This document shows, piece after piece, positions 1 through 64,000 of a stretch of DNA of 64,000 bases. The DNA is from Rhizobium sp. Q54 (GTDB lineage: Bacteria; Pseudomonadota; Alphaproteobacteria; Rhizobiales; Aestuariivirgaceae). The translations under genes were made by a program, and so were the position numbers. The stretch's first letter is position 1. Each line of letters begins with the position of its first letter. Location of the stretch: NCBI GenBank assembly GCA_945889445.1, contig CAMDBX010000006.1, forward strand, positions 24,293-88,292, written 5' to 3'. The notes under the pieces were generated by a model, which had not been told where the DNA came from, did no database searches, and worked only from the letters and a program-made list of their open reading frames with translations.

Positions 1-1980
1 CACCACCTCGTCCTCGCCGAATTCGCGGGCCAGCTTGTGCCCGGCGTAGACGGCGTGCACGATCAGTCCGGGGGCGAGCGCATCGCCGATGAGCGACAGC
101 GACGCAAGGCCCCTGCCCTTCAGCGCGTGGAAGAGCGCGTCATCGCCATCGCGCGACGTGACGGGCAAGAAGCAATCCGCCGCGATGTCACGCTCAGCGC
201 CCGAGAACACGCAGCGCAGCACGGCGGCGCCTGGCTTCAGGCCTGCCACCAGCGTGTTGACGATCACCGTCACGCCCAGTTCCAGCAACCGCGCATGGGC
301 GCGTGGCTGCTCCGCCGTCAGATCCGACCATTCCGCCACCTTGCCGCCGCTGGTGACATAGGTGACCTCAAAGCCGCGCTGCGCCAGCAACTCGGCAAGG
401 CCGCAACCGAGATAGTAGTGGTCATCATCGAATACCACGGCAGGCCCCTTCACCGTCGCGTTAAGCACCACCTCCGGTGTCAGCGTGCGGGGATCGTCAT
501 AGGTGGCGATGGGCGCCCGGAAGCTCCGCCCGCGCCCGTCCCTGCGCCAGTGGCTGCCCGTTGCGACCACCACATTCGCGATGCCAAGGTCGATCACGTC
601 GTCAGCGCCCATGCGGCTGTCACGGAAGATCTCGACATTGGAGAGCTTGGAAATCTGGTGCAGCCGCCAGTCGCACACCCGGCCCCACTCGGCAAGGCCC
701 GGCAGCTTCGTTTCCCATTGCAGGCGGCCACCGGGAGCGTGACCGGCATCGACGATCTTCACCTCATGCCCGCGCCGCGCCAGCATCAGCCCGGCCTCGA
801 GCCCCGCCGGCCCTGCGCCCACCACCAGCACCTGCTGGCGCTGCGTGGCCATCGCGATCCTTTCAGGGTGCCAGTCACGCCGCCACTCTTCGCCCATGGT
901 GGGGTTCTGGGTGCAGCGGATGGGCGCTGCCCGGCTGTTGTGCGCATAGCAGATGTTGCAGCCGATGCATTCGCGGATGTCATCCTCACGTCCCTCGGCG
1001 ATCTTGAGCGGAAGGAAGGGATCGGCAATCGACGGCCGCGCCGCGCCGATCAGGTCCACGATGCCGCGCTTCACCTGCGAGAGCATGGTCTCGGGCGAGG
1101 TGAAGCGGCCAACGCTCACCACGGGCTTGCCCGTCACCTTGCGCACATGCGCGATGCTGGGCTCCAGCGAACCTTCCTTGACGAAGCGCGACCCGCCCAT
1201 TTCCTGACTGTAGTCCGCGATGGTGACATCGAAGAGATCGACCATCGGCGCCAGCGAGGCGAGGAGTTCCGAGCGCTCCTCGAAGCCGCCGCCATCCTCA
1301 TTGTCGACCTCGATCCGGAGCGCAATGCCGCACCGGTCACCAATGGCATCGCGCGTTTCCGCCAGCACCTCGCGCAGCAAGCGGGCCCGCTGCAGCAGCG
1401 TGCCGCCATATTCATCGCTCCGCGTGTTCATGTCGCGGTCGAGAAACTGGTTCAGGATGTAGGTGTGCGCGGAATAGACATAGACGATATCGAGGTCAGC
1501 CTGCTTCGCCCTGAGCGCCGCGGCGCGATGCCAGCCGCGGAAGGTCCGGATGTCGTCCAGATCCATCTTCGCGCATTGCCAAGGCGACTCCGCGGCGGGA
1601 AAGCTCGACGGCGCCAGCGCCACCTCGCGCGAGAGATGGTTGGACGAGCGGATGCCGCCATACCACAGCTCAGTCCCGGCAAGGCTGCCGTGTTCATGCA
1701 CGGCATCGGCCATCGCCGCCATGTTGCGCACGTCGCCTTCGTCCCACAGGCTGGCGAAGGGATGGGGCACATCGTCGGAGGACGGATGGATGGAGCAGTA
1801 TTCGGTATTGACCACGCCCCAGCCGCCTTCCGCCTTCACGCCGCGCATGGCAGCAAGCGTCGCCGGCAGCTGATAGCCCATGCCGGTGCAATGCGGCACC
1901 TGGTAGAAGCGGTTGGGCGCGGTGACGGGCCCGATCTTCACGGGCTCGAAGAGAATGTCGAAACGGCTGTCGCGCGGCAT
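1..1980 (-). CDS. NADH:flavin oxidoreductase / trimethylamine (dimethylamine) dehydrogenase-like flavoprotein, 3' end outside window
   Basis: Reverse strand from ATG at 1980 is open to position 1 (MPRDSRFDILFEPVKIGPVTAPNRFYQVPHCTGMG...). It has an OYE-type barrel, a 4Fe-4S motif CIGCNICYAHNSRAAPIRC and GAGPAGLEAG. Not in the ORF track because there is no in-window stop. Confidence 0.88.
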   Translation of the reverse strand, partial: MPRDSRFDILFEPVKIGPVTAPNRFYQVPHCTGMGYQLPATLAAMRGVKAEGGWGVVNTEYCSIHPSSDDVPHPFASLWDEGDVRNMAAMADAVHEHGSLAGTELWYGGIRSSNHLSREVALAPSSFPAAESPWQCAKMDLDDIRTFRGWHRAAALRAKQADLDIVYVYSAHTYILNQFLDRDMNTRSDEYGGTLLQRARLLREVLAETRDAIGDRCGIALRIEVDNEDGGGFEERSELLASLAPMVDLFDVTIADYSQEMGGSRFVKEGSLEPSIAHVRKVTGKPVVSVGRFTSPETMLSQVKRGIVDLIGAARPSIADPFLPLKIAEGREDDIRECIGCNICYAHNSRAAPIRCTQNPTMGEEWRRDWHPERIAMATQRQQVLVVGAGPAGLEAGLMLARRGHEVKIVDAGHAPGGRLQWETKLPGLAEWGRVCDWRLHQISKLSNVEIFRDSRMGADDVIDLGIANVVVATGSHWRRDGRGRSFRAPIATYDDPRTLTPEVVLNATVKGPAVVFDDDHYYLGCGLAELLAQRGFEVTYVTSGGKVAEWSDLTAEQPRAHARLLELGVTVIVNTLVAGLKPGAAVLRCVFSGAERDIAADCFLPVTSRDGDDALFHALKGRGLASLSLIGDALAPGLIVHAVYAGHKLAREFGEDEVV

Positions 1981-2034
1981 GAAAAAACCTCTCCCTTTCA
2001 GGAGAGGCTAACAGTGTTCGGAACGGTTCGGCAA

Positions 2035-2634
2035 TCAGCCGACTGAAATGACCTGGCCGGTAAGGGCGCCGTCGACGCTCTTGGCATAGGCCAGCCCCAC
2101 GCGGGCCGCCGAGACGGTCTCGTGGCCTGGGAAGAAGCCGTCATACTTCACGGCCGACTCCTCGAGCAGGCCCGGGCTCACCGCATTGATGCGGATGCCG
2201 CGCGGCATCTCGATCGCCGCACCCTTGACGAAGCCGCCGATGGCGCCGTTGACGGCGGCGGCATTGGCCCCCTGCCGCACCGGGTCACGGTCGAGGATGC
2301 CGCTGGTGAGCGTGAACGAGCCATTGTCGTTCACGTTGTTCATGCCGAGGAGAACGAGGTTCACCTGGCCCATGAGCTTGTCGTTCAGGCCCTTGCGGAA
2401 CTGTTCCGGCGACATGGTGGCAACGGGGCCGAAGTGCACATGGCCCACGCAGGTGACGATGGCGTCCACTTGGCCGAGCTTGGCATACATCGCCTTCACC
2501 GAGTCATCGTTCATCACGTCGACGGTGAGGTCGCCCGACGAACGGCCTGCCCTGACGATCTCATGGCGCTTGGCAAGCTCCTTGGCCGCCGCCTGCCCGA
2601 CTGTTCCCGATCCGCCGACAATCAGAATGCGCAT
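2035..2634 (-). CDS. short-chain dehydrogenase/reductase (SDR) family protein
   Basis: N-terminal MRILIVGGSGTVGQ Rossmann motif; SDR-like RINAVSPGLL near the C-terminus. Confidence 0.85.
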   Translation of the reverse strand: MRILIVGGSGTVGQAAAKELAKRHEIVRAGRSSGDLTVDVMNDDSVKAMYAKLGQVDAIVTCVGHVHFGPVATMSPEQFRKGLNDKLMGQVNLVLLGMNNVNDNGSFTLTSGILDRDPVRQGANAAAVNGAIGGFVKGAAIEMPRGIRINAVSPGLLEESAVKYDGFFPGHETVSAARVGLAYAKSVDGALTGQVISVG

Positions 2635-2635
2635 T

Positions 2636-3379
2636 TCAATCCTCGTCCTGCTGGCCGCGCTTCAGAGGCTTCAGCTTGGCGAACACCGAGTTGGCGTCAT
2701 ACTGCGGCTCGGCGTCGCGCGCCCGCGGCTCGGAGGGGGCGAAGGTCGGCTGGGTGTCATCCACCTGGGCTGCGGCATGGGCCGCCGTACCCTCAACCTC
2801 GGAGGCCGGAATGAGGGTGCGCACCGGCACGGACTCGTTGGCGGGCTTGCCCGCCTTGCGTGCCGCCTTCTGCACCGCGAAGTCGAGGTCGAGCTGCGAG
2901 CAGATGCCGAGGGAAACCGGATCGACCGGCTTGATGTTGGAGGCATTCCAGTGCGAGCGGTCACGCACCGAGGCAATGGTCGACTTGGTGGTGCCGACCA
3001 GCTTCATCACTGCCGAGTCAGGCAGTTCCGGGTGGTAGCGCAGCAGCCAGGCAATGGCGTCCGGGCGGTCGCCGCGGCGCGACACGGGCGTGTAGCGCGG
3101 GCCCGAGGTGGACTTCTGCACCTGGATGTTGACCTTGGATTCAAGAATCTTGAGGCGATAGTCCGAGTCCTTCTCGCCCTTTTCGATTTCCTCGCGGGTC
3201 AGCTGGCCGCCGGTGATCGGGTCCATGCCCTTGATGCCGGCCGCCACGTCGCCGTCGGCGATGCCCTTCACCTCAAGTTCATGGAGATGGCAGAAATCGG
3301 CAATCTGGCGGAAGGTAAGCCCGGTGTTCTCGACGAGCCACACGGCGGTGGCCTTGGGCATCAGCGGTATGCGGGACAT
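2636..3379 (-). CDS. trcR: DUF1013 family cell-cycle transcriptional regulator (TrcR-like)
   Basis: MSRIPLMPKATAVWLVENTGLTFRQIADFCHLHELEVKGIADG... is characteristic of alphaproteobacterial DUF1013/TrcR. Confidence 0.85.
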   Translation of the reverse strand: MSRIPLMPKATAVWLVENTGLTFRQIADFCHLHELEVKGIADGDVAAGIKGMDPITGGQLTREEIEKGEKDSDYRLKILESKVNIQVQKSTSGPRYTPVSRRGDRPDAIAWLLRYHPELPDSAVMKLVGTTKSTIASVRDRSHWNASNIKPVDPVSLGICSQLDLDFAVQKAARKAGKPANESVPVRTLIPASEVEGTAAHAAAQVDDTQPTFAPSEPRARDAEPQYDANSVFAKLKPLKRGQQDED

Positions 3380-3540
3380 TGGTCTTCACTCCTTGAGAAC
3401 CGGTGTTTCAGGTTCCCTGTCTTTACGACAGCTTGTTTGGGATGGGCCAGATATAGAGGCGGGCGCGCGCCGGCGCAATCTCGATTTTTGTGGTCCACCG
3501 GCCGCTTTTGCCAGCAGGTTCCGCTCCCCGGCGGGTGGCC

Positions 3541-4524
3541 TCAATCGGTCACCAGAACAATCTTGCCGATGTGTTCGCTCGATTCCATCAGGGCGTGCGC
3601 CGCAGCAGCCTCGCGGAGCGGGAAGGTGCGGAAAATGATCGGCTTGAGTTGCTCCGCCCCGAACAATGGCCACACATGGCGCTCCAGCGCGCGGGCGATC
3701 TCGGCCTTCTCGGCCACGCTGCGGGCGCGGAGCGTGGACCCCGTGAAGGTCAGTCGCTTCAGCATGATCGGCATCCAGTCCACCTCGATGCGTGAGCCCT
3801 TCTGGAAAGCGATCATCACGATGCGGCCATGCATCGCCACCGCTTTCAGGTTCTTCGCCACATAGTCGCCCCCCACCATGTCGAGAATGACGTCGGGCTT
3901 GATCCCCTTCTCGGCCAGCACGGTCACGAAGTCCTGGTTGCGGTAATTGATGGCGAGGTCGGCACCCAGATCGAGGCAGGCGCGGCACTTCTCGTCCGAA
4001 CCCGCCGTCACCACCACGATGGCGCCAAAGGCCTTGCCCAGCATGATCGCCGTGGTGCCGATGCCGCTCGACCCGCCATGCACCAGCAAGGTTTCGCCTT
4101 CCTTCAGCCGCCCCCGGTCAAAGACATTGGTCCACACCGTGAAGAAGGTTTCAGGGATCGCCGCAGCCTCGGTAAAGGACAGGCCGGGCGGAACCGGCAG
4201 GGCGTTGTCCTCGTGCACCACCGCATATTCGGCATAGCCGCCTCCCGGCACCAGGGCGCAAACCCGGTCTCCCGCCTCATAGCGCTTCACGCCGTCGCCC
4301 AGTGCCACCACCTCGCCGGCGATCTCGAGACCGGGCGTGTCGGGTGCTCCCGGCGGCGGCGGGTAGCCGCCTTGGCGCTGCAGCACGTCCGGGCGGTTGA
4401 CGCCCGCCGCCTTCACCTTGACCAGGATTTCCCCGGGTTTGGGCACCGGCACCGGCAGGGTCACCGGGGTCAGAACCTCGGGGCCCCCCGGGTTGGTGAT
4501 GGCGATGGCGGTCATGTCTTTCAT
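3541..4524 (-). CDS. NAD(P)H-quinone oxidoreductase (zinc-independent MDR/QOR family)
   Basis: MKDMTAIAITNPGGPEVLTPV..., VHGGSSGIGTTAIMLGKAFGA nucleotide-binding motif. The start is internal to the 427-aa track ORF. Confidence 0.88.
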   Translation of the reverse strand: MKDMTAIAITNPGGPEVLTPVTLPVPVPKPGEILVKVKAAGVNRPDVLQRQGGYPPPPGAPDTPGLEIAGEVVALGDGVKRYEAGDRVCALVPGGGYAEYAVVHEDNALPVPPGLSFTEAAAIPETFFTVWTNVFDRGRLKEGETLLVHGGSSGIGTTAIMLGKAFGAIVVVTAGSDEKCRACLDLGADLAINYRNQDFVTVLAEKGIKPDVILDMVGGDYVAKNLKAVAMHGRIVMIAFQKGSRIEVDWMPIMLKRLTFTGSTLRARSVAEKAEIARALERHVWPLFGAEQLKPIIFRTFPLREAAAAHALMESSEHIGKIVLVTD

Positions 4525-4621
4525 GGGGCATCCTCTCAGGCACGTTGTCGCTTGCAGTTTGGGTTGAAGCCCATGGCCCCGCAATGACAAAATGGGTTCC
4601 GCAAGGTGAAGGAGTGCCGCC

Positions 4622-4807
4622 ATGAGTTTCGAAGACCTTCCGAAAAAGCCAGCCGGCGTCATGCTGGGCGAGAACCTCGACCTGCTGTCAGTGGCCGAAT
4701 TGGAACATCGCGTCAGCCAGCTCGAGTCGGAAATCCTGCGGGTCAAGGCAGCGATCCAGGCAAAGCAGGCATCCAAGAACGCCGCCGACGCCTTTTTTCG
4801 CTCCTGA
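4622..4807 (+). CDS. DUF1192 family protein
   Basis: 61 aa, MSFEDLPKKPAGVMLGENLDLLSVAELEHRVSQLESEILRVKAAI, typical DUF1192. Confidence 0.85.
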   Translation: MSFEDLPKKPAGVMLGENLDLLSVAELEHRVSQLESEILRVKAAIQAKQASKNAADAFFRS

Positions 4808-4959
4808 GCATCTCGATTTGGCACAACTGTGCCTCCAGAGTTGCGTCCGTTAAGGTTTCAGTAAGGAGTTTACGATATTCTTTGGAGTGTAATCCTTGAC
4901 CGGATTGCTCCGAGTGGTTCACCACCACTCTGTTTGACGCCTCCCTGTTTGAAACTTTC

Positions 4960-4990
4960 AAGCCGCGCGTCTACTGCGCGGCTTTTTTTG
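4960..4990 (+). terminator. Rho-independent terminator
   Basis: aagccgcgcgtctactgcgcggcttttttt: GC stem followed by a T-tract. Confidence 0.8.
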
Positions 4991-5120
4991 ATTGATGTGG
5001 CACTGCTCTTGCTTAGGGAGTTCCAGAGCAGCGCACGATCATTGACCTTGAGGGTAACCCGGTACATGATCTCCCGAAGCTCCGTGCCAAGATAAACGAG
5101 AGCCCGAGGAAATTCCCGTC

Positions 5121-5645
5121 ATGTCGTCTGCCAGTGCTTCGCCCATTACCGTCGATTTCATGTCGCGCTTCACGGCGTCCGAACAATTCGACAAGGTGTT
5201 CCGGGAAGGCATGGGCCTCGTTGAGGAAACCGCCAATTACCTGGACGGCCCAGGCCGACAGGATGCCCGCCTGCTCGACCGCCACGGCGCTGTCGCCTAC
5301 GCGACCGAGAGCATGCGCCTGACAACACGGTTGATGCAGCTCGCCTCCTGGCTTCTTCTGCAACGCGCCATCGGCGCCGGCGAAATGAACCAGGATGACG
5401 TGCGCAAGGAACGCCACCGCATCAGCCTGTCCGACATCGGTCGTGGCAAGCCGCTCAATGGCGCGGAGCAGCTTCCGCCCGCCCTCAACGACATTGTCGA
5501 GCGTTCTCTGTCGCTTCACCAGCGCGTCCTGAAGTTTGATGCGATGCTGAACATTCAGGCCAAGGCCGATGTCGGCGCCCCAGCCCCCAGCCCGGTGTCG
5601 ACCCAGCTGGACCGCCTTGCCGCGGTGTTCGGCGCCCGCTCCTGA
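5121..5645 (+). CDS. DUF1465 family protein (RcdA-like protease adaptor)
   Basis: FMSRFTASEQFDKVFREGMGLVEETANYLDGPGR... matches DUF1465/RcdA. Confidence 0.8.
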   Translation: MSSASASPITVDFMSRFTASEQFDKVFREGMGLVEETANYLDGPGRQDARLLDRHGAVAYATESMRLTTRLMQLASWLLLQRAIGAGEMNQDDVRKERHRISLSDIGRGKPLNGAEQLPPALNDIVERSLSLHQRVLKFDAMLNIQAKADVGAPAPSPVSTQLDRLAAVFGARS

Positions 5646-5710
5646 CGCTTCACCAATCTGTTGCCTCGTCCGCGGGTTAGCGGCAGAAGCTGTCTGCCAC
5701 CACCGCGGAC

Positions 5711-6583
5711 TTGCCCTTGCACAAGCGACTGACCATTGCCGCCTTGCTGATCCTGCTGCCAATCGCGGCCGGCGCCGCAACGCCGCCACCGCTGCCCAGC
5801 ACGGAGGACGAACGCCGGAGCTTTGCCGACACGGTGTGCAGCGAAATCGACGACCGGGCAAGCGAGCACGGCCTGCCCCAGTCCTTCATTGCCCGCCTGA
5901 TCTGGAAGGAAAGCCTGTTCGATCCCGGCGCGGTCAGCCCCAAGGGCGCGCAGGGCATCGCCCAGTTCATGCCCGGCACGGCGAAGCTGCGCGGCCTCGA
6001 TGACCCTTTCGATGCAAAGAAGGCACTGGCTGCTTCCGCTGCCTATCTTGCCGAACTCCGCACCCGGTTCGGCAATCTCGGTCGCGCCGCGGCAGCCTAT
6101 AACGCCGGCGAGGAACGCGTCCGCAAGTGGCTCTCGGGAACTGGCGGCCTTCCTTACGAGACGCAGGACTACGTCTTTTCCATCACCGGCCATGGCCATG
6201 AGGAATGGAAGGCGGAAGACGCCAGCTTCGACATCCCCGCGCTGGCCAGGGACGGCAGCTTCGCCGAGCAGTGCCGAAGCCTGGTGATGCGCGAGTTGTC
6301 GCCTCAGGCCGTTGAGGTGAAGCAGGCCAACTGGAAGCCATGGGGCGTGGTGCTTGCCGCAGGCTTCAGCCAGGCCCGGGCGCTGCAGGCCTTCCGCGTC
6401 ATCCGCAACCGTTTCGACCTCATCAAGGACGAGGACCCGTTGGTGGTGCGCAAATTGAACCGCTCCATGGGCCGTCGCAAGATGGTTCGCGTGATGATCG
6501 GACGCGACAGCCGCGCCGAAGCCCAGAAGCTGTGCCGCGATCTCGCCTCGCGCGGCGGCGTCTGCCTCGTGGCGAAGAACTGA
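5711..6583 (+). CDS. lytic transglycosylase, SLT domain
   Basis: RLIWKESLFDPGAVSPKGAQGIAQFMPGTA...AAAYNAGEERV, SLT signature; signal-like N-terminus. Confidence 0.9.
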   Translation: MPLHKRLTIAALLILLPIAAGAATPPPLPSTEDERRSFADTVCSEIDDRASEHGLPQSFIARLIWKESLFDPGAVSPKGAQGIAQFMPGTAKLRGLDDPFDAKKALAASAAYLAELRTRFGNLGRAAAAYNAGEERVRKWLSGTGGLPYETQDYVFSITGHGHEEWKAEDASFDIPALARDGSFAEQCRSLVMRELSPQAVEVKQANWKPWGVVLAAGFSQARALQAFRVIRNRFDLIKDEDPLVVRKLNRSMGRRKMVRVMIGRDSRAEAQKLCRDLASRGGVCLVAKN

Positions 6584-6656
6584 TCGGCCGATTTGCTTCG
6601 GCAGCGACCCCTGGTCTAGTGTCGATTCATTCGATGAATTCAGCGAGAGGCAGACC

Positions 6657-7208
6657 GTGACCATGCAGACCACATTCAGAGCACTGGCCGCCGCCCTGCT
6701 CTTGCTGGCCTTTTCGATGCCCGCGCACGCGGGCGACGTCGAGGATTGCCGCAGCAAGGCCAAGATGACGAATGAGGCCCGCCTCAAGGCCTGCAACGCC
6801 GTCATCGACAGCAAGCAGGCCACGGATGCCGATCTCGCTTTCGCCTATTACAAGCGCGCCGTGACCGATTCCGCCAACCCCAATGCCAACCAGGCCGGAG
6901 TGATGGCGGACGTCAGCAAGGCCATCGATGTCGATCCAAAGTTGATGGAGGCCTATGCCTTCCGCGCCCTCGGCTACAACAAGTCCCTGCAATACGACAA
7001 GGCCATTGCCGACCTTGGCAGTGCCATCGCCATCGCGCCGGACCGCTGGGGCCTTTATTCGCTGCGCGCCATGATCCAGGCGCAAAAGAAGGACGCGAAG
7101 GCGGCCATTGCCGATTTCCGCAGCGCCCTGGCCCTCAACCCGCCCGCCGCCAGCGCCGAGATGATCCGCCAGCGCATCAACAAGCTTGAGCAGAGTACAT
7201 CTCAGTAG
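6657..7208 (+). CDS. secreted tetratricopeptide-repeat protein
   Basis: Signal peptide (LLLLAFSMPAHAG) followed by TPR-like repeats (AYYKRAV..., AFRALGYNKSLQYDKAIADLGSAI). Confidence 0.8.
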   Translation: MTMQTTFRALAAALLLLAFSMPAHAGDVEDCRSKAKMTNEARLKACNAVIDSKQATDADLAFAYYKRAVTDSANPNANQAGVMADVSKAIDVDPKLMEAYAFRALGYNKSLQYDKAIADLGSAIAIAPDRWGLYSLRAMIQAQKKDAKAAIADFRSALALNPPAASAEMIRQRINKLEQSTSQ

Positions 7209-7412
7209 AGGACACTACCTCTCCTTGATGAAGCCCGCTCAGATTGTGTTATTCTCTGTTTTTGTGGCCATATAGGTCAAGTTGATTTAACTTACTGCTT
7301 GCCATTTGGCGTTTAGCGTATAAACAGGACTGTAGTTAAGCCTATACCAAAATTGCCAGCGAGGCAGTGCGGATAGGGCAAGGCGAGAGGCCAACACCCT
7401 TGCCGGTTCGAG

Positions 7413-7784
7413 TTGAGGTACGACGTGGAAAAGAAGCTGAATTTCGTGCGGATGGTGGCCCTGCTTGGTGCAGTGAGCGGCACATCGATGTTTCTTGGCC
7501 TCGCCAGCACTGAGGCCAGCGCTGGTGAACAGCGCCTTCATGGCGAATTCACTGCAACCTACGGCCTGATCCCGTTGTCGGAAGGCTCGGGCGGCAACCG
7601 CGCAGACGCCTCGAAGAGCACCAAGACGGCGAACGCCAGCACGTCGCGCTCGAAGAAGGACAAAGCGCAGCCTGACGAGCCGAAGATCGAAGATCCGCCT
7701 CTGCCAAGCTATGATGGCGACAACGGCGAGAGCACCCAGTCCATGAGTTCCGACGCCAGCGAGAGCCGCGGCAAGAACGGCTAG
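7413..7784 (+). CDS. hypothetical secreted protein with a low-complexity charged tail
   Basis: Hydrophobic N-terminus plus Lys/Ser/Asp-rich C-terminus; followed by a strong terminator. Confidence 0.6.
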   Translation: MRYDVEKKLNFVRMVALLGAVSGTSMFLGLASTEASAGEQRLHGEFTATYGLIPLSEGSGGNRADASKSTKTANASTSRSKKDKAQPDEPKIEDPPLPSYDGDNGESTQSMSSDASESRGKNG

Positions 7785-7809
7785 GACGCAAAACGCCGCC
7801 ACAGACGAT

Positions 7810-7834
7810 GAAAGCGCCCGCTGGGCGCTTTTTT
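7810..7834 (+). terminator. Rho-independent terminator
   Basis: aaagcgcccgctgggcgcttttttg. Confidence 0.8.
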
Positions 7835-7866
7835 GTTGTCTGCCGTGCGCCGCCAAACACCTCCCC

Positions 7867-7901
7867 AATGCAAAAAGCCCGGCCGCTGGGGCCGGGCTTT
7901 T
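7867..7901 (-). terminator. terminator downstream of rpmE (potentially bidirectional)
   Basis: aaaaagcccggccgctggggccgggctttt. Confidence 0.75.
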
Positions 7902-7925
7902 CGATGACCGTCAAGAGACGATAAC

Positions 7926-8147
7926 TTACTTGTTGAGGAACGAAAACTTCTGATTGAACTTGGACACGCGGCCGCCACGGTCAAGCAGGGTCTGCTGGCC
8001 GCCGGTCCAGGCCGGATGCGACTTCGGGTCGATGTCGAGGTTCATCGTGTCGCCTTCCTTGCCCCAGGTGGTGCGGGTCTTGAAGGTGGTGCCGTCAGTC
8101 ATGACCACGTTGATCATGTGGTAGTCGGGATGGATGCCTTGCTTCAT
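7926..8147 (-). CDS. rpmE: 50S ribosomal protein L31
   Basis: [68 protein letters not shown], 73 aa; internal start in the 128-aa track ORF. Confidence 0.95.
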
Positions 8148-8329
8148 GGCGAAAACTCTCTCGATGGCGGGAAACGCCCCGCACAGGGACTTCCGAATTC
8201 CGGGTTCGGGCGGGGCTATACAGGAGATGCCGGAGGGGCGCAAGACCGCCGGTTCCGGCCTGGGGAAAGCCTCCGGAAGCCGGCACCACCCCGCTTCCAT
8301 TCTGCGGATCATACGCTAGAACACGGCTC

Positions 8330-10123
<1,794 letters not shown>

Positions 10124-10144
10124 CACCTCTCCTTCCTTCACCTT

Positions 10145-10216
10145 CGCCCGGCTCGACCGGGCGATCCTTTTTGGCGGCAGCAAAAGATGCCCCGGTCAAG
10201 CCGGGCAAGCTGAAGT
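10145..10216. repeat. dispersed intergenic palindromic repeat, family 2 copy A
   Basis: cgcccggctcgaccgggcgatcctttttggcggcagcaaaagatgccccggtcaagccgggcaagctgaag; two hairpins, related to copies at 15698, 21299 and 40311. Confidence 0.65.
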
Positions 10217-10341
10217 GAGTGGTGAAGGGACCGCTGAATGCGGTAGGGTGGCGCTAGGAAGCCTTTCCCTGGTTCTCGGCTAGGGGACTACCAGCCGGGG
10301 TCGCTGCCCAAAAACAATCGTTACAAACCCTGCTGCAAGCC

Positions 10342-11373
10342 TCACCGCTCCGTCAGCTTCAGTTCGATGCGGCGGTTCCGCGATTTCGCTTCTTCGGTCG
10401 AGCCCGGATCAATCGGCTGGAACTCGCCGAAGCCTGCCGCCACCAGGTGCTGCGGCGCCACGCCGTTGGCGATGAGGAAATTCACCACGGCAATGGCGCG
10501 GGCCGAGGACAGTTCCCAGTTGGACTTGAACTGCGGCGACTGGATCGGGTCCACGTCAGTGTGGCCATCGACGCGCAGCACCCAGGCGATGTCCGGCGGG
10601 ATCTCCCGTTCCAGCTGCTTCAGCGCATCGGCGAGCTTCATCATCTCGGCCTGGCCTTCCGGGTTCAGCGTCGCCTGACCCTTGGGGAACAGCACTTCCG
10701 CCTGAAACACGAAGCGGTCGCCCACCACGAGAATGTCCGACCGTTGCGACAGGATCTGCCGGAGCCTGCCGAAGAACTCAGAGCGATAGCGCGTCAGTTC
10801 CTGCACGCGCTGGGCCAGGGCCGAGTTCAGCCGCTTGCCGAGGTCGGCGATCTGCGCCTCGGACTGGCGGTTCTTGGTCTCGGCGTCGGTGAGCAGCCCG
10901 TTCAGCGTCTCCAGCTGGCGGCGCATCGCGGCGATCTGCTGGTTGAGCAATTCGATCTTGGCCAGCGCCTCGGACGAGATGCTCTTTTCCTTGTCGAGCG
11001 ACGTCTGCAGGCCGGCGATGGTGACGGTGGCGGCATCGCCCTTCGCACCCGCTCCTTGAAGCAGCGATGTGAGATCCGCCGTCTTGCCCTTCTCCACCGC
11101 AAAATCGTCCTGCAGTGCGGAGAGCGAGGATTCAACCTCCGCCTTGGCGGCCTTCTCAAGCGCCAGCAATTGCGTCAGCTCGGCGATCTGGGCACGCAGC
11201 TGGCCCAGTGCGGAATCCTGCCCGGAAATCTGCCGCGCCAGCAGGAACTGCGAAACGATGAAGACGGACAGCAAAAAGGTGATGACCAGCAACAGCTGCG
11301 CCATGGCATCGACGAAGCCCGGCCAGTAGGCATCCTCCGCGCCGCGCCCTCTGCGCCGGTTGAGACCTGCCAT
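10342..11373 (-). CDS. OmpA/MotB-domain peptidoglycan-binding membrane protein
   Basis: N-terminal TM, coiled coil, C-terminal OmpA motif (VDGHTDVDPIQ...NWELSSARAIAVVNFLI...RNRRIELKL). Confidence 0.88.
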   Translation of the reverse strand: MAGLNRRRGRGAEDAYWPGFVDAMAQLLLVITFLLSVFIVSQFLLARQISGQDSALGQLRAQIAELTQLLALEKAAKAEVESSLSALQDDFAVEKGKTADLTSLLQGAGAKGDAATVTIAGLQTSLDKEKSISSEALAKIELLNQQIAAMRRQLETLNGLLTDAETKNRQSEAQIADLGKRLNSALAQRVQELTRYRSEFFGRLRQILSQRSDILVVGDRFVFQAEVLFPKGQATLNPEGQAEMMKLADALKQLEREIPPDIAWVLRVDGHTDVDPIQSPQFKSNWELSSARAIAVVNFLIANGVAPQHLVAAGFGEFQPIDPGSTEEAKSRNRRIELKLTER

Positions 11374-12453
11374 TTACGGACGCTCATCCTCGCGCGTGCG
11401 CGTCGCGCCGCGTGACAGGGGGCCAGTGGCACGGACCAGAAGTCGCTGGATCTCGTTCTGTTGCGTCTGCTGGCCCTGCGCCCACTGGCGCACGATCTTC
11501 TGTTCCTCGCGCATCTGCGACACGAGACTGGCCACCGCGTCGGCCAGCTGCTCGATCGAGTCGGCGTCGCCGCGCGGTGCTGACGCGGAGACAGCAGGAG
11601 AAGACGCCGGCTTCTGGTTATCGATGGTGTAGGTCAGCTTCTCGACGGCGCGCTGCAGCGCCTGCAACTCGGCGCGCAGCAGCTGCGGCGCGATGCTGGC
11701 CTGGTTGGCATTCTGCAGCGCCATGTCGCTGCCCGAGCCCGCCGCCACGTCGGTGATGGAGGACAGCCAATCCTCGAGGTCGATGTAGAACCGGTTCTGC
11801 GCCTGCGCCGCCTTCAAGTCGAGGAAGCCGAGGATCAGCGAGCCGGCAAGGCCCAGCAGCGAGGACGAGAACGACAGGCCCATGCCCTGCAGCGGTGCCT
11901 GCAGTCCGCGCTTCAGCTGGTCGAACAACGTGGCGGACTGGGTTGAGGTTACGTCCAGCCCATCAATGGCGCCGCCGATTGACTGCACGGTCTCGAGCAA
12001 GCCCCAGAAAGTGCCGAGCAGGCCGAGGAAGATGAGAAGGCCGACAAGATAGCGCGACAGGTCGCGCGATTCATCAAGCCGCGAGGCCAGCGAGTCGAGC
12101 ACCGATCGCATGGTGACAGGCGAAAGCACCGTATCCTGGCGATTCTTCAGCAGAAAGGCCATAGGCGCCAGCAGGCCCGGAGGCCGCGCCTGGTCCTCCT
12201 GTTCGCCCGCGCGGAAGGAGTTGACCCAGTTCACCTCGCGGAACAGCCGCACCACCATGCGGAAGGAATGGAACATGCCGAACAACAGCGTGGCCACAAT
12301 CACCCCGTTCAGCATCGGGTTGGCCATGAAGGCGCTCGTCAGCCCCGGCAGGATCACCAGCACGAGGATGCCCACCAGCAGGATGAACACCGTCATATGC
12401 ACGAGGTAAACCCGTGGCGGATCAAGAGGTTGGGTTGCCGCTGGTTCAGCCAT
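11374..12453 (-). CDS. MotA/TolQ/ExbB-type proton channel family protein
   Basis: GLLIFLGLLGTFWGLLETVQSIGGAI..., LFDQLKRGLQAPLQGMGLSFSSSLLGLAGSLILG. Directly upstream of the OmpA-domain partner. Confidence 0.85.
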   Translation of the reverse strand: MAEPAATQPLDPPRVYLVHMTVFILLVGILVLVILPGLTSAFMANPMLNGVIVATLLFGMFHSFRMVVRLFREVNWVNSFRAGEQEDQARPPGLLAPMAFLLKNRQDTVLSPVTMRSVLDSLASRLDESRDLSRYLVGLLIFLGLLGTFWGLLETVQSIGGAIDGLDVTSTQSATLFDQLKRGLQAPLQGMGLSFSSSLLGLAGSLILGFLDLKAAQAQNRFYIDLEDWLSSITDVAAGSGSDMALQNANQASIAPQLLRAELQALQRAVEKLTYTIDNQKPASSPAVSASAPRGDADSIEQLADAVASLVSQMREEQKIVRQWAQGQQTQQNEIQRLLVRATGPLSRGATRTREDERP

Positions 12454-12535
12454 TTTCAGTCCCGTCGCAAGGCGCGTTTGCTTATCGGGGCAAATCTAGA
12501 CGATTGCGCGGCGAAGGGGGAGCGACTTTTCACAT

Positions 12536-14062
12536 TCAGGCCGCCGGCCGCCGGGCCGCCACCAGCGCCGGCAACGCCACCAGGGTGATTGCCGCCAGCA
12601 TCAGCCAGGCCTCGTTCACTGCCAGGGTCAGTGCCGCCCCCTCCACCCTGTCCTGAAGCTCGCCCAGAGCCTCGACATCCATCGAGCCCCCCGACAGGGT
12701 CGCGAAATCGTCGAGCGGAATGCCCACGAAGGCCGCCGCGTCAGCGTTGCCCGCCTTCATCTGCGCGACCAGCCGCTCGCCCAGCACGGGCGCCCGGCCA
12801 TAGAGCACCGTGTCGATAAGCGCGATGCCGATGGCGCCGCCAAGGTTGCGCATCAGGTTGAACAACCCGCTGGCGTCAGGAACCCGGGCATCCTCCAGCA
12901 AGCCCAGCGCCAGCCGCGTCGGCGGCAGCAGGCAGAACATGATTGCCGCCCCGCGCACCACCTGTGGCCAGAACATCTGGTCGAAGTCGGTCTCCGGTGT
13001 CTGAAAGAAGCTGAGGCCCAGCCCGACGCCGAAGACCAGGAAGCCAACGCCCGACAGCAGCCGCGGATCGAGGCGCTTGTCCAGTTGCACTGCGATTGGC
13101 GCAACAAGTAACTGTGTGGCGCCCGTCACCAGCATGATGCGCCCGATCTCCAGCGCCCCGTGCCCGCGCACGAAGGCGAGGAAAACGGGCATCAGGTAAA
13201 CCGACCCGAACAGGCCCACGCCCAGCGCAAAGCTGAGGCAACAACCGACGCGAAAATTCCGGTCGCGGAACAACCGCAGTTCGGCCAGCGGGTGCGGCCC
13301 CTTGAGCGAGCGCGCCACGAAGCCCGCCGCCGACGCCATGCTCAGCGCCAGCAGCGAAACGACGGCGCCGGACAACCACCCGCGGTCTGGCGCCTGCTTT
13401 AAGCCGATTTCCAGTGCGGCCAGCGCGGTGGCAAGCATCAGCAAGCCGGCAAGGTCCAGCCGGCGCAACTCGCCCCCATTGACGGCGGAACGCGGCAGGC
13501 AGAACGCCGCCACCACCGCCGCCACGATGCCGGGAACGATGTTGATCAGGAACAGCATGTGCCATGACCACACCTCGGTCACCCACCCACCCACCACTGG
13601 CCCGACGGTGGGTGCCAGCACCGCCAATACGCCGGCAATGGTCGTGGCCAGCCCCTGCTGCTTCACCGGAAACAGCAGGAACACGGCAGAAAACACGGCG
13701 GGGATGAGCGAGCCGCCGGAGAAGCCCTGCACCACGCGCCAGAAGATCAGGCTCTCGAAATCCGTGCTCCAGGCGCAGCCTGCGGAGGCCAGCGTGAATG
13801 CCGAGATCGACACGATGAACAGCCAGCGCATGCCGAGCAGCCGGGTCAGGAAGCCGGTGAGCGGAATGGCGATGATCTCGGCAATGAGATAGGCGGTCTG
13901 GATCCAGCTCATCAGTTCCGGCGCGATGCCAAGCGCCTGCTGGATGTTGGGCAGCGATGTGGCCACCACCTGAATGTCGAGGATGGCCATGAACATGCCG
14001 AGCGCCATCACGGCGAAACCCGCCCATGTGGCGGGAGATGTGCGCTCAGGCGCCGTGTTCAC
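12536..14062 (-). CDS. DHA2-type MFS multidrug transporter (EmrB/QacA-like)
   Basis: FMAILDIQVVATSLPNIQQALG..., multiple TM segments. The GTG start at 14062 overlaps the upstream stop by 4 nt, preferred over the longer track ORF. Confidence 0.88.
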   Translation of the reverse strand: MNTAPERTSPATWAGFAVMALGMFMAILDIQVVATSLPNIQQALGIAPELMSWIQTAYLIAEIIAIPLTGFLTRLLGMRWLFIVSISAFTLASAGCAWSTDFESLIFWRVVQGFSGGSLIPAVFSAVFLLFPVKQQGLATTIAGVLAVLAPTVGPVVGGWVTEVWSWHMLFLINIVPGIVAAVVAAFCLPRSAVNGGELRRLDLAGLLMLATALAALEIGLKQAPDRGWLSGAVVSLLALSMASAAGFVARSLKGPHPLAELRLFRDRNFRVGCCLSFALGVGLFGSVYLMPVFLAFVRGHGALEIGRIMLVTGATQLLVAPIAVQLDKRLDPRLLSGVGFLVFGVGLGLSFFQTPETDFDQMFWPQVVRGAAIMFCLLPPTRLALGLLEDARVPDASGLFNLMRNLGGAIGIALIDTVLYGRAPVLGERLVAQMKAGNADAAAFVGIPLDDFATLSGGSMDVEALGELQDRVEGAALTLAVNEAWLMLAAITLVALPALVAARRPAA

Positions 14063-14553
14063 GGCGGCGTGCCGGCCAGTGCCGCAGCCTCGGCACGGAT
14101 GCGGATGGTCAGGATCGCCGCATTGGCGATCGAGAAGATGATGGCGAACCACCACAACCCGAAGCACAGCGGCAGCACCGCGATCTCACCGATGACCACA
14201 AGGTAGTTGGGGTGCGACACCAAACGGTACGGCCCCTTCGCCACCAGAGGTGCGCCGGGCAATACGATGATGCGCGTCGTCCAGCGCGGCCCCAGCGTCG
14301 CCAGCACCCACAGGCGACCCGCCTGCAGCAGCACGAAGACGCCGAACCAGAACGGGGATACCGGCTGCGACGCGCCGAAGACCCACAACCCGGCGAGCCA
14401 CAGCGCATGCATCACCACGATCAGCGGATAGTGCCCCGGCGCATGCTCCACAGCACCTTGCGCCAGCAACGCGCGGGTGTTGCGCCGCGCCAGCACCAGT
14501 TCGGCGAGGCGCTCGAGCGTCACGAAGGCGAGAAGCAGGATGGCGGGGGTCAT
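14059..14553 (-). CDS. isoprenylcysteine carboxyl methyltransferase (ICMT) family protein
   Basis: Polytopic protein with KGPYRLVSHPNYLVVIGEIAVLPL motif typical of ICMT/PEMT proteins beside type III PKS genes. Confidence 0.82.
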   Translation of the reverse strand: MTPAILLLAFVTLERLAELVLARRNTRALLAQGAVEHAPGHYPLIVVMHALWLAGLWVFGASQPVSPFWFGVFVLLQAGRLWVLATLGPRWTTRIIVLPGAPLVAKGPYRLVSHPNYLVVIGEIAVLPLCFGLWWFAIIFSIANAAILTIRIRAEAAALAGTPP

Positions 14554-15596
14554 GCGGCCAGCAGTGTGGCAGTGGCAGCGCTGAAGCCCGGCCCCATCGC
14601 CGTCATCAGCGTGCGCCTGGGCAGCCCGCTCGCCAGGGCGCGCTCCAGCACGAAGAACACGGTGGGTGCGGACATGTTGCCATATTCTTCCAGCACGGCG
14701 CGCTCATCCGCCAGAAGGCCTTGCGGCAGCGACAGGGCGCGCTCGAGTGCGGTCACCACTTTCGCTCCGCCCGGATGGCAGACGTAGCGATCGACATCGG
14801 TGAGGCTCAGGCCACTCTGTTCCAGCATGGCGCGTGCCGCCGGGCCGAAATGTTCCTCGGCGAAGGGCGGAATGGATCGGTCGAAAATCACGCCGAGGCC
14901 CTCTGCATCAACTGACCAGCCCATGATGTCCAGCGTGTCGGGCCAGGTGTATTGAGCGGTGGATTCAATTTCTGCAACGCCGTTGTCGTCGGCCCGCAGC
15001 ACGAGGGCCGCCGCGCCATCGCCGAACAGCGCGGTGGCCACCACATTGGCCTTGGTCAACTGGTCGCTCCGGAACGAGAGCGTGCACGTCTCGACGGCCA
15101 CCAGAAGTACGTTGGCCCCGGGCCGGGACTGCGCCAGCCGCGCCGCGATCGACAGGCCCGAAACGCCGCCCGCACAACCAAGCCCGAACACCGGCACGCG
15201 CTCCACACCAGCCTTGAAGCCCATCTCGCCCGCCACACGCGCGTCGAGGCTGGGCGTGGTGATGCCGGTGGAGGAAACAGTGACGACGGTGTCGATCTCG
15301 GATGCCTTCAACCCGGCCTTGCCCAGCGCCTGACGTGCCGCATCGATGAACATCGCGCAGGCCCCGTCGACATAAGCCGCACTCCGTTCGGGCCAGCCGA
15401 GCGGCTGCATGTACCATTCGATGGGCCGCACGGCGCGGCGTCGGCGGATGCCGGACGTCATGAACACACCCGCAACCTGGTCAAACTCCGCGAAGCGCCC
15501 GCTGAAGGCGGAGGTTGCGAAGGAGGCCGCGTCGGACTGGCTGATCACATGCGGAGGAACGGCCGTCGCCAGCGATAGAATTCGGGCATTCTGCAT
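14550..15596 (-). CDS. type III polyketide synthase (chalcone/alkylpyrone synthase-like)
   Basis: Catalytic Cys in VFGLGCAGGVSG, His in YVCHPGGAKV, Asn in EEYGNMSAPT. Confidence 0.9.
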   Translation of the reverse strand: MQNARILSLATAVPPHVISQSDAASFATSAFSGRFAEFDQVAGVFMTSGIRRRRAVRPIEWYMQPLGWPERSAAYVDGACAMFIDAARQALGKAGLKASEIDTVVTVSSTGITTPSLDARVAGEMGFKAGVERVPVFGLGCAGGVSGLSIAARLAQSRPGANVLLVAVETCTLSFRSDQLTKANVVATALFGDGAAALVLRADDNGVAEIESTAQYTWPDTLDIMGWSVDAEGLGVIFDRSIPPFAEEHFGPAARAMLEQSGLSLTDVDRYVCHPGGAKVVTALERALSLPQGLLADERAVLEEYGNMSAPTVFFVLERALASGLPRRTLMTAMGPGFSAATATLLAA

Positions 15597-15697
15597 CGTC
15601 GCGGCACCTTGCTTGACTTCGGATTCTCAACGAACTGCTGCGTTGGGTGGATCACAGTCATTCCCTGAGTGGAACTCCCGCCTGCACACTACACCTT

Positions 15698-15770
15698 GCC
15701 CCGGCCCGGACGGCACATCATTTTCGGGCTCACAAGCAAGATGCGCGGGCCAAGCCCGCGCAACGTGACG
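15698..15770. repeat. dispersed intergenic palindromic repeat, family 2 copy B
   Basis: ccccggcccggacggcacatcattttcgggctcacaagcaagatgcgcgggccaagcccgcgcaacgtgacg. Confidence 0.6.
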
Positions 15771-15798
15771 TCTGGCTGATGAAGCAGGCGAAGGCGCC

Positions 15799-17193
15799 TC
15801 AGTCCATCGCCTTGTTGATCCCTTCCGTCATCTTCTTGGCGTCGCCGAACAGCATCATCGTGTTGTCGCGCCAGAACAGCGGGTTGTCGACGCCGGCATA
15901 GCCTGACGACATGCCGCGCTTGATGAACATCACCGTCTTGGCCTTCCACACTTCGAGAACGGGCATGCCGTAGATCGGTGATTGCGGGTCGTCCTTGGCC
16001 GACGGGTTGGTCACGTCATTGGCGCCGATGACGAAGGCCACGTCCGCCTGGCCGAAGTCGGAGTTGATGTCCTCGAGCTCGAACACTTCATCGTAAGGAA
16101 CATTGGCTTCGGCCAGCAGCACGTTCATGTGGCCGGGCATGCGGCCCGCCACCGGATGGATGGCGTATTTGACCGAGACGCCCTCCTTCTTCAGGTGGTC
16201 GCCCATCTCGCGCAGCGCGTGCTGGGCCTGGGCCACGGCCATGCCGTACCCCGGCACGATGATGACGGAGGCAGCGTTCTTCATGATGAACGCCGCATCT
16301 TCCGCCGAGCCCTGCTTCACGGGTTTCGCCTCGCCCTGGGCAGCAGGACCGGCACTCTCGCCGCCGAAGCCGCCGAGGATCACCGAGACGAAGGAGCGGT
16401 TCATGCCCTTGCACATGATGTAGGACAGGATCGCACCAGACGAGCCCACCAGCGCACCGGTGATGATCAGCGCCGTGTTGTGCAGCGTGAAGCCGATGCC
16501 CGCCGCAGCCCAACCCGAATAGGAGTTGAGCATCGAGACCACGACCGGCATGTCGGCGCCGCCGATCGGAACGATCAGCAGGAAGCCGAGCGCCAGCGAG
16601 ATGGCGATGATCAGCCAGAACCACAGCCAGACGGGGCTCATGTAGAACAGCACGATGCAGGCGACCAGCGCCACGCCCAGCGCGATGTTGATGACGTGAC
16701 GTCCAGGCAGCATGATCGGCGCACCCGACATGCGTCCATCGAGCTTGAGGAAGGCGATGATCGAGCCGGTGAAGGTGATGGCGCCGATGGCCGCGCCCAG
16801 GCTCATCTCGATGCGCGAGATCGGCTGGATCAGGCCATCCACCACGATATGGAAGGCTTCCGGCGCATAGAAGGCGGCGAGCGCCACGAACACCGCGGCG
16901 AGGCCGACGAGCGAGTGGAACGCCGCCACCAGCTGCGGCATGGCCGTCATCGCGATCTTCTTGGCCGCCGTGCCGCCGATGACCGCACCAATGCCAAGCC
17001 CCAGCGCCACCAGGCCGATGACCATGGGCGAGAGGTGCATGGTGGCAAGCGTGGTGAGGATGGCAATCGCCATGCCCACCATGCCGTACATGTTGCCCTG
17101 CCGCGAGGTGGCCGGCGATGACAAGCCGCGCAGCGCCATGATGAACAGCGCGCCGGAGACGAGATAGAGAAGGGCTGCAAAATTGGCCGACAT
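15799..17193 (-). CDS. pntB: NAD(P) transhydrogenase beta subunit
   Basis: MSANFAALLYLVSGALFIMALRGLSSPATSRQGN..., IVPGYGMAVAQAQHALREM...HPVAGRMPGHMNVLLAEANVPYDEV. Confidence 0.95.
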   Translation of the reverse strand: MSANFAALLYLVSGALFIMALRGLSSPATSRQGNMYGMVGMAIAILTTLATMHLSPMVIGLVALGLGIGAVIGGTAAKKIAMTAMPQLVAAFHSLVGLAAVFVALAAFYAPEAFHIVVDGLIQPISRIEMSLGAAIGAITFTGSIIAFLKLDGRMSGAPIMLPGRHVINIALGVALVACIVLFYMSPVWLWFWLIIAISLALGFLLIVPIGGADMPVVVSMLNSYSGWAAAGIGFTLHNTALIITGALVGSSGAILSYIMCKGMNRSFVSVILGGFGGESAGPAAQGEAKPVKQGSAEDAAFIMKNAASVIIVPGYGMAVAQAQHALREMGDHLKKEGVSVKYAIHPVAGRMPGHMNVLLAEANVPYDEVFELEDINSDFGQADVAFVIGANDVTNPSAKDDPQSPIYGMPVLEVWKAKTVMFIKRGMSSGYAGVDNPLFWRDNTMMLFGDAKKMTEGINKAMD

Positions 17194-17197
17194 GCGC

Positions 17198-17503
17198 CTA
17201 CTTGTCCTTCTTCTTGTACATGGCGAGCATGCGGCTGGTGACCATGAAGCCACCGAAGATGTTGATCGACGCAAGGATCAGCGCCAGGAAGCCGAAGATC
17301 ATGGCGACGACGGATCCGGATGCCAGCGCACCCACACCCACCGCCAGGATGGCACCCACCACGATGACCGACGAGATGGCGTTGGTGACGCTCATCAGCG
17401 GCGTATGGAGCGCCGGCGTCACGTTCCATACAACGTAGTAACCCACGAACACTGCCAGCACGAAGATGCCGAACAGCGAGACAAACGGATCGATCGCTTC
17501 CAT
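17198..17503 (-). CDS. pntAB: NAD(P) transhydrogenase alpha-2 (membrane) subunit
   Basis: [55 protein letters not shown] overlap with pntA. Confidence 0.92.
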
Positions 17504-18621
17504 CACTTGGCTCCGAACATGGGGTGGACCAGTGCGCCGTCCGTGGCGATCATGGTGCCCTTGACGCATTCATCGGCATCGTCGATCTTGAGCGTGCCGT
17601 CTTTCTGGATCATCAGGTCGAGGAAGTTGGCAAGGTTCTTGGCGAACAGCGGCGCGGCGTTGCCGGCAAGCTTGCCGGCAAGGTTCACCGTGCCGACGAT
17701 CTTGACGCCATTGTGCTCGACGATCTGGTCAGGCTTCGACAACGGGCAATTGCCGCCGCGCTCGACCGCGAGATCGACGATGATCGAGCCGGGCTTCATG
17801 CTCTCCACCATCTCCTGCGTGATCAGCACGGGTGCTGGCCGGCCGGGGATGAGTGCGGTGGTGATGATCACGTCCTGCGTCTTCACATGGGCCGCAACGA
17901 GGGCCGCCTGCTTGGCCTTGTCCTCGGCCGTCAGTTCCTTGGCATAGCCGCCGCTCGTTGCCGCATCGGCGATGTCGGCATAGACGAACTTGGCGCCCAG
18001 GCTCTTCACCTGCTCTTCCGTCGCCTTGCGCACGTCGGTGGCCGAGACGATGGCGCCGAGGCGGCGCGCCGTGGCGATGGCCTGCAGGCCCGCCACACCC
18101 ACGCCCATGATGAACACCTTGGCAGCAGGCACCGTGCCGGCCGCCGTCATCATCATCGGGAAGGCACGGGTGAAATGGAAGGCGGCGTCGATCACCGCCT
18201 TGTAGCCTGCGAGGTTGGCCTGCGACGACAGGATGTCCATCGATTGTGCGCGGGTGATGCGCGGCATCAACTCCATCGCAAAGGCGGTTACGCCTGACGC
18301 GGCAATGGCGTCGAGCCCTGCCTTGTCGCCATAAGGTTCAAGCCCACCCATGAGGATGGTACCGCGCTTCAGGGTTGCCAGAAGTTCGTCCGAGGGACGG
18401 CGGATGGTGAGAACCACATCCGCATCGCCGAACCCGCCGGGCACGATCTTGGCGCCGGCGGCCGCGAAGGCGTCATCGCTGATCGAGGCGCCTTTGCCGG
18501 CGCCCGCCTGCACGACGACTTCCGCACCCTTCTTGATGAAGGCCTTGACTGTGTCCGGGCTCGCCGCAACGCGGCTTTCCCCGGCGTGAGTTTCCGTGGG
18601 GACCGCGATTTTCATGTGCAA
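17503..18621 (-). CDS. pntA: NAD(P) transhydrogenase alpha-1 subunit
   Basis: [50 protein letters not shown]..., [18 protein letters not shown]. Confidence 0.94.
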
Positions 18622-18625
18622 TCCG

Positions 18626-18916
18626 TCAGCTCACCATGAAGGCCGTGAACAGGCCGAAAATCACCAGCCCGCCCACCGAGATATACCAGTTGTTGCCGGC
18701 CCTCAGGTCGACGATCAGCGCCAGCGCGCCAATGATGAGGCCGGCAAAGCCGATCAGCACATTGCCGTGCTCGATGAAGGCGAAGGCGCACAGCGCCACC
18801 ACCACGTAAAGGCAGAAAATGGTAGCCGCCACTGAGCCCTTTATGAAGCCCGCGTAGGTGGCATTCGCCGCCTCGTAATCCATCGCGCTGGACGTATGCG
18901 CGCCGTGCTCGGCCAT
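18626..18916 (-). CDS. aa3-type cytochrome c oxidase subunit IV family protein
   Basis: MAEHGAHTSSAMDYEAANATYAGFIKGSVAATIFCLYVVVALCAFAFI, typical of this small family. Confidence 0.8.
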   Translation of the reverse strand: MAEHGAHTSSAMDYEAANATYAGFIKGSVAATIFCLYVVVALCAFAFIEHGNVLIGFAGLIIGALALIVDLRAGNNWYISVGGLVIFGLFTAFMVS

Positions 18917-19198
18917 TGATTCCCCCAAAAGCTAGAAAGTTGTTTCTGCTGCGTTTGTAGCCACTCCCGCCCAGTGCCGCAAGCGGTGCGGCTTTACGCG
19001 CGGCGAACCGTCACGCGAACCGGGTTCTCGCTTCTAAACTAATGAAATATCGACAGATTCAGACATGCCATGGCCATTCAGGTAAGCCGCTTGACCCTGC
19101 GCGAAGCTGTCTCACGACCCCCGATAAAAGGCTAGTTCAGGCTCGCCCTCCCCGGCGCGCGCCCCGCAACGGCGCGTCCGGCGCGCGGCGGCCAGCGG

Positions 19199-20977
19199 TC
19201 ACATCCTCTCCAACTCGTCGATCATGCCGGAGATCACCGACAGACCCTTGTCCCAGAACTGGGGGTCCGCCGCATCGAGCCCGAACGGGCGCAGCAGGTC
19301 GGAGTGGTGCTTGGTGCCGCCCGCCTTCAGCATCTCGAAGTACTTGTCCTGGAAGCCCTGCTCGCTCTCGCGATAGCGGGCATAAAGCGAATTCACCAGG
19401 CAGTCGCCGAAAGCATAGGCATAGACATAGAAGGGCGAGTGGATGAAGTGCGGGATATAGGTCCAGAAGGTCTCGTAACCCGGGCCGAAGGCGATGGCGT
19501 CACCCAGGCTCTCGTGCTGCACCTCCATCCAGATGGCATTGATCTGCTCCGGAGTAAGCTCGCCCGCCTTGCGCGCCTCATGCACCTTGCGCTCGAAGGT
19601 ATAGAAGGCGATCTGGCGCACCACCGTGTTGATCATGTCCTCCACCTTGGAGGCGAGCAGGATCTTGCGCTTGGCCGGGTCCGTGGTCTTGGCCAGCATG
19701 GCCTGGAAGGTCAGCATTTCGCCGAACACGCTTGCCGTCTCGGCCAGCGTCAGCGGCGTGGAGGCCATGAGAGCACCCTGCTTCGCCGCCAGCACCTGGT
19801 GCACGCCATGGCCCAGCTCATGGGCAAGCGTCATCACGTCCCTGGTCTTGCCAAGGTAGTTGAGCAGCACATAGGGGTGCGCTGAAGGAACCGTCGGATG
19901 CGCGAAGGCGCCCGGCGCCTTGCCCGGCCGCGACGGCGCGTCGATCCAGCGCTTGTCGAAGAAGTCCTTGGCGATGGACGCCATCTCGGGTGCAAATTGT
20001 CCGTAGGCCGACAAAACCATCTCCTGCGCATCCGCCCACGGCACCTCGCGCGTGTCTTCCGCCGGCAGCGGCGCATTGCGGTCCCAATGCATCAGCTTGT
20101 CCTTGCCCAGCCACTTCGCCTTCATGCGGTAATAGCGGTGCGAGATCTGCGCATAGTTGCGCCTGACCGACTCGACCAGTGCGGCCACCACCTCGGGCTC
20201 CACGCGGTTCGACAGGTGCCGCGCATCCGAGATGTCCTTGAAGCCGCGCCAGCGGTCGGAGATGTCCTTGTCCTTGGCCAGCGTATTGGTGATGAGCGTG
20301 AACAGCTTGATGTTCGCGCCAAAGGTCTTGGCGAGCGCTTCCGAACCCTTGCGGCGCTTGGCCTCGTCAGGGCTCTGCATCAGGTTCAGCGTCGGCTCGA
20401 GGCTCAGCATCTCGCCGTCCACCTCGAAGCGCAAACCCGCCATGGTCTCGTCGAACAGCCGGTTGAAGGCGGAGGACGATGTCTGCGACTTCTCAAGGAA
20501 CAGTTCCTCCAGCTTGTCGTCCAGCTGATAGGGCTTCTCCATGCGCAGGTTCTCGATCCACGGGCGGTAATGCGCCAGTGCGGGAACCTTCATCGCCTGC
20601 TCCAGCGCCGCATCGTCGATGCGGTTCAACTCGAGTTCGAAGAACAGCAGCAGCGTCGAGATCTCGGTGAGCTTCGCGGACACGTCACCATAGAACTTGC
20701 CGCGCTGTGAATCGGTGGTGTCGCCCACGTAATAGAGTTGCGCATAGGAACCGATGCGGCCGAGCAGGTCCGAGAGCGCTTCGTAGTCCTTCAGCGCGGC
20801 CGCGAGGTCTTCCCCGGAAAGTGACGCGAGCCTGCCGCGATATTTTTCCGCAAAGGCCCTGGCCAATTCTTCGCCCCGCTTCATGTCGCCTGCGAACTTC
20901 GGGTCTTCCGGCGAGGCGTAGAGGTCGGCGAGGTTCCACTCGGGAAGCGGTCCAAGCGTCTGGGCGGCAGCGGTCAT
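19199..20977 (-). CDS. pepF: oligoendopeptidase F (M3 family metallopeptidase)
   Basis: HELGHGVHQ zinc motif; M3-family architecture. Confidence 0.93.
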   Translation of the reverse strand: MTAAAQTLGPLPEWNLADLYASPEDPKFAGDMKRGEELARAFAEKYRGRLASLSGEDLAAALKDYEALSDLLGRIGSYAQLYYVGDTTDSQRGKFYGDVSAKLTEISTLLLFFELELNRIDDAALEQAMKVPALAHYRPWIENLRMEKPYQLDDKLEELFLEKSQTSSSAFNRLFDETMAGLRFEVDGEMLSLEPTLNLMQSPDEAKRRKGSEALAKTFGANIKLFTLITNTLAKDKDISDRWRGFKDISDARHLSNRVEPEVVAALVESVRRNYAQISHRYYRMKAKWLGKDKLMHWDRNAPLPAEDTREVPWADAQEMVLSAYGQFAPEMASIAKDFFDKRWIDAPSRPGKAPGAFAHPTVPSAHPYVLLNYLGKTRDVMTLAHELGHGVHQVLAAKQGALMASTPLTLAETASVFGEMLTFQAMLAKTTDPAKRKILLASKVEDMINTVVRQIAFYTFERKVHEARKAGELTPEQINAIWMEVQHESLGDAIAFGPGYETFWTYIPHFIHSPFYVYAYAFGDCLVNSLYARYRESEQGFQDKYFEMLKAGGTKHHSDLLRPFGLDAADPQFWDKGLSVISGMIDELERM

Positions 20978-21108
20978 GGTTTGGTCCTTCGCAAAGCGTG
21001 AGTGGCTGATATGGCGCAGCCCATGGCCTTCGGCAACCCGGCACGCATTAAATTGGCGTCATGCGGCCGGTTTCACTTTGCCCCGGCTTGTCTCGACGGC
21101 CTTGCTGT

Positions 21109-21174
21109 CTTCTCCCGCTCCTTTAGCGGGAGAAGAAGGGACCCGTTGCGGGTCGCAACGGGGAGATGAGGGAA
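21109..21174 (+). repeat. dispersed intergenic palindromic repeat, family 1 copy a
   Basis: cttctcccgctcctttagcgggagaagaagggacccgttgcgggtcgcaacggggagatgagggaa. Confidence 0.8.
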
Positions 21175-21203
21175 AGCAGACGATCTCTCTTCCGGAGCCG
21201 GCA

Positions 21204-21262
21204 TTCCCTCACCTCCCCCAACTCCGTTGGGGCCCCTTCCTCTCCCGCTGCGCGGGGGAGGA
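21204..21262 (-). repeat. dispersed intergenic palindromic repeat, family 1 copy b (inverted)
   Basis: Reverse complement gtcctcccccgcgcagcgggagaggaaggggccccaacggagttgggggaggtgagggaa aligns to copy a. Confidence 0.8.
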
Positions 21263-21298
21263 CGACGGGTTCGCCCTACCCCTCGGGATCGACAGGTG

Positions 21299-21365
21299 CT
21301 TGTCCGGGGCATCTTCCATCCTGGCAACCAAAGAGGATGCGCGGATCACGTCCGCGCAAGGAGAG
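21299..21365. repeat. dispersed intergenic palindromic repeat, family 2 copy C
   Basis: cttgtccggggcatcttccatcctggcaaccaaagaggatgcgcggatcacgtccgcgcaaggagag. Confidence 0.65.
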
Positions 21366-21379
21366 AACCCGGGTGAAGT

Positions 21380-23191
21380 CTACCGCAATGCCCTGAGCGC
21401 GTTGAGGATCACCGCCACGTCGATGGCCTCCTGCAGCAGCGCACCTTCCACCACCGTGATGTAGCCGAAGGCCGCCGCGATCATCGCTGCAAAAGACATG
21501 CCCAGCCCGGCGAGAACGCTCTGCACCGCGATGGCACGCGCCCTTCGCGCAGCGGCGAGTCCCTCCGCCAGCCGCGTCAGGTCATCGACCAGCAGCACCG
21601 CGTCGGCGGATTCGGTGGCGGCCGCCGAACCCGTGGCACCCATCGAGATGCCGACGTCGGCCACTGCAAGGGCGGGCGCATCGTTCACGCCGTCACCCAC
21701 CATCAGGGTTATACCCGACTGGCGCTCGGCGCGCACGATCGCCACTTTCTCTTCCGGCTTCAATTCCCCGCGCAAAAGGTCGAGGCCCAGCCCCTCGCCG
21801 ATTCTGTCCACCACGGCCTGCGCGTCGCCCGAGGCCAGCACGATGCGCTTGATGCCCGCCTGCCGCAGCTTCTGCAGCGCCAGCGGCGTTTCGGGCCGCA
21901 CCGCATCGGCCAGCAGAAAATGCCCGGCAAGTCGCCCGGAAACGGCCAATGCCGCCAGCGCCGTTCCCGGCTCACGCTCCGGCCGCGGCAAGGCGGGCAG
22001 GCCGAGCTTGCGCGCCACGAAATCATGCCCGCCCACAATCACCCGGTGACCTTCGACGATACCCTCCAGCCCCTCGCCCGCCGTCTCGTGAACGTCCTGC
22101 GGATAGGCGAGCGTGAGGCCGCGGGCCTGTGCCGCCGCCACGATGGAGGCCGCCGTCACATGCGCTGAGGCCTGTTCGAGCGAGGCGGCAAGCCGCAGCA
22201 TCTCGTCGGCCTGCCAATGCGCGGCGGGAATGATGCCGCCAAGTTCGGCGCGCCCCCTGGTGAGCGTGCCCGTCTTGTCGATGACGAGGTTCACCGCCCG
22301 CGCCATGGTCTCCAGCACCGGGCCGCCCTTCATCAGCACGCCGCGCCGCGCTGCCTTTCCCATGCCGGCGATGATGGCCACCGGCACGGCGAGGATGAGC
22401 GGGCACGGCGTCGCCGAGACGAGCACGGCCAGCATGCGAATGTGGTCGCCGGTCAAATACCAGGTGCCCCCCGCCAGTGCGACGGTGACGAACAGGAACA
22501 CCAGCGCATAGCGGTCAGCCAATCGCACCATCGGCGCTTTCGCCGCCTGTGCCGCCTGCACGAGGCGCACGATGCCGGCATAGGTGCTCTCCGACGCCGG
22601 CCGTGTGGCCACCATGTCGAAGGCCGTGTCGAGCGAGCGCGCGCCGGATTGCACCTCCTGCCCTTCACTGCTCTTAACCGGAACGGATTCGCCCGTCAGC
22701 GCCGCCATGTCGAGCAGGGCCCGGCCATTGCTCACCCGCCCGTCCACGGGCACGATATCACCCTGGCGGATCAGCAACCGGTCGCCCGGCCGGATGGCGT
22801 CGATGGCCACTTCCTCGAGGTTCCCGGCGCTGTAGCGCAGCGCCGTCTTTGGAACCCGTGCCAGCAGCGCCTTCATGTCGGCCCGCGCGCGGTTGGCGGC
22901 ATAGTCTTCCAGCAGCTGACCGCCGGCATACATCAGCGCCACCACGCCCGCTGCCAGCGTTTCGCCAAAAGCGAGCGCCGCCGAGATCGATATGCCCGCT
23001 ACGAGGTCGAGCCCCACCTCGCCCTTGATCAGCGAGGTGACGATCTCAAACAGCAGCACCGAGAGGACGGCGCCAGCCGCAACGCCCCAGATCCAGCTCT
23101 GATAGGCGCCAAGACCCGCATAGGGCGCGAGCAGCCCGCCAGCGAGGCCGGCCACGGCGATGGCGAACAGTGTGATGCGAAGCGGGTTCAA
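21380..23191 (-). CDS. P1B-type (heavy-metal) P-type ATPase without an N-terminal metal-binding domain
   Basis: VIDKTGTLTRG phosphorylation motif, MVGDGVNDAPAL, TM motif SATPCPLILAVPVA. Confidence 0.92.
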   Translation of the reverse strand: MNPLRITLFAIAVAGLAGGLLAPYAGLGAYQSWIWGVAAGAVLSVLLFEIVTSLIKGEVGLDLVAGISISAALAFGETLAAGVVALMYAGGQLLEDYAANRARADMKALLARVPKTALRYSAGNLEEVAIDAIRPGDRLLIRQGDIVPVDGRVSNGRALLDMAALTGESVPVKSSEGQEVQSGARSLDTAFDMVATRPASESTYAGIVRLVQAAQAAKAPMVRLADRYALVFLFVTVALAGGTWYLTGDHIRMLAVLVSATPCPLILAVPVAIIAGMGKAARRGVLMKGGPVLETMARAVNLVIDKTGTLTRGRAELGGIIPAAHWQADEMLRLAASLEQASAHVTAASIVAAAQARGLTLAYPQDVHETAGEGLEGIVEGHRVIVGGHDFVARKLGLPALPRPEREPGTALAALAVSGRLAGHFLLADAVRPETPLALQKLRQAGIKRIVLASGDAQAVVDRIGEGLGLDLLRGELKPEEKVAIVRAERQSGITLMVGDGVNDAPALAVADVGISMGATGSAAATESADAVLLVDDLTRLAEGLAAARRARAIAVQSVLAGLGMSFAAMIAAAFGYITVVEGALLQEAIDVAVILNALRALR

Positions 23192-23433
23192 GAATTCTCC
23201 TCCAAGTTGCCGAGTTTGCCACTCTGTTCTGCAAGCACCATGACACGGATCAAAATCGACCTTTTTTCAATCGATTGCGAGTGTCTCCAAACGTGGCTCC
23301 GCATTAACAGCGCCTTTACCCTTCCCTGTCACCTTGAGTGTCAGGAAGAGGCGAGTCGCTGCCCAGCCCGGATGCTCGGTCCGGGTCGCCTTGTCCGCCG
23401 AAAGAAACAATCAAAGAAGAAGACCACAGGCGC

Positions 23434-24939
23434 ATGGCTGTCCGCGTTCTCATCGTCGAAGACGATCCGGCTCAACGAAGAATCCTCGAGGAAATGGTGC
23501 GCCGCTTCGGCTGCGACCCGATGCCGGTCGATGGGGGCCTGAAGGCTCTGGAGGTGCTGAAAAGCCAGTCCGGCGGCACCATCGAACTGGTCATCCTCGA
23601 TCTCAACATGCCGGAAATGACCGGCCTCGAGTTCCTCGAGCGCATGCAGGCGATCCGTGGCGACCTGCCGGTCATCGTGCAGACCGCCCAGGGCTCGATC
23701 GAAACCGTCATCAAGGCGATGCGCGCCGGAGCGGATGATTTCGTGGTGAAGCCGGTGAGCCCGGAGCGCCTGAAGGTCTCGGTCCAGAACCTGCTGAAGG
23801 TCAATGCCCTCACCGAAGAGGTGAAGCGGCTGAACAAGAAGGTGGGCGGCGCCCTCCGCTTCTCCGACCTCATCGCCTCCTCTCCCGCCATGGCCAATGT
23901 GCTCCGTCTTGGCCGCCGTGGCGCCCAGTCAAACATCCCGATGCTGATCGAAGGCGAATCCGGTGTCGGCAAGGAAATGATCGCCCGCGCCATTCAGGGC
24001 GAGAGCGAGCGGGCAGGTCGCCCCTTTATCGCCGTCAACTGCGGCGCCATCCCCGAAAACCTCGTTGAATCGATCCTGTTCGGCCATGAGAAGGGCGCCT
24101 TCACCGGCGCCACGTCGAAGCACATGGGCAAGTTTCAGGAGGCTGACGGCGGCACGCTGTTCCTCGACGAGGTTGCCGAGTTGCCGCTCGACATGCAGGT
24201 GAAGCTGCTGCGCGCCATCCAGGAAGGCGAGGTCGACCCCGTGGGTTCGCGTCGCCCGGTCAAGGTCAACATCCGGCTGATTTCGGCCACCAACCGCAAC
24301 ATGATCGAAATGGTGAAGGCCGGCCAGTTCCGCGAGGACCTCTATTACCGCCTGAACGTCTTCCCCGTCATGGTGCCGCCGCTGCGCGACCGCAAGGAAG
24401 ACATTCCGGCCCTTGTCGATCACTTCGTCACCCGCTTCGCCGCCGAGGAAGGCCGCAAGGTGCGCGGCATCACGCCCGAGGCGCTGGGGCTGCTCAAGGC
24501 CTATTCATGGCCCGGCAACGTCCGCCAACTCGAGAATACCGTGTTCCGCGCCATGGTTCTGTGCGAGGGCGGCCGGCTCGACATCGAGGACTTCCCGCAG
24601 GTCGCCTCCCTGGTTGAAGGCTACGAGATCAGGATCCCACCGGCCCCGCAGCTGGCACCCAAGCCGGCATTGCCGCAGGGTGCGGCTGCCATCGCCGGTG
24701 GCGCATCCGTGCCCAAGGGCGGCACCGCAGTCGCCGACGGCGTCGCCTTCGGCATTGCGGTGGTCACCGACGGCGGTCATATCCGCAAGCTCGAGGAGGT
24801 CGAGGCCGACATGATCCGTCTGGCGCTGGCGCGTTATCAGGGCCAGATGTCGGAGGTTGCCCGCAAATTGGGCATCGGCCGGTCGACGCTGTACCGCCGC
24901 ATGAAGGACCTCGGTCTGGACGAAGCGGCCACTGGATAA
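23434..24939 (+). CDS. sigma-54-dependent response regulator (receiver, AAA+, HTH)
   Basis: Receiver VLIVEDDPAQR...VILDLNMPEMTG; AAA+ GESGVGKE; GAFTGA loop; C-terminal Fis-type HTH (LARYQGQMSEVARKLGIGRSTLYRRMKDLGL). Internal ATG at 23434 preferred. Confidence 0.93.
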   Translation: MAVRVLIVEDDPAQRRILEEMVRRFGCDPMPVDGGLKALEVLKSQSGGTIELVILDLNMPEMTGLEFLERMQAIRGDLPVIVQTAQGSIETVIKAMRAGADDFVVKPVSPERLKVSVQNLLKVNALTEEVKRLNKKVGGALRFSDLIASSPAMANVLRLGRRGAQSNIPMLIEGESGVGKEMIARAIQGESERAGRPFIAVNCGAIPENLVESILFGHEKGAFTGATSKHMGKFQEADGGTLFLDEVAELPLDMQVKLLRAIQEGEVDPVGSRRPVKVNIRLISATNRNMIEMVKAGQFREDLYYRLNVFPVMVPPLRDRKEDIPALVDHFVTRFAAEEGRKVRGITPEALGLLKAYSWPGNVRQLENTVFRAMVLCEGGRLDIEDFPQVASLVEGYEIRIPPAPQLAPKPALPQGAAAIAGGASVPKGGTAVADGVAFGIAVVTDGGHIRKLEEVEADMIRLALARYQGQMSEVARKLGIGRSTLYRRMKDLGLDEAATG

Positions 24940-25048
24940 TACCTACGCCTCGGTTGCGGCAAAATACTTGCAATTGAGTGTGATTTGACATTCTGTCCCG
25001 CCGGCGCTGTTAAGAACGCCGGGACGTAAGCGGCGCGCAGGTGGGTTG

Positions 25049-26944
25049 ATGAAGACGATTGTGAAGTCGAGTGTGGTTGCGGTGATGGCCGCGCTGCTGC
25101 TGTCCGGCACGGCCCCGGCCGAGGCCGCCTCAAAGACGCAGAAGCCCGCCTTCCTCGACAAGCTTTTCAGCAATTCGGGCAGCAAGCCCACCAAGAAGCG
25201 CCGCACGATGTTCGGCAGCTTCAAGGACAACCCCTCCTACATGGAGGTCGATCCGGCCCCTCGCAAGTCCAGCAAGCGCAGCAAGGTCAGGCTCGTCGAT
25301 GCCGATCCCGGCGGCGATGCGGGCTACGGGATGGGCAACCTCACCTATGTGCCGCCCAAGCTCGTGCCGATGGGCGGTATCGCCCTCAGTGATGCTGCGC
25401 CCGCCGATCCGGCAGCCGCCGCCATCCACAGCCAGCTCATCTCGGCAGTCCCGTCGCTGCGTGTGCTGCCGGCAACGCGCGATGCGCTGCTGGCCCAGTA
25501 TGCCGCGCAGGCCTATCGGCCGATCTGGCTGAAGGACGGCAAGCTCACCGACCGCGGCAAGGACGTGCTGCAGCTGCTCGCCGCCGCCGGCGAGGAAGGG
25601 CTGGAGCCGCAGTCCTACCTGCCCACCGGCCTCGCCAGCTTTGCCTCTCCGCTACCCGAATATGATCAGGCCGCCATGGCGCGCCTCGACATCGACCTCT
25701 CCGCCGCCGCGCTGCGCTATGCCCGGGATGCCTCGGGCGGCCAGTTCGACCCCGCCCGCCTGTCACGCTACCATGACGTGGCACCGCCCTGGGTGGCGCC
25801 CGACCAGGCGCTCAGGGTCATCGCCTTCTCGCCCTTCGCGGCGGACTACCTCCGCGGCCTCAACCCCACCCATCCCGCCTATGGCACGATGAAAAAGGCG
25901 CTCGCGGACCTTCGCGCCATCGAGGCCGAGCCCAGGGACGACAAGATCGCCGACGGCGACATCGTCAAGAAGGGCGGCAGCGACGCGCGCATTCCCGCCG
26001 TGCGCACCCGCCTGGCAGAATTGGGCTTCACCGCCGAGCCGGCCGACGAGGCCGACCCGTACCTGCTCGACGCCGAACTTTCCGTGCAGCTGCGCCTGTT
26101 CCAGAAGCAGGCAGGCGTGCGCGTCAGCGGGGCGCTGGGGCCGCAGACCGTGACCGCTCTCAACAACGCCGGCTCCGGTGGCAGCATCGACAAGCTGCTC
26201 GACAACATGGAGCGCCTGCGCTGGCTGCCGCGCGATCTCGGCAAGCGCTATGTCTTCGTCAACCAGCCCGCCTTCGAGGCCAGCGTCATGAAGGACGGCA
26301 AGCCCGAGTGGACGACCCGCGTCATCGTCGGCAAGCCCGATACCCAGACCTCGGTGTTCCACGACGAAATGGAAATGGTGGTGTTCAACCCCTCCTGGGG
26401 CGTGCCGCCGTCGATCATCGCCAATGAATACCTGCCGAAGCTGCGCAACGATCCGGGCTACCTCGACCGGCTGGGCTTCAAGGTGGTGACCCAGCAGGGC
26501 AAGGTCGTGCCGTCTAGCTCGGTCAGCTGGTGGGAATATGGTTCCAAGGTGCCCTATGGCATCCAGCAGCCACCGGGAGAGAAGAACGCCCTGGGCGAGC
26601 TCAAGTTCCTGTTCCCCAACTCGCATGACATCTACATGCACGACACGCCCTCGCGCGAGTTGTTCGAGAAGGACATGCGGGCCTTCAGCCACGGCTGCGT
26701 GCGCGTCCAGGATCCGCGCAAGTTCGCCTCCGTGGTGCTCGGCATCACGCCGGAAGAGGTTGCCGCCAAGGTCGAGAGCAGGGACAGCACGACAGTGCGG
26801 CTGAAGGAAAAGCTGCCGGTCCACATCACCTATTTCACCGCCTGGCCGGACGCTGCCGGAAACATGGTCTATTTCAACGACATCTATGGCCGTGACCGCA
26901 CCCTCGAGATCGCCCGCTCGGCGACCCTCGTGGCCCAGCGCTGA
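25049..26944 (+). CDS. L,D-transpeptidase (YcbB-like) with peptidoglycan-binding domain
   Basis: Signal peptide; YkuD motif HDTPSRELFEKDMRAFSHGCVRVQDP; upstream PG_binding-like region (QLRLFQKQAGVRVSGALGPQT). Confidence 0.9.
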   Translation: MKTIVKSSVVAVMAALLLSGTAPAEAASKTQKPAFLDKLFSNSGSKPTKKRRTMFGSFKDNPSYMEVDPAPRKSSKRSKVRLVDADPGGDAGYGMGNLTYVPPKLVPMGGIALSDAAPADPAAAAIHSQLISAVPSLRVLPATRDALLAQYAAQAYRPIWLKDGKLTDRGKDVLQLLAAAGEEGLEPQSYLPTGLASFASPLPEYDQAAMARLDIDLSAAALRYARDASGGQFDPARLSRYHDVAPPWVAPDQALRVIAFSPFAADYLRGLNPTHPAYGTMKKALADLRAIEAEPRDDKIADGDIVKKGGSDARIPAVRTRLAELGFTAEPADEADPYLLDAELSVQLRLFQKQAGVRVSGALGPQTVTALNNAGSGGSIDKLLDNMERLRWLPRDLGKRYVFVNQPAFEASVMKDGKPEWTTRVIVGKPDTQTSVFHDEMEMVVFNPSWGVPPSIIANEYLPKLRNDPGYLDRLGFKVVTQQGKVVPSSSVSWWEYGSKVPYGIQQPPGEKNALGELKFLFPNSHDIYMHDTPSRELFEKDMRAFSHGCVRVQDPRKFASVVLGITPEEVAAKVESRDSTTVRLKEKLPVHITYFTAWPDAAGNMVYFNDIYGRDRTLEIARSATLVAQR

Positions 26945-27011
26945 GCGCCGGGCCCTTCGAAGGCGACAAGATCTACAACCCAGAGTTATTGACGATGCGC
27001 CCCCTGGCTCG

Positions 27012-27026
27012 TTAAGCCGCTGTTAA
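27012..27026 (+). promoter_or_regulatory. candidate CtrA-binding box TTAA-N7-TTAA
   Basis: ttaagccgctgttaa, exact match to the CtrA consensus, about 190 nt upstream of the DUF882 ORF. Confidence 0.5.
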
Positions 27027-27212
27027 ACATAACCATTTACCATTCCTGAAAAGCCGCCTCATGGTGGCCTCAATCTTGTTTGAAACGCGGTAACAGTGTA
27101 AGCCGAAACCGGATCGGGATTGGCAGGCCGCACAGGCACCAGAGGAACCGGATCAACCGGTTGTAAGTGGGGTATGGGTTTGGACTGCAGGGAAGCCGGA
27201 CTTCGCAACTTG

Positions 27213-28721
27213 ATGAACCGTTGGAAGAAGCTTGCCGCCACGACCGTGGCCGCCGCCACGATGTGCGTGGGCGCCTTCCTCAGCTGGAACGGCACCGCCC
27301 ATTCCGGCGGCGAGACGCGCACGCTCGCGCTCTATCAGGTCCACACCAAGCAAAGCCTCACCATCACCTACAAGAAGGACGGCAAGTACATTCCGTCCGC
27401 GATGAAGAAGCTGAACTATTTCCTGCGTGACTGGCGCCGCAACGAGGTGATCACCATCTCGCCCCGCACCATCGACCTGATGTGGGAACTGCACGCCGAC
27501 CTCGGCTCGAGCCGCCCCATCCACATCGTGTCGGGCTACCGCAGCCCCAAGACCAATGCCTTCCTGAAGAAGGTCGGGCGCAACGTGGCCAAGAAGAGCC
27601 AGCACATGGTTGGCCGCGCCATCGACCTGTATTTCCCCGACGTGCCGACCATCAATATCCGCAATTCGGCGCTTGTGCGCCAGGTCGGCGGCGTTGGCTA
27701 CTACCGGTCCGGCGGCGGCCCAACCGGCTTCCTTCACATCGATTCCGGCCGCGTTCGCCACTGGGGCCCGGCCATCAGCTCCACCCATATGGCCAAGATC
27801 ATGCGCGACTACCGCAAGACGGTGGGTGCGCGCATCAACAAGAAGGGCATGAAGGCCGTTCCGGAGGTCGAACTCGCCGCGGCCGACGAAACCGCCGCCA
27901 AGCTGCCCTCCCAGCAGGAGGTTTCCGACGAGGATGACGAGGAGACCGTCAACCTCAAGGCCAAGAAGAAGGTCCCGCTCGAGACCGGCTACAGCGAGGG
28001 CGACGACGCCGAACTCGCCGGCATGAGCGCCGACGTGTCAGCCCCCCCCGCCAAGCCCAAGACCAAGCCTGAGGATGTCGACGCCGACAGCTCTGGCGAC
28101 GATGGCGAACTGGTGGCCGACGCCACCGACGTCGGCGAGGGCTATCCCGCTCCCAAGCCGCGCCCCAAGCCCATCGAGGTGCTGATGATGGCTGCTGTCA
28201 ACATGCAGATCGAGCCGGCCTCCGCCCCGCCGCCTGACCCGACCAAGCGCGTGTCGCCGGTTGCAGGCAACTCGCAGGGCTATGTGATCGCGCCGGAAAG
28301 CATGATCGAGGGTGCCTCGCTCGAATCCAACGCCGCCGCCAAGACCAGCCTCACCGAGGAAATCGAGAACGGTAACGCCGAAGACGTTCCCACCATCCGC
28401 ACCATCACCGCTTCGGCCTCCGGCGACGACCTGTTCTGGTGGCCCACCCAGCTGGTGTTCGACACCAACAAGGCAGTCCGCCGTGACGGCGCGCCCCAGC
28501 AGTTCACCAGCAACGGCACCACGGTCGCCGGCATGATGCCGGGCGTCAGCGATGCCCAGGCCGAAGAGCCGCCGCAGGAAGGTCCGCGCCTCGCCGTGGC
28601 CCAGATGGACCAGGCCCCGGCCTCCGGCAAGGGCGACATGCTGGTCGTCAATCGAGAGGGCAAGGGCAGCCTGCTGAACCCGCCCACCCAGACGCTTGGC
28701 CAGGTCGACACCGTCCAGTAA
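27213..28721 (+). CDS. DUF882 / peptidase M15_2 (YcbK-like) cell-wall protein with long C-terminal extension
   Basis: LYQVHTKQSLTITYKKDGKYIPSAMKKLNYFLRDWRRNEV..., IVSGYRSPKTNAFL, SQHMVGRAIDLYFP, GGVGYYRSGGGPTGFLHIDSGRVRHW. Confidence 0.88.
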   Translation: MNRWKKLAATTVAAATMCVGAFLSWNGTAHSGGETRTLALYQVHTKQSLTITYKKDGKYIPSAMKKLNYFLRDWRRNEVITISPRTIDLMWELHADLGSSRPIHIVSGYRSPKTNAFLKKVGRNVAKKSQHMVGRAIDLYFPDVPTINIRNSALVRQVGGVGYYRSGGGPTGFLHIDSGRVRHWGPAISSTHMAKIMRDYRKTVGARINKKGMKAVPEVELAAADETAAKLPSQQEVSDEDDEETVNLKAKKKVPLETGYSEGDDAELAGMSADVSAPPAKPKTKPEDVDADSSGDDGELVADATDVGEGYPAPKPRPKPIEVLMMAAVNMQIEPASAPPPDPTKRVSPVAGNSQGYVIAPESMIEGASLESNAAAKTSLTEEIENGNAEDVPTIRTITASASGDDLFWWPTQLVFDTNKAVRRDGAPQQFTSNGTTVAGMMPGVSDAQAEEPPQEGPRLAVAQMDQAPASGKGDMLVVNREGKGSLLNPPTQTLGQVDTVQ

Positions 28722-28743
28722 GGCCGCCGCACCATGAAACAAA

Positions 28744-28772
28744 ATGGGCCGCCCCATCGGGCGGCCCTTGTC
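28744..28772 (+). terminator. Rho-independent terminator-like hairpin
   Basis: gggccgccccatcgggcggcccttgtca. Confidence 0.6.
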
Positions 28773-28795
28773 ATTTCCAGCAGAGAGAGGCGCGG

Positions 28796-28960
28796 TCAGG
28801 CCTCCGGGCGCGGGCTGATGAAGCGTTCCGCCTCAAAACAATCGATGTCCTCCAGCGCTTGCCTGCCAACCGAACCGTTGTGGTCCCACATGAGCGAGAA
28901 GCCTTCGAGGTCCGGTTCAATGTCGACGGGGGTCGTTCTTCGTGGCTTTTCTCATCCACC
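28796..28960 (-). pseudogene. possible frameshifted small ORF
   Basis: The frame ending at TGA 28796-28798 reads PVDIEPDLEGFSLMWDHNGSVGRQALEDIDCFEAERFISPRPEA with no start. An upstream ATG (MVDEKSHEERP) lies in another frame; one extra C in the CCCCC run would join them. Confidence 0.35.
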
Positions 28961-29244
28961 ACTCAGACCCGCTCGTTCACCCGCCAGGATTTCAGCTTGC
29001 TCATCTCTTGCTGACGCATCATGAATCCCCATGATTGCGGCATGAACACCATGAGATTGCATGTCGCGCCGATGCCTCCGCGTGACCTGCGGGATCCCGC
29101 AAACAGATCTTTCAAAACATCTGGTTGATCCACCCATCATCCGCGGGAACCGCTGGCAAGACGGTGCAAACGGGGGAAATCTGGGCAAGCACGCCTGCGC
29201 GGTGAAGGCCCAAGTTCACGGGCGGCAGAGAGCAGTGCCTTGCG

Positions 29245-29511
29245 TCAGGCCGCTTCCTCGGATTCGCCGGGGATCATGCCGAGCGCCGCCAGGTAGACGT
29301 CGAGCATCGATTCTTCTTCCTCGCGCTCGGCGGCGTCCTTCTTGCGCAGGCTGATCACCTTGCGCAGGATCTTGGTGTCGAAGCCGTTGGCCTTGGCCTC
29401 GGCATAGACTTCCTTGATGTCACCGGCGATGGTCTTCTTTTCCTCCTCGAGTCGCTCGATGCGCTCGACGAGGGATTTCAGCTGGCCGTGGGCGAATGTC
29501 GTCTTGTTCAT
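29245..29511 (-). CDS. DUF2312 family protein
   Basis: [49 protein letters not shown], hallmark DUF2312; start at 29511. Confidence 0.9.
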
Positions 29512-29530
29512 TTGGGTAGCTCCCCGGAAT

Positions 29531-29830
29531 TCAATGCTTGTGGGACTGGGCGAACTTCGCCTTCTGGTCGTCGCTGGCGGCGGCCTGGTGCTTGGCCTTC
29601 CACTCGTCATAGGGCATGCCATAGACCATGGTGCGGGCCTCATCGCGGCTGACGGCAACGCCCTGCGCCTTGGCCGCATCCTCGAACCAGTTGGACAGGC
29701 AGTTGCGGCAGAAGCCGGCCAGATTCATCATGTCTATGTTCTGCACATCCGCGCGGGTCCGCAGGTGCTCCAGCAGGCGGCGGAAGGCGGCTGCTTCGAA
29801 CTCGGTCTTGGTCTTGTCGTCGATGTTCAT
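29531..29830 (-). CDS. DUF1244 family protein
   Basis: [40 protein letters not shown]...[14 protein letters not shown]. Confidence 0.9.
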
Positions 29831-29861
29831 GGTCCTTCAGCGCCCTTGCAATCCGGGTCCG

Positions 29862-30614
29862 TCACCGGAGGTCATTCATAATCGGTTCGATCACCCGGGC
29901 CACCCGTTCCACCCAGTCGTCCACACCTGTTTTGGCGGCAATCAGGTCCTGGCGCACCTCGATCAGGGCGTGCGGCAGGCCGGGAACGGTGCCGTGGGTG
30001 TTGAGCGTATCGCCTTCAAGCGCCCCGTGATAGGGCTCATTATCGCCCACCACAAGGTCACCCTGCGCCGCGAAGCCGCGGATCATGGCTGTGGCGATCG
30101 TCTCGTCCCGGTCCCACAGGATGCCCACATGCCAGGGCCGCGGCCAGCCGCGCCAGACCGGCGTAAAGGAATGGATCGACACGATCAGGGGCGTGACCCC
30201 CTGCCCCTGCGTCGCCCGGATGGTGTCCGCAACGGCCCGGTGATAGGGCGCGTGGAACCGTTCGATGCGCCGCTGCCGTTCCACCTCGTCCACGTGGCGG
30301 TTGCCCGGCACGGCAGCCCCGTCTGAAATCCGCATGATCAGGGTGGGGTCGTCCAACCCGCGGTTGGGGTCGATGAGCAGCCGCGAGAAGCGCGACAGCA
30401 CGGCCGGCGCGTTCAGCCTCGCCGCCAGTCCCAACGTCAAGTCTCTGGCCCCGATGTCATATGCGATGTGGCGGGCGAACTGGGCCGGCGCGATGCCTAA
30501 GTCGCCATATTCTGCCGGAACCGCATTCGAAGCGTGGTCGCACAGCAAAATCAGCGGCATAGGAGCCTTTCCCGCCACAATTTCGTACGCATCTCCGGGC
30601 GAAATCTTTGTCAT
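29862..30614 (-). CDS. N-formylglutamate amidohydrolase family protein
   Basis: LILLCDHASNAVPAEYGDLG...DIGARDLTLGLAARLNAPAVLSRFSRLLIDPNR. Confidence 0.9.
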   Translation of the reverse strand: MTKISPGDAYEIVAGKAPMPLILLCDHASNAVPAEYGDLGIAPAQFARHIAYDIGARDLTLGLAARLNAPAVLSRFSRLLIDPNRGLDDPTLIMRISDGAAVPGNRHVDEVERQRRIERFHAPYHRAVADTIRATQGQGVTPLIVSIHSFTPVWRGWPRPWHVGILWDRDETIATAMIRGFAAQGDLVVGDNEPYHGALEGDTLNTHGTVPGLPHALIEVRQDLIAAKTGVDDWVERVARVIEPIMNDLR

Positions 30615-30722
30615 GGACTGGCCATATAGATGAGGCTAATCCCTCAGTCATCCGGTTACGCCGCGCAAATCGGTGGGCTTTTGCTCATCCAGTTGACGTG
30701 GCTTAAGTCAGATTGGAAAACT

Positions 30723-31187
30723 ATGACAGATTCGCGGAACTTTTCCGGAGGCGGCAGAATGCTTCGCAACACGGCGCTGGTGGCAGGCGCGCTCTTGATG
30801 GCCGGTTTCATGGCCGCTCCGGCCAAGGCCGATCTAAAGCTCTGCAACAAGACGGAAAGCCGCGTCGGCGTGGCCCTGGGCTACAAGGACAAGGAAGGCT
30901 GGGCCACCGAAGGCTGGTGGACCATCGCCCCGCAGAAATGCATGCCGCTTCTGAAGGGCGACCTCATCGCCCGTTACTATTATGTCTTCGCTGTCGACTA
31001 CGACAAGGGCGGCTCGTGGGGCGGCAAGTCGATCATGTGCACGCGTGACAAGGTCTTCACCATCCGCGGCATCGAGGACTGCGAGGGTCGCGGCTACACC
31101 AAGACCGGCTTCTTCGAAGTGGACACCGGCGAGGAAACGGACTGGACGGTCTCGCTCTCCGGCGAGAAGACCACGCAAGGAAAATAA
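30723..31187 (+). CDS. DUF1036 family secreted protein
   Basis: Signal-like MLRNTALVAGALLMAGFMAAPAKA then DLKLCNKTESRVGVALGYKDKEGWATEGWWTIAPQKC. Confidence 0.88.
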   Translation: MTDSRNFSGGGRMLRNTALVAGALLMAGFMAAPAKADLKLCNKTESRVGVALGYKDKEGWATEGWWTIAPQKCMPLLKGDLIARYYYVFAVDYDKGGSWGGKSIMCTRDKVFTIRGIEDCEGRGYTKTGFFEVDTGEETDWTVSLSGEKTTQGK

Positions 31188-32602
31188 TGCGCCGAAATCG
31201 CAATGTGAAGATCGTGGCAACGCTGGGACCAGCGTCGTCATCGCCCGAGATGCTGGAAAAGCTGTTCCGCGCCGGGGTGGATGTGTTCCGCATCAACATG
31301 AGCCACACCCAGCATGACCTGCTGCGTCAACTCCATCATGACATCCGCGCCGTCGAGGCGCGACTGAAGCGCCCCATCGGCATCCTGGCTGACCTGCAGG
31401 GCCCGAAGATTCGCATCGGCACCTTCGCGGCGAAGGAAGCCAAGCTGTTGCCCGACGACATCTTCGTCTTCGACACTGACAAGACGCCGGGTGACGCAAC
31501 GCGCGTCTACCTGCCGCATCCCGAAATCTTCGCCTCCGCGCGGGTCGGCGACAATCTGCTGCTCAATGACGGTCGCCTGCGCGTCGAAATCATCAAGGCA
31601 GAGCCGACGAAGCTGACCACCAAGGTGATCTTCGGCGGCGTGCTGTCGGATCGCAAGGGCGTGAACCTGCCCGACACGGTGATCCCCATTCCGGCACTCA
31701 CTGAAAAAGACCGTGCTGACCTCGAAGCCGCCGCCTCGGTTGGCGTCGACTGGATCGCGCTCTCCTTCGTGCAGCGTGCCGATGACGTGGCCGAGGCCCG
31801 CAAGCTCATCGCCGGCCGCGCCGGCGTCATGGCCAAGATCGAGAAGCCTGCCGCTCTCACCGTGCTCGATGAGATTCTCGAGATCGCCGATGGCCTGATG
31901 GTCGCGCGTGGCGATTTGGGCGTTGAATTGCCGCTCGAAACCGTTCCGGCAAAGCAGAAGCAGATCACCCGTGCGGCGCGGCGCGTCGGCAAGCCGGTGA
32001 TCGTTGCCACGCAGATGCTGGAATCGATGATCGTCGAGCCGGTGCCGACGCGCGCCGAAGTCTCCGACGTCGCCACCGCGGTTTATGAAGGTGCGGACGC
32101 CATCATGCTCTCGGCCGAAAGCGCCACCGGCGCCTGGCCCGACAAGGCCGTGGCCACCATGGACCGCATCGCCCAGGCGGTGGAGCGTGACCAGCTCTAT
32201 CGCGGCATCATCACTGCCCAGCGCACCGAGCCGCAGCCAACGAGTGCGGATGCGATCTCGAGTGCTGCGCGCTCGATCTCGGAAACCCTCAAGCTCGCGG
32301 CCATCGTCTGCTACACGGGCTCTGGCTCCACCGGGCTCCGCATGTCGCGTGAGCGTCCGGACACGCCGATCATTGCCTTGACGCCGATTGCCACCACGGC
32401 CCGCCGCCTCGCCCTGGCGTGGGGCCTGCATTGTGTGCTGACGGAAGATGCGGCCGACCTAGACGACATGGTCACCCGCGCCACCGGCATCGCCCAGCGC
32501 GAAGGCTTCGCCGAAGCCGGCCAGCGCATCATCATCACCGCCGGCCTGCCGCTGGGCACGCCAGGCGCCACGAATATGCTGCGCATCGCCTACGTCAGCT
32601 AG
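31187..32602 (+). CDS. pyk: pyruvate kinase
   Basis: RNVKIVATLGPASSSPEMLEKLF..., MAKIEKPAAL, MVARGDLGVELP, TQMLESMI. Confidence 0.96.
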   Translation: MRRNRNVKIVATLGPASSSPEMLEKLFRAGVDVFRINMSHTQHDLLRQLHHDIRAVEARLKRPIGILADLQGPKIRIGTFAAKEAKLLPDDIFVFDTDKTPGDATRVYLPHPEIFASARVGDNLLLNDGRLRVEIIKAEPTKLTTKVIFGGVLSDRKGVNLPDTVIPIPALTEKDRADLEAAASVGVDWIALSFVQRADDVAEARKLIAGRAGVMAKIEKPAALTVLDEILEIADGLMVARGDLGVELPLETVPAKQKQITRAARRVGKPVIVATQMLESMIVEPVPTRAEVSDVATAVYEGADAIMLSAESATGAWPDKAVATMDRIAQAVERDQLYRGIITAQRTEPQPTSADAISSAARSISETLKLAAIVCYTGSGSTGLRMSRERPDTPIIALTPIATTARRLALAWGLHCVLTEDAADLDDMVTRATGIAQREGFAEAGQRIIITAGLPLGTPGATNMLRIAYVS

Positions 32603-32629
32603 GGACGCTTTCCGTCACACGGAACTCAT

Positions 32630-32661
32630 CATGCCCGGGCTCGTCCCGGGCTTCTTTTTTG
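32630..32661 (+). terminator. Rho-independent terminator of pyk
   Basis: catgcccgggctcgtcccgggcttcttttttg. Confidence 0.8.
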
Positions 32662-32676
32662 TGGTTGAGATCACGT

Positions 32677-32741
32677 CTTCTCCCGCTCCTCCAGCAGGAG
32701 AGGAAGGGACCTGTTGCGAATGCAACGGGTTGATGAGGGAA
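32677..32741 (+). repeat. dispersed intergenic palindromic repeat, family 1 copy c
   Basis: cttctcccgctcctccagcaggagaggaagggacctgttgcgaatgcaacgggttgatgagggaa, near-identical layout to 21109-21174. Confidence 0.8.
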
Positions 32742-32902
32742 CGTGCACGACACGCGCCGGAGACATGCATCGCTCACTACCTCTAAAATGGAGAGTCACA
32801 CAATCTTTGCTTGTTTTCGGTTGATCTTCCGGCTAGCTTTCTTACGCTACGTCATACCGTGCGGCATCTTTCCACACAACCCATTGAAACAATGAGGATA
32901 TC

Positions 32903-33322
32903 ATGGAACAGAAAGCTTATCTTCAGAACAAGCTCGAGGAGCTGACGCGCGAGCAGCTCATCGTGAAGTCCCAGCTTGATCGTGAGCGCCTGGTCACCAT
33001 CACCGGCAATCTCATCGATACCATCACCTCCCCGAAGTTCATCGAAAACATGCGCCAGTTCAGGGAGCGCGCTGCCAAGGGCGCCAGCTTCGAGGAAGCG
33101 GGCGATCTCATGTCGCTGGAAAGCCTGCGTGCTGCGGGCGCCGACATTCCAAAGGACTTCCGGCTCACCAGCCGGGTCTTCGAAGACCGCGAGACCGGCT
33201 TCAAGATCGAAATCAAGCCACCGCGCGGCATCGACGACGACGGCATGGGTCGGGTGGCATGGGGCGCCTGTGCCGGTGGCGGCGCGGCAACGGTCTGCGG
33301 CTGTGCTGGTGGCTCCACCTGA
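32903..33322 (+). CDS. hypothetical protein with Cys/Gly-rich C-terminal tail (possible RiPP-like precursor)
   Basis: 139 aa; helical Lys/Glu-rich N-terminus and C-terminal ...GMGRVAWGACAGGGAATVCGCAGGST. Confidence 0.75.
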   Translation: MEQKAYLQNKLEELTREQLIVKSQLDRERLVTITGNLIDTITSPKFIENMRQFRERAAKGASFEEAGDLMSLESLRAAGADIPKDFRLTSRVFEDRETGFKIEIKPPRGIDDDGMGRVAWGACAGGGAATVCGCAGGST

Positions 33323-33364
33323 TCCGTCTGGTCTTCAGTCAGAGGCTATAGAGAGGAGAGACAG

Positions 33365-33838
33365 ATGAGCGAGAGTGAAGCCGCAACTGCGGCCTACAGT
33401 CACCTGGCCTATTCGCAGTCCGATCTGCAGCAGGTCATGCGGGAGCACTACGCGAAGATCATTGATTTCGTGACGTCGCCTCCGTTCAAGGCTCTCATGC
33501 TGGAGATGTCGGCAATGAGCCATATGGAACGCCCCGGCTTCGTGGCAGACGTACTCCTGGATGATGGCGAACTCGAGCGGCGCGGCGTTGTCGTGCCGGA
33601 CGGGATACTCCTTCAGCGATCGGCCTTCGGAGATCGCAGGCCAACCTTGTTCGCGGTGAAGCATTTCCTGCCCGAAGGCTTCAACGACGTCTGGCAGAAC
33701 GTGAACATCACCTTCGACAATGAGTACCTCGACGAGGCGGTGCCGCGGTCGCGGGATGTCTGCTGGCGCCCGCCGCTGGAGCCTGCCCACCAGGCCTTGG
33801 CGATGGCGCGCAATATTCCGCTCGAGCAGCAGCCTTAG
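33365..33838 (+). CDS. hypothetical protein, probable distant paralogue of the preceding ORF
   Basis: Shared layout: LIDTITSPKFIENMRQF / IIDFVTSPPFKALMLEM and LRAAGADIPKDFRLTSRVFED / LERRGVVVPDGILLQRSAFGD. Confidence 0.7.
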   Translation: MSESEAATAAYSHLAYSQSDLQQVMREHYAKIIDFVTSPPFKALMLEMSAMSHMERPGFVADVLLDDGELERRGVVVPDGILLQRSAFGDRRPTLFAVKHFLPEGFNDVWQNVNITFDNEYLDEAVPRSRDVCWRPPLEPAHQALAMARNIPLEQQP

Positions 33839-33860
33839 CTGCACCACACATGAAGTCGGT

Positions 33861-33886
33861 CATGCCCGGGCGCGTACCGGGCATGA
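33861..33886 (+). terminator. hairpin after the 32.9-33.8 kb gene pair
   Basis: catgcccgggcgcgtaccgggcatga; inverted repeat, short T run after. Confidence 0.5.
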
Positions 33887-33941
33887 CTCTTTCGTCAGTC
33901 GAGCCGTTGGTCTGAATGTGCGTGCAAAGGGGCAGACGGGT

Positions 33942-34553
33942 TTAGATCCCCTGCTCCACCAGGTCGATTTCCTTGATCGCCGCCTTGACGTCTTCCAGCG
34001 TCGGGTTCACCGCCAGCGCATCTTCATAGGCTTCGCGGGCGGCGGAGAGCTTCTTCTGACGCTCGAGGATCATGCCCTTGCCGGCCAGCGCACCGAAATG
34101 GCGCGGCTCGAGGTCCAGCACCTTGGCGATGTCGCTCAACGCGTCGTCATACTTCTTCATCATGAAATAGAGCGTGGCGCGCTTGTTCCAGGCCTCGGCA
34201 AAGTCCGGATTGGCACCGATCAGCCGGTTGAGGATCGACAGTGCCTCGGCAGGTGCACCGTCCTCGATCGCCCGCTTGGACTGTGCCAGCAAAACCTCCG
34301 CAGTGGGGGAATCCGAGGCGCTCCACAATTCCCAGATCCGTTCCTCCACCTTGTCGCTCGGCATGCCCTTGCGGTGCAGGTGCGCGAACAGGGTGTCGAG
34401 TTGATCGGCGCGGAGTTCGGCCGGCGACTTCTGCTGTTCGACCGGGGCTGCCGCGCCCGGCAGGGGTGGTGCGTCATCCACGGCGGGCGCCTCCTCGGCA
34501 AGGGCGGCGGAGGTCAGGGCGATGACGGCAAGAAGGGTTGGAAGGCCACGCAT
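33942..34553 (-). CDS. secreted tetratricopeptide-repeat protein
   Basis: Signal peptide MRGLPTLLAVIALTSAALAEEAP; TPRs (NPDFAEAWNKRATLYFMMKKYDDALSDIAKVLDLEPRHFGALAGKG). Confidence 0.88.
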   Translation of the reverse strand: MRGLPTLLAVIALTSAALAEEAPAVDDAPPLPGAAAPVEQQKSPAELRADQLDTLFAHLHRKGMPSDKVEERIWELWSASDSPTAEVLLAQSKRAIEDGAPAEALSILNRLIGANPDFAEAWNKRATLYFMMKKYDDALSDIAKVLDLEPRHFGALAGKGMILERQKKLSAAREAYEDALAVNPTLEDVKAAIKEIDLVEQGI

Positions 34554-34582
34554 CGTCCCACTCTACACCGCATTTCATGGCA

Positions 34583-34622
34583 ACAAAAAGAGCGCCGTGG
34601 ACGGCATCCCGTCCACGGCGTT
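34583..34622 (-). terminator. Rho-independent terminator of rpmJ
   Basis: Minus strand cgccgtggacgggatgccgtccacggcgctctttttg. Confidence 0.8.
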
Positions 34623-34646
34623 CACAATTCCGGCAGAAGCGTGAGC

Positions 34647-34772
34647 TTAACCCTGGCGCGCCTTGAAGCGCGGATTGGTCTTGTTGATGATGTAGATACG
34701 GCCCTTGCGGCGCACCATGCGGTTGTCGCGGTGGCGCTTCAGCAGGGATTTGAGAGAATTGCGGACTTTCAT
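34647..34772 (-). CDS. rpmJ: 50S ribosomal protein L36 (Cys-free form)
   Basis: [41 protein letters not shown], 41 aa. Confidence 0.96.
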
Positions 34773-34884
34773 GGACTTCACCTGATAATTCAGGCACAAG
34801 GAGCGCCGCGCCCCGTCCTGCCTGTTGAACACAGGCGGTTCCTTAGCGGGGCCACCCTTGGCTGTCAACCAATCGTCCCTTGCT

Positions 34885-35118
34885 ATGCCCGATCTTGCAT
34901 CCCACTCAGAATTCCTCATCACCCTCGCCGTTTTCCTCGTCGCCGGCGGCATCGTGGCCTATCTGTCCTGGGCCGACAAGCGCCCCCGCAAGAGCCTCGA
35001 ACCGCGCCTGTTTTCCGGCACGCCAATCGTGCTGCTCTTTGGATTCATTGCGCTTTTGGCCCTGGTGCATCTCGTCAACATGGGCGGCTTAACAACCGGC
35101 CACCGCCCGAGGCTCTGA
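34885..35118 (+). CDS. small inner-membrane protein
   Basis: 78-residue range, [68 protein letters not shown]; two predicted TM helices. Confidence 0.75.
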
Positions 35119-35123
35119 CCGCC

Positions 35124-35564
35124 ATGCTCCCCCCCAGCCAGACGCTCTACTTCGAAGACCTGGCACTCGGCATGACCGAGACCTACGTCAAGGAGGTGAA
35201 GTCCTCTGACGTCGTGGGCTTCGCCGAGATCTCTGGCGACCGGAACCCCATCCACCTGTCGGAACACTTCGCCGCCCGCACCCCCTTCGGCAGTCGAATC
35301 GCCCACGGCCTCTACACGGCGAGCCTGATCTCGGCCGTGATCGGCACCAGGCTCCCGGGCCCCGGAGCGGTCTACATGTCCCAGACGCTGAACTTCAAGG
35401 CACCGGTCAGGATCGGCGACATGGTGGAAGCCTCCGTCGAGGTGGTCGAACTGGCCGAGAAGGGCCGCCGCGTGAAGCTCGCCTGCCGCTGCAAGGTCGG
35501 CGACACGCTGGTGCTGGAGGGTGAAGCACTGGTGAAGGTGCCCGGCAAGCCCGAGGGCTACTGA
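35124..35564 (+). CDS. MaoC family dehydratase
   Basis: FAEISGDRNPIHLSEHFAARTPFGSRIAHGLYTASLISAVIG hotdog hydratase motif; internal start in the 614-aa track ORF. Confidence 0.92.
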   Translation: MLPPSQTLYFEDLALGMTETYVKEVKSSDVVGFAEISGDRNPIHLSEHFAARTPFGSRIAHGLYTASLISAVIGTRLPGPGAVYMSQTLNFKAPVRIGDMVEASVEVVELAEKGRRVKLACRCKVGDTLVLEGEALVKVPGKPEGY

Positions 35565-35640
35565 GGCTCCTAGGCTACTGAGGCTCCTTGACTCCTGATG
35601 ACGCGCCACTAGCCTTCCTGAAAAATTCCGGGAGGACGTC

Positions 35641-36093
35641 ATGCTGCGCAACTTCGACAACCGCCTCAACGCGGACGTGATCCGCTGTCTCCGTGCCATG
35701 GGCCACGGCGACGACCTGATCATCTGCGACACCAACTTCCCCGCCGATTCGGTCGCCCGCCACACGGTCACGGGTGAACTGCTGCGCATGGACAATCTCA
35801 CCGCGGCAGAAGCGATCGACGCCATCCTCTCGGTCATGCCGCTCGACAGCTTCGTCGACACGCCGGCCGAGCGCATGGAGATGGTGGGCAAGCCCGCCGA
35901 GATTCCGCCCGTCCAGGCCGAGGTCCAGAAGGTCATCGATGCCCGGGAAGGCAAGTCCTGGCCGATGGGCTCGATCGAGCGCTTCGCCTTCTATGAAAAG
36001 GCGCGCGATGCCTATGCCGTCATCGTCACCGGCGAGACGCGCTTTTACGGCTGCTTCGTCCTCAAGAAGGGCGTGATCCCGCCGAAGGCATGA
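35641..36093 (+). CDS. RbsD/FucU family sugar mutarotase
   Basis: MGHGDDLIICDTNFPADS..., FYEKARDAYAVIVTGETRFYGCFVLKKGVI. Confidence 0.9.
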   Translation: MLRNFDNRLNADVIRCLRAMGHGDDLIICDTNFPADSVARHTVTGELLRMDNLTAAEAIDAILSVMPLDSFVDTPAERMEMVGKPAEIPPVQAEVQKVIDAREGKSWPMGSIERFAFYEKARDAYAVIVTGETRFYGCFVLKKGVIPPKA

Positions 36094-37019
36094 GCGCGAT
36101 GAAGCAGGGCATCGCCATCCTCGGCATATTCGTCGCCGATCTCGCCTTCCGTGCCGGCCGCCAGCCCGTCATGGGTGAAACGCTGATGGGCTCCGGCTTC
36201 GCGATGGGCCCGGGCGGCAAGGGCTCGAACCAGGCCGTCGCCGCCGCCCGCGCCGGAGGCAGGGTCAGCTTCATCTCAAGGCTGGGCAAGGATGCCTTCG
36301 GCGACATCGCGGTGGCGACATGGAAGGCCGAGGGCATCACACCCCACGTCGCCCTCGCTCCCGATGAACCCACCGGTGCCGCCTATATCTTCGTCAGCGA
36401 CGAGACCGGCGAGAACGCCATCATCGTGGTGCCGGGTGCTGCAGGCGGTCTGTCGTCAAAGGATGTCGAAGCCGCGCGTGGCGCCATCGAGGGTGCGAAG
36501 GTCTTCGTCACCCAGCTGGAACAGCCCATCGACGCAGCGCGCAAGGGCTTGGAGATCGCGCGGGCCGCGGGCGCCATCACCGTCTTCAACCCCGCCCCCG
36601 CCGCACCCGTGCCTGCCGACATCTACGCGCTGTGCGACTACGTCATCCCCAACGAGACGGAAGCCGCAGCCCTCACGGGCCTTCCCGTTGACACCGATGA
36701 GCAGGCCCGCAAGGCCGGTGACGCACTGCTGGCCATGGGTGCGAAGAACGCGCTCATCACGCTCGGCGCACGCGGCGCACTGCTGCATAACGCCAAGGGC
36801 TCCGCGCTGATCACGTCCTTCAACGCCGGCAAGGTGGTGGAAACGGCCGGTGCGGGCGACGCCTTCGTCGGTGCCTTCGCAGCAAGCCTTGCCGAAGGCA
36901 TGGAACCTGCCGCAGCCGCCCGCTTCGGCTGTGCGGCCGCAGGCATCTCCGTCACCCGCCCCGGCACGGCGCCTGCCATGCCCACGCGGCATGAGATCGA
37001 AGCGCTGCTCAGAGCCTGA
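36090..37019 (+). CDS. rbsK: ribokinase, PfkB family
   Basis: MGPGGKGSNQAVAAARAGG, VETAGAGDAFVGAFAASLAEG. Confidence 0.92.
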   Translation: MSAMKQGIAILGIFVADLAFRAGRQPVMGETLMGSGFAMGPGGKGSNQAVAAARAGGRVSFISRLGKDAFGDIAVATWKAEGITPHVALAPDEPTGAAYIFVSDETGENAIIVVPGAAGGLSSKDVEAARGAIEGAKVFVTQLEQPIDAARKGLEIARAAGAITVFNPAPAAPVPADIYALCDYVIPNETEAAALTGLPVDTDEQARKAGDALLAMGAKNALITLGARGALLHNAKGSALITSFNAGKVVETAGAGDAFVGAFAASLAEGMEPAAAARFGCAAAGISVTRPGTAPAMPTRHEIEALLRA

Positions 37020-37560
37020 CGAGCGCTGCGCGCACCACCGCGCGTTCCGCCGGGTCGAGGCGCAGCACGTCGGTCGGGTGATGGGTTTGCAGGCGGTCCG
37101 CCGCATGGTCGCACAAGGTGAGATAGGCCTCGACGTCACCACCCGTCGCCAGCAGCCTCTTCGTGCCGCACAAAGACTCGAGATGGCCCACGAGATAGCC
37201 CGCATCGGCCAGCGGGTCGGCGGCCGCGAGTGTGGCACGCGATGAGGGAACCTTGCGCGGCACAAGTTGCAGTGCCTGCACCACGTCCGGTGCCTGCGCC
37301 GTGAGTGCCGCCAGCAGCGCCACGCCACCGTCAGCCTCGGCATCCTCGCCGTGCTTCAGTGACTGGTGCCGCGCAAAGCCCGCGACGTAGCCCGCCGTGA
37401 ACGCGTTATTGGCCGCGCCCTGCTCACCCACTGAGGCCAGCGCCGCCGTCACGGCCTTGCGCAGTACCGCAGCAGCGCGCTCCTCGCCCTCGCCCATGGG
37501 CACCACCGCCACGTCAATGCGCGGCTTGCGGCGGTTCATGTTGATGTCTCTCCAGCCCAT
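37009..37560 (-). CDS. hypothetical protein
   Basis: 183-aa ORF convergent with rbsK, overlapping its end by 11 nt; no family recognised. Confidence 0.6.
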   Translation of the reverse strand: MGWRDINMNRRKPRIDVAVVPMGEGEERAAAVLRKAVTAALASVGEQGAANNAFTAGYVAGFARHQSLKHGEDAEADGGVALLAALTAQAPDVVQALQLVPRKVPSSRATLAAADPLADAGYLVGHLESLCGTKRLLATGGDVEAYLTLCDHAADRLQTHHPTDVLRLDPAERAVVRAALVRL

Positions 37561-37579
37561 GATGGTGTTCTCGCAAAAG

Positions 37580-37612
37580 ACAGGGGCCGCGGCAAGCCGC
37601 GGCCCCTTCAGC
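37580..37612 (-). terminator. terminator hairpin downstream of the solute-binding protein gene
   Basis: caggggccgcggcaagccgcggccccttcag. Confidence 0.65.
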
Positions 37613-37624
37613 GATGAAGAAAGA

Positions 37625-38437
37625 TCAGTTAGCCTTGGGCAGCGTCATCTTGCCGACGAGTTGTGGATACTTGGCTGTGATCTCGTCGAACTTTCCGGTC
37701 TTGGCCATGGCGGTGATCGCCGCGTTGAGCTTGTCCCTGAGCGCGGTATCTTCCTTGCGCACGCCCGCCCCCACGCCTTCGCCATAGATGCCCGGATCAT
37801 CCTTGGGCTTGTCGACGATGGACTTCAGCTCGCAGCAGCCCTTGCCCTGGTCGGTGTCGAGGAAGTCATAAAGCGCCGAACTGTTGGCCAGCACATAGTC
37901 GAGGCGCCCCGCCGCGAGGTCGTTGTTGGCCTCGTCCTGCGTCGAGTAGGTCTTGAGCTCGACGCCCGACGGCACGAGGTATTTCGTGGCATAGCGCTCA
38001 TGGCCGGTCGACACCTGCACGCCCAGCGTCTTGCCCTTCATGTGGTCGGGAGACGCATCCATGTCGCCGTTCTTGGCGCCGATGATGGCGGGCGGCGTAT
38101 CATAGTAGAACTGCGAGAAGTCGATCACTTCCTTGCGCTTCTCGGTGACCAGCATGGAGGCGACGATCACGTCGATCTGCTTCGAGGTGAGTGCAGGGAT
38201 GATTCCGTCCCACGCGGTGGCGACGATCTCGCACTTCTCCTTGACCTCGGCGCAGAGCGCCTCGGCGAAGTCGACTTCCCAGCCCACCCACTTGCCCGTC
38301 GCATCCTGCGAGGCGAACGGCGGATAGGGCTCGGCGGCAAGGCCGATCTTCAGGTCGGCCAAGGCAGGGGTGGCTGTTGCGAGCAGGGCCGCGAAGGCGG
38401 CTCCAAGGGCGATGCGGCTGGTACACTTCATCTTCAT
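37625..38437 (-). CDS. amino-acid-type ABC transporter solute-binding protein (SBP family 3)
   Basis: Signal peptide MKMKCTSRIALGAAFAALLATATPALA; LKIGLAAEPYPPFASQDATGKWVGWEVDFAEALC. Confidence 0.92.
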   Translation of the reverse strand: MKMKCTSRIALGAAFAALLATATPALADLKIGLAAEPYPPFASQDATGKWVGWEVDFAEALCAEVKEKCEIVATAWDGIIPALTSKQIDVIVASMLVTEKRKEVIDFSQFYYDTPPAIIGAKNGDMDASPDHMKGKTLGVQVSTGHERYATKYLVPSGVELKTYSTQDEANNDLAAGRLDYVLANSSALYDFLDTDQGKGCCELKSIVDKPKDDPGIYGEGVGAGVRKEDTALRDKLNAAITAMAKTGKFDEITAKYPQLVGKMTLPKAN

Positions 38438-38689
38438 TCTCCCAGTATGCGTTGCGAGGTGTCGTGACGGCAGAGGAAGGATTCTGAAGGCAGACGTCCT
38501 CTCAAATGCGAAACTGCATGAAAGCAAGCGGCACAGCAAGATGATTGCTGACGCTCGGCGCGTCGATAACTGCAGGGCTCGACTATCTGTGCGGGCATCG
38601 GCGCTTGACCCCGCTGCCACGGCGGCAATAGGCTGACGTCCGGCTGCGGCGTCGATGGTCTTCGCCCTCCCACAGGCGGTCAACCGGAC

Positions 38690-39067
38690 GTGACGGACTT
38701 CGCTCTTCTGTTGCTACTCGCCGGCTTCCAGGTGAAGCACGTGCTGGGCGACTATGTCTTCCAGAATGCCTACATCCTCGAGCACCGCCGCATCTGGGGC
38801 CACCCCGGCGGAGTGCTGCACGTCGCCATCCACGCCGCGTTGACGCTGCCGCTGCTGCTTGTGGCGGGCGTGCACGGCGTCTTGTTCTTCGCCATCCTGT
38901 TGGGCGAGGCGTTGTTCCACTATCACGTCGACTGGGTGAAGGATGGCTGGATCAACCGCACCGGCCTGACGTCCAGCGACAAGCTCTACTGGTGGCTCAC
39001 CGGCACGGATCAGATGCTCCACCAGCTGTCCTATCTGGTGATCGTGGGGCTCATCGCCTCATCGTAG
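38690..39067 (+). CDS. DUF3307 family membrane protein
   Basis: FQVKHVLGDYVFQNAYILEHRR...FHYHVDWVKDGWINRTGL; GTG start. Confidence 0.85.
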   Translation: MTDFALLLLLAGFQVKHVLGDYVFQNAYILEHRRIWGHPGGVLHVAIHAALTLPLLLVAGVHGVLFFAILLGEALFHYHVDWVKDGWINRTGLTSSDKLYWWLTGTDQMLHQLSYLVIVGLIASS

Positions 39068-39085
39068 GATGGCAGCAGTGGCGGA

Positions 39086-39661
39086 TCACACCGCGATCGA
39101 GCGCATGTAGAAATCAAGCATCGCCATCAGCGACTGCGGGTCACGCCGCAGCCGGCTGCGGAGCGCCGCACCCTCCCAGCAATCGACCAGCAGGTGCCCC
39201 ATGCGCTCGGCATCGACGGATGCCGGAATGTCGCCCCGCGCCTTCGCCTCGGTCAGGCAAGCGACCATGCGCTCGCCGATCGAGGAGAAGCACCATTCGA
39301 TCTTGCGGCGGAAGGTTTCGCTGGTGCCGGAAAGCTCCTGGCCCAGCCCGCCCATCAGGCAGCCCATGTAGCCGTCCTCGCGATACTTCTGCGACACGAT
39401 TTCGAAGAAGCGGCGGATGCGCTGAAGCGGCGGAATGCTCTCGTCGCCGAGGCACATGTCCAGCGCCTTGTGCACTTCACCGATATAGGTGTCGATCACC
39501 GTGAGGGCGAAGTCCTCCTTGTCCTTGAAATGGTGGTAGAAGGAGCCCTTCGGCACGCCGGTCTGGTCCAGCAGCGCCTGAACGCCCAGGCTGCCATAGC
39601 CGTGCTCGAGAAGCATCGAGAGGCCGGCCTCGATCAGGCGTTGCTTGGTTGGCTGTGTCAT
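39086..39661 (-). CDS. TetR/AcrR family transcriptional regulator
   Basis: KQRLIEAGLSMLLEHGYGSLGVQALLDQTGVPKGSFYHHFKDKEDFALTVID, TetR HTH. Confidence 0.93.
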   Translation of the reverse strand: MTQPTKQRLIEAGLSMLLEHGYGSLGVQALLDQTGVPKGSFYHHFKDKEDFALTVIDTYIGEVHKALDMCLGDESIPPLQRIRRFFEIVSQKYREDGYMGCLMGGLGQELSGTSETFRRKIEWCFSSIGERMVACLTEAKARGDIPASVDAERMGHLLVDCWEGAALRSRLRRDPQSLMAMLDFYMRSIAV

Positions 39662-39711
39662 CACTCTCTCATAGGGCCGCCACGCGCTGCGGCGCAACGG
39701 CCCCGGCGTGA

Positions 39712-40098
39712 TCAGGCCCCCGTCTTGGCCTTCATGTGGTCGATCACATGGCTGTGCTCGTGCTGCGGGCTGAACATCACGATCTCCGCATCGCGGTCCA
39801 CATGTACGTTATGCCCGGGCGGCCAGTAGAACAGGTCGCCGTCGGCCACGCTCTCCGTCAGCCCCTTGGCATCCGTGGTGGTGATGGCGCCGGACAGCAC
39901 ATAGCCCCAGTGCGGACATTGGCAGAGGTTGCCCTCCAGCCCTTCGAACAGCGGCGTGGTGTCGACGCCTGCGGACAGCGTGAAGAACTCCCCGCTGATC
40001 TTGCTATAACCCGTGGCGTCCCCGAAATCCCGCCGCTGGCGGATCACTGCACCGGGCACCTGCATCCGCACGTCCACCTGTTCCTTGGCAATTCTCAT
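39712..40098 (-). CDS. cupin-domain protein
   Basis: CQCPHWGYVLSGAITTTDAKGLTESVADGDLFYWPPGHNVHV. Confidence 0.8.
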   Translation of the reverse strand: MRIAKEQVDVRMQVPGAVIRQRRDFGDATGYSKISGEFFTLSAGVDTTPLFEGLEGNLCQCPHWGYVLSGAITTTDAKGLTESVADGDLFYWPPGHNVHVDRDAEIVMFSPQHEHSHVIDHMKAKTGA

Positions 40099-40125
40099 GG
40101 TCGTTTCCTCCTCGACTGATGCTGC

Positions 40126-40143
40126 CTAGACCGATCGGTCTAG
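40126..40143. promoter_or_regulatory. perfect 18-bp palindrome, candidate TetR-family operator
   Basis: ctagaccgatcggtctag, 27 nt upstream of the cupin start codon and followed downstream by a TetR gene. Confidence 0.7.
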
Positions 40144-40242
40144 TCCGAAGCTAGGCCGATCACGGACGAAGTCAAGAGGCCCCAGGTATCGAGGTCCGCC
40201 CCAAAACCCAAGCATTGCCGCCAGCCGCGCACTCCCTAACGG

Positions 40243-40271
40243 CCGTCATCCCGGCGAAGGCCGGGATCCAG
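40243..40271. repeat. REP-like hairpin
   Basis: ccgtcatcccggcgaaggccgggatcca; inverted repeat in an intergenic region. Confidence 0.55.
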
Positions 40272-40310
40272 CTTTGCCGCCCGCGGCACTGGCACACAAT
40301 GGAAGCACCT

Positions 40311-40383
40311 CCCCCGGGCCAGACCCGGAGGTCCTTTTCGACGGCACAGAAAGGATGCGCAGATCACGTACGCGCAAGGTGAG
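40311..40383. repeat. dispersed intergenic palindromic repeat, family 2 copy D
   Basis: cccccgggccagacccggaggtccttttcgacggcacagaaaggatgcgcagatcacgtacgcgcaaggtgag. Confidence 0.65.
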
Positions 40384-40426
40384 TTGCTTGGGGTTCGTGC
40401 CCCCGCTTCAGGGGCGGAGCGCCCCC

Positions 40427-43400
40427 TCACCCAATCGTCATCAAGCTCGCATTGCCGCCCGCCGCCGCGGTGTTGATCGAGGTGCTCACCTCCTCCACCA
40501 GCCAGCTCAGGCAATAGGCACCAGCATCGGCGGCCACCTCGGCGGAACTCCCCGCCTGCACCAGCACCAGCGGTCCACCGAGCCTGGCGATACGCATATT
40601 CACCGCACGCACCAGCGCCGGGTCACCCTCGACGAGTGCCCCCGCGAAGGGACCATCCTGTTCCCAGTCACCGCTCCACGTCACGCGCGAAGCAACACTC
40701 GTCGGCAACCCGACAAGCGTTTCCGAAAGCCCGCTCGCGGTGTCGATCACCACGGCGTTGCCCGCAGCGAGTGCCGCCGCCATCTGGCGGAACAGCCCCT
40801 TCGCCGTCTGCGGCACCAGCAGCACGCGGCCGCGCGGATGCAACGAATAGACGTTGCGCTCTCCCACGGGGCCGGGAAGTTCCTTCACCAGCCCCAGTGC
40901 CGAGAGTGCGCCCATCTCGCGCGCCGCATCGGCATCGTCATTGTGTCCGCGCTGGCTGAGCCAGGTGGCGAAGTCGCGCAAGGCCGGGTCAGTCCGCACC
41001 GAAGAATGTATCGGCGAGACCGGCGCCTTCTGCACCAGCCGCCCGATGTAGAGTGGCCCGCCCGCCTTCGGGCCGGTGCCGGAAAGTCCGCGCCCGCCGA
41101 AGGGCTGCACACCCACGACTGCGCTAATGATGTTGCGGTTCACATAGAGGTTGCCCGCCTTCACCCGCTCGGTGACGTTCAGGATCGTCTCGTCCAGCCG
41201 CGTGTGCAGGCCAAAGGTCAGGCCATAGCCCGTGGCATTGATCTGCTCGATCAGCGCATCCATGTCCTCGCGCTTCCAGCGCAGCACATGCAGCACCGGG
41301 CCGAACACCTCGCGCTGCAATTGCCCGATGTCGTCGATCTCGATGATGGTGGGCGCCACGAAAGTGCCCGTCCCGGCCTCATGCGGCAACGCCAGCTGCT
41401 CCACCTTGTGGCCAGCATCGCGCATCGTCGCGATGTGTTTCTCGATGTTGACCTTGGCCTCCGCCGTGATCACCGGGCCGATGTCGGTCGACAGCCTGTC
41501 GGTGCGCCCGAGCGAGAGTTCGGCGAGGGCACCCTTCAGCATGGTGAGCGTGCGCTCCGCCACGTCCTCCTGCAGGCACAGCACGCGCAGCGCCGAGCAG
41601 CGCTGTCCGGCACTGTCGAAGGCGGATGCGATCACATCCGCCACCACCTGCTCGGCCAAGGCCGAGGAATCGACGATCATCGCATTCTGCCCGCCCGTCT
41701 CGGCAATCAGCGGAATGGGCCGCCCTTGCGCGGACACGCGCTCCGCCAGCTGCGCCTGGATCAGTCGGGCCACTTCTGTTGAACCGGTGAACATCACGCC
41801 TGCCGCTTCAGGTGCTGCCACCAGCGCGGCACCCAACCTGCCATCGCCGGGCGTGAACTGCAGCGCACCGCGCGGCACGCCCGCCTCATGCAGCATCTTC
41901 ACGCTCTCGAAGGCGATCAGCGGCGTCTCTTCTGCAGGCTTGGCGATCACCGCATTGCCCGCAACGAGAGCCGCTGCCACCTGACCGGTGAAGATCGCCA
42001 GCGGAAAATTCCACGGGCTGATGCACACCACGGCACCCAGCGACTTGTGTGAAGGCCCCAGCGTTTTCCGGGCCTGCTCGGCGTAGTAGCGCAGGAAGTC
42101 CACCGCCTCGCGCACTTCGCCCACTGCATTGGCAGCGGTCTTTCCCGCCTCGCGCATGGCAATGCCCATCAGCACGTCCATGCGCGCTTCCATCAGTTCC
42201 GCCGCGCGGTCGAGGCAGGCTGCACGCTCGGCAGCGGGTACAGCAGCCCATTGCGCGCTGGCCTCATGCGCCATAGCCACAACGCGGGCCGCATCGCTGG
42301 CGCCGAGTTCCGTCACCTGCCCCACGCGGTCCGCATGGTCAGCCGGGTTCAACACATCGCGCGTTGCACCTTGCTCCGAACCGTTGCCCAGCAGCGGCCT
42401 TGCTTGCCAGTGATGAGCAGCCGTCTCCTTCAACACAGCGCCCAACGCGGCGAGAACATCCTCGCTCGCAAGGTCAAGCCCACGTGAATTCACGCGGTCC
42501 TTGCCGAACAGATCTGACGGCAGGTCGATCTGGTCATGCGGCGTGCCGATCACCGGCATGGCGCTCACCACGTCCACCGGATCGGCGATCAGCGCGTCCA
42601 CCGAGACATTGGGGTCAGAGATGCGGTTGACGAAGGACGAGTTCGCCCCGTTCTCCAGAAGCCTGCGCACGAGATAGGCCAGCAGCGTCTCATGGGTTCC
42701 CACCGGCGCATAGATGCGGCACGGGCGGCCCAGCTTGTCGGCGCCCACCACCTCGTCATAGAGCGGCTCGCCCATGCCATGCAGGCACTGGAACTCATAA
42801 TCGCCCACGCTGAAGCCCGAACCCGCGAGCGTGTAGATGGCGGCGAGTGTCTGCGCATTGTGCGTGGCAAATTGCGGGAACACATGTTCACGCGCGTCGA
42901 GCAGTTTCCGCGCACAGGCGATGTAGCTCACATCCGTGTGCACCTTGCGCGTGAACACGGGGAAGCCGTCGAGCCCGTCCACCTGCGCACGCTTGATCTC
43001 GGCATCCCAATAGGCGCCCTTGACGAGGCGTACCATGATGCGCCGCTGCGATCGCCTCGCCAAATCCACCACGAAGTCGATCACGAAGGGGCAGCGCTTG
43101 CCGTAGGCCTGGATGACGAAGCCGAGGCCATTCCACTCGGCCAGTTCCGGATCGAAACTCAGCGACTCGAGCAGGTCGAGGGAGAGTTCGAGGCGGTCCG
43201 CCTCCTCCGCGTCGATGTTGAGTCCGATGTCATAGTGCTTCGCAAGCAGCGCCAGTTTCTTCACCTTGGGCAGCAGCTCCTGCATCACCCGCTCCGCCTT
43301 GGCGCGCGCATAGCGCGGATGAAGAGCCGAGAGCTTGATCGAGATGCCGGGGCCTTCATAGACACCCCTGCCCGCCGCCGCCTCGCCGATGGCGTGGATG

Positions 43401-44098
43401 GCGTTCTCGTAATCACGATAGTAGCGCGCCGCATCGGCGGACGTCGTCGCCGCCTCGCCCAGCATGTCATAGGAATAGCGGAAGCCGCGCGCTTCCAGCG
43501 GCTTCGAACGCTTCAGCGCCTCGGCGATGGTCTCGCCCGTCACGAACTGCTCGCCCATCATGCGCATCGCCATGTCCACACCACGGCGGATCACGGGTTC
43601 GCCGGCCCGCGCGATCAGGCGCGAGAGCGCCGCACCGAGGCTACCGTCGCTCACCGTCGAGGTCAGCTTGCCGGTAACGACGAGGCCCCAGGTCGCGGCG
43701 TTGACGAACAGCGACTTGGTGCCGCCGAGGTGGCTCTTCCAGTCGCCTTCCGCAATCTTGTCCTTGATCAGCGCGTCACGCGTCTCGGCATCCGGAATGC
43801 GCAGCAGTGCTTCCGCCAGGCACATCAGCGCAATGCCCTCCTGGCTCGACAGCGAATACTCGTGCACCAGCCCCTGCACGCCCGTGCCCTTGTGCTTGGC
43901 TCTGAGCGCCTCGATCAGCTTGCGCGCAGTGGCCGCCGTCTCGCGCTTCTGCGCGGGTTCCATCCGCGCCACCGCCACCAGCGGCGGCAGGCACAGGGGC
44001 TCAGGCGTCCGGCAGTGCGCGGTGATGGCTCGCCGCAATTCGGTCTGCGGGCGGATCGGCGGGGCGAAGGCTTCGAACAGCGGGCGCGCGTGCGGCAT
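40427..44098 (-). CDS. putA: bifunctional proline dehydrogenase / L-glutamate gamma-semialdehyde dehydrogenase
   Basis: PRODH barrel (GFRYSYDMLGEAATT..., MVRLVKGAYWDAEIKRAQ) and ALDH domain (SPWNFPLAIFTGQVAAAL, ETGGQNAMIVDSSALAEQVV, AFDSAGQRCSALRVLCL). Confidence 0.95.
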   Translation of the reverse strand: MPHARPLFEAFAPPIRPQTELRRAITAHCRTPEPLCLPPLVAVARMEPAQKRETAATARKLIEALRAKHKGTGVQGLVHEYSLSSQEGIALMCLAEALLRIPDAETRDALIKDKIAEGDWKSHLGGTKSLFVNAATWGLVVTGKLTSTVSDGSLGAALSRLIARAGEPVIRRGVDMAMRMMGEQFVTGETIAEALKRSKPLEARGFRYSYDMLGEAATTSADAARYYRDYENAIHAIGEAAAGRGVYEGPGISIKLSALHPRYARAKAERVMQELLPKVKKLALLAKHYDIGLNIDAEEADRLELSLDLLESLSFDPELAEWNGLGFVIQAYGKRCPFVIDFVVDLARRSQRRIMVRLVKGAYWDAEIKRAQVDGLDGFPVFTRKVHTDVSYIACARKLLDAREHVFPQFATHNAQTLAAIYTLAGSGFSVGDYEFQCLHGMGEPLYDEVVGADKLGRPCRIYAPVGTHETLLAYLVRRLLENGANSSFVNRISDPNVSVDALIADPVDVVSAMPVIGTPHDQIDLPSDLFGKDRVNSRGLDLASEDVLAALGAVLKETAAHHWQARPLLGNGSEQGATRDVLNPADHADRVGQVTELGASDAARVVAMAHEASAQWAAVPAAERAACLDRAAELMEARMDVLMGIAMREAGKTAANAVGEVREAVDFLRYYAEQARKTLGPSHKSLGAVVCISPWNFPLAIFTGQVAAALVAGNAVIAKPAEETPLIAFESVKMLHEAGVPRGALQFTPGDGRLGAALVAAPEAAGVMFTGSTEVARLIQAQLAERVSAQGRPIPLIAETGGQNAMIVDSSALAEQVVADVIASAFDSAGQRCSALRVLCLQEDVAERTLTMLKGALAELSLGRTDRLSTDIGPVITAEAKVNIEKHIATMRDAGHKVEQLALPHEAGTGTFVAPTIIEIDDIGQLQREVFGPVLHVLRWKREDMDALIEQINATGYGLTFGLHTRLDETILNVTERVKAGNLYVNRNIISAVVGVQPFGGRGLSGTGPKAGGPLYIGRLVQKAPVSPIHSSVRTDPALRDFATWLSQRGHNDDADAAREMGALSALGLVKELPGPVGERNVYSLHPRGRVLLVPQTAKGLFRQMAAALAAGNAVVIDTASGLSETLVGLPTSVASRVTWSGDWEQDGPFAGALVEGDPALVRAVNMRIARLGGPLVLVQAGSSAEVAADAGAYCLSWLVEEVSTSINTAAAGGNASLMTIG

Positions 44099-44214
44099 GG
44101 ACGACTCGTTCCTGGGATAAGCACCCAGCATAACACCGGCTTGCAAACCGGATTCACCTATTTCAAACTGCGAGCTTGGTGATTTTCACGATTTTTGGTT
44201 CATTGGGAGAAAAA

Positions 44215-44706
44215 ATGCCCACAGAGACAGGCTTCGACAGCGACATTGACCAATTCGACCGCCGCATACTCGACAGCCTCGCCGAAGATGGCCGCATGTC
44301 GATCACCGAACTCGCCAGGCGCGTCGGCCTCTCCAACACCCCCTGCCAACTCCGTCTCAAGCGCCTGCTCGCCGAGGGCTACATCGAGGGCTTCAAGGCC
44401 GTGCTCAGCCCGGCGAAGATGGGTCTCGACCACGTGGCTTTCGCCGAGGTCAAGCTCACCAACACCCACGAGGATGCGCTCCGCGCCTTCAACGAGGCCG
44501 TGAAGAAGATTCCGGAGGTCGAGGAGTGCCACATGATCGCCGGTCGCTTCGACTACCTGCTGAAGATCCGGACCAGTGACATCCGCCGCTACCGCCATGT
44601 CCTCGGCGAGCGCATCTCGGAGCTGCCCTTCGTGGCGAGCACCTACACAAACGTTACCATGGAGACCGTGGTCGACAACTGGAGTGCACGCTCCCGCCAC
44701 ACGTGA
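44215..44706 (+). CDS. Lrp/AsnC family regulator, likely regulator of putA
   Basis: DQFDRRILDSLAEDGRMSITELARRVGLSNTPCQLRLKRLLAEGYI; divergent from putA. Confidence 0.92.
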   Translation: MPTETGFDSDIDQFDRRILDSLAEDGRMSITELARRVGLSNTPCQLRLKRLLAEGYIEGFKAVLSPAKMGLDHVAFAEVKLTNTHEDALRAFNEAVKKIPEVEECHMIAGRFDYLLKIRTSDIRRYRHVLGERISELPFVASTYTNVTMETVVDNWSARSRHT

Positions 44707-44773
44707 CGGATGCATCCGAAGATGCATCGGACAGCTACCGAAAGTGCAACGGCGGCAACACCAAAAGCAACAC

Positions 44774-46783
44774 TCAGGGCGCCTTCGGTTGACCGATGCC
44801 GGGTGCCACTGGTGCGGCCATGCCGACGAAGATCACCATGCCGTCACCACCGGGATTGACCAGCAGGTTGTTGATGGCCGAGGGCTTCCAGTTATTGGCC
44901 ACCCACACATTGCCGGCCATGTCGATCTGCGTCGCGGTGGCTCGCATCAGCGGCTTGTAACTCGGCACTTTGATGGGCCAATACAAGGGCTTGCCGCTCG
45001 CCAGCCGTACCTGGTCACCACCCGATGGCAAGGTGTAGCCGGTCTCCGGCGAGATCGGCTGGCCGGTCATCACACCACTCGGGCAGTGCAAGGTATCGAC
45101 ACCGCACAGTCGCGACAGGCGGAACTTGAGGTCGGCTTGCACCGGGGGTCCGAAGTTGGCGACCCACACATTGTCATGCGAGTCGACCGAGAGGCCCCAC
45201 GGCCCGACAATGCCACCCCCGTCGAACCCCGCGCCAATGGAAGTTCCACTTGAATCAAAGGCATAGATGCGTGACTCGGCGCCGGCCGTGGCCCACACAT
45301 TGCCTTCGGTATCGAGGCCAATACCCTTCGGGTTGGCATCGCTTCCAACCGCCACGGTGAACTGCTTCGCGAGGCCCGTCGGCGTGTAGATGAACTTGGA
45401 AAGAGTGGACGTCCCAGTGTAGCTGACATAGCCCGCCCCGTTGTCATCAACCACGATATGGAATGGGCTGGTGTTGCTGTCCTGATAGGCCGGATAGTCG
45501 GTAAACGCGTTGCCGCCAGGGAACACATTGATTGTATTGCCGTAATAGCTCGCCATCCAGATGTTGCCTGAAGCATCGGACGTCGTGCCCTGCACGCGGT
45601 CGAGCGTCGAGACGAAGCCAGTCTCCGGCGAAAGCGGCGTACCCATGGGCGAGAATTCGGAAACCGAGCCATTGGGGTTGACCCCGCCCCAGCCGAAATT
45701 GCCGGACCAGATGTTGCCCGAAGGATCGCGCGTGATGCCAAAGCCTTGCCCCAGCACGCCGCCGCCAAAGATCGGCGAACGGGGCGTGCCGTCGCGCCCG
45801 TCAGCGGGCGATCCATCAGGCTTCAAAACGAAAAAGCAGTTGGCAGAGCCGGTCGTACCTTGCACGACATTGTTGCTAACCCAAGCGTAGCCTTTGTCGT
45901 CGAAGACAAGATTTGCAGGTCCACCAATCGGGCAGAGTTCCTTGCCTTTCGCATTTTTGCGGCCGGAACGGTTCACCTTCACCGCCACGGTGAAGGCGTC
46001 GAGCCTCATCAATTCGTCCGGCGCATCTGGCCCCTGGGTGGCGAGGAGAGCCGGCTTAAACGGTTGCACCGTATTCCCGAGCGCAAAGATTTCATGCACG
46101 TTGCGAGCCGGATTATGCGCAATCGAAATCACCGCTTCGAGGGTCGTGGTGGCACCGTCGGTGAACGCGAAGAGCGGCGCGCAACTATCGACTGCGCCGT
46201 TGCGCACGCAATTGGCCAGCACATTCGACAGTGTCGCCATCAGACGCCGCGCGTTGGTCTCATCTGCATTCGGCGAGCGGCGCAGCACCTGAGACACCTC
46301 GCCCCGGTCAGGGGCTGCAAGATTGCGGAACATGCCGGCCGCCACCTGAAGCGGTAGTGACTTGCCGGAAATCTCCTTGCCCGCAAAGAATTGCGCCATG
46401 GCGTAGGCGGCAGCGACGGTCGTCATCTCGTTGATGCGCACAAGCGGCCGATCACCGGGTGCCATCACCGTCATAAGCTCGGTGCGGCCAATCACGGCAA
46501 CGACATAGCGGGTTTCCGTCGCCTCCTGCTTCGGCAGGCTGGCCGAGAACTGGCCCCGAGCATTGGTTACGACTTCCTCCAGGAGCTCGGGAGCTCCAAC
46601 GCCTGCCCGATAGATCGAAACGGTTGCCCCTTGCACCGGCTTGAAGCCCGGCGCAGCGCCAGAGGTGACAGAGCCCATGAGCCTGGTTGAACAAGTATTC
46701 TGGTTGCAGACTCCGGCCAAAACCGGACCCGCCGTGAGCGAGGCGAGCATCGCAGCCGCAACAAGTTTTGTGATGAGTTTCAT
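44774..46783 (-). CDS. secreted beta-propeller (NHL/Vgb-like) repeat protein
   Basis: Signal peptide MKLITKLVAAAMLASLTAGPVLA; repeated NIW/NVW blades (DASGNIWMASYYGNTI, DTEGNVWATAGAESRIYAFDSSG, DSHDNVWVANFG, DMAGNVWVANNWK). Confidence 0.8.
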   Translation of the reverse strand: MKLITKLVAAAMLASLTAGPVLAGVCNQNTCSTRLMGSVTSGAAPGFKPVQGATVSIYRAGVGAPELLEEVVTNARGQFSASLPKQEATETRYVVAVIGRTELMTVMAPGDRPLVRINEMTTVAAAYAMAQFFAGKEISGKSLPLQVAAGMFRNLAAPDRGEVSQVLRRSPNADETNARRLMATLSNVLANCVRNGAVDSCAPLFAFTDGATTTLEAVISIAHNPARNVHEIFALGNTVQPFKPALLATQGPDAPDELMRLDAFTVAVKVNRSGRKNAKGKELCPIGGPANLVFDDKGYAWVSNNVVQGTTGSANCFFVLKPDGSPADGRDGTPRSPIFGGGVLGQGFGITRDPSGNIWSGNFGWGGVNPNGSVSEFSPMGTPLSPETGFVSTLDRVQGTTSDASGNIWMASYYGNTINVFPGGNAFTDYPAYQDSNTSPFHIVVDDNGAGYVSYTGTSTLSKFIYTPTGLAKQFTVAVGSDANPKGIGLDTEGNVWATAGAESRIYAFDSSGTSIGAGFDGGGIVGPWGLSVDSHDNVWVANFGPPVQADLKFRLSRLCGVDTLHCPSGVMTGQPISPETGYTLPSGGDQVRLASGKPLYWPIKVPSYKPLMRATATQIDMAGNVWVANNWKPSAINNLLVNPGGDGMVIFVGMAAPVAPGIGQPKAP

Positions 46784-46894
46784 GGAAAATCCTCCGGCAG
46801 GGCAGCGAAATCATGATACGCGCTATGGCGCTCCAGTCCTATTGGTAGGAATGACAATCACCAGTGCATGGCGCATGCGCGAAGGTGGCGCCTG

Positions 46895-47098
46895 CTAGAC
46901 GTGATCGCTGCTCGGCTCGGAGGCCGGCTTGATGACGTCCGGAACATCATGAACATGGTCGAGGCAGTTGTTCCGTCGGAAGGCGACATAGCGTTCAGCC
47001 AACACTGCGCAATCGACGCCACGAAACATCACCGGTTCAATCTTGGTCAGGTCGGCGACGCGCATCACGCCACGTTCGACATCGAATTCAAAGCCCAT
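46895..47098 (-). CDS. small hypothetical protein
   Basis: 67 aa, MGFEFDVERGVMRVADLTKIEPVMFRG...; SD-like gcgggag upstream of ATG. Confidence 0.45.
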   Translation of the reverse strand: MGFEFDVERGVMRVADLTKIEPVMFRGVDCAVLAERYVAFRRNNCLDHVHDVPDVIKPASEPSSDHV

Positions 47099-47289
47099 AA
47101 CATTGATCTCCCGCTATGTGTGTCACGAGGCTAATTCCGGAGGCTTGCGCGGCGAAGGCAGGGCGCCTTTCGTGGTTAAAAAAGTGCAAAGCGCCTGCTG
47201 CGAAAGGCGCATCTCAGCCAGTCGGGGTCTTGGTTGAAGCCCCGGGGCCGATTGGCTAATGTCCGGCCGGCAAAAGAGGATCAACCGCC

Positions 47290-48180
47290 ATGAACACCGC
47301 ACAAGCGCAGAAGATTTCAACCGGCAAGGGCTTCATTGCCGCGCTCGACCAGTCGGGCGGTTCGACGCCCAAGGCGCTCGAAGGCTACGGCATCGGCAAG
47401 GACGCCTGGAAGACCGACGAGGAAATGTTCGCGCTGATGCACGCCATGCGCGCCCGCATCATCAAGTCCCCAGCTTTCAACGGCGACCGCGTCATCGGCG
47501 CCATCCTGTTCGAGCGCACTATGGACGGCGACATCGACGGCAAGCCGGTTCCCGCCTTCCTGTGGGAAAACAAGGGCGTCGCACCTTTCCTGAAGATCGA
47601 CAAGGGCCTTGCCGACGACCATGACGGCGTGCGCCTGATGAAGCCGATGCCAGACCTCGACAAGTTGCTCGACCGCGCCGTCGCCAAAGGCATCTTTGGC
47701 ACCAAGATGCGTTCGGTCATCGACGCTGCCTCGCCCTCGGGCATTGCCGCCAACGTCGCCCAGCAGTTCGACTACGGTCGCCAGATCCTCGCCAAGGGCC
47801 TGATGCCCATCATTGAACCCGAAGTTACCATCTCGATCCCCGACAAGAAGGAAGCGGAGAAAATCCTCCGCGACGAGATCCTGAAGAACCTCGACAAGTT
47901 GCCCGCCGGCCAGCAGGTCATGCTGAAGTTGACAATCCCCAGCGAAGCCAACTTCTTCAAACCGCTGATCGACCACCCGAAGGTGATGCGCGTGGTAGCG
48001 CTGTCTGGCGGCTACAGCCGCGAGGATGCCAATGCCATGCTCGCGGAGAACACCGGCCTGATCGCCAGCTTCTCGCGCGCCTTGAGCGAGGGCCTTTCGG
48101 CCCAACAGTCGGATGCTGCCTTCAACGCGGAACTCGAGAAGACCATCAAGTCGATCTACGACGCCTCAGTCGCAGGTTGA
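47290..48180 (+). CDS. class I fructose-bisphosphate aldolase
   Basis: KGFIAALDQSGGSTPKALEGYGI...GLMPIIEPEVTI...MLKLTIPSEANFF. Confidence 0.93.
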   Translation: MNTAQAQKISTGKGFIAALDQSGGSTPKALEGYGIGKDAWKTDEEMFALMHAMRARIIKSPAFNGDRVIGAILFERTMDGDIDGKPVPAFLWENKGVAPFLKIDKGLADDHDGVRLMKPMPDLDKLLDRAVAKGIFGTKMRSVIDAASPSGIAANVAQQFDYGRQILAKGLMPIIEPEVTISIPDKKEAEKILRDEILKNLDKLPAGQQVMLKLTIPSEANFFKPLIDHPKVMRVVALSGGYSREDANAMLAENTGLIASFSRALSEGLSAQQSDAAFNAELEKTIKSIYDASVAG

Positions 48181-48318
48181 TCGCACACGAGACCGCTGCG
48201 AGGCTTTCCGTCGAAAGATGGGAAGCCTCTTTCATCTCGCGCGACAGACAAGCTTCCTTCGGCGCCGTCCGATCACACCCACGAGCCGGCGGTAGACGGC
48301 GCGAGTGGGTGCGGGGGG

Positions 48319-50082
48319 TCAGAAGGTGAGAAGGCCGTCATCCGGCACCGGCTCGCCACGTGCATTGGCGAGAAGCGCAGCCTTCAACGCATCACGATCA
48401 TGGGAATAGTCACGATTGATCGCGGCACCCCTCTGTCGCGTGGCCCAATGAGGGTCGGCCAGCAATGCGGCACCCTGCGCTTCCGGCAGGTGGCGTTCGC
48501 GGATCAGGTCCGACATGCGCTCGGCCAGCACCAAAGTGGGCGCGTTCAAGTCGCCTGCAGTCGCCTGCGGCATCAGCGAGGAATCGACCACACGCAGGCC
48601 ATCGACCCCGCGCACCCGGCCTTCGGGGGTTGTCACAGAAGCTGCATCAGTGCCCATCCGGCATGTGCCGCACGGATGGTAGGCGCTCTCAACCTTTCGC
48701 TTCAGAAAGGCGTCGAGGGCGGAATCGTCTATTGCCTGCACGCCCGGTGCCAGCTCCTCGCCGCGATATTCAGCAAAGGCCGACTGCGCGAAGATCTCGC
48801 GCGTCAGCCGCATGCAGGCACGGAATTCCAGCCAATCGTCGGGGTGGCTCATGTAGTTGAAGCGCACGCGCGGCAAGCTGTCTGGCTTCGCATCCCTGAG
48901 CCGCACCCAGCCCCGGCTTTTCGAGCGCTTTGTGCCAACATGCACCTGAAAGCCATGGCCCGAGGCGAGGCTCAAGCCATCATAGGAAATGGCGAGCGGC
49001 AGGAAGTGATACTGGATGTCGGGGTAGACGATCCCGGCTCGGCTGCGGATGTGGCCCCCGCTCTCGAAGTGATTGGTGGCGCCCAGCCCCTTGCGGGTGG
49101 CAAGCCACTCCATGCCGATTTTTGCCTTGCCCAACAGGCTCTGCGTGGGAAACAACGTCACGGGCTTGGTGCATGCCATCTGGATGTAGAGTTCCAGATG
49201 GTCCATCAGGTTCTCACCAACGCCTGGCGCATCATGCACCACGTCAATGCCGTGCTCCTGGAGTTCCGCCACAGGCCCGATGCCGGAGCGCTTGAGGATG
49301 ACCGGCGACATGATGGAACCAGCCGAAACGATCACCTCGCGCGTCGCTGCCGCGCGGCGGGCCTCGCCATTCACCAGGTAGGAAATGCCTGTGGCGCGGC
49401 GGCCGTCGAACAACACGCGGTCAACCGTTGCACCGATGACCACATGCACGTTGCCGCGCGCCATGGCGGGGCGGAGGTAGGCGCGCGCCGCGCTCATGCG
49501 GCGGCCGTCGCCGATGTTCATTTCCATCGGGCCGAAGCCCTCGTGCTGGCGCTCATTCATGTTGGCGCTGCGGGCATAGCCCGCCTGCACGCCGGCCTGC
49601 ACGAACACGTCGTAGAGAGGATTGCGCTGCAGTCCCTTGTTGACGTTCACGGGGCCCGACGTGCCGCGCAGTGGACCACCGCCTTGGACGTTTTCCAGTC
49701 GCTGGAAATAGGGCAGCACGTTGGACCAGCGCCAGCCTTCGGCACCGAGCGCCTCCCACATTTCATAGTCCATGGGGTTGCCGCGCACCCAGCACATGCC
49801 GTTGATGGAGGAGGAACCGCCCAGTCCCTTGCCTCGCGGCAGGTTCACTTCACGCCCATCGAGCCCGGGCTCGGGCTCCGTTTTCATGCCCCAGTTGAAG
49901 CGCTTCGTATTCATCGGGATCGACAGCGCCGCCGGCATGTCGACAATCACGGCGCGTTCCGAGCCGCCCGCCTCCAGCACCAGAATGCGCAGGTTCCGGT
50001 CCTCGCCAAGCCGGTTCGCCAGCACGCACCCGGCCGAGCCCGCACCGACGATGATGTAGTCATAGCTGTCAGCCACCGCCAT
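48319..50082 (-). CDS. GMC family oxidoreductase (choline-dehydrogenase-like)
   Basis: YDYIIVGAGSAGCVLANRL, LPRGKGLGGSSSINGMCWVRGN, YHPCGTCRMG. Confidence 0.93.
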   Translation of the reverse strand: MAVADSYDYIIVGAGSAGCVLANRLGEDRNLRILVLEAGGSERAVIVDMPAALSIPMNTKRFNWGMKTEPEPGLDGREVNLPRGKGLGGSSSINGMCWVRGNPMDYEMWEALGAEGWRWSNVLPYFQRLENVQGGGPLRGTSGPVNVNKGLQRNPLYDVFVQAGVQAGYARSANMNERQHEGFGPMEMNIGDGRRMSAARAYLRPAMARGNVHVVIGATVDRVLFDGRRATGISYLVNGEARRAAATREVIVSAGSIMSPVILKRSGIGPVAELQEHGIDVVHDAPGVGENLMDHLELYIQMACTKPVTLFPTQSLLGKAKIGMEWLATRKGLGATNHFESGGHIRSRAGIVYPDIQYHFLPLAISYDGLSLASGHGFQVHVGTKRSKSRGWVRLRDAKPDSLPRVRFNYMSHPDDWLEFRACMRLTREIFAQSAFAEYRGEELAPGVQAIDDSALDAFLKRKVESAYHPCGTCRMGTDAASVTTPEGRVRGVDGLRVVDSSLMPQATAGDLNAPTLVLAERMSDLIRERHLPEAQGAALLADPHWATRQRGAAINRDYSHDRDALKAALLANARGEPVPDDGLLTF

Positions 50083-50085
50083 AGC

Positions 50086-50442
50086 TCAGCCGATGATCAC
50101 ATAGTATTTCAGCATCGGACCGGGCTGATGCCATGTGCCCTTGAAGCCCTTGGGCAGCAGGAATGAATCGCCCTTGCGATAGGTGTCGCGAAAGCCCTCG
50201 TCACTCTCGAGAGTTACTTCGCCTTCGAGCACGACCATGAATTCATCCACGGGATAGCTGTCGTAGCGCTCAGTGTAGGCGCCGCAGCGCCAGATGCCGG
50301 CGCGCAGGCCGGGCTGTGCGAAGTAGGCATGATCAAGGCCCACGGGACTGCCCTTCAGCAGTTCTGCGTGCTCGAGCGGTTGATCGGGGGCATCCAACCA
50401 GCCAGTAGGGCCGGCTGGGGCAAAGCGAATGGGATCGGGCAA
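50086..50442 (-). CDS. cupin-domain protein
   Basis: YPVDEFMVVLEGEVTLESDEGFRDTYRKGDSFLLPKGFKGTW; 3 bp upstream of the GMC gene. Confidence 0.85.
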   Translation of the reverse strand: MPDPIRFAPAGPTGWLDAPDQPLEHAELLKGSPVGLDHAYFAQPGLRAGIWRCGAYTERYDSYPVDEFMVVLEGEVTLESDEGFRDTYRKGDSFLLPKGFKGTWHQPGPMLKYYVIIG

Positions 50443-50473
50443 GGCAAGTTCCTTTCAAGGCAAAACGCGAAAA

Positions 50474-51190
50474 TCACGACTTCCGTGAAATCAGCACATA
50501 ACCGCGGGACTTGTCATCATTGTCGGAGTCCTTGGTATTCATGGCGGTGAAAAGCTCTTCCGCCTTCACCCACACCGGCGGATATTTGTAGCGCGCTACA
50601 TCGAGGATCAGGAAGAGATCGCTCTCCCTGTCATAGGCGGCGAGCGGTGAGAAATGCCCACCCTTCTGCTGGTGCAGCGCGTTGCGAAAGTAGTTTGCAA
50701 GCACAAAATGGCCCGGCTGCGCCAGGTAGGAGGAGACTTCGCTGCGGAAGGTATCGAGGTTGGCGTCCGATGCATGACGGACCATGACGTCCACCGGCTG
50801 AACCGCCAGGAGTGCCCCCATCTGGTCCAGCGTGATGCCCTGCTTGAGGATCGTCTCGCGCGGCAGGATTGCCTCGGTGCTGGCGTTGAAGATGTTGTCC
50901 TGCGTGAAGGTCCTGTAGGGCGCATATTCCGGCACCTCGGGCGCGGGCAGTTGCATGGCGTTGAACACCATCACCATGCTGGCAACCCCGCAGAAGCTCT
51001 GCGTTTGCTGGGTCAGGTAATTCTCGGCCAGAGTGAAATAAGCCTCCCGTGCATCCGCGCCGATGAGCAGTTCCTCGCCCTCCGTCGAACTCGACGAGAT
51101 GAGGTTGTCGGGAAGCGGTAAGGAATCGGATTGCGCCGGAGGTGTGACAGCAAGAAGCAACAGCGACAGCTGAAACAGTTTACGCAGCAT
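50474..51190 (-). CDS. secreted phytochelatin-synthase-family protein
   Basis: Signal peptide; catalytic-type Cys in QTQSFCGVASMVMVFNAM, His in KGGHFSPLAAYD, Asp in ILDVARYKYPPVWV. Confidence 0.88.
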   Translation of the reverse strand: MLRKLFQLSLLLLAVTPPAQSDSLPLPDNLISSSSTEGEELLIGADAREAYFTLAENYLTQQTQSFCGVASMVMVFNAMQLPAPEVPEYAPYRTFTQDNIFNASTEAILPRETILKQGITLDQMGALLAVQPVDVMVRHASDANLDTFRSEVSSYLAQPGHFVLANYFRNALHQQKGGHFSPLAAYDRESDLFLILDVARYKYPPVWVKAEELFTAMNTKDSDNDDKSRGYVLISRKS

Positions 51191-51433
51191 GGCGGACCCT
51201 CTGACCGAAGCCTACAATTTCGACAATTGCCGAAGTTTGCGCTACGGCAGGCGGAACCGCAATGACGGTTTCTACCGAGGGCGCGAAACTGCCAGCCCGG
51301 GCAATCCGTGGTGCCGCAGGTCGCGGATCGGCGGGCCACGCATAGGGAAGTCGCCGGAAACAAGGGCAACGGCATTGAAGTTCCGGCAGGATTGATGTCA
51401 GATGTCAGCGGGTGACAGACAGGGGTATGGGGA

Positions 51434-52330
51434 ATGGCACTGAAGCAGACCGACGGACGCGCGAAGTTCGGCCCACACGAAACGTGGTACCGCGTGACCG
51501 GCGACCTTGCCAGCGGCAAGCCCCCCGTATTCATCCTGCACGGTGGTCCGGGTGCCGCCCACAACTATGTCGATTCCTACAAGTTGCTGAGTGAGACCGG
51601 CCGCGCCGTCATCCACTATGATCAGTTAGGCTGCGGCCTTTCCACCCACCTTCCAGACGCGGACAAGAGCTTTTGGACGCCGCAACTCTTTGTAGACGAG
51701 TTGGAGAACCTGGTGGATCACCTGGGCCAGCGCAATGCCTTCCACGTTCTGGGCCAATCCTGGGGTGGCATGCTGGCCGCCGAGTATGGAACACGGCAGC
51801 CCAGGGGTCTGAAGACGCTCACAATCGCCAATTCGCCCGCTTCGATGGCGTTATGGGTGTCCGAAGCGATGCGCCAGCGCTTGGCCATGCCCCAGGAGAT
51901 ACAGGACGCCCTCAACAAGCACGAGAAGGCCGGCACCTACAGCGACCCCGAATACCAGAAGGCAACGAACTGGGTGTATGAGCGCCACGTATGCCGCGTC
52001 ATCCCCTTCCCTCCGGAAGTTAAGGCAAGTTTCGACCAGATCGGCCAGGACCCCACCGTCTACTACACGATGAATGGTCCCAACGAATTCTTCGTCACCG
52101 GCACGCTCAAGAACTGGAACATCATTCCAGAACTTCACAAGATCGCGGTGCCGACGCTCATTATCTCGGGTCGCCACGATGAAGCAACACCTGCCTGCGT
52201 CCAACCCTTCGCCGACAATATCAAGGCGTCACGCTGGGTGATCTTCGAAGACTCCAGCCACATGCCTCATGTGGAAGAGAAGGTCTTGTGCATGAAGACG
52301 GTGGGTGATTTCATCACCGCCAACGACTGA
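51434..52330 (+). CDS. proline iminopeptidase-family alpha/beta hydrolase
   Basis: PVFILHGGPGAAHNY, FHVLGQSWGGMLAAEYG, DSSHMPHVE. Confidence 0.9.
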   Translation: MALKQTDGRAKFGPHETWYRVTGDLASGKPPVFILHGGPGAAHNYVDSYKLLSETGRAVIHYDQLGCGLSTHLPDADKSFWTPQLFVDELENLVDHLGQRNAFHVLGQSWGGMLAAEYGTRQPRGLKTLTIANSPASMALWVSEAMRQRLAMPQEIQDALNKHEKAGTYSDPEYQKATNWVYERHVCRVIPFPPEVKASFDQIGQDPTVYYTMNGPNEFFVTGTLKNWNIIPELHKIAVPTLIISGRHDEATPACVQPFADNIKASRWVIFEDSSHMPHVEEKVLCMKTVGDFITAND

Positions 52331-52359
52331 AGAAATAACAACAAGCTAGGGAGAACGTC

Positions 52360-54021
52360 ATGAAGAAGTGGATGCTGGCCGGGGTCGCTGCCCTGACCAT
52401 CGCCTTGTCGGCGCTGACGCCGGCACAGGCCGAATACAAACCCGAGCACCGCGGCGGAACGATGCGCATCGTTGCGCGTTCGGCGGCGGGCACGCTCGAT
52501 CCGCAGATCAACTACACACTGCAGTACTGGCAGATTTATCAGTCGGTCTACAGTGGCCTCACGGCCTTCAAAAAGGGTGCGGGCGAGGCCGGCTTCGAGG
52601 TTGTTCCCAACCTCGCCGAAGAACTTCCCACTGCCAGCAATGACGGCAAGACCTACACCTTCAAGCTTCGCAACGGCGTCAAGTTCTCGGATGGCCGCGA
52701 TGTGACCGTAAAGGACGTGGTGGCTTCGTTCCAGCGCATCTTCAAGGTGTCGAGCCCCACCTCGGGTGGTTTCTATTCCGTCATCGTCGGTGCTGATGCC
52801 TGCATTGCAACACCTGCGACCTGCACGCTGGAAGGCGGCGTTGCGGGCGACGAGGCGGCCGGCACGGTGACTATCAACCTCACCCGCGCTGACCCTGAGT
52901 TCATGTTCAAGCTTGCGGTTCCGCATGCCTCCATCCTGCCCGCCGATGCGCCGGCAACCGATTCGGGCTCGGTTCCGATTGCCGGCACCGGCCCATATTT
53001 CTTCTCAGCCTATGATCCGAACAAGGGCCTCACCATGTCGCGCAATCCACACTTCAAGATGTGGAGCGAGGCCGCCATGCCGGACGGCTATCCTGATGTC
53101 GTTCAGTATGATTTCGGCCTCACCGACGAAGCTGAAGTAACGGCCGTCATGAATGGCGAAGCAGACTGGATGTTCGACCAGCCCCCGACTGATCGTCTGG
53201 GCGAGATCGGCACCAAGTACAAGGATCAGGTCTACATCAACACGCTGACCGCCTGGTGGTATGCGCCGATGAACACCCGCATCGCGCCGTTCGACAACCT
53301 CAAGGCCCGCCAGGCCGTGAACTATGCGATCGACCGCAAGGCGCTGGTCAACCTGTTCGGCGGCCCGGTGCTCGCCGCTCCCGTCTGCCAGGTGTTGCCG
53401 CCGGGCTTCCCGGCGCATGTGTCCTACTGCCCCTACACCAAGGACCCGGGCGAAAAGTGGTCGGCTCCCGACATCGAAAAGGCCAAGCAGCTCGTCGAGG
53501 AGTCGGGCACCAAGGGCCAGAAGGTGACGGTGATCGTCGAGGATACCGCCGTGTCCAAGTCGATCGGCGTCTACCTGCAGTCGGTGCTCAAGGAAATCGG
53601 CTATGACGCCGAGCTGAAGCCGATCTCGCCGAACATCCAGTTCACCTACATCCAGAACACCAACAACAAGGTGCAGATCTCGGTCTCGCAGTGGTACCAG
53701 GACTATCCGGCCGCCTCGAACTTCCTGAATGTCCTGTTCGGCTGCTCGAGCTTCACCGAGGGCTCGGACTCTTCCATCAACATCGCCGGCTTCTGCGACG
53801 AGAAGGTGGAAGCCAAGATGAAGGAGGCCTTCGCTCTGGCGGCGACCGACCCGGAAGGCGCCAACAAGATCTGGACCGAGGTTGACCGGATGGTGACGGA
53901 CGCAGCGCCCGCAGCGCCGCTGTTCACGCCCAAGCACATCGACTTCGTGTCGAAGCGCCTCGGCAACTTCCAGTTCAACGCGCAGTTCTACTGGATGGTC
54001 ACGCAGTCCTGGGTGCAGTAA
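52360..54021 (+). CDS. peptide-type ABC transporter substrate-binding protein (SBP family 5)
   Basis: Signal peptide; YTFKLRNGVKFSDGRDVTVKDVVASFQRIF; followed by permeases and ATPases. Confidence 0.93.
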   Translation: MKKWMLAGVAALTIALSALTPAQAEYKPEHRGGTMRIVARSAAGTLDPQINYTLQYWQIYQSVYSGLTAFKKGAGEAGFEVVPNLAEELPTASNDGKTYTFKLRNGVKFSDGRDVTVKDVVASFQRIFKVSSPTSGGFYSVIVGADACIATPATCTLEGGVAGDEAAGTVTINLTRADPEFMFKLAVPHASILPADAPATDSGSVPIAGTGPYFFSAYDPNKGLTMSRNPHFKMWSEAAMPDGYPDVVQYDFGLTDEAEVTAVMNGEADWMFDQPPTDRLGEIGTKYKDQVYINTLTAWWYAPMNTRIAPFDNLKARQAVNYAIDRKALVNLFGGPVLAAPVCQVLPPGFPAHVSYCPYTKDPGEKWSAPDIEKAKQLVEESGTKGQKVTVIVEDTAVSKSIGVYLQSVLKEIGYDAELKPISPNIQFTYIQNTNNKVQISVSQWYQDYPAASNFLNVLFGCSSFTEGSDSSINIAGFCDEKVEAKMKEAFALAATDPEGANKIWTEVDRMVTDAAPAAPLFTPKHIDFVSKRLGNFQFNAQFYWMVTQSWVQ

Positions 54022-54027
54022 CCGCAA

Positions 54028-55050
54028 TTGTCTGCCGTATCGGATACGCTTGACGCAACACCGAAGAGCCGTGGCCCCTGGGCCACGGCTCTCCGCCGCC
54101 TGCTGCGCGACCGCGCCGCGGTTGCCGCGCTCATCCTTTTCCTGATGGTGGTTATCCTCTGTCTGCTTGCGCCCGCCTATGCCCAGTGGACCGGGACTGA
54201 CCCCTTCAAGTCGACGCTCGATGCCGTCATCAAGCTCAACGGCCAGGACGTTCCGGTGATGGAGCAGTCGACCGAAGGTCTGGGGCTCGGCTACACTCCC
54301 ATCGGTCCCACCTGGCAGATCGGCAACTACTTCCTCGGCGCTGACAACCAGGGCCGGGACGTGATGGCCCGCCTGCTCTTTGGCGGCCTCAACTCGCTGT
54401 TCATCGCCGGCATGGCAACAGTGGTGACGCTGTTCTTCGCAACGCTCATCGGGCTTACCGCGGGCTTCTTCGGCGGCATCATCGACACGCTGCTGTCGCG
54501 CTTCCTCGACATCCTCTGGGCCTTCCCGGTCTATCTTCTGGCCATTTCCCTTTCGATCGTGCTGATCACGCAGGGCCTGGACCTCGGCCTCATCACCATC
54601 GAATCCGGTTCGCTCTGGCTTCCGATCTTCATCATCGGGGTAGTCTACGTGCCCTATGTGGCGCGCCCGGTGCGAGGGCAGGTGCTGGCGCTGCGCGAAA
54701 GCGAGTTCGTTCTTGCCGCCGTCGGGCTCGGCGTTCCCAGCCACCGCATCCTGCTGCGTGACATTCTTCCAAATGTCTCGACCACGCTAATCGTCTTCGT
54801 GCCCATCATGATGGCACTCAACATGATCACCGAAAGCGCGCTGTCCTTCCTCTCGATCGGCGTGCAACCGCCAGATGCCAGCTGGGGTACGATCATACAG
54901 GATGGCCAGACGTTGCTCTACACGCGTCCCGTGGTGGCCCTGGCGCCCGGCATCGCCATCGTCATCACGGTGCTGGCGTTGAACGTTCTGGGCGACGGCT
55001 TGCGCGATGCGCTGGACCCGCGTTCAAAGATCAGGATTGGGCGCAGCTGA
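54028..55050 (+). CDS. peptide-type ABC transporter permease (DppC-like)
   Basis: GADNQGRDVMARLLFGGLNSL..., RILLRDILPNVSTTLIVFV...ALSFLSIGVQPPDASWGTII; TTG start. Confidence 0.92.
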   Translation: MSAVSDTLDATPKSRGPWATALRRLLRDRAAVAALILFLMVVILCLLAPAYAQWTGTDPFKSTLDAVIKLNGQDVPVMEQSTEGLGLGYTPIGPTWQIGNYFLGADNQGRDVMARLLFGGLNSLFIAGMATVVTLFFATLIGLTAGFFGGIIDTLLSRFLDILWAFPVYLLAISLSIVLITQGLDLGLITIESGSLWLPIFIIGVVYVPYVARPVRGQVLALRESEFVLAAVGLGVPSHRILLRDILPNVSTTLIVFVPIMMALNMITESALSFLSIGVQPPDASWGTIIQDGQTLLYTRPVVALAPGIAIVITVLALNVLGDGLRDALDPRSKIRIGRS

Positions 55051-56021
55051 TGCTCCTTGCCCTGCTTCAGCGCCTCGGTCAGATGGTCTTTGTGATGTTC
55101 GGCATCAGCATGCTTGTGTTCCTGATCTTCTTTGCCACGCCGGGGGCGGACCCCGCGGCGCGCATAGCGGGCCGCAACGCCACGCCGGAAGTTCTCGAGG
55201 CCGTGCGCAAGAGCTTCGGTTTCGACCAGCCTTTCTACGTGCAATACCTGACCATGATGAAGAAGATCTTCATCACGGGGGATCTCACCTCCTTCGTCAA
55301 CCGCGGCTGGAAAGTGGTTCCCGCCGTCATGGACACGGTTCCCGTCACCTTGTCGCTGGTCATGGGCGCGGCGGTGCTGTGGGTGGTCTTCTCGCTCATC
55401 ATCGGTATCGTTGCCGCCGCGACGCGCGGCTCGTGGATCGACAAGACGCTGATGGTGCTGGGCCTCATCGGCATCTCCATGCCGGTGTACTGGCTGGGTG
55501 AAATGCTGAACCTCATCACCCAGAGCCGCTACCATGACACCTGGATGTTCTCCTGGGTGCCGCCGCTCGGCTACAAGAACTTCTCGGACGATCCGAAGGG
55601 CTGGTTCCTCACCCTGGTGATCCCGTGGATCACCCTCTCGATTCTCTACATCGGCCTTTACGGCCGGGTCCTGCGTGCCGCGATCGTGGAATCATTGCAG
55701 GAGGACTACATCCGCACCGCACGCGCCAAGGGCCTGTCGGAAGCGCGCATCCTGCTCCGTCACGCATTGCGCACGTCTCTCGTTGCCTTCGTCACCCTGT
55801 TCGGTCTCGATTTCGGTGCGCTCGTGGGCGGCTCTGCATTGCTGACCGAGGTGGTGTTCGGCCTGCAGGGCGTTGGCAAGCTCACCTATGACGCCCTGTT
55901 GAATCTGGATCTGCCCATCATCATGACCACAGTGCTCTATGCTTCCTTCTTCGTGGTGATGGCCAATGCCGTGGTAGACATCCTCTACATGCTGATTGAC
56001 CCGCGCGTGAGGACGGCTTGA
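55050..56021 (+). CDS. peptide-type ABC transporter permease (DppB-like)
   Basis: LVFLIFFATPGADPAARI...RTARAKGLSEARILLRHALRTSL...GGSALLTEVVFGLQGVGKL. Confidence 0.93.
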   Translation: MLLALLQRLGQMVFVMFGISMLVFLIFFATPGADPAARIAGRNATPEVLEAVRKSFGFDQPFYVQYLTMMKKIFITGDLTSFVNRGWKVVPAVMDTVPVTLSLVMGAAVLWVVFSLIIGIVAAATRGSWIDKTLMVLGLIGISMPVYWLGEMLNLITQSRYHDTWMFSWVPPLGYKNFSDDPKGWFLTLVIPWITLSILYIGLYGRVLRAAIVESLQEDYIRTARAKGLSEARILLRHALRTSLVAFVTLFGLDFGALVGGSALLTEVVFGLQGVGKLTYDALLNLDLPIIMTTVLYASFFVVMANAVVDILYMLIDPRVRTA

Positions 56022-56967
56022 TGCTGAAGGTCCGCGATCTTTCCGTCAGCTTCCGCACCGAGCAGGGAATCGTGCGGGCGGTGGACGGTGTCTCGTTCGA
56101 GGTGGGTGAGGGCGAACTCCTCGGCGTAGTCGGAGAGTCGGGCTCGGGGAAGACCGTCTCGCTTCTTGCCGTGATGGGCTTGATCACCGATCCCAATGCC
56201 ATCATCGCTGGCTCGATCCAGTATCGCGGGCGTGAATTGGTGGGGCTCAAGTCGCGGGCGATGCGGGTACTGAGGGGCAAGGAGATCGCCATGATCTTCC
56301 AGGACCCGATGACGGCCCTCACCCCTGTTTATACGGTGGGATGGCAGATTGCCGAGCAGGTTCTGGCACACCAGCGCATCTCCAAGGCAGCCGCCTGGCA
56401 GCGGGCAATCGACCTTCTGGCCGAGGTGAACATCCCGAAGCCGGAGGAAGCGGCGCACCGTTATCCCCACCAGCTTTCGGGCGGCATGCGGCAGCGCGTG
56501 GTGATCGCCATGGCTCTGTCCTGCAACCCTGCCCTGCTCGTGGCGGACGAACCGACCACGGCACTGGACGTGACCGTGCAGGCACAAATCCTCGACCTGC
56601 TGCACAAGCTTCGGAGAAATCATGGAAGCGCCATCGTCTTCATCACCCACGACATGGGCGTGATGGCGGAGATCGCCGACCGCATGCTCGTGATGTATGC
56701 CGGGCGCGTGGTGGAACGCGGCACCAAGGAAGAACTGTTCCGCGTGCCCATGCACCCCTATACACAGGCCCTGCTCGACTCCATCCCACCCCTCACAGGT
56801 GAAAAGCCGCGGCGGCTGAGGGCCATTCCAGGCACACCTCCCATTCTCCTCAACCGGCCGCCAGGTTGCGCCTTTGCGCCGCGCTGCGCGCAGCGCTTCG
56901 AGAAATGCTCGGCCGAGCCCGAACTGGGCAACGGCGAGCGTGCCGCTGCCTGCTTCAGGGTCACCGC

Positions 56968-56971
<4 letters not shown>
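56021..56971 (+). CDS. oligopeptide ABC transporter ATP-binding protein (DppD-like)
   Basis: [46 protein letters not shown]. Confidence 0.94.
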
Positions 56972-57960
<989 letters not shown>

Positions 57961-57969
57961 AGGCGTCGG

Positions 57970-59859
57970 TTACTTCGGCGCCTTGCTCTTGTACTTTGCC
58001 GGCCCCTTGGTTCCGAAGCTCTTCTTGCCCTTGGACTCGGGCTTGCCCTTTTCACCCTTCTTGGCGAAGTCCGGCTTGGACCACGGCCGCTTGGCGGGCT
58101 TCGTCGGCCGGTCGCCGTCAGCAGGCGCGCTGGCGGGCGCGTCCGGCGCACGGGGGCGGCGGGGCGGCGCGCGCTCTTCTCCCCTGCTCTTCGCGGGTTC
58201 GGGCGGCGTGCTGCCTGCGGGGGAAATGGTGATGCCGCGCTCGAAGCTGCCCGTCTTGGCGATGCGTGCTGCGAATTCTGCGGCCTTGTCGGCGGTGATC
58301 TGAAAGCGCGTTTCGTCATCGAAGATTTTGATCGAGCCAACATCGTCGCGCGTGATGTCGCCCGCCTTGCAGATGAGCGGCAGGATCCACCGCGGTTCAG
58401 CCCGCTTGCTGCGGCCGACCGAAAGCGAGAACCACGCGGCACCCGTCATGTCCCGGCGCTCGGGCCTTGGCTTGCCAGCGGCCTCATGCATCTTCGGCAT
58501 TTTGCCTTCGGACGGCAGCGGGGTGGGCGAAATGTCCTCGGGTGCCGGGCGGGTGGCAAGTTGTTGGCGCAGATAGGCTGCGGCCAGTTGCTCCGGCGTC
58601 ACCCGGGTCAGGAGTTCTGCCACGAAGGGCGCCTCGGTCTCATCGGGCGGAGTGGCAGAGGTGGCCCCCGCGAGGATCTGCTCGCGGTAACGCGCTTCGA
58701 TGTCGGCGGCCGTGGGCGCGCTGCGGGCCGTGCCCTGGGCGTTGGCAAAGCCCAGCACGCGCATCGCAGCCGGATAGCGTCGTACGGGAACGATGAGAAC
58801 ACACACGCCCTTGCGCCCGGCACGACCGGTGCGGCCCGACCTGTGCAGAAGCGTGTCGGGGTTCGTCGGCATGTCGGCATGGATCACGAGGTCGAGGTTC
58901 GGCAGGTCGATGCCGCGTGCCGCCACGTCGGTTGCAACACACACGCGGGAACGGCCGTCACGCATCGACTGAAGCGCATTCGTTCGCTCGGACTGGGACA
59001 ATTCTCCGGAGAGCGACACCACATGGAACCCGCGGTCGCCAAGCTGGGCCGCCAGGTGCTTTACCGCTTCGCGCGTGTGGCAGAACACGATGGCGCTGCC
59101 GCTATCAAAAAACAGCAACGTATTGATGATGGCGTTCTCACGCTCATGAGACTGCACAAGGACGAGCTGATAGTCGATGTCGGCATGGCGCTCCCGCGAG
59201 CCCGAGGCCACGATGCGCACCGCATCCCGCTGGTATGTCTGCGCCAGCTGGGCAATCTGCTTGGGAACTGTCGCTGAAAACATCAGCGTGCGGCGGTCAT
59301 CGGGTGCCGCAGCGAGAATAAACTCAAGGTCCTCGCGGAAGCCCATGTCGAGCATTTCATCCGCCTCGTCGAGCACCACGGCGCGCAGTGCAGAAAGGTC
59401 GAGCGACCCCTTGGTGATGTGGTCACGCAGGCGTCCGGGGGTGCCGACAACGATATGGGCGCCGCGGTTCAGTTGACGGACTTCCTTGCGCATGTCCATG
59501 CCACCGACGCAGCTCGCCGTCACGGCGCCCGCATCACCATAGAGCCAGCGCAGTTCACGCTCGACCTGAAGAGCCAGTTCGCGGGTGGGTGCGATGATGA
59601 GCGCCAGCGGAAGCTCAGCCGGACCGGCGATGCTCGTGTCGCCCAGCAGAGTTGGCGCGATGGCAAGTCCGAAAGCCACCGTCTTGCCGGATCCTGTCTG
59701 GGCCGAGACGAGCAGGTCGTTGCCCTCCGCCTTGCCTTCCAGAACCGCCATCTGAACCGGGGTGAGCGCCGTGAACCCCTGCCGAGCAAGTGCTGGCGCC
59801 AGCGCCGGATGTACATTGGAAGGCAGCGCTGCTGGTTGGAGGTCTTCGGTGGTGGTCAT
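57970..59859 (-). CDS. DEAD-box RNA helicase with basic C-terminal tail
   Basis: SAQTGSGKTVAFGLA, VLDEADEMLDMGF, SATVPKQI, HRSGRTGRAG; Lys-rich tail. Confidence 0.94.
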   Translation of the reverse strand: MTTTEDLQPAALPSNVHPALAPALARQGFTALTPVQMAVLEGKAEGNDLLVSAQTGSGKTVAFGLAIAPTLLGDTSIAGPAELPLALIIAPTRELALQVERELRWLYGDAGAVTASCVGGMDMRKEVRQLNRGAHIVVGTPGRLRDHITKGSLDLSALRAVVLDEADEMLDMGFREDLEFILAAAPDDRRTLMFSATVPKQIAQLAQTYQRDAVRIVASGSRERHADIDYQLVLVQSHERENAIINTLLFFDSGSAIVFCHTREAVKHLAAQLGDRGFHVVSLSGELSQSERTNALQSMRDGRSRVCVATDVAARGIDLPNLDLVIHADMPTNPDTLLHRSGRTGRAGRKGVCVLIVPVRRYPAAMRVLGFANAQGTARSAPTAADIEARYREQILAGATSATPPDETEAPFVAELLTRVTPEQLAAAYLRQQLATRPAPEDISPTPLPSEGKMPKMHEAAGKPRPERRDMTGAAWFSLSVGRSKRAEPRWILPLICKAGDITRDDVGSIKIFDDETRFQITADKAAEFAARIAKTGSFERGITISPAGSTPPEPAKSRGEERAPPRRPRAPDAPASAPADGDRPTKPAKRPWSKPDFAKKGEKGKPESKGKKSFGTKGPAKYKSKAPK

Positions 59860-60330
59860 GGAACAGTAACTTTCGGGATCAACAGGGTTTCACGGTGCGC
59901 GAGTTCAACGCATCAGATGGCGTGTCTCGGTCGGCGTCACATGCTGATGGGAAATCGATCAGGCGCAACACTCGCGAAACAGGACGCTCACCATGCCACG
60001 GCGGCGTCCGGCGCAGTCTACTCACGGAAGTCCTTATGCGCTCGCGGATCACCCTTCCACAAGCCTCAAAACAGCTCACCACTGCCCAAGCCGGATCGAC
60101 TTCCCGGACCGGTGCAAGAAGGAAATCGGCTTCGAGACGGAAGCCTCGACTGCCCGCCACGCGCCAGCCAAAGGGCGAACCGGCATAATCTGGGCTGAGG
60201 AAAGTGGTGGTGGACGCAGTCTTCGGCGAACTCGTCTCTGTAGAAATCACAGGGAATTTGAGGAATTCGGCGGGTTCCATGACGTTTCTGGCGCTATTTG
60301 GCGAGTATTAGTGAGGGTTTAGAGGGGTTA

Positions 60331-60398
60331 TTCCCTACCCGACCGAGCAGGGAAATCATTACCGTCGCGCAGGGAAAATCAGCACTCCCTTCAGGGAA
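60331..60398. repeat. CAGGGAA iteron-like array, 22-bp period
   Basis: cagggaa at 60348, 60370 and 60392, with inverted ttccct at 60331. Confidence 0.7.
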
Positions 60399-60447
60399 GG
60401 ACATAGCGGCCTTCGCCTCCTCGTCGAGCAGACCTCCAAGCATGCCA

Positions 60448-60568
60448 GTTGCACCATGCAAATCACACCGTCGCGCAGCAATGGCACGTTGGCCAATGCA
60501 AAGTTCAGAGCAATCTACGCTTGCATAGTGCAATGATTTGTGAGCTGCACTGCTTTGCATGGTGCAAC
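60448..60568. repeat. three TTGCA-N3-TGCAA palindromes
   Basis: ttgcaccatgcaa 60449-60461; ttgcatagtgcaa 60521-60533; ttgcatggtgcaa 60555-60567. Outer pair forms a perfect 15-bp inverted repeat. Confidence 0.7.
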
Positions 60569-60883
60569 CTGATCCGCAGTGATCCCCCACCTGACCCTTG
60601 AAGGACAACCGACGGCGCCCGCCGCGCCATCGAGGGCATCGGCGAAGACGACAACAACTGGCGCTTGTTCGAATGAAGAGCCACTGCCCCCGCCAAGAAG
60701 TCAACCTCAGCACCTCGCTGGCAGCGAGGCCGTCAATGAACTAACATTCAAACTGAACCACTCGTTGGGGGTCGATCACCAATAAAACTGTTCGACCGAA
60801 TTGCGGGGAGAGCAAGAGTGCCGTTGGAAAAGCTTGGTTCGAGATTCGATAGCCTCTATGCCTATCAATCATTTAATCATCGC

Positions 60884-61222
60884 ATGATTTCTCGTTGCGC
60901 CGTTATCCTAATGGCCTCAGCAATCACGGCGTGTGGTGGCGATGTTGTGACGAGCCACTACAAGTCGCTGCAGGACGCACGGTCTGACAATCTCTTTGGT
61001 AGAGGCTGGCTCCCCGACGTGTTGCCTCGATCAGCGCACGATATCGAGGTGTCAAACAACTTAGACCTGAATACTTCGGCTGGTGAATTTTCGTTTGCAC
61101 CTTCTGAGTTTGCCACTCTTCGCGCCAAGTTAACGCCAATCGGCCGGCTGGATCATCCATTTGCCGCATCGTTTGATTCGGAGGTTAAGGATCATTTAGC
61201 TTCCGGGAATCCAGCCCTTTAG
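60884..61222 (+). CDS. putative YbbD-like lipoprotein
   Basis: Lipobox ASAITACGGD; DARSDNLFGRGWLPDVLPRSAHDIEVSNNLDLNTSAGEFSF. Start may be 60818. Confidence 0.65.
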   Translation: MISRCAVILMASAITACGGDVVTSHYKSLQDARSDNLFGRGWLPDVLPRSAHDIEVSNNLDLNTSAGEFSFAPSEFATLRAKLTPIGRLDHPFAASFDSEVKDHLASGNPAL

Positions 61223-61322
61223 TACACTGATTCTGGAAACACACGGATATTTTTATGTAAGCCGCTACAAGGCACCTGTACGTACACAATGTGGACGACA
61301 ACGCCGTTATAATCGATGATCG

Positions 61323-61577
61323 GTGGGCAAAATTCGAAATGCGGACGTTGTAAATCCGACACCCGACAGATTCAGCTTCGGCTCAAAGTTACCCGCTCGG
61401 AGAAGCCAGCAAAACACCAATTGCTCTGGGGGAACACAAAACCTGAATGTAGGGACCGAGTTAAAAAAAATGAGGCTGGGGATACAGCTGCTCTTCAGCT
61501 CTGATCTGCCGCCAAACTCTTGGCGGGTACTCTTTGGCGGGCCCTTCCGCTTCAACCACGACCCAGAACTACACTGA
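61323..61577 (+). CDS. small hypothetical ORF, uncertain
   Basis: 84 aa, no recognisable family; sits in a sparsely coding region. Confidence 0.25.
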   Translation: MGKIRNADVVNPTPDRFSFGSKLPARRSQQNTNCSGGTQNLNVGTELKKMRLGIQLLFSSDLPPNSWRVLFGGPFRFNHDPELH

Positions 61578-61657
61578 GGCTGATGCCGGAGGGTCTGAAG
61601 CGGATCGTGGATATATTGTATACTCAACACCGATGACGGGTTTCATCAGTCAAAATG

Positions 61658-62995
61658 TTAGTTACACAGATAAGCCAAAGCCTTGCTCGGCCAGGTCCAT
61701 CGCCCAAGTACCAATTGACTACTCTGTATGCCGTCTAACACCGCGTAACTTCCGTCCACTGAACCATTAAAGCGAGACATAAGATACCTGTAACTCCCTG
61801 TGTATTCTGAGCCACCGTAGGTTACGAAGATATTGCCCTTTGAGCCGTCATAAGGGTTGGTGGGATTTGGAAGACCAACAGCGTTCATAAAAGCTTGAAT
61901 ATCAGACACGGATGAACCGTATTGTGCTTTGATTGTGTTCCATTCTGCCAGGGTGGCAGTTGAGCCAAACTCAGACTGCACTCCGCCAATAACATCGGCG
62001 TTGTAGTTGTACGTATTTGAAGTGAGGCTATAACAAGAATAAGCTTGAGGATCGTTGGAGCACAAGATTGTGCCTGCCATATCAAATCCGATCACGTTGC
62101 CACCAGCGGAGCATTTTTGGCCGGCATAAGTATTCGGACCTGTATCTCCCTTTTGACCCTGCGGACCCGTGTTTCCCAGAGCCCCATCAGAGCCTTGAGG
62201 TCCCGCCGGACCTTGAGCGCCCGTATCACCAGCGGGACCTTGCGCACCTGTCGCACCGGCAGGACCAGCAACACCAACCGGACCTGTCGGACCTATTGCA
62301 CCATCAGCACCGGCAGGACCAGCAGGGCCAACAACGCCTGCCGGACCCGTGGGGCCAATCGGACCTGCATCGCCAGGAGGACCAGCAACACCAGCCGGAA
62401 CTCCCGGACCTATTGCTCCGGCAGGACCAGTTGGTCCTGCAGCACCCGGATCACCCTTTGGACCTTGAGCGCCCATCATATTGGTGCCTAGCAGAGGCCA
62501 GCCGGATGTCGTCTTAGGCCCGTAGATGATTTTGCTGTTTGTATCGATCCAGAAGTCACCAACTGCACCCTGCGTCGACATTGGGGCGCCAGCACCGGAT
62601 TTGATCGTGTTGCCATTCGTGCCTACGAGAACCCAGTAAGACGACTGAGTTGCCGGATTCCGGTTTAGATTGGGTGCCACGAGTGAGTAGTAGTTCTGGT
62701 CGCTGAAGTTGACGACGGCTCCGACCTGATAGGTCGTTGTTCCGCTCCAGGCTCCTTTATAGTCCATTCCGTTTCTGCCGATGAGTCTCCATGCAGTGCT
62801 CGTGGGTGTCGGGATAGAGTTCCTGCTCGCTACTGAGGCGTAGTAGACTTCGTTGTTGTATACGACAACAGCACCGATCCTGTAGCTCGTGGTTCCAAGC
62901 CACGTGCTCAGATAGTCAATAGTAACGGCATTGGCACTTGCTGCAGCGATCCAAATCGCTGTGCCTGCGAGTAACATTCTCAGTCCAGTGCGCAT
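61658..62995 (-). CDS. secreted collagen-like (Gly-X-Y) protein with two N-terminal carbohydrate-binding-like modules
   Basis: Signal peptide; modules WLGTTSYRIGAVVVYNNEVYYASVA / WSGTTTYQVGAVVNFSDQNYYSLVAP; about 38 GXY triplets; C-terminal globular domain. Confidence 0.85.
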   Translation of the reverse strand: MRTGLRMLLAGTAIWIAAASANAVTIDYLSTWLGTTSYRIGAVVVYNNEVYYASVASRNSIPTPTSTAWRLIGRNGMDYKGAWSGTTTYQVGAVVNFSDQNYYSLVAPNLNRNPATQSSYWVLVGTNGNTIKSGAGAPMSTQGAVGDFWIDTNSKIIYGPKTTSGWPLLGTNMMGAQGPKGDPGAAGPTGPAGAIGPGVPAGVAGPPGDAGPIGPTGPAGVVGPAGPAGADGAIGPTGPVGVAGPAGATGAQGPAGDTGAQGPAGPQGSDGALGNTGPQGQKGDTGPNTYAGQKCSAGGNVIGFDMAGTILCSNDPQAYSCYSLTSNTYNYNADVIGGVQSEFGSTATLAEWNTIKAQYGSSVSDIQAFMNAVGLPNPTNPYDGSKGNIFVTYGGSEYTGSYRYLMSRFNGSVDGSYAVLDGIQSSQLVLGRWTWPSKALAYLCN

Positions 62996-63270
62996 TGCCG
63001 ATACCCAAAATATGAAATTTTAATGGAAAAACTATCGCATTGAAATGCACTCGCAACGCTCCGTGAAAAACCCTAGAAATACGCAACGCATAAGCGTGGG
63101 CATGTAGAACTGGTTCATCCGGAGCTAACGGCAGGTATCGCGCAATAGTAGCCGCAATTTTCTCACCTCTCGGGAGTACATGCCATGCTTCCAAGCGTTC
63201 CTATTTCCCCTAGCACGGGAGGCTACCTGCCAGGTCGCCAAAGAACAGACCGGCTACCGACACTGAGGCC

Positions 63271-63603
63271 ATGCAACTGCATCTCAATGAGATCTCCCGC
63301 CATGTCGCTAGGGGCGCCCACACCGTTCTCCTTCTCGACCGGGCCGGATGGCACACAACGACCAACCTCGACGTGCCCGAGAACATCACGCCGATCTTTC
63401 TGCCCTGGCGTGAACCCAAACTTAACCCTTTCGAAAACATCTGGCAGTACCTTCGTGCTAACTGGCTCTCCAATCGCGTCTTCGAAAATTACCACGGAAT
63501 AATCGAAGCAATATGTGACGCTTGGCAGAGGCTCATTGCGGAACCAGAGACCATCACCTCAATCGGAATGCGGCAATGGGCTCATATCGGTCACACCCAA
63601 TGA
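63271..63603 (+). pseudogene. IS630-family transposase C-terminal remnant
   Basis: LLLDRAGWHTTTNLDVPENITPIFLPWREPKLNPFENIWQYLRANWLSNRVF...; upstream frame reads ...ATDTEAMQLHLNEIS. N-terminal half absent. Confidence 0.8.
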
Positions 63604-63647
63604 TCGCTGGTATAAGTTATATACCGTCATACGAGATCGCAAGCTTG

Positions 63648-63680
63648 AGAGCACCCCCGGAATGGGAGTGCTCTTCCTTT
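63648..63680 (+). terminator. terminator-like hairpin
   Basis: agagcacccccggaatgggagtgctcttccttt. Confidence 0.5.
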
Positions 63681-64000
63681 AAAAGCTGTGAGGTGCATTC
63701 CTGCGAAGCCAGTCAACTCCTCAAGATAGAATTGTTCGCTGCCAAGTATTCATGGTCATAGGTCAGGCTCACTGCAATAAACGACGTTGTCAACGCAGCA
63801 GGCATCTGCCGCATCGGGTCGTGCCCAGTAACGAGTTGAACGTCACGCAGAAAACTGAATCGTAATCGCTCAATTCATAAGAAAAGCAATGCAGAGTGCA
63901 TTGCTAAATGCGAACGATTATTGAATTCCTGGTTTGTTTTCTGATAAGTCTTCGACATGAATCCCGTCTCCCAGTGAGCGCATCACATCGGTTGGGGTTA

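What the first reader, a model, noticed from the sequence alone, without database searches (positions are those of the whole stretch)
32903..33838. Tandem paralogous small proteins, one ending in a Cys/Gly-rich RiPP-like tail
The first protein has a charged, helical leader-like body and ends in WGACAGGGAATVCGCAGGST (C-x8-C-x-C within Gly/Ala), typical of a modified or metal-binding core peptide. The second appears to be a distant paralogue without that tail. They form a small transcription unit bounded by hairpins. No known RiPP-modifying enzyme (YcaO, radical SAM, LanM) is encoded nearby, so any maturase would act in trans. I recognise no described family.
Basis: inference. Interest (0 to 1): 0.65.

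Follow-up and report, generated by a model that had tools for sequence, protein, structure and literature searches.

The report
Mobile gene pair with conserved cysteine tail
Two neighbouring small genes, one encoding a protein that ends in a strictly conserved cysteine/glycine tail, form an undescribed and rare two-gene unit found in at least three bacterial phyla, often close to the packaging genes of phages; its function is not yet known.

Summary
Window 32903-33322 (A, 139 aa) and 33365-33838 (B, 157 aa) are tandem paralogues, and A alone carries the Cys/Gly tail. Neither has a credible match in Pfam, NCBIfam or the PDB; family-wide scans of PHROGs, NCBIfam (A) and PADLOC (B) found nothing convincing. 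I found the same pair at 11 further independent loci: Alphaproteobacteria, Streptomyces, Hymenobacter, and phage or provirus contigs; a cyanobacterial MAG has B alone. In all A proteins every cysteine lies in the tail, C-x3-G-x(3-7)-C-x3-G, which follows a linker of 25 to 91 residues: a leader/core-like layout. A and B form separate clades and co-vary. They are the only genes shared by three or more loci, so no maturase, transporter or protease travels with them. YcaO is absent from all 11 genomes tested; the window's genome also lacks MNIO, LanC-like and SPASM hits. In four phage/prophage contexts the pair lies close to packaging genes. It is best read as an autonomous mobile module: A an effector with a functional Cys tail, B its dedicated leader-like partner. 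The RiPP idea survives as architecture only; no known RiPP class is supported. Function is inferred, not shown.

The parts
32633..32651 (+). terminator-like hairpin after pyruvate kinase; upstream boundary of the unit
32760..32789 (+). weak sigma-70-like promoter match upstream of A (not evidence of function)
   Evidence: 9 of 12, one found against 0.4 expected
32903..33322 (+). gene A: 139 aa, helical cysteine-free N-terminal domain, linker, Cys/Gly tail
33146..33187 (+). conserved A motif P-x2-[FM]-R-x-[ST]-[ST]-R-x-F-E (IPKDFRLTSRVFED)
   Evidence: P83, R87, R91, F93, E94 invariant
33257..33319 (+). A tail AWGACAGGGAATVCGCAGGST; conserved C-x3-G-x(3-7)-C-x3-G
33365..33838 (+). gene B: 157 aa, paralogue of the N-terminal domain of A, no Cys tail; motif QRSAFGDRRPTLF
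33860..33886 (+). perfect 10-bp inverted repeat (TCATGCCCGG/CCGGGCATGA, 7-base loop), downstream boundary
   Evidence: read from sequence

Best explanation
A and B are an autonomous two-gene accessory module spread by phages, plasmids and integration events. They descend from one old duplication of a small helical domain. A is an effector-type protein: a cysteine-free leader-like domain, a flexible linker and a C-terminal Cys/Gly block that is the functional end. B keeps the domain but has lost or never had the tail; its strongly conserved QRSxFxDxRPTLF stretch suggests that it is a dedicated partner of A (chaperone, escort or immunity-like). Since no maturase or exporter travels with the pair, the tail most likely acts unmodified, as a disulfide, or after processing by a widespread host enzyme. 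Shown: paralogy, tail conservation, Cys restricted to the tail, co-inheritance, autonomy, phage/plasmid carriage. Inferred: that the tail is the effector, that B binds A, and any effect on a cell or phage.
For: Tail pattern C-x3-G-x(3-7)-C-x3-G in 13 of 13 A proteins examined, with no cysteine elsewhere apart from one two residues before the motif in L021. The linker between the conserved FE and the first motif Cys varies from 25 to 91 residues while the tail stays. Tail under purifying selection: L016 v L018 6 synonymous and 0 non-synonymous differences in 20 codons, against 39 non-synonymous in the 121 codons before it. A and B each one clade (100/100); A and B distances correlate, r 0.82, permutation p 0.0005. 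A and B are the only families shared by three or more of 13 neighbourhoods; the other clusters of that size are antisense shadows of A or B. Close to terminase/portal genes in L023/L024, L028, L029 and to a terminase-like gene pair in L025; on a 15-kb plasmid in Hymenobacter; by a tRNA and integrase or recombinase in L016 and L015. Sporadic: in 69 genomes of the family and about 400 each of the order and class only the window genome itself has it.
Against: No experiment and no functional homologue. The A tail and linker have low AlphaFold confidence (pLDDT below 50), so the predicted hairpin is unproven. A cyanobacterial MAG carries B without a neighbouring A (L020). A tail this conserved could bind metal rather than act as an effector. 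No A-B complex was modelled.
Confidence: 0.4

Rival explanations
1. A is a RiPP precursor whose Cys tail is modified in trans by a maturase encoded elsewhere; B is a second chain or a leader-like helper, as in tandem NHLP-Burk precursors.
For: Leader/linker/core-like layout and Cys only in the tail. Tandem paired leaders with one Cys-ending chain are known from Burkholderia (TIGR03795; PMC2887384).
Against: YcaO 0 of 11 genomes; MNIO 6 of 11, LanC-like 1 of 11, SPASM 6 of 11, all absent from the window genome. No shared neighbour gene. No profile similarity to the TIGR03795-type domains. Radical SAM enzymes without SPASM, flavin decarboxylases and unknown maturases were not tested.
Confidence: 0.2
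2. Toxin/antitoxin-like or anti-phage (superinfection) module: A is the toxic or sensing part through its tail, B neutralises or licenses it.
For: Two small genes in one orientation, overlapping (ATGA) in L014; sporadic, on phages and a plasmid, close to packaging genes in four phage contexts.
Against: No match of B to PADLOC; A was not scanned there. Toxin and antitoxin that are paralogues of each other would be unusual. Nothing shows toxicity.
Confidence: 0.2
3. A and B form a heterodimer in which the conserved tail cysteines bind a metal or redox cofactor; a regulator or sensor rather than a secreted or toxic peptide.
For: Two invariant Cys, and often a third (Cys, or Ser in the Streptomyces and some phage members) two residues after one of them.
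Against: Cys spacing varies (7 to 11 residues between the two) and L013, L014, L015 and Hymenobacter have only two Cys; no His/Asp partners conserved in the tail.
Confidence: 0.15

Closest known systems
NHLP-Burk two-chain precursors (TIGR03795, Haft et al. 2010, PMC2887384)
   Same: Tandem pair of paralogous leader-like proteins, one chain ending in cysteine
   Different: Those sit near a cyclodehydratase-docking (YcaO-type) gene (paper); ours have no YcaO in the whole genome, no profile similarity, and a longer conserved Cys/Gly tail
Nitrile-hydratase-like leader peptides (NHLP, TIGR03793) / proteusin precursors
   Same: Long helical leader with a D/S-P-x-F stretch and an L-x3-G-x3-P turn, then a short Cys-containing C-terminus (resemblance by eye only)
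   Different: No NCBIfam hit, no clear Gly-Gly processing motif, no associated transporter or maturase
Phage moron / toxin-antitoxin pairs
   Same: Compact two-gene unit close to phage packaging genes or on a plasmid, sporadic
   Different: No match to any scanned family; the two partners are paralogues of each other

Membership tests
TOMM / YcaO-dependent RiPP | YcaO cyclodehydratase in the genome | tested here: not met
   PF02624 in 0 of 11 genomes carrying the module; control genomes ring
MNIO (DUF692) RiPP | MNIO enzyme in every genome with the precursor | tested here: not met
   PF05114 in 6 of 11, absent from the window genome, never among the shared neighbours
Lanthipeptide with LanC-like cyclase | LanC-like domain in the genome | tested here: not met
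   PF05147 only in the Streptomyces genome
Radical SAM-SPASM peptides | SPASM-domain radical SAM enzyme | tested here: not met
   PF13186 in 6 of 11, absent from the window genome; radical SAM enzymes without SPASM not tested
RiPP precursor in general | leader-like part plus conserved C-terminal core-like block holding the modifiable residues | tested here: met
RiPP precursor in general | post-translational modification and leader removal | not testable with these tools
   needs mass spectrometry
NHLP-Burk (TIGR03795) | profile match to the family | tested here: not met
   no NCBIfam hit; hhalign with TIGR03795-type domains E 0.24-0.71
Nitrile hydratase alpha fold | structural match of the domain | tested here: inconclusive
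   B model pLDDT 84, no PDB hit with E below 0.001 and no nitrile hydratase among the listed hits; A model too poor to search
Toxin-antitoxin | toxicity of one partner, neutralised by the other | not testable with these tools
   needs expression tests

The most novel reading that the evidence does not exclude
A phage-spread two-gene system of a kind not described: a leader/core-like protein with a conserved Cys-x3-Gly...Cys-x3-Gly tail and a tail-less paralogue as dedicated partner, working without any dedicated maturase, exporter or protease across at least three bacterial phyla.
Probability: 0.4. Interest if true: 0.8.

Novelty: new variant of a known kind. Interest (0 to 1): 0.6.

Why it matters
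It is an undescribed, rare but deeply conserved protein-family pair that phages and plasmids carry as cargo, often close to packaging genes. A strictly conserved Cys tail kept across at least three phyla without a travelling maturase points to an unmodified (or host-modified) peptide function, so it makes a compact test case for whether a leader/core-like layout always implies RiPP chemistry. The conserved motifs (QRSxFxDxRPTLF in B, the C-x3-G tail in A) make the family findable from now on.

Tried and rejected
Close relatives: no orthologue in 69 genomes of the family or about 400 each of the order and class. First genome-collection and viral scans with A alone found nothing. Weak hits in three genomes of the phylum were judged chance after reading (one looks like trigger factor, one like a PEP-utilising enzyme, one an unrelated small ORF; these names are from memory, not from a family search). 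The Bradyrhizobium plasmid hits (E 0.2) were dropped. Known RiPP maturases as universal companions were tested and not met. PDB sequence profile hits to calmodulin (E 0.02 or worse) and to BCL6/CopG are not credible. Fold search of B in PDB and BFVD gave no significant match. The CPBP protease next to the Hymenobacter pair occurs at one locus only, after a hairpin, so it is not treated as part of the module. Two literature searches for the motifs and for orphan precursors on prophages found nothing.

Full report
Observation. A ends in AWGACAGGGAATVCGCAGGST and has no cysteine outside that tail. A and B are paralogues: BLASTP E 4e-4, and profile against profile 97% probability, E 1e-10. Flanking hairpins are present (for the upstream one; the downstream 10-bp stem at 33860-33886 is read). 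Neither protein matches Pfam or NCBIfam; scans of all members find nothing convincing in PHROGs, NCBIfam for A or PADLOC for B.

Relatives. B first hit a Hymenobacter monticola plasmid, where the gene crosses the record start and is not in the listed annotation; directly upstream lies an A-type gene with its own Cys tail. An alignment of these two B proteins found pairs in two IMG/VR contigs, and a four-member alignment found ten loci in 84,980 species: Streptomyces alfalfae, Rhodophyticola, Boseongicola, Oricola, Rhodothalassium, several alphaproteobacterial MAGs and a cyanobacterial MAG. A third viral contig came later. Nine of those ten genome loci carry A directly before B; the cyanobacterial MAG has B alone. 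Counting near-identical loci once (L016/L017, L023/L024), the pair stands at 11 independent places besides the window. It is very rare: in 69 genomes of the window's own family and in about 400 each of its order and class, only the window genome has it.

Anatomy. In A the N-terminal part is helical and free of cysteine, with invariant L75, G79, P83, R87, R91, F93, E94; then comes a linker of 25 to 91 residues; then the tail C-x3-G-x(3-7)-C-x3-G, in Alphaproteobacteria CAGGGAATVCGCAG or CACGGAATVCGGAG, in Streptomyces CASVGYIVCASVG. In the close trio L016/L017/L018 the tail changes only synonymously (6 v 0 between L016 and L018), while the preceding part takes 39 non-synonymous changes. AlphaFold gives the helices of A fair confidence but the linker and tail none. 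B is predicted well (pLDDT 84: mostly helices, then three strands), with the motif QRSxFxDxRPTLF, and matches nothing significant in PDB or BFVD.

History. On a joint tree A and B are each one clade with full support, so one duplication preceded the spread; pairwise distances in A and B correlate (r 0.82, permutation p 0.0005), as expected of a pair passed on together. Comparing all ORFs of 13 neighbourhoods, A and B are the only families shared by three or more loci, apart from antisense shadows of the same genes. The pair lies close to terminase and portal genes in L023/L024, L028 and L029 and near a terminase-like gene pair in L025 whose large subunit has no Pfam match; it is beside a tRNA and an integrase in L016 and in the region of a tRNA and a serine recombinase in L015, and on a plasmid in Hymenobacter.

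RiPP question. But the enzymes it would need are not there: YcaO in 0 of 11 genomes, MNIO in 6, LanC-like in 1, SPASM in 6, and none of the four in the window genome. Several of the other ten genomes are incomplete MAGs, so absence there is weaker evidence than in the window genome. Enzymes outside these four families were not searched. The closest organisational parallel, the tandem NHLP-Burk precursors (PMC2887384), is linked to a cyclodehydratase and shows no profile similarity here.

Conclusion. An undescribed, autonomous, phage- and plasmid-carried pair: A with a functional Cys tail, B a dedicated leader-like partner. That A is the effector and B its partner is inference (confidence about 0.4). 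It is filed as a new variant of leader/core-type modules, because no experiment yet separates it from that kind; the stronger claim, a new kind of system, is kept as the novel case.

Noticed in passing
L003:15035-15253 and 1-104 (NZ_CP094539.1): Hymenobacter B gene crosses the start of the circular plasmid record and is missing from the listed annotation; a CPBP (CAAX-type) protease gene starts about 100 bases later, after a hairpin.
   Followed up: partly
L020:7338-7784: Cyanobacterial MAG with B but no A next to it; whether A lies elsewhere in that genome was not searched.
   Followed up: no
L045:1354-1845: A different leader-type protein ending in PFPCAKCWNGCC directly before a gene that looks YcaO-like (by eye): a possible TOMM precursor below the TIGR03795 cut-off.
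   Followed up: no
window 32629-32651 and 33860-33886: The two hairpins that bound the unit share the sequence TCATGCCCGGG; perhaps a common terminator-type repeat of this genome.
   Followed up: no
L028:11426-11502: tRNA-Met gene between the A/B pair and the HNH-terminase genes of a provirus.
   Followed up: no
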